A stretch of 64,000 nt of DNA, from assembly GCA_035578155.1 (NCBI GenBank), contig JAPWDM010000003.1:19618916-19682915 (forward strand). The letters run 5' to 3'. Positions 1 to 64,000 of the stretch are shown piece after piece. Within the stretch, counting starts at the first letter, position 1, and every line of letters starts with the position of its first letter. Source of the stretch: Brachynemurus nebulosus. Lineage: Eukaryota; Arthropoda; Insecta; Neuroptera; Myrmeleontidae. A program made the position numbers and the translations under genes. The notes under the pieces are model-generated. The model made no database searches. It was not told the DNA's origin and saw only the letters and a program-made list of their open reading frames with translations.

Positions 1-538
1 AATAGTTTCTAACTATGGCCACCGAAATATTATAACAGTTGATCAACTAGACGGTAATATTTTTTTGACAGATAAAAATACTAATTATTGAAGGATAGTT
101 TCTAGGATTTCCTAGTTCTAACGTAGTACTTGACTACTTGGTAATAGTCAATGTCGCACACTACGCAATTTAGGAGACAGTGCCTTTTTAAAAAATTAAT
201 GTTGAAATTTTCTTATCATAAAAAAGGTTTGAAAAATCATACTAATAGCAAATTAAGGACTAGTTTTAATATTAAATGAAAGCAAGAATTATATTATCAT
301 AAACATTGTGAAAAACTAGCTACTGAATTACGAAATCGTATCGTAATGCGTATCTAGCACGCAGTTGATGAAATTTTGAATTAGTTGTGTTTCTGAGTGT
401 AGTCTAGTATGACAGAACAATAGCAGTTTCATATCTATTTTTTTAATGTGGGTCCGTGGTTATTTCAGTTGAGTTCAGACAACAGAAGTATACTAACACG
501 TATAACTCCGTATGGAGGGATGACTCTTTTAGAGCTTA

Positions 539-682
539 GTGCCAATGCACACACGCGTCTTTTTACCGCTGCGGTTATAAAGTACATTGAGTTAAATTTT
601 GTGATGCACACATACTTGCGGTGCCGCGCGGCGCCGCAGCGTGCACGCAGCGGTAAGAAAACGCGTGTGTGCATCGGCACTT
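539..682. mobile_element. Short GC-rich inverted-repeat element (MITE-like)
   Basis: The ends are near-perfect inverted repeats of about 33 bp: a left arm reading GTGCCAATGCACACACGCG and a right arm complementary to it with only a few changes. The 80-bp centre contains a very GC-rich stretch (about 618-650) in otherwise AT-rich DNA. There is no coding potential. Size and structure fit a non-autonomous DNA transposon; the superfamily is not clear because the target duplication is not clean. Confidence 0.55.
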
Positions 683-745
683 AGAGTAGATACACCTGAC
701 ACAGTGTGCTAGTGTGACGTGCTGTCTGCGTTGTATATTTAAAAA

Positions 746-1551
746 TTAAGCCTAGTTTTCATTGGTAGAGTTAGCGGTAGAGTAATTTGGGCAAGTACTA
801 ACTATCCTTCTAACTCTACCAATGTAAACATTATCGGTAGAGTAGAGTACTTAATTATGGTAGTGTAGAGTACTCTACCATCACTATTCTAATGAAAACA
901 GGTTGGGTATAGTCAAGTGCACTGTGTATGAGGATACTCCACATGTTTGTCTTGTTTTTAGCCAATTTACAGATTGAAAATTCAGCTATTTTGTTTTGTT
1001 GTGACAAAAATGAATGAACAGAAATTATACTCTTGTATAACATCCGAGCGTGAGTGAGGTCAGATGGGGCAGTTGTACGGGGGCCCGGATCAAAAAAGGG
1101 GTCCCGGATACTCTGTTAGGGATCCTGACGAAATGAAAAAAATTTTTTTTTTGCACTTCAATCAAATTTCTGTAGAAAAAAATTTTGAAAAATTTTTGCT
1201 GTGCTCGGGGGTTGTCATTTTTCTTGCCGGCCCCTTCCTTCAAAAAAAGACCACTTCTCCATGGCTAAGCCTTCTCTTGATCAAATCTCTAATACATACT
1301 TTTATTACTTTATTTCCTTCTTCAATAGCTAGTTACTTCTGCAGCGAAACACCAGCAATATTTTTCAAACACCTCCTCAGAGCCAATGATGGTTCATTGT
1401 TGTCAGTTCAATTGTATACAATCTGACTACTCTACTGTAATGTTTTAAATTTCTATGTGGACAGCTACTCTACCAGAATTGATAGACAATTTGGCTAAAA
1501 AGTATGCTAGTATACTTTCCTACTAACTCTACTAATGAAAACTAGGCTTAA
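746..1551. mobile_element. TTAA-flanked terminal-inverted-repeat element, non-autonomous
   Basis: TTAA occurs at 746-749 and 1548-1551. Between them the ends are inverted repeats, GCCTAGTTTTCATT followed by (A/G)GTAGAGTTAG, almost identical at both ends for about 24 bp. The 798-bp body has repeated GGTAGAGTA-type motifs near the left end (about 770-885) and a GGGCCC-containing patch near 1080, but no transposase. The TTAA duplication suggests the piggyBac superfamily; the terminal bases differ from the CCCTAG elements elsewhere in this window. Confidence 0.6.
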
Positions 1552-3380
1552 AGATATTAGGCTGGCAGAGACCAGATTGTGATCCTTTCATATACAACAG
1601 AAATTGTGTACATGTATGCATGTCAGTGGTCAGTATCGACGATGTATAGTGTAAGTGAGGTCGTGGCAGTTGGTGCTAATGACTTCCTTTCGAAGAATTG
1701 CGCAGAAAATCACACACAGAAAGTAACTCCTTCCAAAAAATCGATCTTTCATCCAGTAAAACTTATTGTAAAATTGTAAATAAACATCTTATTCCAATTA
1801 CTTTCACTACGAAAATAATTCAAAAATTGCAAAAATTGTTGAAATTACAAAAATGAACAATATACATTCCAAGAATGCTGTCAGAAAAATAACAAATGCC
1901 TTCAGATTAGTTTAACTTTCGTCACGATAAGCAGAAATTCTTGATACTTACTTTTTTCGCGCATATCTTAATCTAAGTATACAACAGCAGTTAAATCTAA
2001 TTTATTTATTTAAAAAAAAATTGCATGTCACTATCAAAAAACAAATTCATATTCATTTATTCACATTTGCATATACATGTATGCAATTGTTATAACGAAC
2101 AAGTAATGTCACTTGCCTATACAACGTTATCGCATTTATTCAACATAATATATAAAATATAAATGCTTTATATATGTATATTGTATAGCAAAAAATTATA
2201 CTAATTAATATATTAAAAATTTTTCACTTTTCACAAAAAAGCAAATGAAAACGGAAGAAAAAAACGGTAAACCGTCATTTATGTATGAATACAGACACAA
2301 AAAAGGTGTTAACATTTTCATAAACGCATTCCGTTCTGCTGGTGCAAAATTTTTCACACATAAATTATAGTTTTATAAGTTTGTGGAATGAATCGCGTGT
2401 GTGTAGCATTAAGTACAGTGAGTTACAATCGATTTCTTCTTACTTTGAAGAATTTTTCGACAAGCAGTTTCTAAATAGGCGTTTCAAAAAGAAAGCCTCG
2501 AATTTCTGGTTAGATTGCTTTAGCAATTATTTTTATTGTTAGTCATAGAGCTTGTCCTATATTTTTAAAAAAAAATTAACGTCCTTTTCTAGTACAACTT
2601 TTGCCACATATTTTCTTCTGCAGAATTTAAAAAAAAAATATTTACGCGAAAACCAATGTGGAAAATTGTGCTCAGAGCGTGCAGAATTAAAACCAATATA
2701 TTTGCGTTCCTCCTAATGAATACTCTGAAAAAATAGCTTAGATCAGCATTTCTCAACCTTTTTTCAGTAATGGTCAGAATTTATGGATATAAATTTTTTT
2801 AATATAGAAAAATTCTATAGTTAATCTACTCAAAACCCAATTAGTCTCATTCGTTCCTGCTATAGATATATCATTTTATTAATTGCCTAAAAATAATCAT
2901 CATCGAATTTCCTACAAGGCCGATTAAACTACAGAATCAAGAAGATTCGCAAGGAAAATAGTAAACAATTTAATTATTTTTAGAAAAATGAAAAATTTCC
3001 ATTTACTTAACAATGAAATTTAACACGACACAAAACCTTTTTGTAAACGTAATAATTCAGAGGTCAAAATAGGTTCAGTAAACATGTAGACAAAGCTGTA
3101 ATAATTGCAGACACGCCATTAGACGGAGCAATTACATTGATGAGAAGTAAAACATTCCAATGAATCAGTGTTAGGTATAAATTTGGTTGCAAAGATCTTA
3201 AATGCGACACTTACAGTTATTTTTAAATACGACTCTATAACCATCCTTTGAAATTTTCTCAAATATCGAACACTAAATTACATTTTTCCTAGGAACGTAA
3301 GTAATCGTTTGCCGTTAATTATTAAATAGATTTTTCAATGAAAACAGTTTTGTTTTTTAGACGGCTACTATTCATTTTTA
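1552..3380. other. AT-rich intergenic sequence, no gene seen
   Basis: About 1.8 kb of AT-rich sequence with homopolymer runs. No reading frame with protein-like composition, no tRNA or rRNA, and no clear inverted-repeat element was seen here. Confidence 0.5.
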
Positions 3381-3614
3381 TTAACCCTAGAATCATACGT
3401 ACACGTCAAAACGACGTACGAACTCTACCTGCTCCAATACTAAGACTTGTTGTTACTTGTTTGCTGTGAGATTTCTGTTGTCCAATTATAACACACCACA
3501 TATATTTATTTTGTTTATAGTCATTGTCGTTTTGTTTGTATTGAAATAGTGTCCGTCAAAAGGACGTCGATGTATGATTAACGTATGCCTTTTTTGAAGA
3601 TTTTGTACACTGCA

Positions 3615-3622
3615 TATAAAAG
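3615..3622 (+). promoter_or_regulatory. Candidate TATA box of the piggyBac-like element
   Basis: TATAAAAG lies 34 bp upstream of the ATG of the conserved 31-codon frame at 3656. The same octamer stands at the same distance in the 10.8-kb copy. The position would place transcription start only a few bases before the ATG. A promoter left over from the autonomous parent is the simplest reading. Confidence 0.4.
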
Positions 3623-3655
3623 TTTTCCTAATTTTTTTTAAGACTTATTAAAGAT

Positions 3656-3751
3656 ATGGATGTTATATTTAATTTATTCAATGATTATGATAATGTGAAA
3701 GATGATTACAGCTGTTTGACTTATAGATACGACATAATACTGAAGTTTTAA
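3656..3751 (+). pseudogene. 31-codon open frame inside piggyBac-like MITE copy 1 (possible transposase N-terminus remnant)
   Basis: ATG to TAA, 31 residues, beginning MDVIFNLFNDYDNVKDDYS. The same frame, with the same start and stop, occurs in the other two copies of this element at 11114-11209 and, on the minus strand, 42099-42194. Changes between copies are single-base substitutions with no frameshift. It is acidic and short, like the start of a transposase whose remainder was deleted, but no catalytic residues are present to prove this. Translation is unproven. Confidence 0.35.
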
Positions 3752-4535
3752 TATATTGAATCGAGAACTAAAGAATGCATTTCGAATGACTTAATAAAAG
3801 ATTAACAATTTATTTTGTGGAAAATATTTTAATTTTTCTTATTTTTTGAGATCTTATTCGAAAAATTACTAACAAATTTTAGAAAATTTACAAATGTGCC
3901 TAATGGGGAAATAACTACATATCTATAGGAATATTTATGATTGAGAAATTTCACATTCTGTAAAGTCACACATGTCCACTGACTCATAATAGTTCATAAA
4001 TTAATTATTACAATTGATGTATTTATCTATTTTTTAATTTTTATAATGAAAATATGCTTTGATAAAAAGATTAAAAATATTAATAAATACTTACATTAAG
4101 AAATTTTTCCAAATCCAATTTTTTTAAATATTTTGTTCGCTTTTGTAGTATTGTTACGTAAAAAAAAATGTTTTTTGCAAATAAACTCTAAAACTCTCCG
4201 TAAAAGTCCATCCGTCAAAACGACGTCGATGTATGATTAACGTTTCTCGTAGACCAACGTATGATTCTAGGGTTAAAATTGCATTCTTGATGAACTTTAT
4301 TTTACGATATATTAATTTTTTTGTATAAGAATTTATCCACCATTTTTGCCACAGATGGTTAAAAACCTGAGGCTAAATCGGTATCTGAAACCACAAAAAT
4401 AACATTTCCACTCCTTGCGTATATACTATATTCACTGCTCTTGGTCTACTTCAACTAGTTGAAAGTATTTTATTAATAAAGAAAATAAATTCTGGAAATT
4501 AAGAAAAAATGTAATCTACTTAATATATCTCTAAC

Positions 4536-4980
4536 ACTGACTGACTGACAGACAACGCACAACCTAAACCGTTGGGTTTAGAAGAATGAAATTTTGCACA
4601 GGAGTTCCCTATATAATGTAGGTGAGCACTAAGAACGGATTTTTGAAAATTCGTCCCCTAAGTGGGTTAAATACTGGATGAAAATTTGTATGGAAATTCG
4701 TCATTTTTGAAGTCAGAAATATATAAAAAAAATATTACTATGGCTATTAAAATAAATAATGTTTTATACACTGATTGACAGACAACGCACAGCCTAAACT
4801 GTTGGGTTTAGAAGGACGAAATTTAGCACAGAAGATATGAAGATTGATGTTTTGGCTTCTATTTATAAATAAAAGTTAATTGTATAAACGTTTCTGGAAA
4901 TTCATTCCCTAAGGGGTTAAAACAAGAAATGAAAGTTCATATCGAAATTTCGGAATTTTTGAAATTAGAGACATGGAAAT
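4536..4980 (+). repeat. Two tandem degenerate copies of a dispersed insect repeat
   Basis: The motif CTGA(C/T)TGACAGACAACGCAC followed by a GTTGGGTTTAGAA block occurs near 4541 and again near 4771, each followed by related CTAAG(T)GGGTTAAA and ATGAAA-containing sequence. The units are about 230 bp apart. I see no coding capacity. Related CGGGTTTT-type sequence appears near 56.6 kb. The class is not determined. Confidence 0.5.
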
Positions 4981-5717
4981 TGGTATATGGGCTTTTGAGA
5001 AACATTGAAAATGAGCAGTAATCGCCGATGGCAAATCCCATACGGCTAGTTAATAAATAATTAGCAGTTATATCCAGGGTTATTAATGTTTTAAATTTGT
5101 TTATTTCTGCAATAAGTAAATGGCCTCCCTCCAAATAAAGAAATGTGATTTCAAAAAAATTAAGTGCAAACTGGCCAAATTCGAATATGATAGATTTGAC
5201 GACCTATTTAAGATTACGCAGAGATTGATTAACCAATCAAAACTTAAAATTTGCAACTGTTCAACATTGAATGTTAACAACTGTATATTTTGCCGTGGAT
5301 ATATTATGTACATTTTCACTTTGATTACATGTTCACCGTTACAACAACACCTTTCCACGTCAAAGTCGCCGCTTCGGACGGCTGGTTCGTTTAGTCCTGT
5401 CTGTACCTATTACATACATTCCTACACCATGTACATATATTTCACCACCTCTATTCCTAATATCTTGCCCATACCGACCACCACCATACCCATATATGTG
5501 GAGTGTTAATAGTTAAAATAGAAATTCCCCAGAGCACTAAATGTTGTCCCATGTGACAAATGTACATTTAATTATGTCAAGTTTCCTAACAACCATTAAC
5601 GTGTGCAAGACACACTGAGTAGGTATGGGCAGCCAGTGGACGTGAGTGAGACGACACGAGGTAAGAGCAAGGTAACATGTAATGGAATTTACGTGTTTAA
5701 ATTAGATATTTTGTTCT

Positions 5718-5835
<118 letters not shown>

Positions 5836-6165
5836 TTCTTTGTTTTGTAAATTTAAATTATCATTTGTTATCTTTGTTCTATTTTATTTTTGGTTTCTTT
5901 TTTCTACTTCGGTATTTTCTAGTTCATCTTTACTCTTTTTTACTTGTTCCAACTCATTCACTTAGCAAAATGTTCTAATATGTTTTCGGTGTTGTCTCTT
6001 ACTGTTAAATTTTTGTTAATTAAGTTGGAATTAAATGGTTTTCAACATGAATTGATATTCTAGGATCGAGAGTGTTCATTGTGTCTGAAATGATATAGGA
6101 TGATTCAAAGAACCGTGACGTATTTATCGAAGATTTAACACGTCATATAACAAGCATTCATTAAT

Positions 6166-6680
6166 AAAAAAACGCCGTGAGCAGCGGGGCCCCATCACGG
6201 TAGTCGAATTTTCCCCTTCATCTTCGGTATTGAATGTCTACAAGCGAAATGTGATTGAAAGTCTACAACCGAATTGTCATTTTGTTGGTTTCAAAACTGG
6301 TGATGAGTGTTCGGCTGATCGAGGCTTTAAAAAAAGGTTTTAAGTATTTAAGGGCTGTATCTCAGTAAATTTCAATTTTGTGCCGAAAACAGGTAGCAGA
6401 AAAAAAGCCAACACAATTCGTACGAGGACATTCCTGCCCATGTTTATCCGCTAATTGCCTTTATGTTTTAGTTTTAAAAATTAAAAAAGGACCTTAAATA
6501 GTAAACTGGAAGGCCTTTATAAAGATATTTTTTCTTTCCAAAAAAATCCAAAATTTCTATTTTATAAATACTAAAAATCCAAAATTCCTAATTTATAAAT
6601 AAACAGTGACTTTAATAACATTTTTAAATTACTTAATATGTATGTATTTCATTTGTCATAAAAGTAAGTTCACTTTTTTT
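6166..6680 (+). repeat. Dispersed repeat family R1, copy 1
   Basis: Starts at ACGCCGTGAGCAGCGGGGCC and stays alignable for about 500 bp with a second copy at about 48256-48745 in the same orientation inside the LRR-gene intron. Both contain the blocks TCATCTTCGGTATTGAAT and GGACCTTAAATAGTAAAC. No protein-coding signal was seen. Likely a non-autonomous transposon fragment of undetermined class. Confidence 0.65.
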
Positions 6681-6789
6681 TAAATTTTTTAAAATTACTA
6701 TTCGCCTACTTGTATTTAGAATAAACATAATGCTTTTAAAACACATTTAACAATAGCATTCAATTCCGATGTAAAAATGGGAGAAGTGG

Positions 6790-7390
6790 GGGGAAAAGTG
6801 ATGCGGACTCCCTACAAGGTACTAGCTGGATACTAACTGAATACACGTACAAAGTTTCAGCCCTCTAGGTTTCCTTATGGAGTCTCTAGACGTGTTAGAA
6901 AACAAGCAAAAAAATTAAGGAAATATTGGCGTAAAAATCGTGGGGGTAAGGGTTAAAAGTTGAAACCTCCAAAAAACAGTGTCTGGCTATTAGCTTAACC
7001 TGTACACCAAATTTCAGCCCTCTGGGTTTATTTGGGGAGATTTTGACCCGAACGAAACCGTTAAAAAACAAGAAAAATCATGTTCTTTTGGGTATAAAAA
7101 TGGTGGGGGTAGGGGTTAAAAGTCGAGACCCCCAAAAGGCACCCCCTTGATACTAACTCAATCCGAATACAAAATTTCAGCCCTCTAGGTTTATTCGGGT
7201 GACCTGTGCGAGTGGTACAAACTTCGAAAACGTCGAAAATGCATGAAATTGTAGCTTAAAAATGAGGTGGGTGGAGGTAAAATATTAAAACCTCCAAAAA
7301 GCACAACCTAGGTACGAACTTTATCAACACACCAAATTTCAACCCTCTACGTTAATTCTGGGGGGCTGGGGGCCTGTTAGATCCAGCGAA
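6790..7390 (+). repeat. Degenerate tandem repeat, unit about 180 bp, about four units
   Basis: Each unit carries a GGGGGTA(A/G)GGGTTAAAA block, an (A)CCTCCAAAAA(A/G)CA block and an AATTTCA(G/A)CCCTCT block. They recur near 6790-6880, 6945-7035, 7105-7200 and 7265-7360. The array runs directly into repeat family R2. No coding capacity seen. Confidence 0.6.
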
Positions 7391-7670
7391 AATCGTTTTT
7401 CCCCCCTCTACTCCCGCCATATCATCCTAGGAAGCTGAATTTTGGATATGTTGTAGATAATTGACCGAAACATTATTTAAAACCGGTTTGGAAAAGTTTT
7501 ATTGCTTTTCCGCCCCCCACCACCCCCTTAGAGGTCGGGTCAGAAAAAAAATTTGCACAAAATTTGACCCCACTTTGATAGTATGAGGTGCCTCGAAAAT
7601 GAGCCCCATTTACCAATTTTCATCTCTTAACTTCCATAGGGGGGCCCTACACAAATTAAAAGTTGGCGGG

Positions 7671-7743
<73 letters not shown>

Positions 7744-7860
7744 CATTTTTTTTTCTACATATTCGTGTTCTACGGGTCCGAAAACGGATAGCGCCCCTAC
7801 TCTCGCCTCTCGCAGCTCTTATCGTATAGACTGTATAAGTCTAATTTTTCGGAGAAAATT
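7380..7860 (+). repeat. Dispersed repeat family R2, copy 1, with internal (TA)n
   Basis: Begins AGATCCAGCGAAAATCG and shares about 450 bp with a second copy at 52945-53400: GGAAGCTGAATTTTGGATAT, AGGGGGGCCCTACACA and CGGATAGCGCCCCTACTCTC blocks in the same order. In both copies a TA microsatellite lies between the last two blocks (here 7674-7739). The constant position of the (TA)n suggests it is part of the element. Confidence 0.65.
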
Positions 7861-8366
7861 CGACTAAAAAATATACCTATATTACTTACAAATTTATCTC
7901 TTCAATTCAGTATAAATGTACCGATATTGAAAGTTACATGGAAAATCTATTGAAAATATACAGTCTTAGTTTAATTATATGCCAGGATAATTTTTTTTGA
8001 AATTCTTTTATTATATAAGCAAAATTCATTTATTAAATAATTAATAGTACTTTGAGAATTTCATTATTTTCTACATGTGATTTGTTTGAATATAAAATTG
8101 GTTAAAGATTCAACAAAAGATTAGATGTTTTATGGGTTCTGAATAAATTTACTTGTCTTAATATTTCATTTTAATTCGGGAATAAAAAGTTTCTTTTGGT
8201 TGTTAAAAATATCGTTTGAACAATGTAATTCTCCGGAAAAATTGCTATTTCGACGTTGTTTGGAAACCTATAAAAGACGTCTGCGCTTTTGTTACATCCC
8301 CAGTTATCATTTTAATTTCGATATCAGTAACATATAGTGCTGTTTTGTACCATTTATATTTCTTGT

Positions 8367-8595
8367 CAGGGTTGCCACAAGCGTACATTCCGTACATTTT
8401 TCGTACTTTTCTGTCAATCCATGTAACATGTATGTAACAAAAAATTTTAAGCGTATTTGTGAACCTATTTAAAAAATTACATAATTATAATAGGTACACT
8501 ACATGTTTGCAATTGTTATAATGATATCATAATTCAGAATAATTCAGAAATTCAGAACTCCCGCCTAATTTTCATAAATTTCGTCACATATAATT

Positions 8596-8639
<44 letters not shown>

Positions 8640-8793
8640 TTTCACCAACTTTGTTTTGGAGAAATTTCTCAATTTCTCGCGCCTAAAACTCATCAGTCAT
8701 TAAAAAAGTTACCACTACGTACCTTTCAGTTTAGAAATGTACCTTTTTAAGCATGCCAACGTAACATTTAGGCAAATCAGTGTGGCAACACTA
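8367..8793. mobile_element. Possible hAT-like MITE
   Basis: The ends CAGGGTTGCCACA and the inverse TGTGGCAACACT form short inverted repeats. Subterminal GTAC-rich motifs (CGTACATT, GTACCTTT) face each other, and a run of about 40 T residues (8598-8637) lies inside. Flanking TTTCTTGT and CTCTTGT resemble a diverged 8-bp duplication. No transposase. Only the ends support this call. Confidence 0.35.
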
Positions 8794-8979
8794 CTCTTGT
8801 ACATATGTACAAAATGTTCAGATAAAAAGTGCAGGTCCGGCACATCTCCATCCGAATTTTTGGTTTTCTTTTTTCTTTCCCTTCTGATAACTATAGTTTT
8901 GCTATATAGCCTATACGGACGAGAAAATAAAAAGGAAGAGAAAGAATGTTCGCTCTTTATTTGTAAAAATAATTAAATT

Positions 8980-10827
8980 GAATAATTCAAGAGAAATCAA
9001 TGATATTAAAAAACATCTTAAGCGGCAATAAGTTTTGAATCATTCTGTAGAAACAGTAGAGCTGCTTTGTTCATTTATTTTTAAATGAGAATTTTCTAAT
9101 AATTCAAAAGATTTAGTAACATAAAATGAATGAAAATAATTCAAGTAAAAAAGTGGTAAAACTAGAGACAAACAACAATGATTTGCTTGTGGTTTCAAAC
9201 ATAATTTCTGTAACTATTAACACTTGTGTGGCTTGAGTAGTTTTTGCAAAATAAAAATAAAGATGCTATGCAAAATTAATAATAAGAATATTTAAATTCT
9301 GTCTAAGTTTCAATGCGACTTCTTGTGATGTTACTACAGTGTGAAATCGTAGATATTTACGCGGCTAATACAAACTTATATATACTGAATACTGTAGCAC
9401 GAATAGTTTAAAATCGCCGCTGGCAGTTCAAACAAATTAATCTAAAGATGTACAAATTTAAAATTGTATATTATTTTTATTTTCATTTTGCTTTCTCTGC
9501 CAGGCAACATGGCATTACGGGATGGCTGCAGCGAAAATTGACAAATCAGAACATTTATGGAATCACTTCGGTGTCCGTTCGTCTGTCACAAGCAGAACTT
9601 GTGTTCGTCTGTTGCGTTCGTCTGTCACAAACAGATCTACGAATTTTTAGAACCGGGGCAGAAACTTCAAAATGGCGCCCCCCCTCTCCAACGTTTGACA
9701 AAATTGTCAAAAAAACTCATAAATATATAAGTCCTTTACAAAACTCCTATTTTTCCCGTTGCGGAAATGGTAAAAATTGAGGGCTTTGTAAAGGATCAAT
9801 ATAGGTACAAGTTGATTTTTTATTTTAATAAATCTACTCTGAAAGCACTACAAGTTGTGAAAATTTCAAATCTTTTTCACCATCCCCATCAGAGATACCG
9901 AGGCGCAAAATTCCAAAATTTGGAAAAAAGTCAGTTTTCGGAAGTTTGTAAAAATTGAAGGATACGAGTTTCACAATTGAAATAGTGTGTATTTGTTTCA
10001 AACTATTTAACGCGAACGTTTTAAATTTAACACAGAGAAATATATTATTTATTAATATTATTATTTACATGTTTAATAAATTCTGTTATCTGAAAGAAAA
10101 CTATTGAAAGAAAACATGCGGTACAAGATAACGATACAATCGTTCTGAAATTGAGAATTAGAGTATATTTCAGCAATAAAATTTATTCGTCTGGACAAAT
10201 ATTTTGTCTCTCATCATACGCTGTTATATCAAATTTGTAATGAAAACTGACAGTACGGAACACTATTTGTTCAAGTAGAACTTACTGCTGATGACTTGTT
10301 TCTTTTTATTTATTTATTTTCTTTTTTAAGCATTTAATTTGGAATTAAAAGGTGTAGATATAAAGTAAGAACACCGTCATTGACCCAATAGCCGTCAAGT
10401 TTCAGTAAAATAATAAGTATTAACATATTATGCAAGCATATATTTTTCTTGCTTCCCGCTACACGTTCTGGAAAGTATGTCCAACTGTTATTCCATTTAT
10501 GATAGCATTTAGTTAGCATTAGCTACAATAACGACTCATTTGAAAGTTAGTGTTTGTAAAATTTGCATATATTCACTAAATATCTTAAGTTTTAACTAAG
10601 GTAAACACTAATTTAATTTTACTGTAATTTTGGTTTAACAAATAATTAGTTGTTTTTTTTTTTTTAATTTTTGAGGTATGTCATGAATTAAATTTTGTTA
10701 AAAATAGTTTTTAGACAAGAAAACATAACAGAAATTTATTATTTTTGATGGGGATTACTAGTACATAGAATACAGGCATCTTGCTGTGACCGTCATAGTG
10801 ACGGTTACTGGGGTAAGAAACTGTATT
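8980..10827. other. AT-rich intergenic sequence, no gene seen
   Basis: No convincing gene. At 9575-9660 there is a short direct duplication of GTTCGTCTGT(C/T)(A/G)C blocks (CGTTCGTCTGTCACAA twice). Short open frames here have no recognisable domain and no splice or promoter support. Confidence 0.45.
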
Positions 10828-11734
10828 TTAACCCTAGAATCATACGTACACGTCAAAACGACGTACGAACTCTACCTGCTCCAATACTAAGACTTGTTGT
10901 TACTTGTTTGCTGTGAGATTTCTGTTGTCTAATTTATTTGTTATTATAACACACCACATATATTTATTTTGTTTTTAGTCATTGTCGTTTTGTTTGTATT
11001 GAAATAGTGTCCGTCAAAAGGACGTCGATGTATGATTAACGTATGCCTTTTTTGAAGATTTTGTACACTGCATATAAAAGTTTTCCTAATTTTTTTTAAA
11101 ACTTATTAAAGATATGGATGCTATATTTAATTTATTCAATGATTATGATAATGTGAAAGATGATTACAGCTGTTTGACTTATAGAGACGACATAATACTG
11201 AAGTTTTAATATATTGAATCGAGAACTAAAGAATGCATTTCGAATGACTTAATAAAAGATTAACAATTTATTTTGTGGAAAATATTTTAATTTTTCTTAT
11301 TTTTTGAGATCTTATTCGAAAAATTACTAACAAATTTTAGAAAATTTACAAATGTGCCTAATGGGGAAATAACTACATATCTATAGAAATATTTATGACT
11401 GAGAAATTTCACATTCTGTAAAGTCACACATGTCCACTGACTCATAATAGTTCATAAATTAATTATTACAATTGATGTATTTATCTATTTTTTAATTTTT
11501 ATAATAAAAATATGCTTTGATAAAAAGATTAAAAAAATTAATAAATATTTACATTAAGAAATTTTTCCAAATCCAATTTTTTTAAATATTTTTTTCGCTT
11601 TTGTAGTATTGTTATGTAAAAAAAATGTTTTTTGTAAATAAACTCTAAAACTCTCCGTAAAAAGTCCATCCGTCAAAACGACGTCGACGTATGATTAACG
11701 TTTCTCGTAGACCAACGTATGATTTTAGGGTTAA
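10828..11734 (+). mobile_element. piggyBac-like MITE, copy 2
   Basis: TTAA at 10828-10831 and 11731-11734, ends CCCTAGAATCATACGT and ACGTATGATTTTAGGG. It is nearly identical to the 3.4-kb copy over about 890 bp, in the same orientation, with scattered substitutions and a small insertion near 10935. High similarity between the two copies implies fairly recent amplification. Confidence 0.85.
11114..11209 (+). pseudogene. 31-codon open frame inside piggyBac-like MITE copy 2
   Basis: Same ATG-to-TAA frame as at 3656-3751. Relative to that copy there are two codon changes (third residue Val to Ala, and Tyr to Asp near residue 25) and no indel. A TATAAAAG lies 34 bp upstream of the ATG. Probable remnant of the parental transposase start; function unproven. 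Confidence 0.35.
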
Positions 11735-11821
11735 AAAAGGATACATATTCTCCTATGCTTTTTACACTAAAATTTTAAAATATGGATTACATTCACAACA
11801 ATTCGATAAGGCTACTGATCA

Positions 11822-13128
11822 GTAGGGCAGAGGTGTGTCAGTAGTAACAGTGGGTCAATTGTAACTTTGAAATTTGCTAGACATCTATCAATCGTATTGA
11901 GGAGTATTGCGTATCATAAGATGGCTCCTGAAGTTGTGCTTTACTGACAAAACTTTAAGTTAATACCATGTGGCGGTATTCTCTCAGCAATGCCAAATGT
12001 GTTTATATAAGCTAATTGTAAATTTTGAGTTGGTTGACAATTTTTTGATTTTTACAGTAAATACCTCATCACTTGTAAGTAAAATGATTTTATTGGAAAT
12101 ACAAGCAAACAAATAATATTATCAAATAGGTAATTTCGCTTTTTAAATCATAGTTAAAATTTTACGATTTTTTTTATAAAATTAAACAGCACTGCAACAA
12201 TTGTAACAAATTCAGTAGTGTCAATTGTAACATGTTACAGCTGATATTCCAGTAGTTTTATCTATCCACAATTTTTCTTTTTAGTATTTTAAATTTAAGG
12301 AACTGAGCACATAGAGCCGAGAGTGGGTATAGGGTTTTAAATAAAGTTTAAAAACTCTACGGTTTTTCAGAATTTTAATTTTTGAGGATTAATTTTAAAT
12401 TTTATTTATGGCTAATAAAATCTTTTCTAGTTCACATTATTATTTTTCTAAATAATGTTTTGTATTGTGTTAAAAATTTATGTTAAACAAAATTAAACTT
12501 TATATTTCAGGTATGAATCAAATGATAAAGGTAAACGGTATCGATTAATAATTTAAAAAAGAAAAGAAAAATACCTTCCATTAATGTTTACACTTTGGCA
12601 AAATTCGTTTGTTTTTATATCGATTTTCGGTTACGGTTATCGTTAGATCCAAAGCTACCAAGATTAGTTTTGCCTGTTAAAGCAAAACATAAACTAGGAT
12701 AGGAACCGTATTCGATAATGTATACCTGAATGTCGTTAGAAGAGTAATAGAAGAAAAAAAAAATCAGGCCTGTTGCCAGAGACTGTGGCATTTATTACCT
12801 TACTCACTCAATATGTAAGAAAAAATTTTGGAAACCAAATTAAATATAATAACTAACATGTAAATTCCACTAAATAATGAGTGTTACAATTGAACCTAAA
12901 CCCTGTAACATTTGGTCCTCTGACGGTGACGATTGTAACATTACACTTTGGTCCATATAAATGCAGTTATTTCAGTTATGAACCAACATAGAATATTTTT
13001 TTACAGCTCACTCAAAACCTGAAAGTTTTCCGTATCTTGTGCCAAAAATTTAATTCCCTGTGACTAATAAGTACAAAGTTACTAGCCTGTATATTTTTTT
13101 TGTTACTACTGACACACCTCTCCCCTAC
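11822..13128. mobile_element. Terminal-inverted-repeat element of about 1.3 kb
   Basis: The left end GTAGGGCAGAGGTGTGTCAG and right end complement GTAGGGGAGAGGTGTGTCAG continue into GTAGTAACA on both sides, giving about 29 bp of near-perfect inverted repeat. The interior repeats (C/T)AATTGTAAC(A/T) several times. No transposase frame is visible, so it is non-autonomous. No clear target duplication. Confidence 0.6.
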
Positions 13129-14245
13129 CCGTCATTATTTTCTGTAACAATTAAATTTTAGTAGTTCTTATAAATTAATGTCGGATACTGGTACCCTATA
13201 GTAACAGTTTTGGCCCCGTCTTTTTTATAGGTAAATTTCAATATAAAATACAGTAATGTAGTTTTAATAAATGCTTTTGATAAATTATTCGTTAAAAAAA
13301 TGCCGATCTCAATTGTAGTTAAACAATTCCGTATATCGCAGATAATTGTCAGACCGAACTGTTAGATAAATTAAAAGGAAAGTAGACCATATTATGCAAA
13401 AAGTGCCTCCATAATTATTTTAACCAACAAAGAAGATGATAACATAATAAAGTGGATGATATATTTGAATCAAACTGTGATCCTTAACTGCTAGACAGTA
13501 GCCAACTACTAATCCAATACTTGAAAAAATCCATTTACTCATGGTTAACCTGGATGAAAATGGTTCTTGTCTTTTTGCAGTAGACGTCCAGAGTTATCTA
13601 AGCTATTATCTCAAAATTTAACAAAAGCAAGAGCTTCGGTAGCCGAGTAGAATATCAAAAACTGGCTTAAGGAAATTAAAGAATATTTAAGAAAGAAGAA
13701 TTTATAGAGATTTTGAAAGATACAGAGCGTCTGATTGAACTATGATGGGTCAGAATTTTTTTGAGCCCAACTAATAATCATATAATTGTATAGAAATTCA
13801 TTATATAATGTTGTAAATTAAAATAAAAATAATGTACCACAAAAGCAGCATTTATGAATATTATGGATAATAGCACACAAGAATTAGCGTCACGGATGGA
13901 AAGTAAAGAGAATTCTAAAAGAATTAACTTCAATGCTAATCTAAACGATATAATTATTATTTACAGGAATTGCAGAAACTAATAACAAAATTTATTATTT
14001 AAATAAATAAAATGTATTTATATATTCGGTATTTTGTAGAAAAGAAAAAACAGAATCAATTTGTTTTTTTTTTAATGAAGCTTTATTCTTAAGTATTTCA
14101 ATTACATATAGCTCAGTTGTTTAAGGTTAATCATATGCTAAAGAATGACGGATACTGGGTCTCTCCTCTGACGGATACTGGAACATCGTTAATTTTTCAT
14201 TGACGGGTATTGGTACACCACACATTTTCCTTTATTTTATTTTTA
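13129..14245. other. Intergenic sequence, no gene seen
   Basis: AT-rich. TGACGGATACTGG-like motifs repeat near 13181, 14147, 14168 and 14201, and a related GTGACGGTTACTGG lies before the copy-2 MITE (about 10798). They may be subterminal motifs of a larger decayed element spanning 10.8-14.2 kb. No coding region seen. Confidence 0.4.
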
Positions 14246-14703
14246 TTAACACTTTCAGTGTCATGGCTTCGGCATCCGAAACCAAACAAAACATCCCCAG
14301 AGGCCGACCGCGATGAATGATTAATTGATTAGTTGGTTACACATTATGTGTGCGATGTTTATCATCATTCATCACACGGATGTGTTCCTACTCACACAAA
14401 GACATACCAACATACCCTACTCTTTTGGTTTCTATGTATAAAAGATTTTAAGATAAACAAAATATACATAAAAAATATAATTTATATTTTTTAATAAAAT
14501 TGATTTGAATGTCAGTGTATATGTAGTATATAGGTATCACGTACGTATATTTACAGTTTTACACATACATGTTGAACTGTGTTGAATCTATTCAGTGTTT
14601 GAATCATTTCATTTTATGTATTTGTTTATATAAAGTTTTTTTTTAAATATTGCCGGCTTCCGGGGAAGTTTACTATGAAAGTATTCGGGCCTCATAGTGT
14701 TAA
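14246..14703. mobile_element. Possible short TTAA-flanked element
   Basis: TTAA occurs at 14246-14249 and 14700-14703, and the ends CACTTTCAGTG and CATAGTG are partly inverted. GGCTTCGGCATCCG near the left end loosely mirrors CCGGCTTCCGG near the right. The inverted repeats are short, so this is tentative. Confidence 0.3.
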
Positions 14704-15175
14704 TATATTAATTATAAAAATATTCAAATAAATTAAAGTATTTCTGGAAAATCATAGAATTCTCTTTCGTTTTAGCGTTTGCTGCTGGTTATTTCGTGTA
14801 ATTATGAAAAAAAAAATTAATGTAAAGCTCTGCTTATGTCTTAACGTGACTGCTACTGATGCTCTTACCTTATTATTCAAAATATGTATATCTTCAAAAG
14901 CTATGACTTTCACCATTTTTTTGGTAGTACTGGAAAGCTCTGAAAAAATTTACTCAATGAAGCGTTTTCATTTATTTCTTCGTTATCAATGAAGCAGTAC
15001 CTATCTGCTGACAATGATGTATCAAGATTTGATGAAAATTGGCAACGATTTAACAACTTTTTTTTGTTTGCGAAAATACTATGTAGCATCCACTTATTAA
15101 ACCTGATATGACTACAGAATTGTTCAACAGATTCCTTTGAAAATATTCGTGGTAAAATGTATTATTACATTAAAC

Positions 15176-16240
15176 GCTTTTAAACGAGAAAAAACGCAAT
15201 AACAACAACTTTAGTTTCGCAGTCATGAATTTCTTCAAAACCCCGCTGTATACATATACAGGGTGTCAATTTAAAAACAAACCGGCCTCATATCTTTGGA
15301 ACTGTAAAAAATAATTAAAAATCCTCAAAACTTTTTCTATAACATGGAGGGGAAACCATTATGTCCTACATGGGAATTCTCTATAACCAACCCCTAAGAC
15401 TCTAGCCACTTCAACCCTATTTTTTTAAATTGTAGGACCCCACTTACTCATATAATCTTATAGTGGTGGGTACTGGGCACTTATGGTACATCAATGGAAA
15501 GCTCTTTGAAAATGTTGTTCATTAATGCCAAACATAATGTTAATTTATCGATTACTATTTCGATTCAAATTAAACCCTATTTCAAATAATATTGTAAAAA
15601 ATTACAATTTGAAGTCAAAAGATACTAAATATTATTAATTTTTTAATTATTTTTGGGTAATTATAAAAAATAATAATAATTTAATCAATTATTTTCCAAA
15701 TCAGATATTTCTAAAAATTATAAAGTCACAATGCACAGACGAACATTACAATAACTAATAAGTAGTACATTTTACTTAAAAATTACGGAAACTAATTTAA
15801 GTTAGATTCTAAAATAACCATTTTGTAGCCCCATTATTTTCTAGCCTGCTGAAACTTATTCCCTTTATTCTTCAAATACGAATCGACAAATTACGTTTGG
15901 TATTAATGGAGAGAATTTTTAACGAGCTTTCCAATAATGCACCACAAGTGGGATCTGGCAATTTAAAAAAACAGGGTTGGGGTGGCTGGAGCGTTAGGGG
16001 TTGGTTATAGGGGATTCCCATGTGGGTCATAATGGTTTCCGCTCCATGTTATAGAAACGGTTTTGGGAAATTTTAATTATCTTTTACAGTTCTAAAGATA
16101 TGAGGTCTGACTTGTTTTTAAATTAACACCCCATCTACATTTGTATACCCTATGGCTCATCAAAACATGTCGGATTCAAGTTCTATGAAACGAACATAGA
16201 ATATACAGTGCAGTACTAACACATGTGCACCTATCCTTAT
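15176..16240 (+). repeat. Dispersed repeat (copy 1) split by an inverted-repeat insertion
   Basis: Sequence before 15259 (TAAACGAGAAAAAACGC onward) and after 16133 (GTATACCCTATGGCTC onward) together match, in order and without the intervening 875 bp, the block at 42627-42815. The 42.6-kb copy is therefore an empty-site relative. No coding capacity. Confidence 0.7.
15259..16133. mobile_element. Long-armed foldback/TIR element inserted in a dispersed repeat
   Basis: The ends CAGGGTGTCAATTTAAAAAC and the inverse GTTTTTAAATTAACACCCCA start imperfect arms of roughly 250-300 bp. Matching blocks include CTATAACCAACCCCTAA / TTAGGGGTTGGTTATAG and TATAACATGGAG / CTCCATGTTATA. The centre (about 15570-15870) is AT-rich and non-coding. 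A TACA-like flank on both sides is the best candidate duplication. Confidence 0.7.
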
Positions 16241-17449
16241 AGCAGTGTAGTTACTGCATAACCTAATCATAAGGAAACGGATGTTGTTCTTGTGTCACTT
16301 TAACCAAAATATTCCAAGTTGTCATAAAAACAATCCACCACGTATTTAACCAAATTATCAAAACTTTTTGCTTAAATAACTCTCTTATTTAAAAACCGAT
16401 CACGTAGCCTCATTTTAAAATTAAAATAAATTCAACACAATATTTTGATCAAAAAAATTTCATATGAAACTTTTCAATACACGATCGAGAAAAAAGTTCG
16501 TACTCCACAATTTCAATTCCGCGAAAAATTTTACGGTTATTGTGAAATGAATCTATCAACGGAAACAAAATTCGACATACCGATTATGAATATTGCATGG
16601 TAACAGGAAAGTTTTCTGTACATATTTCTCACGTGTGCGAGGGACTTTAACGCGCGTATTTTTATAGATTTTTCACCATTAAAGTTGCATCACATATCGC
16701 TGTATTGGTTATTTGCAAAAAAATATAATGAAACGGTCTATAATTTTAAACTTTATATGTATATCGAGCTGCATTTCCATGTTTAGTTTCGTGAAAAACA
16801 CGTTACTCACGTTACATCAATCATGCCCCATTTTCTCATTTTTCGTTGTTGTTCTTATTTCACGTATACGTTCAAAATTGATACGAATATCGTTATCTCA
16901 CTTGTGCATGTATGTTAAGTTTATAATAAAATTAAATTGAGACAACGTCAGTAGAGCGGTTTACATATTAATATTTTTAAAAGCTTTTTTGAGATAGAAG
17001 TAATAAATTATGATATAATTTTAAGGTACTGATGTTTCTTGAGGAGGGAACTTGATCTTGTTGGATCAGAAAATCACTTTTGTCTTCCTTCTGTTCTCAA
17101 ATAGAATTGTAACTTGTGTATTGAAAACTTCAATGTTTTGCCTTCCACATTTTTGTCTAGCCATTGTTATATTGGTCTTAAAAACTACAATTTTTCATTT
17201 TTGTTATAAACTTGCTATTACTTGACTTTTCCTTAATAATCTCACTACTACATCAATTTTAAAAAATTTAAATTTTTCTAAAATTTTGTTCTTGTAATTT
17301 AATCAGTAGATTATGTGTTAAAACCAATAAGCTCTTCTTTTTCTGTTCTTTTATGTTAAAAATACTTTTTCTTGTAAAAAAGAAATCTTAATTAGGATTT
17401 TTACATTTTTGTTAGTTAAATAATTCGACCAATTTTTCAAACTCTTACT
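16134..17449. other. AT-rich intergenic sequence, no gene seen
   Basis: Only short, unremarkable frames, including a hydrophobic 75-codon frame near 16713-16940 without homology I recognise. No RNA gene or element boundary was recognised. Confidence 0.4.
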
Positions 17450-17589
17450 CAGGGTGTCAGAGAAATAAGTGACCACCTTTTGAGGGGTTACTCATAGCAC
17501 CCTGTAGACACTAAAACCGCAGGATTTTTTTCGGAATTAACAGTCGTGTCACCCCTCAAAAGGATAAGAGTTATTTCCCTTACACCATG

Positions 17590-17640
<51 letters not shown>

Positions 17641-17795
17641 ATATTTATTATATACAAGGTGTAAGGAAAATAACTCTTATCCTTTTGAGGGGTGACGCGA
17701 CTGTTAATTCCGAAAAAATTTCTGCGGTTTGGTGTCTATACAGGGTGCTATGAGTAACCCTTCAAAAGGTGGTCACTTATTTATCTGACACCCTG
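17450..17795. mobile_element. Foldback MITE with TA/TG microsatellite in its loop
   Basis: The ends CAGGGTGTCAGAGAAATAAG and the inverse CTTATTTATCTGACACCCTG are followed by arms of about 140 bp that pair almost completely. The loop (about 17592-17645) is (TA)n followed by (TG)n. CAGGGTGT ends resemble those of the 15.3-kb element, so the two may be related. Non-coding. Confidence 0.8.
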
Positions 17796-18546
17796 CTTAT
17801 AGTTTAATGTACTAATATGTTAAGAAAGATATTTTTCTATCAGTTTTCTGCTGTTAAAAGATAATTGTTACATTTCCAGAGTCTAGAATGTTTTAAAATT
17901 CGATTTTTCGATTCGAAATTTCGATATTTGTTTCATTTCTGAAAGTAGTATTGACCTTTAAAAATGTATCTTTAAAAAGGAATTTAAAAATAGTGAAAAT
18001 TTAAAAAAAACTTATAGCCTTTTGAATAACGTAGGTTCAGATATCAGCTATTATACTTCAAAAATTTATATGCATTTTCCTCGAAACTATATTTTCAAGT
18101 TTTTCAACATGACGTCTCCAGTTCTGTTTATCCAACTGACTTCAAGTTTGTCCTGTACCTCCAGTATACGATGCGTTGTGGCAAAAACTACAGATATTCC
18201 GAAATTTTAATTTTTATTATTTTTAGAAGATAAAAACTTTGGTAACGGCAAACAAAATTTTTTTTCAAACAACCGCCATTTTTAAATTTTTAAATTCTTT
18301 TCATTGTAGTTCCTAGCAGAATGACAAACTTTCTAAACCATAAACTTTTTCTTGTTTTCGTTTTAGACAGACATAAACTCCAAAATCATGTCAAGCACAA
18401 TTTAATGTTTTTACATGGTTATATTTAAATCGCTATAAGTCCTTGAATTTTCTCTTTTTTGTGTGAAATATTTTTAAATATATATTTAAAGTATCAGTAA
18501 ATAGATCGTAGAAACTGAACCGTAAAATATCAATAGCTTTAATTAA

Positions 18547-18705
18547 AATTGACCTAGTGTTTGAAAAATTATCAAATTGGATCGGCTGGTACTCGAACCC
18601 GGATCTCTTGGTTGCTAGCCAAGCGCCTTATCAACTAGGCCACCGACCGCTTGTTCGTGTGCCATTCAAATCCGATAATCAATCATTTCAAACACTATGT
18701 CAATT
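18547..18705. repeat. Small inverted repeat enclosing a tRNA-like sequence
   Basis: AATTGACCTAGTGTTTGAAA near 18547 is the inverse of TTTCAAACACTATGTCAATT near 18686-18705. The 159-bp interval contains the tRNA-like sequence. It may be a SINE-related or tRNA-carrying foldback unit. Confidence 0.55.
18579..18648 (-). tRNA. tRNA-like sequence, anticodon AGC (Ala), probably a pseudogene or SINE head
   Basis: Read on the minus strand it starts GGTCGGTGGCCTAGTTGATA, which holds an A-box match (TGGCCTAGTTGA), and it contains GGGTTCGAGTACC, a B-box match. The anticodon arm is perfect: CTTGG, a 7-base loop with T33 and AGC at 34-36, then CCAAG. The T stem and acceptor stem pair poorly, so it is more likely a degraded tRNA or tRNA-derived SINE head than a working gene. 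RNA polymerase III promoter elements appear intact. Confidence 0.5.
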
Positions 18706-19777
18706 GCAATTAACATAATGAATTGGACATTTGCCAAAGTACATCGAGCGTTCAAGTATCAGTCAAAGCTGGACATTAAGTGAACATATGGATATTGGTG
18801 TATGTTTAAATACAGACAAAAGTCCGCCATACATTAATAATGTTTCACAGGCACTCGATAACATTTGAAATTAAAATATCAATAGCTTTGTTTTATTAAT
18901 TCCCTAAAAAGCTAAAATTATGGTTATTTAGACTAGAATATTCTGGTAAATTCTTACCAAAAATGTCTTATTTTATTCTAGTTATCTGTATATGTATGCA
19001 TTTCTATTAACATGTGACTGACTGATGAGTGTTTATGGTACCGAACCAACCAAACTGACCTTTTTGGCTGCGTGCTTGAACACACCACTTCTGTACAAAT
19101 TGCTGAGAGACTAGTGAATACACATCCAATGTGAACGGATGTTCTGAAATAACCACCCATGTAAACGGATGTCTGCTTACTGTATTGTTAACAAATTTCC
19201 TACTATTTCTTTCTGTATTATTTTATATTTGTGTTATCAAAGTTTATAATATTTCATATTGAATATTTTTATATATTTAAAACTAATCAAACTACAACAA
19301 CTTAAAACAATAGTGAATAAAATACAAACATTACTAATTAAAATAAATGTGTAACATTTTCATCATTAAAATAATTTAAACAATTTTAGTGTTTTCTTTT
19401 TTATTTATTTATATCTTCTGTGGTCCTTCGAACTGTATGAACTTTCTATAACTGAATTACTGCCCTATACTGACCATACTCTTTATATAGTTTTATTTTA
19501 TACCAAGTTTTCTTGAAAATAGCAATTATTCTAGATATCACCAAGCGAACTAATTCGAAAAAAACTAAAAAATAATCAAAAATTACATTAATTTATCAAA
19601 TGTATATTGATATATTTGCGATATAGATTTTTAACCAAAACATTCGGTACTCAGTTTACTTTGTTTTTATATCAAAATAATGGGAGCACATCTATTTTAA
19701 AAGTTTTGACAGAATTTTTTTTCTTCACCCATACATTTTTGGACAATACATGTCTGTCTCTGTACATTGCACACATA
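18706..19777. other. Intergenic sequence, no gene seen
   Basis: AT-rich, no coding or RNA feature recognised. GTAAACGGATGT / GTGAACGGATGT motifs duplicate near 19130-19170. Confidence 0.4.
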
Positions 19778-20088
19778 CAGAGCGTTCATAAAGTTTCAGA
19801 ACAGCTGAAAATCTCAGTTAATATTGACTTTATCGAAAAATAACCCGGACAAAAGTTTCATGACAAGAAATGAGGAACTAGAAAATGACTTAGAATTTGA
19901 CCTTGAACATGACCTTGACCAAAATTTGGAAGTCAACTTTGTTTTTTTTAAATGGAAACCCCTATTTTTCACCTCCGATTCGGAAAGAGAGGGGCAATTC
20001 TACGTTCAAAACCATATTCATACTTCATATCCCAAAGTCGTGTGAAGATAATAAAAACGAAAAAAATATGACACTGATTGATCAAGGT

Positions 20089-20802
20089 TGTACACGCCTA
20101 AATGGCTCTTGTACAAATGCCCCTTTTTGTAAACTAAATTTGCCGCTGGTTCATAAGCAATTAATAAAAATGTAACAAACGAAAATAACAAAGCATAAGG
20201 CTAATAATATAATTGTATAAGTTATATGAGCAAAATTTTATTACTCACCAGTTGATATAGTAAATAGTTAATATGTGCGTAATTACAATAATCAGGTGGT
20301 AAAACATAGGATAAAAGGAAAAAGGTTACCTGATTTTGTTGATTATTGTATTGACTGAATATTTTTTCTCGTCCATTCACTTGAACTTGGTTATTGCGTG
20401 CAGTTACAAGCGATCCAAACAAAAGATAAATTTAAGCACAGTTTTAAAGCAACAAAGCAATAGCACAATTTTAAATTAACGAAAGCAATATTTAGCACTA
20501 TTTTAAAGTAACAAAGCAATATTTAGCACAATTTTAAAGCAACAAATAAACCGAAAAAAATAGCAATCAATTTTTAACATACAAAAGTCGAACTTCGAAA
20601 AATGCATACTGCATACTGCTGTTATTGAAAAAAAGCAGACAAAAAAATATCAATTCAAAAAAAACTTGCACAAACGTGTAATACGCTTTATGTGTGTACT
20701 ACAATAAAAACAAATATTAAAATTTTAAATTTAGGTATACAGTGTGCTGTATACCGGGTGCACGAAATACAATTAAAAATTAATTAAGTAAAGGCCTAAC
20801 CA
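20089..20802 (-). repeat. 3' LTR of the BEL/Pao element
   Basis: 714 bp, minus-strand order TGGTTAGGCC to GGCGTGTACA. By eye it is identical to the other LTR. It contains about four direct repeats of a roughly 30-bp TTTAGCACAATTTTAAAGCA-like unit (20428-20545) and a perfect palindrome-like GTATACAG/CTGTATAC near 20733-20755. Short open frames inside it are not considered genes. Confidence 0.95.
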
Positions 20803-20816
20803 TTCCCCCCCTCCTG
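20803..20816 (-). other. Polypurine tract of the BEL/Pao element
   Basis: On the minus strand, CAGGAGGGGGGGAA immediately precedes the TGG start of the 3' LTR. This is the expected position and composition of the plus-strand primer for reverse transcription. Confidence 0.75.
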
Positions 20817-20981
20817 AAGGAAGTTCAGAATGGTCGGGATAGCCACGATTCTTTTACATTAGCAAAAGGAAACAAAAAAATGAAATCTAAATTATAGGCA
20901 ATGCTAATAAATGTAATCACAAACCAAAACTATATCTTAATTCTAAATATATAAATTACGAAAAATTTACGAAACTTTGAG

Positions 20982-23900
20982 TTATTGAGTAGGCAATGGG
21001 CACAGCCTTACGACTGGCCGTTTGTAAGTTCCAGCCTTAGTTCGCACATCTGCGACTCTAACGATACCGTCATTACCAGGATACACCTTTTCGATGACCC
21101 CTAACGGCCAATGAAGGACCGGGCAATTATCTTGGCGAATAATAACTAAGGTACCGACTTCAACCGGGTGTGAAGGCGAGTTCCATTTCTGGCGTAGTTG
21201 CAAATCGTGCAAGTATTCTACACGCCACCTATGCCAGAAAGATTGAACTAAGCTGTCAAGTAAACGTTTTCTGTCTAAGAGACTAGGCTTTACCGAGCTC
21301 AAATCTATGCTAGGTAAGTACTGAAGTGGTGATAGCGTTAAAAAATGCGCTGGAGTTAGTGGTAAGGGTTCGGATGGATCCGAACTAAGCCAACAAAGTG
21401 GCCGCGAGTTTAAGAGGGCTTCAATTTGCACTAAAACTGTGTTCAACTCCTCATACGTCAAGATTTGAGAACCTATAGCCTTATTGAGATGACATTTAAT
21501 TGCTTTAACATTACTCTCCCAGATACCGGAGAAATGAGGACTTTGAGGGGGATGCAATTTCCACTCAATCTTCCGCTCAAGAAGTTCAGCTTGTATTGAC
21601 TGATTGTGCTCCTTAGAGTGCAAAAGTTGGTAGAGCGCATCCAACTCGTTCTTCGCTCCAATAAAATTTGTACCGCAATCGGACACCATAGTCTTGCACA
21701 TACCTCGCCTTGCTAAAAACCGTTTGAATGCCCCTAGAAATGTCGAGGTGGAAAGATCCGAAGCTAACTCCAAATGTAATGCTTTCGTAGCGAAACACAC
21801 GAAAACACATAAATAAGCCTTTTGACTCTTAATTCCACGTCGTCTACCCATTGTAACGGAATACGGACCAGCGTAATCGACGCCCGTAACTAGAAAAGGC
21901 TTTGCTTCTGAAACGCGTAGGGCAGGCAGATTACCCATCATAGGAGATGTAGCTTGGGGCCGGAAACGAAAACAGTAATTACATTTTTTTAAACGATGGC
22001 GTACAGCATTACGACCCGACAAAATCCAGTATTTATGTCTCAGAATAGACAAAACCAAATGTGGCCCTGTGTGCAAATTTCGACGATGACAATAATCTAT
22101 AAGCAAATTTACGAAATGATGAGATTTTGGAAGTAACAAAGGGTGTATGTGATCAAAATCTAAATTTGAATTTTTCAAACGACCACCTACTCTAATCAAA
22201 CCGTCCTTAAGAAATGGAGCTAATGACCGTAATCTTGGGGAGCACAACTGGTTCTTCTCTAGCAATTCAAATTCCTGGAAAAAATACTGTCTTTGAACCG
22301 CCTTAACAAGCGTTAGCGTAGCATTTTCTAAATCTGCAGACGAAATGTCACCAACAGATGTAATTATTTTACAAAAGCGCAAAACATAAACCGTAGCTCT
22401 CAGCAATTTCGGTAACGAAGAGCATCGATCTATCAACGATAGGAGTGGACTTTCATCAGGAGCCCGAACTACCAAAGACGTAATTCTTTTCTCAGGAATA
22501 TCAACATTCTCTGTATTAATAACGCTAATTGGCCAAAACGATGGTTCTTGCAATAACCATTCTGGACCATGTATCCATGCAGAATTATTGACTAACTGTG
22601 ACGGTGTCAAGCCTCTCGATAGACAATCACTAATATTCTCCTTCCCCGCTATATGATACCAATGCCGACAATCAATCAGCTCTTGAATTTTGGCTACCCT
22701 ATTAGCGACAAAGGTAGCCCATTTGTGAGGTGGCGCCGAAATCCAGCATAACGCCACTGTAGAATCGGAAAGGGCAAATATCTGATCAAATTTTAAATAC
22801 GGGCTATATGTTTGTATTATAAAATTTAGCACCTTAGCCAGCAAATAAGCAGCCAGTAATTCCAATCTCGGGATCGATAATGTTTTCATAGGCGCAACCT
22901 TTGTTTTAGAGCAAATCAAGCGAACCAAAGTATCGCCATTAGGAGCTGTAGTACGTAAATACACTACAGCGCCATAAGAAGCCAAACACGAATCAGCAAA
23001 ACCGATAAGTGAAGTACGATAATTTTCACAAAAACCTATGTGCCTAGGAACGTAAAAACCTTTAAGAAGTGGAAATTCGGTTTTAATTCGTTGCCACTGA
23101 CTGACAACGTCCAAAGGCGGGGTATCATCCCAATCTAAATTGAGTTCCCACAACTGTTTAATAAGTAATTTTAAAAGCAATGTGAATGGTGCCAAAAACC
23201 CGAGCGGGTCAAAAAGCCGAGCCACCGTAGAAAGTACGTTTCGCTTCGTACAATCTTGAGGAATTAAACGCACCTGAAATATAAAGCGATCAGTATGTGG
23301 TTGCCATTGCAATCCCAATATTTTTAAGCAATCTGTTTCAAAATTAACAAGTTTGGGACTATGTAAATGTTGGGGTATTTCTTCTAGTAATGAATCCGAA
23401 TTGACAGCCCACTTGACTAATTCGAATTGCCCAGAATGAAACAACTGAATAAGTTCAGTATAAGCAATTTTAGCCCGATCCAAATCGGGCACGCTACAAA
23501 CTAAATCGTCCATGTAAAAGCATCTTTTTACAATTTCTGCTGCAAATGGATAGTTACCACCCTCATCCAACGCCAACTGTTGCAAGGTTCGCAAAGCTAA
23601 AAACGGAGACGATCTAACACCAAATGTGACAGTATTAAGCTCATAAATATTAACTTGCTGGTTACTAGAGAAACGCCAAAGTATTCTCTGGAAACGCCTA
23701 TGATCAGGATGAATTTTTATTTGCAAATACATTTGCTTAATATCTGCTGTAAACGCAATTTTATACAAGCGAAAATTCAAAAACACCTCTACAACATCTG
23801 CTTGCAATTTCGGGCCTGTGTGGAGAATATCGTTCAAGGAAACAAACGAAGTTGTTTTCGCACTAGCATCGAATACACACCTCAAAGGAGTGCTGGTACT

Positions 23901-26117
23901 ATCTAATTTCATAACACCGTGATGAGGAATAAAATAGCCTTTTGTAATTATTTCAGAGTCGCTGACTCTTGTCATATAACCTTTATCCAAATATTCCTGC
24001 AAAACAGAGCTATATTGCAATTTAAATTCAGGAAATTTCTCGAATTTTCGTTCTAACCATAGCAATCGTCGAAGTGCAGTTGAATAAGAATCTCCTAATA
24101 CTTCAGGATTCTGTTTAAATGGCAAAACTGTTTGATATCGACCCGAAGATTCACGAGTAATGGTGGTAGCATAAATTTCCTCGCACTCCATATCCTCTGG
24201 TTTGCTGAATTGTTTGGTTGGTATATCCTCAAGTTCCCAAAACTTAGACACCAAATTTTCAAGCGAAGTATCGACAGTCGTGAAAAAACTCTGCAAATCC
24301 TCCGAATTAACGACAGCTGGAACTGCACCCATAATGACGTAGCCCAGACTGGTTTCAACTGCAACAGGAGAATTATTCGACCCAAAAATTTTATTTTTTC
24401 CAAGCAAAATCGGAAATAGCTCAGCACCAATTATACCATCGATGTCACCTGGTGTACGAAAAGAGTCGTCGGCTAAAGGAAGATTTAAAAATTCCGATAG
24501 GGAATCAGTTCTCAGTTTCACATCTGGTAATTTATCTGTAACCTTGTCTACCAGTAAAACATTTAACGAATACTGACATTGTGGGTTGAAACGCGACGAT
24601 ATAACCAAACAAGATAAACCTTTAACTGTATTTCCAGTGGTGCCAAGTCCTTTGACCACTGAATTACAATTTCTAATTTCTAAATTTAGTCGCTTAGCAC
24701 ATTCGATAGTAAGAAAATTAGCCTGGCTCCCAGAGTCTAATAACAAACGAATTTTAGTTTTTACACCAAAAATATTGTGTGCGTTTACTATAGCCGTTGA
24801 TAATAAAACCGTCAATTTACGGGACAAAACTGTATTTGTAGCAGTAGAACAAAGAGCCGTTGTATTTTGGGGTGTGGTGTCTGAATCATTTTGATGTGAC
24901 GTGTCTAATTCAACATTTGAATTAGCATTCGCCTGTTGATTATTTGCACTAATGCTGAAACTTGAGTTATGAGAGAGAGGAATTTTAGAATAATGTAATA
25001 ACGAATGGTGTTTTTTCCCGCAATGTCGGCACGTAAATTTTGAACGACATTCTACAACCTTATGGTTACCTAAGCAATTTAAGCACAAGGATTTTTCTTT
25101 TGCAATTTTAAAACGCTGCGATGCGTTTTTTTCCAAAAATTTGGAGCATTTCAAAATAAAGTGTGCGGATCGGCACAATGCGCATTTGTCTTTCGGGGTT
25201 TGTATTACAAATGAGTGAGTAGACGTTCTATTTTTCGGCACTGAGGTAGTTGCCTTTCCCGTAGTAAATGTGGAAATTTTGGCCTGCTCTTTGACAAAGT
25301 CCAATACCTCCTTGTAAGTAGGAATTGAGGATTTTCTTCGAGAATTTTCGAATAATTTGTTTGCTTCAGGATCCAATTTCGACAAAAATAAATAGGCTAA
25401 CATATAATCTGCTAAATCCTGAATTTCTAATTTTTTCAAAGCTTGACACGCCGTGTCAAATTGTTCCAATAAATTATTTAATGACTGCGCATTTGTATTT
25501 TGAGCTGGTTTTAATGCTAAAATTTGCTCAAAATAATTATTTGCTAAGATTCTAGGGTCCTGGTATTTTTCAACAAGTGTTTGCCAAATTATTTCATAAT
25601 TCGACCCGATAGGGGGTAAGCCCGAACAGACAGACAGTGCCTTGCCACTCAATTTTCCTATCAAATAATGCATTTTATCAGTGTCTGATAGCATATTATT
25701 TTCATGAATTCGTGTACGAAAACACTCATAGAATACCGGCCAATTAGACATCGAACCCGAAAAACTGGGTAAATCCAGCTTGGGTAGTTTTGGCTGTGCA
25801 TCAACCATAGTATTAGTTGCAGTATGTTTCGACAGAACCTTTTCTGAAATAGCCAAAATGTGGCAGTAAATTTGATCAACCGCTTCTAATTCATGAAAAT
25901 CTGGAACCGCTTCTTTATTTAATTCCAATTTTACATCGTTAATTGCGTCAACAATTTCGTAAAATGCAGCTTTAGTTTCTTCTAATGTTTTAATGCGAAT
26001 TTTGAAATTTTCTAACTGTATTGGATTGTCTATTTTTTTACCACAATCCAGTAAATTTTGCAATCGAAGAAAATATTGTTGCTTTTTTGCAGTTAATTTT
26101 TTTAACTTTTGTTCCAT
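20982..26117 (-). CDS. BEL/Pao Gag-Pol polyprotein, intact (1,711 aa)
   Basis: One uninterrupted frame starting MEQKLKKL. Order of domains: Lys/Glu-rich coiled-coil-like N-terminus (about 1-60); a DUF1759-type Gag segment (about 109-250, PKLDLPSFSG); zinc-binding Cys/His clusters (about 311-375, CALC, CLNC, CRHC); aspartic protease with LLLDSGSQANFL (Asp near 461); reverse transcriptase with TADIKQMY (Asp near 791) and the active site YMDD (about 868); RNase H-like region with FADSCLA (about 1040) and DSTVALC (about 1117); integrase zinc-binding HTGPH...CNYC (about 1350-1390); integrase core with VDYAGPY (about 1412), VSDCGTNF (about 1477) and GIWESN (Glu near 1533); C-terminal DUF5641-type segment. 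Every catalytic motif I looked for is present. Gag and Pol are fused in one frame, as usual for BEL/Pao. It would supply capsid, protease, reverse transcription and integration functions. Confidence 0.95.
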   Translation of the reverse strand: MEQKLKKLTAKKQQYFLRLQNLLDCGKKIDNPIQLENFKIRIKTLEETKAAFYEIVDAINDVKLELNKEAVPDFHELEAVDQIYCHILAISEKVLSKHTATNTMVDAQPKLPKLDLPSFSGSMSNWPVFYECFRTRIHENNMLSDTDKMHYLIGKLSGKALSVCSGLPPIGSNYEIIWQTLVEKYQDPRILANNYFEQILALKPAQNTNAQSLNNLLEQFDTACQALKKLEIQDLADYMLAYLFLSKLDPEANKLFENSRRKSSIPTYKEVLDFVKEQAKISTFTTGKATTSVPKNRTSTHSFVIQTPKDKCALCRSAHFILKCSKFLEKNASQRFKIAKEKSLCLNCLGNHKVVECRSKFTCRHCGKKHHSLLHYSKIPLSHNSSFSISANNQQANANSNVELDTSHQNDSDTTPQNTTALCSTATNTVLSRKLTVLLSTAIVNAHNIFGVKTKIRLLLDSGSQANFLTIECAKRLNLEIRNCNSVVKGLGTTGNTVKGLSCLVISSRFNPQCQYSLNVLLVDKVTDKLPDVKLRTDSLSEFLNLPLADDSFRTPGDIDGIIGAELFPILLGKNKIFGSNNSPVAVETSLGYVIMGAVPAVVNSEDLQSFFTTVDTSLENLVSKFWELEDIPTKQFSKPEDMECEEIYATTITRESSGRYQTVLPFKQNPEVLGDSYSTALRRLLWLERKFEKFPEFKLQYSSVLQEYLDKGYMTRVSDSEIITKGYFIPHHGVMKLDSTSTPLRCVFDASAKTTSFVSLNDILHTGPKLQADVVEVFLNFRLYKIAFTADIKQMYLQIKIHPDHRRFQRILWRFSSNQQVNIYELNTVTFGVRSSPFLALRTLQQLALDEGGNYPFAAEIVKRCFYMDDLVCSVPDLDRAKIAYTELIQLFHSGQFELVKWAVNSDSLLEEIPQHLHSPKLVNFETDCLKILGLQWQPHTDRFIFQVRLIPQDCTKRNVLSTVARLFDPLGFLAPFTLLLKLLIKQLWELNLDWDDTPPLDVVSQWQRIKTEFPLLKGFYVPRHIGFCENYRTSLIGFADSCLASYGAVVYLRTTAPNGDTLVRLICSKTKVAPMKTLSIPRLELLAAYLLAKVLNFIIQTYSPYLKFDQIFALSDSTVALCWISAPPHKWATFVANRVAKIQELIDCRHWYHIAGKENISDCLSRGLTPSQLVNNSAWIHGPEWLLQEPSFWPISVINTENVDIPEKRITSLVVRAPDESPLLSLIDRCSSLPKLLRATVYVLRFCKIITSVGDISSADLENATLTLVKAVQRQYFFQEFELLEKNQLCSPRLRSLAPFLKDGLIRVGGRLKNSNLDFDHIHPLLLPKSHHFVNLLIDYCHRRNLHTGPHLVLSILRHKYWILSGRNAVRHRLKKCNYCFRFRPQATSPMMGNLPALRVSEAKPFLVTGVDYAGPYSVTMGRRRGIKSQKAYLCVFVCFATKALHLELASDLSTSTFLGAFKRFLARRGMCKTMVSDCGTNFIGAKNELDALYQLLHSKEHNQSIQAELLERKIEWKLHPPQSPHFSGIWESNVKAIKCHLNKAIGSQILTYEELNTVLVQIEALLNSRPLCWLSSDPSEPLPLTPAHFLTLSPLQYLPSIDLSSVKPSLLDRKRLLDSLVQSFWHRWRVEYLHDLQLRQKWNSPSHPVEVGTLVIIRQDNCPVLHWPLGVIEKVYPGNDGIVRVADVRTKAGTYKRPVVRLCPLPTQ

Positions 26118-26384
26118 TTTGTTAAAATCAAAATGGAAACTTTTGTAAACTGTACACTAAGCAAGATATAACGAGTGTAAAATTGTAATTATAAATACGC
26201 GCCAACTACTTATTATGCAATACTTTTATTAAATGCAACCGCGTGCGTTGATATGGTAAAACTTTCAAACAAATGTACTGTACGTAATGAAATTCGACTT
26301 TTGCCAGTTATACCTAAGCATAAATAAGCCTAAACTTACGCAAAATCAAAAAACCAATCCGGTTCGAATGGCCAACAAAAGGAA

Positions 26385-27098
26385 TGTACACGCCTAAATG
26401 GCTCTTGTACAAATGCCCCTTTTTGTAAACTAAATTTGCCGCTGGTTCATAAGCAATTAATAAAAATGTAACAAACGAAAATAACAAAGCATAAGGCTAA
26501 TAATATAATTGTATAAGTTATATGAGCAAAATTTTATTACTCACCAGTTGATATAGTAAATAGTTAATATGTGCGTAATTACAATAATCAGGTGGTAAAA
26601 CATAGGATAAAAGGAAAAAGGTTACCTGATTTTGTTGATTATTGTATTGACTGAATATTTTTTCTCGTCCATTCACTTGAACTTGGTTATTGCGTGCAGT
26701 TACAAGCGATCCAAACAAAAGATAAATTTAAGCACAGTTTTAAAGCAACAAAGCAATAGCACAATTTTAAATTAACGAAAGCAATATTTAGCACTATTTT
26801 AAAGTAACAAAGCAATATTTAGCACAATTTTAAAGCAACAAATAAACCGAAAAAAATAGCAATCAATTTTTAACATACAAAAGTCGAACTTCGAAAAATG
26901 CATACTGCATACTGCTGTTATTGAAAAAAAGCAGACAAAAAAATATCAATTCAAAAAAAACTTGCACAAACGTGTAATACGCTTTATGTGTGTACTACAA
27001 TAAAAACAAATATTAAAATTTTAAATTTAGGTATACAGTGTGCTGTATACCGGGTGCACGAAATACAATTAAAAATTAATTAAGTAAAGGCCTAACCA
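26385..27098 (-). repeat. 5' LTR of the BEL/Pao element
   Basis: 714 bp, identical by eye to the 3' LTR. It should carry the promoter and start of the genomic RNA. The leader between this LTR and the ATG at 26117 is about 270 bp. I could not define the primer-binding site: TTGGCCATTCGAACC follows about 9 bases after the LTR, but its match to a tRNA 3' end is not convincing. Confidence 0.95.
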
Positions 27099-27251
27099 AA
27101 GGTCATGTTCAACGTCAAATTCGAGGTCATTTTCTAGTTTCTCATTTCATCCCATAAAACTTTTGTCCGGGTTATTTTTCGATAAAGTCAATATTAACTA
27201 AGGTTTTGCGGGAGTTTTGCGGAGCTGTTCCGGAACTTTATGAACGCTCTG

Positions 27252-28067
27252 TATATGTAGGTATTGGCTCCACATGGGTAGGAATCGATTGAACAAAGTT
27301 AATACGAACAAGTGAAATGATAGTTCAGTGCTTAAAAAGTTTCTCAAAGGTTTCATTTATTATATAACCGACTGCTGGTTTTTTAGTTACGTGGTCCTGA
27401 AAAATCACGTAACTTATGCATTCACTCATAAGTCTTCATAAGTGATCATTAATTTCATATACACATCGGTGGCGCTTTCCACTAAAAAAAGTTAGGCAGT
27501 GAGATATTTTTCATTCAAACTTACATTATCAGTGCACCACTAAATCGTTGTAGTATGTTTGCTCTTGAATTATTTTTAGTTAAAAAGATGACCGACCGTT
27601 TTTAGACGGATTTTGGTAGCAGCACGTGATGGTAAGATATATATCATTAAAATCCATACATACCAACATACCTAAATCGATATTATACCGACACAATTAG
27701 ACCTACATACCGACACAACTAGATGACACTATATGTATACCATATAGATACCTGTATTATATCAGTCTATTTTTGTGTCGTTATCTAATGGTCTTCTACG
27801 GTATATGGTAATACTACCATCTGTTAGAAATACTATTTTGACATAATTGAATGCAGTACCTCGTATCTCACAAAAATAGATAATTCTCTGTTACTTTAAA
27901 AGTTTTCATAATTACAGTGGAAGTAATACCTACGAATGAATAAATTAATTCTATAATGCAATAAAAAAATTAATAGAATTAGAATTAGAATTTTTATTTT
28001 GTTTTAAGCATCCGCTTATACAAAAGAGTTTAATTATAATTATCTTTCTTTTTTTATAAATTGGTAC

Positions 28068-28068
<1 letters not shown>
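27252..28068. other. Intergenic sequence, no gene seen
   Basis: No coding region. TACCGACACAA(C/T)TAGA-type blocks recur near 27687-27725. The stretch ends in the (AAT)n that hosts the following retroelement. Confidence 0.4.

Positions 28069-28142
<74 letters not shown>
28069..28142. repeat. (AAT)n microsatellite, 5' target of the Dong/R4-like copy
   Basis: About 74 bp of ATA/AAT repeat directly abutting the 5'-truncated retroelement. A second (AAT)n tract lies at that element's 3' end, as expected for insertion into TAA repeats. Confidence 0.95.
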
Positions 28143-28900
28143 CACGTAAACTTTCTTTCACTTGGGCTTTCTTGAGAGCTAATGGACTTAAATCGGAAAC
28201 GGAGGACTTTATCACTGCAGCTCAAGATGGAGTGTGGAACACCTTAACACACCAAAAATATGTGATGGGTAATAAAGGGGTTTCGAGTACCTCGTGTCGG
28301 GCATGCAAAGCATACCCGGAAACCTTAATGCACCTGACTTCAGGCTGTTCTTATTATGCTAAATCCACCTATATCCATCGCCATAATGCAGCGTTGCGTG
28401 TGCTTTATTTTTATCTTCGTCATCATTACGAAGTTGACAAAACACCAGTCTTGCCCTACGATCCTGCGGAAGTAGAATCCTTTGTTGCCAACCAAAAGTG
28501 CAAGATCTTTTGGAACATGCCGGTTGCAACTACCAGGCAATTGAGCGCTAATAAGCCTGATGTTGTGCTCCAAGATTTAACATCTCAGACTATGTATGTT
28601 ATCGAGTTCTCTGCTCCGGCGGAAACTAACATAGTCGAAAAGGAGGAGCAAAAAAGGATTAAATATCAAGATCTAATACTCGAGCTGCGACAACTGTACC
28701 CGGGCTATACGGTCCACTTGGTCGTACTTATAATCGGATGTCTGGGGGGTATGCATAACTCCTTTGTGCGCAATCTTAACATCATTCCGGCTTGTAGATC
28801 TCACGCCAACATGTTAGCGGCGTCAATGCAAAAAGCAGTTATTATCGGGACGCTCCGCACGCTTCGGTCGCACGAGACGACTTTTTCCGGGAGTTCATGA
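28142..28900 (+). CDS. C-terminal part of a Dong/R4-like ORF: zinc knuckle and restriction-like endonuclease
   Basis: About 252 codons are open from the microsatellite junction to TGA; there is no native start because the 5' end is lost. Early residues include FTWAFLRANGLKSETEDF, a region that in this clade follows the reverse transcriptase. A zinc knuckle follows (C-x2-C-x8-H-x4-C, from CRAC near codon 52), then a YIHRHN motif. The restriction-like endonuclease signature is present: KPD (28553) followed by VIEF, with Glu at 28604-28606. That nuclease nicks target DNA to prime reverse transcription. No frameshift or internal stop is visible, so the copy is young or has been spared decay. Family placement rests on motif order and on the TAA target; R2 is less likely because the site is not 28S rDNA. 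Confidence 0.8.
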
Positions 28901-29155
28901 ACACCTTTGAACCCCATGCCCCGTTTAGAGCGGGTCCTCGAACATCCATTGGACCTGCCCTCGAATCTCCCACTGTTATGGTTTCGCAGCGAGGTTCGGG
29001 GATTTATTAGGTAGGGAAGACCAGGAAGGGGATGCTGTATGACGGACATTACGTACCTGACTTTGAAGTACCTGACCTGGTACGCTGCACGGACACTTTT
29101 TCCTCCGCCTGGGGGTTTTTTGAAGTGCAGTCGCGTTTCTTTCGTTAAATTCTCA

Positions 29156-29157
<2 letters not shown>
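28142..29157 (+). mobile_element. 5'-truncated Dong/R4-like non-LTR retrotransposon
   Basis: The last part of the ORF (28142-28900) plus a 3' UTR of about 257 bp that ends TTCGTTAAATTCTCAAA and passes into (TAA)n. (AAT)n lies at both ends. Bombyx Dong, of the R4 clade, is known to insert in TAA repeats, which matches this setting. The reverse transcriptase domain is missing because of 5' truncation, the usual outcome of target-primed reverse transcription. Confidence 0.8.

Positions 29158-29206
<49 letters not shown>
29155..29206. repeat. (TAA)n tract between retroelement copies
   Basis: About 50 bp of pure TAA/AAT. It is both the tail of the Dong/R4-like copy and the 5' junction of the next element. 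Confidence 0.95.
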
Positions 29207-29280
29207 TGCCCGCTGTTGGCGATGCCGCCGGGTGCTGCTGACCGCGCCATCCACCGGCAGCAGTACCCCAATTTTAACTA
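29207..29280 (+). mobile_element. Structured TAA-targeted element, 5'-truncated copy 1
   Basis: Only the 3' terminal module is present: GGCGATGCCGCC, the stem GGGTGCTGCTG...CAGCAGTACCC, then CCAATTTTAA and an A-rich/(TAA)n tail to 29306. It matches the 3' ends of the next five copies. Confidence 0.8.
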
Positions 29281-29306
29281 AAAAAAAAAAAAAAAATAAT
29301 AATAAT

Positions 29307-29386
29307 GCCGGGCATAAATCCAACCCCTCGTCCTCGTCGTGCTCGGCGGTAACTGCTAGCTGGCTAGCAGGCTAACGGGGCTATGG
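29307..29386 (+). ncRNA. HDV-like self-cleaving ribozyme candidate, copy A
   Basis: Elements fall in the order required for the nested double pseudoknot. P1 is GCCGGGC (29307-29313) with GCTCGGC (29341-29347); P2 is CCCC (29324-29327) with GGGG (29377-29380), extended by CCA/TGG; P3/L3 contains TCCTCGT; P1.1 could form from GG after P1 and CC in L3; P4 is CTGCTAG/CTAGCAG (29353-29370). J4/2 is GCTAAC, with C29372 in the place of the catalytic cytosine. P3 is weak in this copy. P1 begins on the first base after the AAT tract, where cleavage would generate the RNA 5' end. HDV-like ribozymes at this position are established for R2 and related non-LTR elements. Activity is inferred. Confidence 0.65.
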
Positions 29387-29475
29387 TTAGTTAATAAATA
29401 AGACAACACGAATTCATTTTGAACACATTTCCGATTGTTACTGTTTTTCGTCCCTTTTGTGTTTTTTTTTCTGCC

Positions 29476-30070
29476 ATTGGAGGTCCTTGGGGCCACCGTT
29501 GGTGTTGTTATGACCCCCACTGTGCTCCTGGGCAGTTTTTGGACCCCCAAGGTTACAGTGGGGTTTCTGTGATAAATAAACTGTGATGCTCAGTCTGTGA
29601 TGTCTTTATCTTCTTGTTATTGCTATTTTGTTGTGTTTATATTTCTGCTAGCGGAGGCTCTCAGAGTCTCCAAAGGTGTTTTGTAACACCATTTTACTTG
29701 TGGGTGGCTTTGCATCCCCTCGAGTGCAATGGAATGCTGTGATATTGTCTGTGATATTGTTATTGTATTCTTGTCTTTGTTACATTTGTCTTTGTTCTTT
29801 TTGCTAGCGGGGACTCTTGAAGTCTCCAATAGTGTTGTTAAAACTCCATTGTACTTGTGGGTGATTTTGGGACCCACGAGTGCAATGGAACTTTGTGATA
29901 TCTATTATCTGTGATATTGTTGTTATTCTTTTGCTGTTACGGCTTTGTTTTGTTGCTGAGTTTTCCTTTTTCTTCGCTAGCGAGGGCTCTTGGAGTCTCC
30001 AATAGTGTTGTTTAAATTCCGTTGTACTGGTGAGTGTTTTTAGGCCCACACGAGTGCAGCGGAAATATGT
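29476..30070 (+). repeat. Tandem hairpin-forming repeats in copy A, unit about 170 bp
   Basis: Three clear units start at GCTAGCGGAGGCTC (about 29647), GCTAGCGGGGACTC (about 29804) and GCTAGCGAGGGCTC (about 29977), with a weaker fourth before them near 29476. Each contains a small GAGTCTCC hairpin and a larger stem. In the second unit the larger stem is CCATTGTACTTGTGGGT pairing with ACCCACGAGTGCAATGG, 17 pairs including G-U. In the third unit the outer stem is CCGTTG/CAGCGG, changed on both sides but still paired. Confidence 0.65.
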
Positions 30071-30510
30071 AATGTTATGCCGTAGTAGGTCTGTTATTAT
30101 GGCCTTACTGCGGTATCGCTTTAATCCCTTATTGCGTCACTGATTGGCCAGTGGCTTCTCAGTGGCGTAATAAGTTCTCTCTGTGATATCTGTGATGAGT
30201 CTCTAGCCATATATTTTTTGAGAAATTTCTAGTCGGTTTCTTCCACTCCGGGGCCCTTTACTCCTCGGAGGGAGTTTCATCGTTGGTTTTCGGTCCTTGG
30301 TGGCCGGACGTTCTGGCTGGTGCTTAGCGTGCCGCCACTAAGGACTGTCTGCTCGTTTTTGAAGCCCTGGGATGGCAGGGCTCATCGGTGAATTTTATCA
30401 TGTGTATGTTTGTCCGTTGTCTATTGCATTTATGTGTTCCTGTCTTTATGTGTCGTTTTTATCAGTTTTTCCCGTTTTGGCGGCGCATGCCCGTCGATGG
30501 CGATGCCGCC

Positions 30511-30549
30511 GGACACTGCTGACCGCGCCATCCACCGGCAGCAGTGTCC
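30511..30549 (+). ncRNA. 3' terminal stem-loop of copy A
   Basis: GGACACTGCTG (30511-30521) pairs perfectly over 11 bp with CAGCAGTGTCC (30539-30549). Other copies in this array have GGGTGCTGCTG with CAGCAGTACCC at the same place. Three adjacent pairs differ on both strands while pairing is kept, which is evidence that the RNA fold matters. A likely role is recognition by the reverse transcriptase. Confidence 0.7.
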
Positions 30550-30570
30550 CAATTTTAACTAAAAAAAAAA

Positions 30571-30574
30571 AATA

Positions 30575-30640
<66 letters not shown>
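30571..30640. repeat. (AAT)n tract between copies A and B
   Basis: About 65-70 bp of AAT following an A-run. It is both the 3' tail of copy A and the 5' target of copy B, or the reverse, depending on insertion order. Confidence 0.95.
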
Positions 30641-30641
<1 letters not shown>

Positions 30642-30725
30642 CTGGGCTAAAATCCAACCTTCACGTCCCCGTTCGTGCCCGGCGGGCAACTGTTAGCTTC
30701 GGCTAGCAGGCTGACGGAGCTCTGG
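30641..30725 (+). ncRNA. HDV-like self-cleaving ribozyme candidate, copy B
   Basis: P1 is GCTGGGC (30641-30647) with GCCCGGC (30677-30683). P2 is CTTC (30659-30662) with GGAG (30716-30719), extended by CCA/TGG. P3 is ACG/CGT closing the L3 loop TCCCCGTT. GGGCAAC follows P1, as in the HDV ribozymes. P4 is an 8-bp stem CTGTTAGC/GCTAGCAG closed by a TTCG tetraloop (30690-30709). J4/2 is GCTGAC, with C30711 at the catalytic position. P1 again starts at the first base after the AAT tract. Differences from copy A in P1, P2 and P4 keep pairing. This is the better-formed of the two candidates. Confidence 0.72.
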
Positions 30726-32136
30726 TACCGTGTTTCGACAAGGATGATCGTGTGGAGGGGACGATATCGTATCCCCCGAGTGAGTGTTATGCCTGCGTCA
30801 GCTTGAGCTTCATTAATAGTACCTTCACCGGAAGGTAGTATTAATGAAGATACTACCTTCACCGGAAGGTAGTATCTTCGGAGTCCGACGATACCGTTCG
30901 GATGTGTCGAAAAGGTGATATTGCGTCTGTGATTTATGTAAAAATTGTGATCTGTGTCTGTGATAGTTGTTATGCCACCTTGGGTTCTCTTGCCTGCGGT
31001 GGTACTTTTTAATTGTTACTCCTACTGTGATGTTTCCCTGGTCTTGTTCTTGTCATTTTGATGGGTAGGAATGCGGCTCTCGACGCATTCGTTCTCATCG
31101 GCCACACATACGAATCGACGTCTGCCCGAACAGCTTGAGCGAGCTCGCCTAGTAAAGAGACGTCGTCGTCCCTCGTACGGATGCGTTCGTGGGCGTTGAT
31201 ATGGCGGCTTCCGCCCCGTCGAAGTGATACGAACACAGGTCAGATGTTGGCTTTGTGATACTCTGTGGCATTGTCCCGTTCTCTGTAGCCTCGACTCGGA
31301 CGAACGTGGCCTAGTCATCGTACCGGTCTCCCGTGTAAGTTGACCCCGACATCTGACAGAACGGCACATGTACCCAGTAATCAGTTATCTGACAAAACAG
31401 TACATGTTGCTCAGTAATCACATGTCACTGTCCCTACACGTGTGAGTTCCTAGGTGTTGACGAAGCCATTTCGGAATTGTTGAGACTATGGGGAGCGGAA
31501 TCGTGCCACAGAGCAAGAAATTTTTTAAAATCTGTGATATTGTTGTTTTTATTTTTTAATAAGATTGTTTTAATCTGTTGTGCTTTAACGATGTACCACT
31601 GAGGGCCTTTTCCACCCGAGGTGGTACATCATCTTTTTATTCTTATCTGTGATTTTTTGTTGTGCCGCTGTGGGCTTGCTGTTATGGCCCTTCAGCGGTT
31701 TTGTTTTTAACTACTTAGTGCGGCATTGGTCGGCCTGTGGCTCCCCAGTGACGTAATAAGATTTTGTAATATTGTTTGTGATAAATTTTTTGAGTGTTTT
31801 ATAGTCAGTTTTCTCCACTCCGAGGCCCTTTACACCTCGGAGTTTCATCGTTGGTTTTCAGACCTTGGTGGCCAGGCGCTCTGGCTATCACTTAGTGTGC
31901 CGCAACCGGGGACTGTTCACTCTTTGTGAAGCCCTGGGATGGCTTCACAAAGAAGCCATCGTTGAATTTTATTATGTGTATGTTTGTCCTTTGTCTATTG
32001 CATTTATGTGTTCCTGTCTTTATGTGTTGTTTTTATCGTTTTTCCTCGTTTTGGCGGCGCATGCCCATAGATTGCGATGCCGCCGGGTGCTGCTGATCGC
32101 ACTATCCACCGGCAGCAGTACCCCAATTATAATTTT
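30641..32136 (+). mobile_element. Structured TAA-targeted non-coding retroelement, full-length-like copy B
   Basis: Starts with the ribozyme-like fold (30641-30725) and ends with the same 3' module as copy A (from about 31660 to 32136), followed by an A-rich/(AAT)n tail to 32171. The middle differs from copy A and carries its own stems: a 19-bp stem with one mismatch, CTTCATTAATA... (30809-30849), beside a perfect 12-bp GATACTACCTTC/GAAGGTAGTATC (about 30849-30876); a GGTCAGATGTTGG/CCGACATCTGAC pair (about 31233 and 31349); GATGTACCACT/AGGTGGTACATC (31590-31630); and a CCGCTG...CAGCGG stem (about 31665-31699). No long reading frame has protein-like features. GC content is well above the surroundings. 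Confidence 0.75.
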
Positions 32137-32171
32137 AAAAAAAAATAAAATAAAAAAAAAATAATAATAAT

Positions 32172-32263
32172 GCTCTCGTTTCGGCGGCGCATGCCCTTTG
32201 TAGGCGATGCCGCCGGGTGCTGCTGACCGCGCAATCCAACGGCAGCAGTATCCCAATTTTAAG
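32172..32263 (+). mobile_element. Structured TAA-targeted element, 5'-truncated copy C
   Basis: Begins inside the 3' module (CTCGTTTCGGCGGCGCATGC) and ends CCAATTTTAA before another (AAT)n tail (to 32290). The 3' stem is GGGTGCTGCTG/CAGCAGTATCCC, with a G-U wobble in place of one pair. Confidence 0.75.
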
Positions 32264-32290
32264 TAAAATAATAATAATAATAATAATAAT

Positions 32291-32490
32291 AGCCCTGGGA
32301 TGGCAGGGCTCATCGCTGGTTTTTATTATGTGTATGTTTGTCCGTTGTCTAGTGCATTTATGTGTCCCTGTCTTTACGTGTTGTTTTTATCTATATTTTT
32401 CGTTTCGGCGGCGCATGCCCTTAGTTGGCGATGCCGCCGGGTGCTGCTGACCGCGCCATCCACCGGCAGCAGTACCCCAATTTTAATTTA
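32291..32490 (+). mobile_element. Structured TAA-targeted element, 5'-truncated copy D
   Basis: Starts exactly at the AGCCCTG/CAGGGCT hairpin seen at 30363-30382 in copy A, continues through TGTGTATGTTTGTCCGTTGT, and ends with the 3' stem and CCAATTTTAA, then an A-rich/(AAT)n tail. Confidence 0.75.
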
Positions 32491-32527
32491 AAAAAAAATA
32501 AATAATAATAATAATAATAATAATAAT

Positions 32528-32562
32528 CCGCGCCATCCACCGGCAGCAGTACCCTAATTTTA
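32528..32562 (+). mobile_element. Structured TAA-targeted element, 35-bp terminal fragment E
   Basis: Only CCGCGCCATCCACCGGCAGC through the CTAATTTTAA end is left, between two A/T-rich tails. A copy this short shows that integration can abort almost at once after priming. Confidence 0.65.
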
Positions 32563-32587
32563 ATAAAAAAAAAATAAAAATAATAAA

Positions 32588-35413
32588 GAAATTTCGCATA
32601 ATCGTAACAAAATAAAAATTTTACTGAAAATTGAGCGGCACTAGATAATTAAAATATTTTAATTACTATTGGAGAATTTAAAAATATTATAGACAAAAAG
32701 TCAGCAATAGATTTTAGGACTGTGATTAAATTTCAGAATAGTTTAAGTAACAGTAATGACCTTGATCAACTGTTCTGTTAAAAATTAAATAGAGAGGAAA
32801 TGTTTTAGCAATATGTATTATGAATAAAAACACTACCAAAATTATTAACCTTTCAAAATTTAGAAGCTGTTAATTCTAGCAAACTGATTCCTATTTCTTA
32901 CCACTTTTTGGCTGTCAGAATTACCATCCATTAAGCAAACATATAAAATCTAATATATAGGTATACTTTTAGGATTGTGAAAATGAGAAATCTGTTGACG
33001 GCGCTTCGTCTATTAGAAAGCTTTTTTTTTATTCTAAATTGTCAAAATTTTAAAATTAATTTGAATGTATGGTAGTAATTTACCTAAAATGTTAGAAATA
33101 GTGTATTAATGACTAGGTAAAGAAAAAAAAGTATTATTTAATACGTCAGAAAAACAACTGTCTTCGCTGGTTGCATTTCCAAACCGCATAGTCTCAGTAA
33201 TGAAATGTCATCCTTGGCAGTAAAACTATATTCTTTTATGCTTGATTATCAAAATATACTATTAAAAACAAGATACAATTTTGTGTCCAAAAACAAACTT
33301 GGTTACTTTGAGGAGAAGATCTTTTATTTTCTTAAATTAGGAAATAATTTTTTGTAAGTGTGAGATTAAAATATATATTTTAGTCCGTCATAATAGGGAA
33401 GAAAATGTCACTTTAAAGTGTCAAGTGGCAATTTAAATAACATTTAAATAATTTTTTCTACTCCTACTATTAAAAGTAACATTTTGTGCACGGCTAACTA
33501 TATGTAAAAATTAACAATTGCCTACACTGTGCGGAAATACAGTGGGAAATTATTTCCCACGCATTAATATAATAAAGAAGTAGGCTACTACGTTAGTTTA
33601 ATATATAATATATAGAAATAATACTAAAAATATACATATATATGTATTATCCACCAACTTCGAGAAGAAAGTTGCTGGCCATAAAATTTTAAAAATTATG
33701 ATTGGATCTTATTAATAAAGGACAACGAATATGGCAAATCGGATAAATTCATCTTTGTCTAGCTTACCTAATTTCCAAAGTAGGATTTACATACAAAAAA
33801 AAAAAAATCGTGCAGAAATGAAATACATTCAAAAATTGATGTTTAAAGTTTTTAAAACAAATTTTTGGAGAATAATAAGAAATAATTAATAAAATAAATT
33901 TGTACACATACATACAATTTGTACAATACATTTGACACTTAAGTGGCATAAATTAAAATTTAACCATAAATTTAAAAATAAACACAAAACAGGAACAAAA
34001 ATTGATTTATTGGAATTAAATATACATTCTTTTCTGTATCTGGTTAAATATTTATATTTGAATTAAAAAATGTAGCTTAAAGGTAAGTAGAATTAAGACA
34101 GAATAATTAGCACATTTAAATCGAAATATATTTTAAGATTAACTGAAAAATCAAAATACAAAATCGTAGCAAATAGTTACCGTAGTGACTGTAATTTTAG
34201 AGCAGTTAAGAACAATGTAATGCCTGGCAACAGATACCCCATTTTATTTTTGCTAATCGATCACATTATCATATCGAAAACCACAATATAAAGAAAAAAA
34301 AACACACAACATCCATTCATGCCAACAACTCAATTTTATTATTAGGTTTATTACTTATACAAATTATCGGCATATTACAATTATTTCACCTATACTGAAA
34401 TTTGATGGAACGTGTTTCGTGTTCGAGTTTACGCATTCAGTTTTATAAAAAAAAATATGGGAAAGTAGAAAATTATGATTTTGTACATACTTTTTTTATC
34501 TTACATGTACTCACGTAGGAACTTTAAAAACGATGTTTAACTAAATTCACTAAATACATATTTTGCTCGAGTGTAAAACTGACTTGTAAAATTTTATTGC
34601 CCTTATTGTCAACTCATATTTGCTGTATTATATGTTGATTATTTATTATTGTTTCCATAGTTTCAAAGTATGCTTTGGCATAAATTTGAACATCTTAGCA
34701 TTGACATTATAAATTTAAAAAATTTTTACTATACTTATTTAAATTTTATTTTAATTATTTATGTTAAATTTTACGAAAAAAAATGTGCCCGTAGAAAAAG
34801 TATAGCGTAAAATACCTGGGAAAAGCTTATTTCTCACTCATACGAATTTGAACTCATATTCGTGAGAAATAAGCATCTTTTCCCACTTATTGTACAATAT
34901 ACTATATTTCTTAAATTATATAATTCTAAATTATTCAGAATTACAAAAAACAACATTTATACGCTATAAAACTACAGTGTTGCTTTTGATCCCTTGTATA
35001 AGTTGTTGTCCTCAGCAGGTCTTTACCGTTCTTCTGGTAACGAATTTCACACTCGGGATCAAAACTTACACTCTGATCCCTTCTTATTTAATATACTACG
35101 TTAGCATTATTATTAAGAGAAATCATTTCATCAATCATCAAAAAATCGGTAAATTATGTAACAATCAAAATAATGTTACGGTAAATTTTAACCTCTCCCT
35201 AACTTTATATTAGCTTCCGATGTTAAAAACATTAAAAACAATTAAAATTTCGAATATTTTTGTTCATAAAATCAATTAAAATAAACCGATTACTTCCTGT
35301 TTTCAAAATGAAAATTGAATATTTTCTTTTAATTTACTAAATCTACTTCGTAAAACAAAACAATTTACTCGATTAACTTATACATTGTTTATGTATTCTC
35401 CGAAAACTTAAGC
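32588..35413. other. AT-rich intergenic sequence, no gene seen
   Basis: About 2.8 kb with no recognisable gene. It contains one strong hairpin (34817-34885, TGGGAAAA...TTTTCCCA, with the arms sharing GCTTATTTCTCAC and its inverse). No RNA gene recognised. Confidence 0.5.
34817..34885. repeat. Imperfect hairpin of about 69 bp
   Basis: TGGGAAAAGCTTATTTCTCAC is inverted as GTGAGAAATAAGCATCTTTTCCCA, with ACGAAT/ATTCGT closer to the loop. It could be a precursor-like hairpin or the end of a foldback element; no further support. Confidence 0.4.
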
Positions 35414-36152
35414 TACCATCAATTGGGGCGAACTTGGATAATAGGGGCGAATCTGGACAGAGCTGCCTCTCGCTATTTATTCGTCAGTGTTATAACCGCA
35501 CAAGGTCATAGATCAATCTATGCTACTGAATTTTGTCAGTTATGAATTAGTCATCGAAGAAAAGCGGTGAACGTGACATTTTTATATTTTGTTATTTTAC
35601 AGACGCCTTGTTTATAATTTTTTTCTACGATCTTAGTGGAAAGAAGGCTTTTGCGCTCTGTGACGAGAGCGCAAAATGGCTACTTGCCGAAGACTCTCGT
35701 TGCCGAGCAACGAAGTACTACTTTGCGCTTAAAACGTAAAGTAATACTTTGTCGCTCGCTCAACGTATATTTAATTACAAATCGGGTAGGGGTTGTTTAT
35801 ATTTTCTATGGTAACAAATAAACAGATTCTAAAATTATTATTTTTATGGTAATCAAGTGAAATATTAATTTTATTAAATTTCAAAATAACTAGAAAATAT
35901 TACTTAAAAATAAAAAATAACTATAATTAATAAAAAATAGGAATAAAAAATTTTAAGAAATCTATACATATACGATGGAAATATATAATTGTGACAGTGA
36001 TTTCTCAAGTAAATATTAACGGCCTTTATTATTTTTTTAAGTATCTTTTAAATAAAAAATACATTTTATAAGATTGTAGAAAAAATTTTGTGTGGAATTC
36101 GAGCACAAAATGATATTGCCGCTCTCATGAAGACGACATATTACATTTTCGA

Positions 36153-36344
36153 TTGTTGTCGGAGAACTGCGTTATCAAAAAATTTGATTATTTAAATTTT
36201 TGTTGGACCTCCTGTAGATATGTAGTTGTTGCGCCCCTGTTTTCCGATATTAAAAATAAAAGAAAATCGCCCAGACAAGCTGCTGAATATTTTCATGTTC
36301 CCAAATCGATCTTGCATGATAGACTCAAAGGCAAATCGAAATAA
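36153..36344 (+). pseudogene. Pipsqueak (psq) helix-turn-helix fragment of a pogo-like transposase
   Basis: The frame ends ...IKNKRKSPRQAAEYFHV then PKSILHDRLKGKSK and stop. The S-x-R-x-A-A-x-x-(Y/F)-x-V-P-K-S-x-L-x-D-R pattern is the second half of the psq DNA-binding motif found in pogo/Tigger-derived transposases and some insect transcription factors. Residues before it are not protein-like and no catalytic domain follows. The terminal inverted repeats of the surrounding element support a transposase origin over a host gene exon. Confidence 0.5.
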
Positions 36345-36568
36345 AATTCATTTAAATCCAAAATGTTTTATTCCACCCATCAAAAGTCATTCGCTGATGT
36401 AGATATTTATCGTAGCGAATTTCTAGATTGGAAATTCAGCTATTTTGGTCTTTTTATGTCCGATTTCACCCATATACATGGCTGAATGTGATTTATATTG
36501 CAAATAAAGCACTATCCAGATTCGCTCTGCACATAGGGGTGAATCCGGACACTATATAGCCCAAAAAA

Positions 36569-38127
36569 ATGGGTAAGGAAATCTAAGCGGGCCGCATTGA
36601 TTTTACTACCTGCTATCGTGTCATTTCTACACTGAAGATGGTTTCACGATGGTTGAAGTGTTAGTCTATTGTTATACGAACTGCCTAAAAAGTATGTTTA
36701 TGGTGTTCCGCTGTGGTTATTCGAGAAACATTATGAAAAATAGTCAAAATATTACAGTCGTACGCAAGAATAACTGTACAGTTACTAAGTTACTACATAA
36801 ACAAATGTGAATAAACCTGGTGTTTGTATTTCACATATCAGGAATTTAATATAAAAAAATATTAAAAATTTAATCACACATCAAGGATTTAATGTAAAAA
36901 AATTGAATGTAAAATATATAAATAAATACCCCTGTCGCAGGATCCTGTATAACATAGCGAATTTTCGTTTATAAAAATTACACGGAGAGAAAAATCATAT
37001 AATTTTTGTAGATAAAATTTCAGAAAAATTACCATGCTCTCTTATAATGCGTGCGCGATCGACGACCAAAATAAAAAATATGTGCTAGCATGGTAAAAGT
37101 TAATGTGTTAACACAACTTTTATCACACTCTTATGCATATATGTTATAGTTTAATTCTTGTTGTCGTACTCTTTCATTTGCGCATCTGACCCGCAACCTT
37201 ATGTTGCTTGGCCTGTACCTGTAAAAACTACGAAGATGCCCGATCTTTTCCGACTTTCGATTGTTTATGATGCATACAAAAATGATTGCCAAAAATATAT
37301 TCTAATACTAAAGATAGTGAAATAAAAGGAATTAAACTGTGACATCCTCGTCCTCTAAGACAGTGTAATGAATACTGCTTGCTGCTTGTAAGACAGTCTA
37401 ATGAATCAAGGTGCTTGGTCCGACCCGTCCGACCAAGTTGGTCGTCCACACCTATGGTTGGCTATGTGACTTGCTATCAGTGAAGTACATTTCAACAGCG
37501 CTCACAACACACACAACCTTCTTTTTCTTTTTTTCTGTCTACTATTAGCAGATAACATTTCAAATATTATAATACAGCTTGGCAATTTTTGTAAGAAAAA
37601 CAATTAAAAAATATTTTTTTGTCGGCAATGGAACTTTTTACTGTGCTGTTTTACAAATTTTATGTTCGCCTTTTACACGTCGATTGTAGTGCTGAGCACA
37701 GTAATTTTTATATGAATTTTCTCTCGGAAACTACTTCACATAGAATAATAGTTTAAAGACCGTTTTTATATAATTTTTTCTCCTCTTTTAAATGGTGTAA
37801 AAAAATTTCGCAAAAACTTTTGAATAAGTGGAAATTTTGGCAAAAAACTAATTTTTTGCAAAAACAAAAACCATGTAATTTAATAATATTTAAAATAACT
37901 TTTAATAATTATGGCCCACATATTACTTATGTAGTTACTTAGTAACTGTACAGTTAGTTATACTTGCATACAATTGTAATATTTATTTTTCAAAATGTTC
38001 AGAGCGGGCCACCATAACCATACTAGTTGTGTAGTTCGCATAACAATAGATGAACCCTTCAATGATTGAAAATGACACAACGGCAGGTAGTAGAATCAAT
38101 GTGATCCGCTTAAATTTCCATTACCCC
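36569..38127. mobile_element. Inverted-repeat element nested in the pogo-like transposon
   Basis: The arms 36569-36800 and about 37915-38127 are inverted copies: ATTGATT(T/C)TACTACCTGC, TCTATTGTTAT(A/G)CGAACT and AACTGTACAGTTACTAAG blocks match in reverse order. The interior (36800-37915) is AT-rich with no transposase. A run of C then A at 38128-38151 adjoins the right end. Confidence 0.6.
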
Positions 38128-38307
38128 TCCCCCCCCCCCAAAAAAAAAAAATGTTGCAGTACCAATTTTGATATTTTTATTACTGCCCTATATGCTCGTG
38201 ATATTAAAGCATTTAAATTATTTTATTAGAATTTTTTTAGATAAACCCTCAACAATTCATTGCTAAAAAACTGAAAAAATCGTCCAGATTCGCTCCAACT
38301 GACGGTA

Positions 38308-39062
38308 CTACTTTAAATGCAAATGTTATAAAAGCATTCAAAGCAAATCTTGTAGATCGTTAATACTTTTTGTATATACATATACACGTTGCGGTTTGAT
38401 TAGTAATCTTATCACGGATAGTTGATAAAATTTGAAATGCGTTTTGATTTTAATTGTTAAGCAGCATAGGGAAAGCTTTAATAATTATTTCCATAAATCG
38501 GAAATTTGACTAAAGATTATCGACTTGTTGATACTGATTAAATATTTTTAATATTATAGTAACAAAATAATATTGAGGAAATGTGAAAAGATATGAATCT
38601 GCGAGTTAGAGCTGAGATATTTTAGTTCTTGGTCGGTAATTCATACTCTTCAGGATAATAGATATAATATTTTAAAATAATAAATAATGTATCAGAATCG
38701 TCAAATTTTGAAAATTGGATTTGACTATCAATAACCACAATCTTTTAGTGTTTGGTAATTTCATGTGGCCGTTCTTTTTAATGGAAACTTTTTGATCACA
38801 ATGCATTAAAATTCACAACATCTCTATTTAAACTTTCCTAATTTTTTTCACATTTTATTAAATGACTAGTTGGGAGAAGTTTTTCAGTGTTAACAAAATT
38901 CTTTTGAACGGGATTCGAACCAACCCAATTAAATAAGTACTGATGGTAGTAAAATGTTTTGCATAGACCCTGTTTTTTTGGCCCCACTCCCATGTCAGCT
39001 CCCAAGGCTCATTGCATACATATAGTGATCAATCATTTTTTTCTCGAAACTTTTAGGGTAGT
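38308..39062. other. Intergenic sequence, no gene seen
   Basis: AT-rich; no gene, RNA or element boundary recognised. Confidence 0.4.
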
Positions 39063-39761
39063 AGGTAGTAGTCTGGTGACTCGTTCTGTTTTTCGTATCT
39101 ATTTTTAGGGACATTTTTTTTTTTGAGAAAGAACAAATAAAAAGTTTTGAATTTTTAATATGCTTTTATTTACATCTTAAAATAACAAAAAAAATTTTTT
39201 TTTTTGAATAAATTAAATTTTGTTTTATTATTATTATTATCACTTGAAGTTGGCGCCTGAAAATAAATGCACCTTGATGGGCCGGGTGATTTTGACTCTT
39301 GGGGGCATCCGAAATCAAAAATTCTTAATTAGTCTTAATCTACAGATATGTCATTCTGGTCGGAACTAGAATTATGAAATTTTATCAAAAAATTTCAATC
39401 TCAATTTTTTTTTCGAAGTCCGCTATTTTGTTATTTTTCGATAAAATTTCATAATTCTAGTTCCGACTAGAATGACATATCTGTAGATTAAGACTAATTA
39501 AGAATTTTTGATTTCGGATGTCCCCAAGAGTCAAAATCACCGGGGCCATAAATGTGCGTTTTTTTTCAGGCGCCAACTTCAAGTGATAATAATAATAATA
39601 ATAAAACAAAATTTAATTTACTCAAAAGAAATTTTTTTTGTTATTTCAAAATATAAACAAAAACATATTAAAGATTCAAAATTTTTCATTTGTTCTTTCT
39701 CAAAAAAAATGCCCCTAAAAATAGATATGAAAAACAGAGCGAGTTACCAGACTACTACCTT
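39063..39761. mobile_element. Long foldback element with arms of about 320 bp
   Basis: 39063-39386 is almost perfectly inverted at 39440-39761, with a 53-bp spacer. Matching blocks include GGTAGTAGTCTGGT, CACTTGAAGTTGGCGCC, AATCTACAGATATGTCATTC and ACTAGAATTATGAAATTTTA. TTATTATTATTAT/ATAATAATAAT tracts lie in the arms. Non-coding. Transcription across it would give a long RNA hairpin. Confidence 0.8.
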
Positions 39762-40032
39762 AATTTTGATCTATTAATCAAATTGATGATTTTGGCAATT
39801 TTACAACTTATCTATTTAAATTCTTATTGACTGAAGCCTACAAAAGTTTATTCTGTCCATACTTTAAGAAAATTCAAACATATATAACACAATTTTTGTA
39901 TGCCATACTTAAAATCAAACAGTATTTATGGTTCTACAGTGCAATAAATAAAAGAGGAATATTAAATGATATACACGTGTTGCTGGTTCGAATCATCGAA
40001 GTTCCGTTACCAATTTAATTTTAAATATTAAG

Positions 40033-40663
40033 TACAGCCGACTTTCGTTATGAGTCAGCTGATTTATATTTCTATTGTAAACATTCCCCCTCCATGACCG
40101 AAAAAAATTCTTTTCAGTCTCTCGTTATAAGACCGGAACATTGTTGTTGATGTTTAATAGTGCAACTCATAAATCATCCTGTCAGAATCTTTTTATTCAC
40201 TAAAATAATTTTTTTGTAGGTTCGTGTTTACATAATACATGTGTAGTTCACCAAAACAAGTTTTGTTCGTTCCTTGCGCGGATTTTCTTACAAACTTTGT
40301 TTGACTAACAATACTATTTACAATTTCTACGAAAGATTTTAAAAAACTTTTTAAAGAAAATATGTGTTGACAATATCGTTTAAACTCCTGTCACACAAAC
40401 TAGAGAACGCATTTAGAAAATATTAGTAAATGTATTTACCAAAAATAGGTAGATTTTGTGCCGCTTCTAACGAATGGTAATATCACACTAAACGTCCGGG
40501 CTATTTGATTATAAATAAGTACACACTCACACGCTTGAAAAGTAGGGGAAGTGCGAGTTACGGCGGTCGACTACTAAGCACAAGTGGGGGTACAGGAATT
40601 CTTAGAATTTTATCATATTCTCCTACAGCCCCTCAAGCGGATTCACAACGAAAGTCTACTGTA
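40033..40663. mobile_element. pogo-like MITE of about 627 bp
   Basis: TA at 40033-40034 and 40662-40663; inverted ends CAGCCGACTTTCGTTATGA and the inverse of CAGTAGACTTTCGTTGTGA. An internal GTTATAAGACCGGAACATTG block resembles the ends of related pogo elements. No transposase. Confidence 0.6.
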
Positions 40664-41554
40664 TTATTTAGTGAACATTAAGTAGGTAAGTATTTAAAAG
40701 AATTACAAAAAAAAAAAATAAATAAATAAATCAATAAATAAATAAATAAATAAATTCACTAGAACAAAAAGAAACCAATGTAGAACTCAAGTTGTATATA
40801 TTGTACAAAATTTTATTTTAGTTACTGCAACAACGTTATTTGTTAGTGTATACAGGGCGGGGTTATCCAATAGGCCTAGGTAGGCCATGGCCTAAGGGCG
40901 GCATGTTTTTAGAACAGGGCGGCAATAGTTGTAAAATGACTTTTACTTTTGCTCGTCAGTTAATTTTTAGGAGAAAATCGTAGTCGTAAGAAAAGTAAGA
41001 AATGTTACGATTTTTTTGTATTTGAGCAAAAAGTGGAGGCGGCATTTTTCACGGTGCCTAGGGCGGCACTTAGGGTTAATTGGGCCATGAGTGTAGGTTT
41101 AATATTGTGATTACAAGTAGAATACAGTAAATTTGTAAATTGTTATTTAGTGTCTTTAACAATAATATATTTATACATCGTTTCAAATACAATTGATCAT
41201 GAGTCAAAGTTAAAAAATTAAATATATCTTACATTCAAAACAAGTCAATCTTCTATTCCTTTCTAAAAACAAATTACAATTTTAAAATTTACGTAAGTGC
41301 AATAATGAAAGAGATAAAGAAAACGGAAATTATTTAAATTCATAAGTGATAAATCATGGTTAAATCTAAGTGAAATAGACCATATAAAAATTATTTTATT
41401 TGTTTAACTATACGAAAATAGTTGAACTATTATTTTGTTGCTCCGGAAAATTTTTTTCGTCATTAGAAGCATTATTTTTCATTTACGATATCCATATAAA
41501 TGTATTTAATGCCGTATTTTACTAAAAAATCTAGTAGTTTTTCAGTTGTGATAT
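40664..41554. other. Intergenic sequence, no gene seen
   Basis: Contains a short (AAAT)n-like tract (about 40708-40754) and a GGGCGGC-rich patch (40895-41085) with GGGCGGCATGTTTTTAG and GGGCGGCACTTAGGG blocks. No gene recognised. Confidence 0.4.
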
Positions 41555-42484
41555 TTAACCATAGATTCATACGTTGGTCTACGAGAAACGTTAATCATAC
41601 ATCGTCGTAAATTTAATGAGTGGGCTTTTTACCGAGAATTTTAGACTTTATTTGCAAAAAACAATTTTTTACATAACAATACTACAAAAGGGAAGAAAAT
41701 ATGTAAAAAACTTGCATTTGGAAAAAGTTTTTAACATAAATATTTATTAATTTTTTCAATCTTTTTATCAAAGCATATTTTTAATATAAAAATTTAAAAA
41801 TAGATAAATACATCAATTGTATCATAAGACATGTTTTTCAAATAATTAATTTATGAACTATTATTGGTCAGTGGACATGTGTGACTTTACAGAAAGTGAA
41901 ATTTCTCGGTCACAAATATTTCCGTAGATATGTAGTTATTTCCTCATTAGGCACATTCGTAAATTTTCTAGAACTTGTTAGTTATTTTTCGAGTAAGATC
42001 TCAAGAAATGATAAAAATTAAAATATTTTCCTACAAAATAAATTGTTAATCTTTTGAAATGCATTTGAAATAGATTCGTTAGTTTTCGATTCAATATATT
42101 AAAACTTCAACATTATGTCGTCTTTATAGGTCAAACAGCTGTAATCACCTTTTACGTTATCAATATCATTGAATAAATTAATTATAACATCCATATCTTT
42201 AATAAATTTTAGAAAAATTAGGAAATCTTTTATATGTAAAGTACAAACTCTTAAAAAAAAACATACGTTAATCATATATCGTCGTCAAATTTACGAGTTA
42301 CTATTTTAATATAAACAAAACGACAGCAACTATAAGCAAAACTGATTGCGTCTTCTGTGTTATCAGAACAAATAAATTAGATAACAGAAGTTTCAAAGCA
42401 GGCAGCAAACTACAAGTTGTAGTATTGGAGCAGGTAGAGAAGTTTGATCGTCAATTTTACATGTACGTATGATTCTAGGGTTAA
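41555..42484 (-). mobile_element. piggyBac-like MITE, copy 3 (inverted, more diverged)
   Basis: TTAA at 41555-41558 and 42481-42484. The left end CCATAGATTCATACGTTGGT is the inverse of the right end of copies 1 and 2, and the right end is CGTATGATTCTAGGG. It aligns with the other copies throughout but has more substitutions and has lost part of the CGTCAAAACGACGT subterminal motifs, so it is older. The 31-codon frame is still open. Confidence 0.8.
42099..42194 (-). pseudogene. 31-codon open frame inside piggyBac-like MITE copy 3
   Basis: Starts MDVIINLFND and keeps the same length and stop as the frames at 3656 and 11114, despite the greater divergence of this copy. About five residues differ from copy 1, mostly conservative (Arg/Lys, Ile/Met), with no indel. 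Confidence 0.35.
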
Positions 42485-42626
42485 AAACATTTTTCTATAT
42501 AGAAGTTTGCTCTAGATGTTATACATATATAATATATTATTAAACAATATCACCATATAAAAATGAATAAAAACAAATTATTCTCCAAATATTATAATAA
42601 AAATAAAAAAATGTAATTTTTATAAA

Positions 42627-42815
42627 ACGCCATTAAACGAGAAAAAACACAGTAGTAACAACTTCAATTCCGCTGTCATGAATTTCTTCAAAACCCCATT
42701 TCATACATACATATACTTGTGTACCCTGTGGCTCATCAAAACATTTCGGATTCAGGTTCTATGCAACGAATAGAGAACTTAAATATCCAGTGTAATTTTA
42801 ACACATGTGCATCTG
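42627..42815 (+). repeat. Dispersed repeat, uninterrupted copy 2
   Basis: Aligns with 15176-15258 joined directly to 16134-16240: TAAACGAGAAAAAACAC, CTGTCATGAATTTCTTCAAA, then GTACCCTGTGGCTCATCAAA. It shows the pre-insertion state of the 15-kb locus. Confidence 0.65.
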
Positions 42816-45800
42816 CATAGTTGTTTGTTTGTTTGTTATTATTTAACTTTAGAATAGGCTATATTTGTTATTTGTTCGTTGCATTACACTATAGATCCGA
42901 AACAGTTTGTTGAGCCGCATTGTATAACATAATAAAATAAAAAAATTAATATATACTTGTCTCCTGCCTTAACATTATACATATACAATTTTATTATACT
43001 ATACCGTTCGTATGTGAAGGTGTACCCAGACCCACTTATGTTGCGTACAAGTACTCACTCGTTCATACTTACTATTTATTATATGTGTATTCGCTTTTCA
43101 TATTTAACATGAATGACAGACGTTGAAATATATGCAATCAACATAACGTTCATAACGTGTAATGTATGTGGTATGAAAAATGATTTGTACGTAATTAAAT
43201 ATATGTAAATAGAGGAAATATTGTGTAGATACCGTATACAGTAAGTCCTCAGCATTGGTATACCAGAAATTTAAAACAATGCAAGGGCGTATCTGACTAA
43301 TTATGGAAGATTACTTCAAAATAATGTCGAAAATAAAGATAAAAAAATGCTTAAATTAGTGAAGCTTAAATTAAGTAGTGGAAAAATTAATTTACTTTGT
43401 GTTGTGCGAAAATGTTCATTAGTTGTCAGTTACGTACATTCTTTAAATGTTTAAATAGTAAAAAGTATTATTTTATAACTAGGAGAAAAAATTGTTGATT
43501 TTTTAAAACAGGTAACCTTAGTGGCGGTAGTGTTGAACTATAAGAAAACGTAATGTAATAAAACATTTTTAATCACAACGTTAACAGCTAAAAAAATTAC
43601 TTTTTTATTAATTTTTTAAATTAAATAAAAACTAACTGACTCGTGCCAATATTTCGGGCAATATCATAAATAAAAAGATTTTAAGTGAAAAGGAACATTA
43701 ACTTTACCGTCAAAATTTAGTTACCGTATCAGAGTAACCTTCCAGTATAGCATGGGCTATTGTTAAACCTATTGTCAATAGGTGACACCTTCTACTTTTT
43801 TTAAACAATATGTAGATAACTCCAACCGACAGCTGCGGTACATGTTAGCTAAACAGATTATCAACAGATGACGTCTTCGACATTTTCTTTAACCAAATTT
43901 TTTTTTTTTTAACAAAAATATTTCAAAGTATTTATTTTTTCTCATTAGCGGGAAACGTAATCTGTAAAATGATGTCTCAGTCATTCATTCTAACGACGTA
44001 TTAAGGGAGATAAGTATGGTGTACCGAAAAAAAAAAAACAACTTTGAGAAAGTAGTTAGGATGAACTAGGTCGTCACTAGCATCATCACCGTAAACACTA
44101 CAAATATTTCTCGTTAAATCAACGGCATTAGTCCTTTTTTAAACACGTATAACATGACATGATGTTCTTTGATGTCGAAGATTGCTCATTATTACTGACA
44201 AAAAACATTATTTAAACACTGTTTAAAGATGTATGATACAAGCAACACTATCGGCCTAACACTAACATGTTGTTGCATGTTTCGTTTGCGGTTGCTACTT
44301 GAAGAAATATAAAATGTTTTTCCGAGGTAAGTCTGTATCTAACCATTTCCGTTTCCCAAGTTGTCTCTTTGTAAAATTTTAAGTTGTTGGGGTAAACTCA
44401 ACAATTCACCCCATCAACGTGAAACTGCGGCGTAAAAGTGAGAGAAGCAAACATGTAAACAAGCACACTTCCGCTTTTATAATATCAGGGATTTTCATTA
44501 AAAATTTTTTTGTCTCTAAGCTTCGAATCTCTCAAGTACCTTATTAACTATGATGTATGATTACTATTGAATAAATAATAAGCGGTAAATAAAAATAAAG
44601 GGCATAAGTATGGCAGAAAATCCATAATAGAATCAGACACCAACAAATACTTTGACAAATCCTGAATGTATTTAGACAACTACAAATACAAATTCACATT
44701 GGTACACAAACATTGGGGATCAATTGTACATACATAAATATGAAATTTCAGGATTGTAACATTTTATTTTTAATATGTAATTGTAATTTACATATTTTTT
44801 CCTTTTTAAGATTAAAAAATCTTGTTTTTATGAAAAAGAATTGTATTCATTTTAATTATATTTAAATAATACTGATCAACAAAATTTGTTACTCGGAATT
44901 AATTTTAATATTTTTCTGCGTTTTATATGGCTAAGTATTCATCAAAAAATATTTAAAGAATCTACTATATCGAATCTAAATTCAAAAATCGAAAATTTGA
45001 GATACCGCAAACCGAAGCGAATTGCAACATAACAAAAAAGATTATTTGTGAACTTGGTTTAAAAATACTAGACGTAAAAGCCGAACATATCTTCAATTTT
45101 TTAGAGAAATTCTAAATTACATTTCAATTGTAATTTTAGTTAATCCTAACAAACTCTGATTTATCATAGATTAGAAATTACTTGATTTTTTTTTGTTTTG
45201 TTATTATAATAAAATAACCATGCTCGCATAAATTTTCAATATATTAAAGAATACAGGTATTCGTAAAAGAAAAACAAAAAAATACGAGGTGGAGTTTGAA
45301 TTCGAACCAACAAAGGAACCAAGTGTGATGCTTATTAAGTTAATCGTGACCATTAAGGAGTTAGGAGTCGTTAGCGGCCTGAAAAGCTGTATATTTTAAA
45401 TTTTTTTGACAGTAGTTTAGCTTGTTTTTAGTTTGTTTTATAAAAGAGTTACCTATTATATTATTTATGTTTTAACTTTATTTGGCAAAAATTAAAAGAA
45501 AAATATCTATTGTAGACCAAGTTATCGCTATATTTGTTGGACGCTGCCCGACAAGTCGTCTTTTTTTTCGGTGACCATCATAACATTTTACTGTTTGATC
45601 TAAAATCAACCAAACAAAAAAGGAAAAATCACTATAGTTAGTCTACAATAGAATATTTTTTAATTATTGTCAAATCAAGTTAAAACGTAATATAACTTTG
45701 TGTTATTTGTTTTATAAATTACTTTAAAATGCTCTACCCTAAACGTCGCTGACTAGCCTAAACTATAATAAGAAAATTTGAAAGTCCTAGCGATGTGCTA

Positions 45801-45992
45801 AAAGGAAAAGGATGTAGCAGGAATAAAAAGGCCACAGTATTACAAAGATAAACTTGTGGTGCCTTAATTTAAAAAGAAATCAATAAGACTTTCAAAATAT
45901 TATATTAATAACACTAAAACGAAAAATAAACTTACAATATATAATTTATACTTAAATACTTATATACCTAAAATTACTAAATTCTTATATAC
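42816..45992. other. Intergenic sequence downstream of the LRR gene, no gene seen
   Basis: About 3.2 kb of AT-rich DNA. GTGACACCTTCTAC / GATGACGTCTTCGAC blocks near 43785 and 43867 look like a short duplication. The stretch from about 45480 to 45992 may be 3' untranslated sequence of the LRR gene (TTTATT, an AATAAA on the minus strand, lies near 45479), but this is unproven. Confidence 0.4.
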
Positions 45993-48038
45993 TTAAAATT
46001 TTAAATCTACTAAAAGATGAAAACTTCTTGGACCATATCTTGAAACTGGAAATGCTGTTTGAAATAATTTAAAAAAATGTTCGCTCAATTTGATATCTTC
46101 AACGCATTCGCTGTAACGATCATCGAAAACACATCGTATCAAAGGCGGATCAATTTTCGCCGGTAAATTGCTAATAAACGATAAAAGGCAATGACATTGC
46201 CAAGGATTCTCATCAATTAATACAATTTCGACCGATGTCGATGCAAATGTATCCGGACTTAGAAATGTTAATCGATTTTTTATCAGACTCACGCGTGTTA
46301 AATTCAAATATAAAAATGTGTTAATACTAATATATTTCAATCGGTTGTCCGTTAAATCGACCAATCGCAAGTTGTATAAAGATTTGAATAATTCATCTGG
46401 TAATATTTCCAATTGATTCCCTTGCAATCCAAGGAAATATAAATTTCGTAAATTATTAAATATTCTTGACGGAAGCGTGGTTATCCGATTCGAAATGAGT
46501 GACAACATGGTTAATTGAGTTAAATTTGAAAAAATTCCCTCTGGTAATTCAGTTATGTGGTTCTCTGTTAAGTCTAACATCTCTAATTTCGACAAACGAC
46601 TAAATGTGCCCGCCTCTAATGTTCGAATACTGTTGCTACTGAGATATAATTCTTTCAGCTGCTGTAAAACTAAAAACGTTTGTTTTTTTAGAACTGTTAA
46701 ACGATTATTGTTCAAAACAAGTCGATCGATTTTTCGCGATTGACTAAAATCTAACCGAAAAGTTTCTTCAGATATTTCGTTGATTTCACAGTGACTTAAA
46801 TCCAAATAACGTAAAGATATCATATTTTTAAAGTAGTTCGCCAAATTTTGTACATTAAATTTATTTTCGGATACAATTAACGTTTCTAAGTATTTTAAAT
46901 GATCAAATGCTGTTTTTGGAAGTTCCGTCAGTCCGTTAAATTGCACATTTAAATGGCGTAATTTTTTATTCGATGCAAAAACATCATTTTGGATTTCATC
47001 CAGTTCATTTCGATTTAATAATAACATTTCTAAATTGATCATATTTTTAAGGAAATTGTTGTCGATTTTTGATATCTGGTTAGTGGTTAAATGTAAAACA
47101 ATCAAGTTTCGCGCAACATTTGCTGGTAAGTATGGCAGCGCTTGTAATTGGCAAGATTTCAGAGCTAAGTATTTTAAATTCGTTAAGTATATGAAAGAAT
47201 TATTTGTTAAACTTATTCCATAATTATTTGATAAATCGAGAATTTCTAAATTTGTTAAATGATAGAATGTACTATTTGGGACTTGCTCGATCAAATTTCC
47301 AGCTAACGATAATGCCACTAATTTACTAGCACTATTTTTTTGATTAGATTTTTTATCTGGTTTATTTATGAATTTAAATCGATGCAACGCCGCACGTTTT
47401 CTATTATATTTTGCAATCAATACTTCCAAATTTGGAAGACAATCGTACTGATAAAAACAACTGTCAGATCTGATTGTAACACCATTGTATCTAATATCCA
47501 GATACTTTAGATTACGCAGTTCATGTACGTTATTCAAAATAAAATCTAAATTTTCAATATTGTTTCTATTTAAATCTAAAACTTTCAATTTTGTTAACGG
47601 CGAAAATTGAAGCGGTGGTACTGTTACTAATTCATTTTTAGATAAATCTAACACTTCCAAATTACGCAGTGGTTTAAACGCCAACATGTATATGTTCCAT
47701 AATCCATTTTCTCGAAGGATCAAATTAACTAACGACTCTAATGATGTAAATATATCTGCTGGTATTACATCAATTTTACATTTTGATAAATTTAATTGTT
47801 TTAATTTTGTTAAATTTAAAAACGCGTTTGATGTGATCGTTTGAAGGTTTTTGTTTTCACTTAAATCCAAGGAAATCAAATGATTCAAGTTGCGGAACGC
47901 ATTGTTGTTGATTGTTGATAACTGGGTACCGGTTATTCGAAGATATTCAGAATTCTCTCTCGCCGAAATTCTAAGGTCATTTTCATTGAGAGAACGTCGG
48001 TGAGAATCAATTACAATTTGATAGTATGTTCCATTTTC
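45993..48038 (-). CDS. Secreted leucine-rich-repeat protein, main (3') exon
   Basis: A long exon that opens after a minus-strand acceptor TTCTTGTAG (AG at 48040-48039) with GAA AAT GGA in phase 0 and runs to TAA at 45993, 681 codons. Joined to the exon at 53795-53968 it gives about 739 residues. It has roughly 20-22 LRRs of the typical 24-residue extracellular type (LxxLxLxxNxIxxIPxxxFxxLxx), an irregular insert after the sixth repeat (SDSCFYQYDCLPNL, then a basic stretch), and a C-terminal LRR cap with NPWQCHC followed by two more cysteines. No transmembrane helix is visible, so it is probably secreted. Such proteins bind ligands or partner cells in insects, but I cannot assign a named gene. 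Codon use is strongly AT-biased, like the background. Confidence 0.85.
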   Translation of the reverse strand, partial: ENGTYYQIVIDSHRRSLNENDLRISARENSEYLRITGTQLSTINNNAFRNLNHLISLDLSENKNLQTITSNAFLNLTKLKQLNLSKCKIDVIPADIFTSLESLVNLILRENGLWNIYMLAFKPLRNLEVLDLSKNELVTVPPLQFSPLTKLKVLDLNRNNIENLDFILNNVHELRNLKYLDIRYNGVTIRSDSCFYQYDCLPNLEVLIAKYNRKRAALHRFKFINKPDKKSNQKNSASKLVALSLAGNLIEQVPNSTFYHLTNLEILDLSNNYGISLTNNSFIYLTNLKYLALKSCQLQALPYLPANVARNLIVLHLTTNQISKIDNNFLKNMINLEMLLLNRNELDEIQNDVFASNKKLRHLNVQFNGLTELPKTAFDHLKYLETLIVSENKFNVQNLANYFKNMISLRYLDLSHCEINEISEETFRLDFSQSRKIDRLVLNNNRLTVLKKQTFLVLQQLKELYLSSNSIRTLEAGTFSRLSKLEMLDLTENHITELPEGIFSNLTQLTMLSLISNRITTLPSRIFNNLRNLYFLGLQGNQLEILPDELFKSLYNLRLVDLTDNRLKYISINTFLYLNLTRVSLIKNRLTFLSPDTFASTSVEIVLIDENPWQCHCLLSFISNLPAKIDPPLIRCVFDDRYSECVEDIKLSEHFFKLFQTAFPVSRYGPRSFHLLVDLKF

Positions 48039-48255
48039 CTACAAGAATAGAGTATATGCTTTAGGGGATCTTTTAGTCTATAGAGCGAAAATTTCAGTTT
48101 TTTTTTATGAAGTAATGGCTACTTTTTTTACAAACATAAATTTTCATACAAATATAAAGAAAATACAAGGACTTCTAGCGATTTAACTATAGCTATGCAA
48201 ACAATTAATGTTCTGGTTGACATGATTTTGAGATTTGTGTTCATCTGTAACCCAA

Positions 48256-48745
48256 AAAAAAAAAACGTCGTGAGCAGCGGGGCCCCATCACGGAAGTCGA
48301 ATTTTTCCCTTCATCTTCGGTATTGAATATCTACAAGCGAAATGTGATTGAAAGTCTACAAGCGATTTGTCATTTTGGTGGTTTCGAAACTGATGATGAG
48401 TGTCCGGCTGATCGGGGTTTTAAACCCTATAGGTTTTTTAAGAACTGAATCTCAGTAAATTTCAATTTTGTGCTGAGAGCAGTTAGCAGGAAAAAAGCTA
48501 ACACAATTTGTACGAGGGCATTCCTACACATGCTTATCCGCAAATTGCCTTTGTTTTATTTTTAAATATTAAAAAGGACCTTAAATAGTAAACCGGAAGG
48601 CCTTTATGAAGATATTTTTTCTTTCCAAAAAAATTCAAAATTTCTATTTTATAAATAAAAATCCAAAGTTCCTACTTTATAAATAAACAGTGACATTTAT
48701 ATCATTTTTAAATTACTTAATATTTATGTATTGCATTTGTTAAAA
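48256..48745 (+). repeat. Dispersed repeat family R1, copy 2
   Basis: Matches 6166-6680 in the same orientation, beginning ACGTCGTGAGCAGCGGGGCC. Differences are scattered substitutions and short indels. Confidence 0.65.
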
Positions 48746-48761
48746 AAAAAAGGAAGTTCAT

Positions 48762-51025
48762 TGTGCGCTATTCATAAAGAAAAGTTAAGATAACTCTAGG
48801 TTTGAACTTAGCAAAGTTAACGCTAAAACTTAACATTGCAATTCATAGAGAGATTTTAAATTTGGCCTAGTAAAAACAAGCTTGAAGTTAGTTATAATGA
48901 TACATTGTGAGGTGTATACAAGCTTTACAATTAATTCACCAATTGAAAGCAATCAGAGAAACGAAAAATGTTTGAACAGTAGTAGCGAGAAATACTTAAA
49001 TTAATGAAAATTCTATCAGTAAATATAATTAGAGTTTTTAATATTTTTGCCGTAATTAATAAAATAATACAAAAGTATATATAATAATGCATTTTAATTT
49101 AATTTATAACAAAAAGTATTAACGAAAAAATCTGTTTATTGAAAATTTAAATTTTTTTGGAAAATATTTAAACTCTTATAATGTCAGTACGTAATGAATG
49201 TCAGTATCGGCTATTTGTTTAAAATCACAACATAACGCTTTAGCAAATATATTTACAACTTTATGAATCAAGTGATATTATGTGACTATTTTAATATTAT
49301 TTTTTTAAAATGTGAATTGTCCTTAAAACATGTGTCTTAAATATACATATATAATATAATTGTGCTGTGTTTTTATTATATTAATGTCTATATGTACCTG
49401 CTTTAATGTAATTTGACTGTTTTATGTATAAAACCATAATAAAATATAAATTAAAACTAATATACTAAAATATTGGTTTATGTATTAAAAATTTTTACAA
49501 AAAGTGTAAAATAGATATAAATTTTGTTAATAATTTAGATTTTTATAATTTTAAACATAAACTGTAGTGCTTAAGTCCGTAAACATTCCAATGTGGTCTC
49601 GATACCGGAAAGAAGTTGGCGCCGAAAGTTGGAAAATCTTTCTGTTTTTTATATGGCTAAATTGCTCCCAAATTGCTCCTTTGGAATCAGTAATTGCTCC
49701 ACCTAGAACTTAATTACTTAATTAGTTATTTACAAACAAAAAAACTATTTTGTTTCACTATTTCTATTATCAAAATCTTGTCAAATAATGCATTTTTATA
49801 CAATTACTTTATATCAAAAAATTGCTCCCAATTTGCTCCATCTAATTTAAAAGTTAGTTATTAATTTCTCTGAATAATAATTAAAATAAAATACATTAAA
49901 ATAAAAAATATTATGAATTAGGTTATGTATTATTAAAACGTATAGGCAATCCATTAAACCTTTAAGTCATTTGCATATGTTTAAGGATAATTGAATTTTG
50001 ACAAGTTAAATAACATTATAAAAAAACAAAATATTTTAATAATTACTCAAAAAAATTAAGATTTAAGCTTTTAAATTAAACAGAGCAAACTGGGAGCAAT
50101 TTATTGACGTAAAGAAATTCTATAAAAAAATATTATTTTGGGAGATTTTGATAACTTAAATAACGGAAAAAAAATTTTTTTCTTTATAAATAACTAATTA
50201 AATAATTAAGTTTCAGGTGGAGCAATTACTGATTTCAAAGGAGCAATTTGGGAGCAGTTCAACTATATAAAAAACAAAAAGATTTTTCAACTTTCGGCGC
50301 TAACTTCTTTCCGGTGGTTTCGATAATTTTCAACATTTCTGTAGGAAAAACAATTAAAGGAAAATTTAAAAATAGATAACTAAAACTAAAGTATAGTAAA
50401 ACATTATGTTAAACTACCGTTTTGTTTATAAATATTTACATTAAAATAAATACTTTCACAAAAAATGTAAGTACATAGAAGGATTCAATCAAAATTTTCT
50501 ATTACAAAAGTAAGTAATAATTTCTTAGTTTTTCTGTTTTTCCACACATTTTTTAATTAGTTATCTATAAAATTGTAGTACTATCGTCAATCATATGCTG
50601 TAAATTGATATTTCTGTCGCGCATGAAAATTTTTTTGCAACTGAACATATTTGTTAGAGGTTGAATTACTTATAAAACTAAGATAATTTGATTCAATTTT
50701 TCTTTTAATTTACTTACAATTAAAATATTTATTACGTCAATACTTAATATAAATATTTAATTACATAATTATATTTTATATTTTTATTCGAAAAACTTCT
50801 TTCAAATTTAATAAAATGTTCAAATGTCAAAAAATTTCATGTAAATATACTTATATTTAAGATGGACTTAGGTCTGCCATCTGCTTATTTTAAATTTAAG
50901 TAAGAGATAAGATTGAACTTAGCGTTAAAACGGACCTAAAGTCGTCTATGAATAAGTTAAGTTTTATCATAGCTAAGATTGATCTTAGATTTATCTTAAA
51001 TCGTTTATGAATAGCGCAGAATAAT
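48762..51025. mobile_element. Inverted-repeat element of about 2.3 kb carrying a nested foldback
   Basis: The left end GTGCGCTATTCATAAA, followed by AGTTAAGATAA(C)TCTA, is inverted at the right end (TTTATGAATAGCGCAG). Subterminal TTAGCGTTAA / TTAACGCTAA and (T)AAGTTCAA motifs also face each other. No transposase is visible; the interior is AT-rich and interrupted at 49605-50314. Confidence 0.6.
49605..50314. mobile_element. Foldback element with possible long target duplication
   Basis: The ends CCGGAAAGAAGTTGGCGCCG and the inverse CGGCGCTAACTTCTTTCCGG begin arms of about 130 bp, including AATTGCTCCCAAATTGCTCC and its inverse. The flanks GGTCTCGATA (left) and GGTTTCGATA (right) look like a 9-10 bp duplication with one change, a length seen with Mutator-like and Foldback elements. 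Non-coding. Confidence 0.65.
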
Positions 51026-51153
51026 TGTTTTTAGCGAATTTCCAGAATTAGAAATTCAGCTATTACAGTAGGTATCATGATGCGACCTAAGCCAGAGACG
51101 ACAAGAGAAATATGTTTTGAGGTCCTCAGAATCCGAAAATGATATACACTAAA

Positions 51154-51157
<4 letters not shown>

Positions 51158-51213
<56 letters not shown>
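51158..51213. repeat. (TA)n microsatellite
   Basis: About 56 bp of TA repeats inside the LRR-gene intron. Confidence 0.95.
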
Positions 51214-51218
<5 letters not shown>

Positions 51219-52017
51219 AACACAATAACTCTCGAACGAAACATTTAATTTTTATGAAATTTGGTGAAAAGTTTCGAAATTCAAAACTCTTGGACGAGTT
51301 CGTTAGCCAGACATGTCGGATGCCCAGAAGTAGGTTCTTCGGGCATTTTTTGTCTACAAAATTAGTTTTTTGCTAGAAATAAGCAACTTTTCAAATTTTT
51401 TTTACACTAGTTGAAAGGACGAGGCAAATTACGTAAAAAATGTTTTTAAACCATTCCTCCAGGTTAATTCCTTTTCGAGAAAAACTAGGAAATATGTCCT
51501 TCTCCATTTCACTCGCACTCACAGTCTTTTTTTCTGTCTCATGTTTTACGAAGCTACTTTTGAAAAAAACGGGTTTATAGGTGACGTGTAGTGATTTTTT
51601 TAATCCAAGTTAACGGTTCAGTTATCTTCTATTTCTCTCGTAAAAGCCCCCATTGAGGAACGGCCCCCAATAGAAAAATAGTTTTGACATTTATATATTA
51701 ATGAAGTTATTTCTGAAAGAAACGTCTGATAACAAAAATTATTATTAATAGAATGATTGTTTTCCAATTTAAATTCACCTCGCATTTAATGTTTCCTTAC
51801 TTAATTAAAGAAATACATATATAAATTAAACAGTTTTTGCTGAATGTGTCTCTTTTGCGTTTGATCAATGCTTATTTATAGAAACACATGCCTTATAAAT
51901 TTCAACATTTTCTAGTTAATTTTCGAAGTTAGCGCAATAAAACTATACAAATAATTTTTATTAATCCAGTTAAGAGATTATAAGAGCTAAATCACCATTT
52001 TATCTAGTTTAAATATG

Positions 52018-52020
<3 letters not shown>

Positions 52021-52098
<78 letters not shown>
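52021..52098. repeat. (TA)n microsatellite
   Basis: About 78 bp of TA repeats inside the LRR-gene intron. Confidence 0.95.
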
Positions 52099-52099
<1 letters not shown>

Positions 52100-52485
52100 G
52101 TATGAATGTATTTCTATGGAGTACAGACATAACCTTTGTATGTAACTAAAATTATGTACGTAAAATGACAAAAAATTTATATTATAAATAACTATAGGAG
52201 TTTGTGAAATAAGACGATTTTTTTCTTGCATATTCCGATAGTCTAACCAGTAACTTAAATGTTAAACGCGTTTTTCTCGGAACTACAATTTTCAAATTTG
52301 CTACGCTTAAACTCGAATTAAAATTTAGTTTTCTGACAAAACATGGTATATGGTATACTAGTTTAAGTAAAATTAAAGGGAAGTACGTAAAATCGGAAGA
52401 TCAGGAGCGTTGGTAAACTTTTATTTGAGGGGTTGGTAAATATTATTTATTATATAAACAAGTACATATTATATATAAATAAGTA

Positions 52486-52921
52486 CAGTACGCTTCAAAA
52501 AGTAATCGAACACTCTCACCTCTGCAGCGGAGAGCGTGCCCACACTTTTGATACCGCACTGTACTTAATGTTGTGGTACACTGCCGTGTTAAAAGTGTGG
52601 GATGTCTTGTACTGTACCTATTTAAGCGAGCGCGTGTTGGAGTTAAATGTCAAGATTTGTACGTCCACAAAATAAGTACAGTATGCTTCAAAAAGTGATC
52701 GAACATTCTCAACCCGGGGGGTGCCCACACTTTTGGCGCCGTACTGTACTTAATGTTATGGTACCCTGCCGTGTCAAAAGTGTGGCACCACCCCCCGGGT
52801 GAAAGTGTTCGATCACTTTTTGAAGCGTACTGTACTTATTTTGTGGACGTACAAATTTTGACATTTGTCTCCAACACGCGCTCGCTTAAATAAGTCCAGT
52901 ACGCTTCAAAAAGTGGTCGGA
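52486..52921. mobile_element. Composite of Tc1-like ends in direct and inverted orientation
   Basis: The motif ACAGTACGCTTCAAAAAGT then (A/G)ATCGAACA occurs at 52486 (+), 52677 (+, one change), inverted near 52803-52836, and again at about 52893 (+). ACACTTTTG(G/A) blocks and TTTAAGCGAGCGCGTGTTGG with its inverse (52621, 52872) make the region one large folded-back structure. CAGT-type ends after TA suit a Tc1/mariner MITE. No transposase. Confidence 0.6.
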
Positions 52922-52944
52922 CACCTCGACACAGGAGGGCCGAG

Positions 52945-53400
52945 CAAGATCCAGCGAAAATCGTTTTTCCCCGTCTACTCCCTCCAAATCATCCTAGGAA
53001 GCTGAATTTTGGATATGTTGTAGATAATTGACCGAAACATTATTTCCAACGGGTTTGGAAAAGTTTCATTGCTTTTCCGTCCCCCACCACCCCCTTAAAG
53101 GTTGGGTCGGATCCAAAATTTGACCACACTTTGATAGTATTGTTGTGCATCGGAATGAGCCCCATTTACCAAATTCGAGCTCTTAACTTCGATAGGGGGG
53201 CCCTACACATATTAAAAGGTAGCAGGAAGGTATATATATATATATACAGCGGATAGCGCCGAAAACGGATAGCGCCCCTACTCTCACCTCTCGCCATTCT
53301 TATCGTATAGGCTGTATATATATATATAAGTCTGTACATATATAAGCCTAATTTTTTCAAGGAAAAATTCGACTAATAATTTTTTCAAGGAAAAATTTGA
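52945..53400 (+). repeat. Dispersed repeat family R2, copy 2
   Basis: Same block order as 7380-7860, including AGATCCAGCGAAAATCG, AGGGGGGCCCTACACA and CGGATAGCGCCCCTACTCTC, again with a short TA tract (53231-53246) before the last block. Confidence 0.65.
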
Positions 53401-53794
53401 CTAAAAAATAAATAGATGCAGGTTTAAAAGGTAATTTTGACAGGAATTAAAAAAATGGCGACTGTTTGAAAAATAGTCCTATTTATCCAATCGAAACTTT
53501 CGATTGGATAAATAGAACACAAAATATCATGTCAACCAGCTTGGAAAATGTAGTTTTAAGAAAAAGGTATTTAAAGTATAATATCTGATACTTAAAGCTA
53601 TCGCACTAAAGTGACTTTGTGAATTTTCAAAATTTTTAAATTGCCTTTTGAGGACATATTTTTAACAGTCTATAACATTCAGAAAATGAAGCAAAAAAAA
53701 AAATTATAAAATTTTAATAAATTCTAGACTATAGTAGACTGTCTTAAAACCAAACAAAACAAAAAAGTCATAATATTATCTCATTTTTACTTAC

Positions 53795-53968
53795 ATCAGA
53801 GAAGCTACTATTGAAGTATCGATTCCGTATATTTGAGAAGAGTTCTTCTTCAAGATCTAAAACCCAGAGGTTTTCTTTGTCAGATATGCCTTTAATTTCC
53901 TTTTCCAAATATGCATCACAGATACAAAATAAATAAAATAATGGAAAAAAACTAATTTTTAATTTCAT
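53795..53968 (-). CDS. Signal-peptide exon of the LRR gene
   Basis: ATG at 53968 begins MKLKISFFPLFYLFCICDA, a textbook signal peptide (two Lys, hydrophobic core, small residues before the likely cut). It is followed by 39 charged residues ending FNSSFSD, and a consensus donor GTAAGT sits immediately after the GAT codon. The exon ends in phase 0, matching the phase-0 acceptor at 48038. The long LRR exon lacks its own signal peptide and its own convincing ATG. Together these make a single gene likely. A 5' untranslated exon could lie further upstream. Confidence 0.7.
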
Positions 53969-56489
53969 ATCTTTTTAGTTTAACAAACAAAATATAAATA
54001 ACTAATGCGGTAAAATAAAATTTGATCATTTTATTTAAATTAATTTGTAAAAGGAAATTCGTTTGGAAAAGTATGTGGTTTCCTCTACCAAAAAAAGATT
54101 TTTGTCATTCATTATATTAATCGACAAATTTGATAACTTTCAACTATAGTCAAATGAACTGATTAATTAGACTTTGTGGTTTTGTGATACCGTAAAATGG
54201 CATAACCTTTTTCCAAGTTTCGAAGTTTTTACAAGTAAAACTTTTTATTTATATATTACCGAAAAATAAATTACTGCATTATAATCTGAATATATTGACA
54301 TTAAAGTTGGGTAATTTTAAATAATGACCACTCTTATAATCGATTATCCATATACCTGTAAACTGTGGTACAAAGTTATCCTGCATTTGAGGTAATTTTA
54401 TGGTGCTAATTAAATCATGTGACTCTCAGTCTAAATATCATTTTTAATATAATTTACCCTTAATAACACTTTTATATTAAAAGACATTTAATTCAAAAAT
54501 ATATTTGGCCGATAAGAAAATAAAATATGTTTAATATTACTTATAAAGGTTTAATTTTATTGGAACATTTCAAATTCTATCTCAGACACATGATACGGAC
54601 TTAAAAACTTAATTAAAAATTGTAGCCAAAAAAAATTTTAATTTTTAATTAGTTATTATATAGAGGGGTGACTGGTAATCGTCTGCTGGATACTATTTGG
54701 AGGGGTTGAGTTTATTTACGGGCGTAATATTGGCAGAGCTTACTCAAGGTGTTAGCGAGTTGGAAGGCGGCAGTGGAAGGCGTATAGGTCTGTGAATTAA
54801 CCCCAAAAACCAAATTTGGCTCTCTATTGCTACTTAAGGGACTTTTAAATTATAAGAGACAATTTCCGAACAACAATTTAACAATCTATTAAATTATAAA
54901 TTATTGTGTAGGGTCACCACGATATACAATATAAAACTTACAAATAATGTTAAGTAATCAAAGCGAGTGATATAAACGTACAACCGTTCGTTCGTTTCTG
55001 AAAACAAATTTAATGATAACAAAAGGATACTTAAAACTAATAACTTATTGTAAAAATCGCTATTACAAATCGTGACTAGAACTACATGTATGTTTCGGCA
55101 ATAATAAATTGTATAAATCTCAAATTAATTTCTAAAATTTGTATATATTGCTATGTTAATAAATTATTCAATTAAATGTATTCAATTTAACTATTTGGTA
55201 ACAATTATTACCTTTCGATTTAGTCCCATTTCCCTTAATTGCTTTAAAAAAATTTACATGCGGAAATGCTTTTCCCTCAATTTTTTTTTTTTATGTATAA
55301 TTTTCAATTAATTTCGATTAATCTAGCAAGGAGACAAACCATATTTTGATACCTACCGTATATGCTTAGTAGTTGGTATACTAGATGCCGTTAGTCGAAT
55401 AATTTTACTGGAATTATTGACTTTTAATAATGACAAAATCAAAAAATGGCATTCGATTATTGATCTTGATAATGACAAATACATATATTTCAAATAATAC
55501 CTCTATTTTTCCTATCGCCGTTCAAAGGGATGTAAATGTCGTTACAAAATTAAGAAATAAATTAAGGGCTACTTTCTGTCAAATAAATTTTACATAGAAA
55601 CGAAAACAAATATATTTAGGGTTATATGGTAATTATACACTTTCCAAAAATGATACCAAAAATTTGGTTTTGTACCAAAAATTATAAGATTAAACTGGCA
55701 CAAAGTTACCATTTGGTTACTAAAGATTAATTGGTACACAATAATGACACAGATACCTTGAATACTCGAAGACTGAAACTTTATAACAAGAAAAAGAAAA
55801 CATAAACCATCTACAACTTTAGTAAAACATAAAGAGGACATTTTTATGTCATCGAAGATGACATATTAATATCGTTGTGTGACTGAATAATTATTGAGTT
55901 GTACATCCATATTGAATAAACGCAAGAGGGCTGTAGAGTTAACAACTAATCATAAATTAACACTTTCACTGAGATGACATTACTTAGTGCGTGTCAAAAA
56001 CACGCATTTGACGAATTTTATTATTTATACGCATATTGTATCATGGCTTTGATTGTAAAACATCAGAGGTGGCATAAAGATATACTGCTGGCCACTGAGC
56101 ACTGAATCGAACATATTAATATATGTTTGCTAGAGATACCACAGACATCAAATTTTGAAGTATGACTCCTTTTTAGTAAGCCCAACTTGTAACCACGGAG
56201 ACTTGTTTATAAGTATTAGATAAACCATTAAATTAAAGGTTTGACCGCCCTTAAAGTAATCCCATCAGTCAGTTTTTTTGCTCACATCAGTCAGTTTTTT
56301 TGCTTCAATTTCTTAATGTATTTGTAATACACAGCATTCTCTCTAGTCGATTCTCTCCTCAATGCTGCTGGCACAGACTTGTTCTCCTATTACGGTATTA
56401 AAAGTTGTTTTAATACTACTGATTCTTTTATCAATAATTTAGTTTTTTCCTTATATCAAAAATGTTGTTCAGGAAATGATTTATTTGTG
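53969..56489. other. Sequence upstream of the LRR gene, no other gene seen
   Basis: AT-rich. The promoter of the LRR gene should lie here or in an unseen 5' exon; I could not pick a start site. No RNA gene recognised. Confidence 0.4.
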
Positions 56490-56929
56490 TTTAATCTATT
56501 ATATAAACGAGAGATACCACTCATTCACTCACTCATCTATATAGAAATCTCCAAAACTACAATAGCTACAAACTTGAAATTTGGCATGTAGGTCCCTATT
56601 GGGTCGTAGGCGCTCGCTAAGAACGGGTTTTGCAAAATTTTTTGTTTAACCGTCGAAATTTACGAAAAACCGTAAGATATTAATTTTTTATTACTGTAAT
56701 ACAGCAGTCTGTGGCCAATTTATCAAAAAATCATAAAAATTTTAGATAGTTGCTAAGTAATTGTAATTTGAGATTTTTGTATATATAAATATTAATAAAT
56801 ATTCCTAGAGATACTATCAATAATATTTTTACCTGTGACTACTATGAAATTACTTATTTACTGTGCAAAATACTATTTGTATCCAATATGGTTTTATTGG
56901 GATATTGTAATAATCTGAAATTTTGTAAT

Positions 56930-57143
56930 CAAATATTTTACTAATTTATCATAGAAGATGAAGGATTAAAAATAATAATTCAACATTCTTCCGTAGAATA
57001 AATTGTTTCTTTATTTTCTCTATAAAAGATACCGACAAATTTTTGGAAAAAAGAGAAAATAAAGAAACGGTTTATTCTACGGAAGAATGTAGAATTATTA
57101 TTTTTAAACCTTCATCTTCTATGATAAATTAGTAAAATATTTG
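56930..57143. repeat. Foldback repeat
   Basis: CAAATATTTTACTAATTTAT is inverted as ATAAATTAGTAAAATATTTG, and ATTCTTCCGTAGAATAAA / TTTATTCTACGGAAGAAT pair further in. Related sequence (CTTTCTTCCGTAGAATAAAG) occurs once at about 60448-60468, so the family is dispersed. Confidence 0.7.
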
Positions 57144-57429
57144 GGAATCTTAGGTTAAAAAATTTCAAACTATTTGTATCCTTTAAAGAAAATAGACAAC
57201 TGGACTGTCCAGTTATCATCAATTGGCATGTGTGTCTGCTCTTCTCAGCAAATTCCATAAAGATGAAATTTCCATCGGGCCGGGCTCGGTCATCCTGATA
57301 TTAAAAATGAAATATGGACTTTACTTATCTGTCTTCAATAGTTTCGAGAAAACGGTAGCAGGTATCAAAAAAATGATATAACAAAACTATAGGTAAAATT
57401 GGTAAAAGAATCCAAAAAAAAGACGATCA

Positions 57430-57760
57430 AAGTTGAAGTTATCCTGTAGGACCTGAGAACCCCGAAGAAAGCCTAAAGTAAGCAACTGGACGTATCGTTA
57501 CCAAATTTTTGGTTCTCCAAAGAAACCCAAAATAAATGGCTGAACGAATCTTGACAAAATTTTTCCCAAATAGTACTGAGTTTCTGAAAAACGACATGAG
57601 GATAAAACTCCCCCGTGAGCTTTGCGGACCCAAAAAACCCTCCAAATAAACGACCAAACGGATCTTATCCAAATTTTTCTCAAATATTACAGAGATTCCG
57701 AAATAAATTAATGCGAATTCTGAAATATTCTCCAGACCCTGGGATCTCAAAATGTCTCAC
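57430..57760. repeat. Degenerate tandem repeat, unit about 100 bp
   Basis: Recurrent blocks (C/A)CCAAA(A)...AAACCC, then ATAAA(C/T)G(A/G)C(C/T)(A/G)AACG(A/G)ATCTT, then (A)CCAAATTTTT, appear about three times. Frames on both strands across it are by-products of the repeat. Confidence 0.4.
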
Positions 57761-60668
57761 AAATTACAGTTCTCTTGAAATTGTCACTATGCATATCTAA
57801 CTACCTACGATAAGATCTCAAGGTATGGAAATTAGACATGTTATTGAAATATGAATATAGCCAATTCAGAATATTTGATTTGAAATTAAGGTGAAGTTGG
57901 AATGAATCATCCAGCGCTATCGAATTAAACAACTCTATAGGGGAGACAGGGGCATGTACTAACAGATTTTACTTTTTTACATATTAAACGGAAATGAAAT
58001 TAGTTAGCGATTTTTTTTGTAAACGTTATGAAGCATCAACTATCTGTCTATAATTTTTGATAAAAAAAACTTACATATCCCTTGTACTTTCTATGGAAAA
58101 ACCCATTTTCTTAAAAAATGTGTTTGTTAATACTTACCCCACTTTTGGGACAAGTTTCAACAACGTTGAAGTAAGTATTAACATTAGAGTTTTAATATGA
58201 TTATGATATTTTGTAGATATATACTTATAGGAAATAAAACAAAGTATCATATTTAACGTGTTTATTATTAGAAAGGAATTAATTTGACATAGAAAATTCT
58301 TATTTTAGATTTATCTTTACTTAATTGGTTAAAGTTAATCATTATTTTAATTTTTTTCTGAGGCAATAGTTAGTCAGTCCTTATTAAGTAGCAAATTACG
58401 TCACTTTGACCTTGATAACGAAACAAAAATTGGTAAATTTTCAGTCTTCGATAGACAACCACAATCGTTTAATATTTTCTATATTAAAAAATATTTACTT
58501 ATTAAAAAATTAGTCTTCGTCTTATTTAACATTATTATAATTCTTGAAATAGATGATAACTCAGATCTAGCAAAACTCTTCCTCTGCTTCACTGCAGAAA
58601 ATATATAAAAAAGTAAAACCATTTAAATTTAACACTTACATATGTGCACACACATATATGCAAACATATTTGGCAATGTCACGAAAAAAATTTTAGTAAC
58701 CTCGAAGCATGAAAATGACGATATTTGGATTTTGAAATCGGGATGAATACAATAACCTCCTTATAGGGAAGTTAAAAACATAGTCTTTGTTGCATAAAAT
58801 TTAAACGAGGTAAATGTTAACATGTTAATACTTACCCCATGCATTTTGTTAATACTTGCCCCGAAGGTAAATTTTTTACAAATTTAAATTTTTAAAAAGA
58901 GTACGTTGATTATGCGATAAAATTTAAACAAAATACAATACCAGATGGAATATGCTACCGCTTGAAATAAATTTAGTCTCTTTTAGGTATACAATCATGC
59001 TTCAAATCAAAAAACCGTCGACTTAAAAATGTTCTTTTACCTAATAAAATCTAGGCTTTACTCACAACTTTGTTTTGCGGCAACCGGCTGAAGACTGATT
59101 GGTCACAACGTGTTCGTGGTCATCTACTGATGACAGCAACCGGACGTACTTAATTTTTTCGTCCTTAGTTTGGCGGAAAATGGCCATTTTGATAAAATTT
59201 TATGAAAATTAGACGTACTATAAAATTATGAATATGACTTGAAAATATGAATAATATTTTTGTGTCGTCGAGCGAGCGAAGCGAAGCACATAAGGAACTG
59301 ATTTTGTACAAAATTTCAAAATATCAAATTTAAATGGACGTGTGGTCACATTGTCCGTCAGTTACATCAAACAGAGAGCGAATTAAAAAACTGAAGAAAT
59401 TTGACAATTTTTACTCAAGTACTGTTGAGATGTCTGTGAAAGATGAAACTGACGTTAAAATGATTTCCTGGGGCCTTGGTGCCTTGAAGGGCCTAAAATA
59501 GAAGCAATTCTAAGACTGTTGGTATAGTAACTATACTAAGTTCTTACGGTGCGGAAATTAGCCATGCTAATAAAATATGAAGATAGTCATTTTAGAGTCA
59601 TTGGGCGAGCAGGGTCAAGTGCTATAAATAATTGATTTTGCACAGAATTTTGGAATATATGATTGAATTGACCTATATAAATTTTACCTATAATTCAGAT
59701 AATTTTATGCAAGTGAAACCGCGGGTCTCAGCTATATGCATATATATATCTATTTTAAGATCATTGGACGAACGGAGCGAAACACTAGAAGAAACTGATT
59801 TTATAAAGAAATTTAGAATATTTAATTTAAATATAAAGTGACATCAAAATTAACCCCCAGCACTATCTAATAGAATTAAGATTAAACGGTTGGTTTTTAA
59901 AAATATTTTATGAAAATTAAATATGCTATGGAAATATGAATACGGGTTATTAGGCGAGAATTATGCTCAGAATTTTAGAATATTAAATCTGAATGAACCT
60001 CGAGTTCAGAATTGTCCATCAAGGCCATCAAATAAGCCCCAAATTAATTGTGATATTAAAATTGTCCCCTGCTATCTTGGTGCCCCAAGCAAGGCTTAAA
60101 ATGGAAATACTCCTAAAACAACCTATTGATACGGGTATCTAGCTACATAAGGGTGCGGAATTTAGCCATGCTATTGAAATATGCAGATTGCTACTTTAGA
60201 ATCGTTTGACGAGCGGAGCCAGGTATTATTTCCGAATATCTAATTTTAAATTGATCATTTGACCAATAGTTAAGATAATTTTACGTGGGTGAAACCACGG
60301 GTCACAGCTAGTAAAAATAATATATTACTTGTTATATGGTTTTTGGGATAATGTAATAATTTTAACAAATTTTTTAAACCTGAGTTCCCAAATAAATTAA
60401 TTACTAATTTATCTAAAGAGATGAAAGATTAGAAATAACGCTCCGACTTTCTTCCGTAGAATAAAGTGTTTCTTTATTTTTGACCAGAAATTTTTCGGTA
60501 TATTTGATACCTTCTTCAGTGGCAAAAAAATTTTTACAGAGTTTTTGTTAAACCACTTTTTTGGTACAACCAGAGCATACGATTCCTGAAAACTAATCTC
60601 TAACACAACCGAGGTTATTATGTCGAGAAAATGCATTTCATAAGAAATTTGTCAATATAAATTAAAAT

Positions 60669-60929
60669 CCGATTCTTAATTTAAAAATTAAATTCGTCCC
60701 GTTTTATTTATAATTTAAAAATTTTTTTATTTTTTTTATTTAATGATCCGAAAGGATATATTTATTTAATTCTAAATTAAACTGGTTGTACAGTACCAAG
60801 ACATACTATACAACCAGTTTAATTTAAAATTAAATAAATATATCCTTTCGGATCATTAAATAAAAAAATAAAAATTTTTTTAAATTATAAATAAAACGGG
60901 ACGAACTTAATTTTTAAATTAATAATCGA
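60669..60929. mobile_element. Near-perfect palindromic foldback element
   Basis: The arms of about 120 bp meet at ACTGGTTGTA...TACAACCAGT. AAGGATATATTTATTTAAT / ATTAAATAAATATATCCTT and CGTCCCGTTTTATTTATAAT / ATTATAAATAAAACGGGACG match. Spacer about 20 bp. Non-coding. Confidence 0.75.
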
Positions 60930-61037
60930 AGTAACTTCTAGTTTCATGCTTCTAATACCAAAATTACAATTTTTGGAGCTCTGAATTTAGTATACGTGAT
61001 GACGTCATTAAGTTCAGCCTTTTTTTTATTTTTAGAA

Positions 61038-61355
61038 TTAATAGATACAAAAATAATATGAATTAGGTCTCTTGGTGAAATCTGGGTAATCTAAGGAATA
61101 AGGGATTCCTACCAAAATATTTACGTTAACTTCGTTCAGAAAGCGTAACGTATTTTCCGGAGGTAATTTTTCCGTTATGTTGTATTCCTTATTTTCAATT
61201 TGTAAATTAGAAGATGGATCAAAAATTGCTTTCCGACTGATCGGTCCATCGTGACTAATAGGTTGACAAACAAATTTTTTATTGGTGTCCGACCTAATTT
61301 TAATAATTTTTCTTGGAGCGCCGCGCCGACGTAAAACTTTACCCCTAATGTACAT
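61038..61355 (-). other. Unassigned open frame of about 100 codons
   Basis: The minus-strand frame includes RRRGAPRKIIKIRSD and LPPENTLRFLNEVNVNILVG. Its composition looks more protein-like than other short frames here, and it lies between repeats and the Beat exons. I do not recognise the family. It could be an exon, a transposon fragment or chance. The first residues overlap the edge of a repeat, so the true 5' boundary is unknown. Confidence 0.2.
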
Positions 61356-61370
61356 GCATTTAAACCCCTA

Positions 61371-61374
<4 letters not shown>

Positions 61375-61428
<54 letters not shown>
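61375..61428. repeat. (TA)n microsatellite
   Basis: About 54 bp of TA repeats. Confidence 0.95.
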
Positions 61429-61431
<3 letters not shown>

Positions 61432-61439
61432 TTTATTGA

Positions 61440-62782
61440 CAATATAATTTTAAAAGAAAGCTTCAAAAGTCCCCAGCATCCATATAGAACGCATTTTTAT
61501 ATTTAGTAGTATTTATCATATATCTATATTTTTATAAACATATAACAGGCCGAAACACTATGCGGACCGTAAAATAAATAGGTGAATATTTTAAATTTTA
61601 TTGGTTTAAAAAAAAAAAAAAAAAAAGAAAAGAAAAAAAGGAAAACGATACTGCTTTCAAGAGAGGGACGTTGAAAGGAGATATGCGAATGAACATTTAA
61701 AGGACAAAATGGTAGTGGTCTACCAGAATTGAATTTATAGTTCTTGTTTTGCAATATATAGAACTTAGTATAAAATAGACTATTTTGTTCAGACCTGACA
61801 AACGCTACACACGCTACCAGTAGGGTCGCTTGCTGCTTGTGAATTACAGCAGTAACAGTGATTTTAAAACTAAAATTTATTTCTCATTTTTTCCCTCCTC
61901 AGCTTTTCCATTTTTCAATGGGTTTGTTGTCTTTTCCTTTCGGTGACCCGTGAATAACTATGTGATATTTTTTTTTTATTTTTATTATTATTAAATACTG
62001 TTATTTATTTTTTATATTTTTTTGTGGGAAAGAGGTTCGTTTTGTACATTTATTTTGAAGAAAAATGAACTTAAACATAATATATTTATGATTCTGTAGA
62101 TATTTTGTAAAAAAAAAATTAACCCTTCGTTAACCACTTATATTGTTTATTTTATTTATTTATTCTTTTCAAATTAATGAAGTATAAAGACTGGGAAATT
62201 TATAGAAATCAAACATTTTCTCACAGCGGCGAGGGGGTAGGGAATCAATTAAATTAATTAGCTGACTACCACAAATAAAACTGCGTCTTGTTCTTAAAAA
62301 TAATAACAAATTTTATTTGTGTCAACGTACGTGACTGAAAAATTTAATTATCAAGAATTGTCAAAAATTTTCGAAATTTGGTCGATGTACCTAACTACAA
62401 TGGAGCAAATGGAGTAGTTACTTCAGAGCACATGACAAAAAGCCGCAATAGGGGAAAGATAGGGACAAAGTTGGGAAGAACGCAATACGTCGAGAAAAAC
62501 CCCCCAAAAATTCAACAAATTTTTTTTTCGTCGATTGTTTTTTGGAAAAATGAAATATTATTTCTCAAGACTTGTAAGGAGTTTACCGTTTTTTTTTTCT
62601 GGTCGTTGACCCTAATCTTAATAAACTTTTGCGTAGTGTGTGCTTGAGCTCAAATCGCTTCGAAATGCAATAAATATAGCTACACCACTGATGAGAAAAG
62701 TTTGAGAAACACTCATATAAAAGGACTTCTCTCTCAGTTAGGGTACAGAAGAAAAGTTATCGTACATGTTCATCAAACTTAC
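61440..62782. other. Sequence 3' of the Beat exons, no further exon found
   Basis: Contains an A-rich run (61608-61650) and AT-rich sequence. The next Beat exon (second Ig domain) should lie on this side, but I did not find it between 54 and 62.8 kb. It may lie beyond a long intron that contains the LRR gene, or outside the window. Confidence 0.4.
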
Positions 62783-62918
62783 CCACAACGGTCATATCTC
62801 CATGATCGGTTACAGTTTGAAACGATGGCGCCTCCGCAGAAACTTCGCACCGATAACGTCCACTGCTCTGCAGCGTTACAGGTGATAACACTATCGAATT
62901 TTCCGTTGAATTTTCCAA
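62783..62918 (-). CDS. Beaten-path (Beat) family Ig-domain exon, second of two found
   Basis: 136 bp between a minus-strand acceptor (CAACTATAG just above 62918) and a donor GTAAGT at 62782-62777, entered in phase 0 and left in phase 1. It encodes LENSTENSIVLSPVTLQSSG, then RYRCEVSAEAPSFQTV and TDHGDMTVV. The YRC cysteine closes the first immunoglobulin domain; the CEVSAEAPSF motif is characteristic of Beat proteins. These are secreted or membrane-tethered proteins that bind Side-family receptors in axon guidance. The N-x-T/S sequence NST is a possible glycosylation site. Which Beat paralogue this is cannot be told from two exons. Confidence 0.88.
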
Positions 62919-63100
62919 CTATAGTTGAAAGAGAAAACAGAAAAAATACATACATATACTGAACGAACATTCATTTTACAGGCTATATAGTGTAAATCAA
63001 TAAAAAAGTAGAGGCAACAAAAAAAGAAAATAGTAGGTACATGAAAACTGTTGTTGGTTGGTTGATAACATATAGATGAATTTAAATTAACTTAACTTAC

Positions 63101-63324
63101 ATCAACGTTTACGCCGGGCAAATTAAATGTGGACACAGGTGGCGTTTCCATTGGCACATAACGATAAAATTCATTACCATCTTTATACCATTTCACCGAA
63201 TATAGCGCTTCGCCGTCCAAATCATAATTACAATCTAAACGAGCACTTTTATTACGTACCGTATGGTTTGGCACGCGCACCTCCAACAATCGAAGGCATT
63301 GAACAATTTCAGCGATCGTTATAA
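63101..63324 (-). CDS. Beaten-path (Beat) family Ig-domain exon, first of two found
   Basis: 224 bp from an acceptor TGTTTACAG (just above 63324) to a donor GTAAGT after the GAT codon at 63101, entered in phase 1 and left in phase 0. It encodes a hydrophobic start ITIAEIVQCLRLLEV (end of the signal peptide), then VRVPNHTVRNKSARLDCNYD, a first Ig cysteine (LDC), the Trp motif YSVKWYKDGNEFYRY, and ends PPVSTFNLPGVNVD. The YSVKWYK...EFYRY and PGVNVD motifs are diagnostic for Beat. It splices to 62918 across a 182-bp intron with matching phase. The preceding exon, with the ATG, is beyond 63324 and was not identified. Confidence 0.9.
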
Positions 63325-63659
63325 CTGTAAACAAAACAACAAACAGTTAGAGAAAAACATTGGGTAGGCCATACCAGTACAGGGGCGCAGTTATTTGGCA
63401 AATTATTTTATGTTCCATTGTATGTGTAGGTATATACTACCTATGGCATTTATACTGGATGTTTATATGTATAGGCATGTGTACAAAAGTTTAATTTAAT
63501 TGGATTGGTAAAAATATGTTGGAACGACGAAAATTAATGTACACTGTACAGATAAGCGTAATAAGACAACTAAAATAGATTCAAGATTGAAAATTAGTAA
63601 TTCTACATATACAGACCAAAAATTGTATGTTCGTCAGATTTAATTTCCCTGTGTATATA

Positions 63660-63885
63660 TACAGTAGAATGCCCATTATAAGACTAGTCTAGGGGACGTG
63701 GGGGAAATTTTTCTCGACAATTTTTTGTGCCTTTAATTTTGTCGCTCGACTAAAAGTCCTTATAAGACTATGTTATTTCAGTATTGCATTCCTATACGCT
63801 CAATTGTTTATGATTTTGACATAGTCTTATAAGGAGTGGTCTAGCACAAAACTCGAAAAAGTCTTATAACGGGTATTCGACTGTA
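63660..63885. mobile_element. pogo-like MITE of 222 bp
   Basis: TA at 63660-63661 and 63884-63885; ends CAGTAGAATGCCCATTATAA and the inverse of CAGTCGAATACCCGTTATAA, both followed by GAC. A further internal CTTATAAGACTATG / CATAGTCTTATAAG pair strengthens the fold. It lies upstream of the Beat exons on their strand, possibly inside an intron. Confidence 0.75.
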
Positions 63886-64000
63886 TAACACATTTAAGAT
63901 GTGTTGAGCTATGTACTTGAATATTACTGAATTAAAGTTACGTTCAAAGTCACAAAATGAAAGTTCTCCAAAAGGTTTTATCAATTTTTTCACAATCTAA

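Follow-up and report, generated by a model that had tools for sequence, protein, structure and literature searches.

Organisation of the locus

The window, by which we mean the whole stretch of 64,000 nucleotides that was analysed, contains a chain of insertions running from ~28069 to 32590, all on the plus strand and joined to one another by TAA tracts (Table 1). The chain is made up of a 5′-truncated RLE-type (Dong-like) LINE, two copies (A and B) of a non-coding element, and four 5′-truncated relatives (F1 to F4). The protein piece encoded by the RLE-type LINE is 62% identical to Leptinotarsa sequences, and this fragment gives no Pfam family above cut-off and no match to a PDB chain. Copies A and B resemble each other only in their first ~86 nt (80% identity), in their last ~500 nt (78%) and in one 26-base match. 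No reading frame is found in the element, as an earlier note made from the letters of the window had stated; the longest plus-strand open reading frame starting with ATG is 47 aa in copy B and 67 aa in copy A.

The middle part of A and B contains strong hairpins, with local folding z values down to −6.4, and differs between subtypes. The heptamer CTGTGAT is repeated in this part, eight times in A and five times in B, against ~0.15 expected from base composition. Two further hairpins close the 3′ end. Among 42 distinct rows, which include copy A of the window and from which two of 44 (L036 and L006) were excluded for a one-base deletion, 97.3% of 924 helix cells are paired, compared with 27-74% when the partners are slid. 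Two pairs are changed on both sides (13 cells), and the covariation score is reached by none of 500 column shuffles. These figures support selection on the RNA but fall short of proof, since the relatedness of copies can also exceed such shuffles.

Elsewhere in the window a BEL/Pao LTR retrotransposon is represented by a 1724-aa open frame (20982-26156, minus strand) with Peptidase_A17, DUF1759 and RVT_1 domains, and tandem repeats of 31 bases with the same consensus flank this frame (20430-20546 and 26726-26842). A tRNA match lies at 18578-18649 on the minus strand (44.6 bits), and no other Rfam match in the window attains its gathering score. A 681-aa open frame (45993-48038, minus strand) resembles leucine-rich repeats as judged by eye.

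Table 1. Features of the insertion chain and of the predicted ribozyme (positions in the window)
Feature	Position	Strand	Remarks
RLE-type LINE, 5′-truncated	28143-29158	+	
F1, 5′-truncated relative with tail	29207-29306	+	
Non-coding element copy A and start of its A-rich tail	29307-30574	+	
HDV-like ribozyme, copy A	29307-29387	+	Rfam alignment, descriptor, shuffles
A 3′ part common to A and B	30073-30571 (B: 31658-32145)	+	78% identical
(AAT)22 tract separating copies A and B	30575-30640	+	
Non-coding element copy B and start of its A-rich tail	30641-32148	+	93% identical to the copy in locus L003
HDV-like ribozyme, copy B	30641-30725	+	predicted cleavage between 30640 and 30641; fold, descriptor, shuffles
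P1, 7 bp	30641-30647 with 30677-30683	+	96.4% of helix cells paired (20-copy alignment)
Outer P2, counted as 2 bp	30654-30655 with 30724-30725	+	
Inner P2, 4 bp	30659-30662 with 30716-30719	+	GGAG in copy B, GAGG in other B-type copies
P3, 3 bp	30663-30665 with 30674-30676	+	
L3	30666-30673	+	sequence UCCCCGUU
P4, 8 bp, TTCG loop	30690-30709	+	97.5% of helix cells paired (20-copy alignment)
J4/2, GCUGAC	30710-30715	+	G30710, C30711, A30714 and C30715 invariant in 27 distinct copies
Two 3′ terminal hairpins, copy B	32052-32129 (copy A: 30478-30555)	+	last 78 bases
F2, 5′-truncated relative	32172-32266	+	
F3, 5′-truncated relative	32292-32500	+	
F4, 5′-truncated relative	32528-32584	+	

An HDV-like ribozyme fold at the exact 5′ end of the element

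The first 85 nt of copy B form an HDV-like ribozyme fold that lies exactly at the 5′ end of the element, beginning with the first base 3′ of the AAT tract. The earlier note had placed helices P1 to P4 from 30641 in the order of a nested double pseudoknot, and its coordinates and parts are correct, including the lengths of P1 and P4, the TTCG tetraloop and the J4/2 sequence with C30711, which we take to be the place of the catalytic C. Of the P2 that it described as 4 bp plus 3, the inner 4 bp stand, but the outer part is counted here as two pairs. Both forms of the inner P2 strand are able to pair with CUUC. L3 of copy B is one base longer than that of copy A and than that of the Rfam model, and GGGCAA lies directly 3′ of P1. 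Copy A has a similar fold, which begins on the first base of that copy and has a P3 with one mismatch or gap.

A descriptor of HDV-like ribozymes, built from general HDV features after the sequence had been inspected, matches at 29307 and 30641 only on both strands of the 64 kb. None of 20,000 dinucleotide shuffles of copy A, and none of 20,000 of copy B, match this descriptor at the first base; when any of the first 40 starts is allowed, one shuffle of A and three of B (each of 20,000) do so. Both copies align end to end with Rfam family RF02682 (HDV-F-prausnitzii), in register from base 1, with scores of 24.3 and 22.9 bits against a gathering cut-off of 44 and an E value of 2.8 when scaled to the whole window. 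RF01787 (drz-agam-1) aligns weakly with copy A at 14.3 bits, below its gathering score, and gives no match at E≤10 among the 56 of 26,971 first-look candidates scored in the host genome; no HDV-like family reaches the Rfam gathering score in the window. As regards the covariance-model score by which the fold might be recognised, the in-register alignment to RF02682 was obtained, but the score is below threshold and the result is only suggestive.

Comparison of copies from the host genome gives a similarly two-sided picture. In 20 distinct copies 97.9% of 475 helix cells are paired, compared with 26-44% when the partners are slid, and one pair, in P2, is changed on both sides in five sequences. 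With further subtypes added, to 27 distinct copies, the value is 96.5% of 635 cells against 25-45% with slid partners; this larger alignment has no pair with a two-sided change, and the percentage paired is attained by 453 of 500 column shuffles as well. Variation within the ribozyme helices is mostly from G-C to G-U. Retention of the pairing is strong, whereas covariation is weak. The sub-threshold covariance score is in keeping with a chance fold in a GC-rich stretch, an explanation that we regard as extremely improbable and have rejected on the specificity of the descriptor in 64 kb and on the shuffle controls, in which two separate copies each gave none in 20,000; moreover, the fold starts exactly on the element boundary and is retained in 27 distinct copies.

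Copies of the element in the host genome

A search of the 960-Mb host genome with 300 bases from the 5′ end of copy B gave 898 candidates, of which 40 were scored. The 39 loci examined besides the window (L002-L040) contain 43 ribozyme-bearing copies, one of the examined copies ending early at a locus boundary; because of the query used, this sample is skewed to complete B-type 5′ ends. The alignment starts at ribozyme base 1 in 41 of the 43 copies and at base 3 in the remaining two (L012 and one in L013), and the DNA upstream differs widely from copy to copy. The exact 19-nt 5′ end GCYGGGCNWAAATCCAACC occurs 821 times in the host genome (control 0) and a looser 16-base core 1058 times (control 1). 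TAATAATAAT stands immediately before GCYGGGCNWAAATCC at 343 places (control 0); the ratio of 343 to 821, ~0.4, is approximate because the two patterns differ slightly. A query with the 5′ end of copy A gave 685 candidates (window included), and among the 40 places scored six are 100% identical over 114 bases and a further 17 over 103 bases. The many 5′ ends near-identical to that of copy A suggest that the element family has recently been active.

A TAA tract of five or more units adjoins 24 of the 43 copies and the other 19 lie elsewhere. Such tracts are favoured, not required. The description of the element as TAA-targeted in the earlier note holds as a preference, but we reject strict targeting in view of the 19 sites elsewhere, the poly(A) tail and the target duplications. 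The 3′ end of the element is CCAATTTTAATT or a near variant, followed by an A run and then by the duplication; the element thus has a tail of poly(A) rather than of (TAA)n. Both ends are present in 38 copies, 17 of which yield no measurable duplication because they lie in pure TAA. In the other 21 the commonest duplication is exactly 12 bp (seven copies, six of the duplications starting with AA). Lengths of 10-15 bp, these seven included, account for 14 copies, and the remaining seven have 1-8, 19 or 20 bp, several of the lengths being inflated by runs of A or TAA. Another retroelement-like 5′ end, starting ACGCCCTGTGGG, is found directly 3′ of TAA tracts at four loci (L005, L008, L067 and L070).

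Relationship to the LINEs of the host

Two host LINEs were compared with the element. The RLE LINE is represented by many copies with an open frame of 1225-1226 aa among the 150 of 2542 candidate places that were scored; those examined (loci L043-L072) are 96-98% alike and are located in TAA tracts. Local comparison of this LINE with A and B yields no E value better than 2.2, which is chance level, and its 5′ end has no HDV-like match by Rfam (E≤1) or by the descriptor. In this it differs from Dong of Bombyx, which does carry a ribozyme (PMC3774820, in excerpt).

These results bear on the view that an R4/Dong-type (RLE) LINE inserting into TAA repeats gave rise to the element as a non-autonomous derivative, whose ribozyme would be that of Dong. 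Bombyx Dong targets TAA, its ribozyme cuts the TAA junction in vitro, and TAAAATCC and ACC can be made out by eye both in copy B and among the first bases of Dong as a printed primer gives them (PMC3774820, in excerpt); AAAAUCC, however, is not specific to Dong, since it is also present in the RF01787 consensus. The occurrence of an RLE LINE with open frames in the same tracts would also fit such an origin. Nevertheless we consider it very unlikely: that LINE is unlike A and B beyond chance and lacks an HDV-like 5′ end, 19 of the 43 element copies are away from TAA tracts, and the 3′ part of the element belongs to an APE LINE. R2/Dong-type parentage is rejected because neither the 5′ nor the 3′ end is common to the element and the RLE LINE of the same tracts, and the R2-type setting in which the earlier note had placed the ribozyme is not borne out.

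The ~500 nt shared at the 3′ end of the element match the 3′ UTR of a LINE that encodes an APE endonuclease and has an open ORF2 of ~1228 aa. At locus L016 there is a LINE fragment whose C-terminal peptide and stop codon are followed by sequence that is 77.6% identical to part of the shared 3′ part. A hand comparison of two listings, in which 117 of 2843 and 150 of 1764 candidates were scored, pairs the same peptide with an APE domain at 20 places or more, the peptide lying 3462-3471 nt downstream; for 18 of the 20 the two listings agree on the length of the open frame (1228 or 1235 aa). The endonuclease domain is PF14529/PF03372 and has weak sequence matches to the LINE-1 and TRAS1 structures. 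In a copy on contig C1 (C1:77.22 Mb) the element 3′ end, with its A run and a TAA tract, is located ~4.5 kb downstream of the start of a 1228-aa frame, at the place expected for the end of the LINE; the comparison covers the frame start and the 3′ end.

One decayed copy of the LINE (L078/L080) provides a candidate source for the ribozyme as well. Here a TAA tract is followed by a ribozyme-like 5′ end (L078:32-124), and downstream of it by a CCHC peptide, for which zf-CCHC scores below its cut-off (E 0.0069), and then the APE domain, with ~2.2 kb between the ribozyme start and ORF2. This ribozyme-like sequence has a small extra hairpin (AGTC/GACT) within L3. A search with the 159-base 5′ end of this copy gave 1289 candidate places, of which 40 were scored, one being the copy itself; identity at the remaining places is 79-97%, some of the matches being partial. 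The ribozyme-start pattern was found within 3 kb upstream of none of 22 scored ORF2 places (C1 below 79.8 Mb), so that the ribozyme is seen on one decayed LINE copy only. The best reading of these sequences is that the element is a SIDE-like derivative of the APE-type LINE, as NARTc is of L1Tc.

Proposed mechanism and alternatives

We think it likely that the 85 nt at 30641-30725 are the 5′ ribozyme, with cleavage predicted, of a SIDE-like retroelement, non-coding and non-autonomous, that descends from the APE-endonuclease LINE of the host, and that the element works as follows. Read-through transcripts would be cut by the ribozyme at 30640/30641, leaving an RNA with base 1 of the element at its 5′ end and, towards its 3′ end, the structured 3′ UTR of the LINE and a poly(A) tail. 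The ORF2 protein of the LINE would nick DNA at sites starting with AA, many of them in TAA tracts, and would prime reverse transcription at the 3′ end of this RNA, copying as far as the ribozyme-made 5′ end. Such copying would yield full-length copies with a single start base and flanking duplications of ~12 bp. What we infer is that the RNA cuts itself, that transcripts read through into the element, that this LINE mobilises it in trans and that its ribozyme descends from the 5′ end of the LINE. Processing of read-through transcripts, together with the predicted self-cleavage, is a natural reading because base 1 is where the alignment starts in 41 of 43 copies, the two exceptions starting at base 3; mobilisation in trans is suggested by the shared 3′ part, the poly(A) tail and the target duplications. 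From what the sequence offers, this mechanism is probable, with a parentage that differs from that proposed in the earlier note.

A common 5′ base would also be expected if an internal promoter starting at base 1 fixed the 5′ end, the fold being a relic or an RNA structure that does not cut. The weak covariation and the sub-threshold Rfam score are in keeping with this explanation, and Pr77 of L1Tc is promoter and ribozyme at once (PMC4035085, in excerpt). It is nevertheless unlikely, given that in several subtypes the first base of the fold falls exactly on the element boundary, with J4/2 retained and with 96.5% of the helix cells paired. The head-to-tail arrangement of copies, in which every complete 5′ end bears a ribozyme, recalls retrozymes; in that case the ribozymes would cut head-to-tail copies to unit RNAs, which would then close into circles and spread in that form. 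Outside TAA tracts, however, the copies are single insertions with a poly(A) tail and short duplications, features that indicate a linear polyadenylated RNA, and spread by circles is highly improbable.

Within the proposed mechanism of a LINE-mobilised ribozyme element, arrays of the A-B type allow a further role, which we hold to be quite unlikely: the downstream ribozyme would also form the 3′ end of the upstream copy, a read-through transcript being cut at both junctions, and the resulting unit-length RNA would end in (UAA)n and be able to pair with a nicked TTA target. If this were true, ribozyme, tail and TAA tract together would constitute a self-feeding array, and microsatellites would serve as nurseries for the element.

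Comparison with known elements

HDV-like ribozymes that cut at the 5′ junction of the element have been reported for R4, Dong, baggins and L1Tc (PMC3774820, in excerpt). Short, internally deleted partners that carry the ribozyme are known for R2 (PMC3414825, in excerpt), and the APE-type L1Tc has a short ribozyme-bearing partner in NARTc (PMC4035085, in excerpt); the present family is therefore of an already known type, as far as these excerpts go. Less usual are the number of copies, their arrangement in arrays at TAA tracts and a long, hairpin-rich middle that varies between subtypes. The R2 SIDEs and R2/R1 hybrid SIDEs of Drosophila likewise combine a 5′ ribozyme with a LINE 3′ end, have no ORF and are presumed to be mobilised in trans (PMC3414825, in excerpt). 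In contrast to the Drosophila R2 SIDEs, the element described here is located outside the rDNA, its partner is an APE rather than an RLE LINE, and it has a poly(A) tail. With Dong, a member of the R4 clade in Bombyx mori, it has in common an HDV-like ribozyme at the junction of TAA and element and the use of TAA tracts as target (PMC3774820, in excerpt), but Dong encodes its own RLE protein, whereas the element is without an ORF, ends in poly(A), occupies many non-TAA sites and has a 3′ part that belongs to an APE LINE. The pairs L1Tc/NARTc and ingi/RIME of trypanosomatids, with their Pr77 HDV-like ribozyme, may offer a further parallel; the present host is an insect, and the element has a long hairpin-rich middle. 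No published account of the element was found among the titles and abstract openings of the open literature, which were covered in part.

The family adds an insect case of a non-coding passenger of an APE-type LINE that apparently possesses its own HDV-like ribozyme. The host genome contains 821 exact 5′ ends and many near-identical ones, and processing of the transcript, spread free of a promoter and mobilisation in trans become open to test in it. TAA tracts seem, from the sequences adjoining them, to be a landing site common to several unrelated retroelement families.
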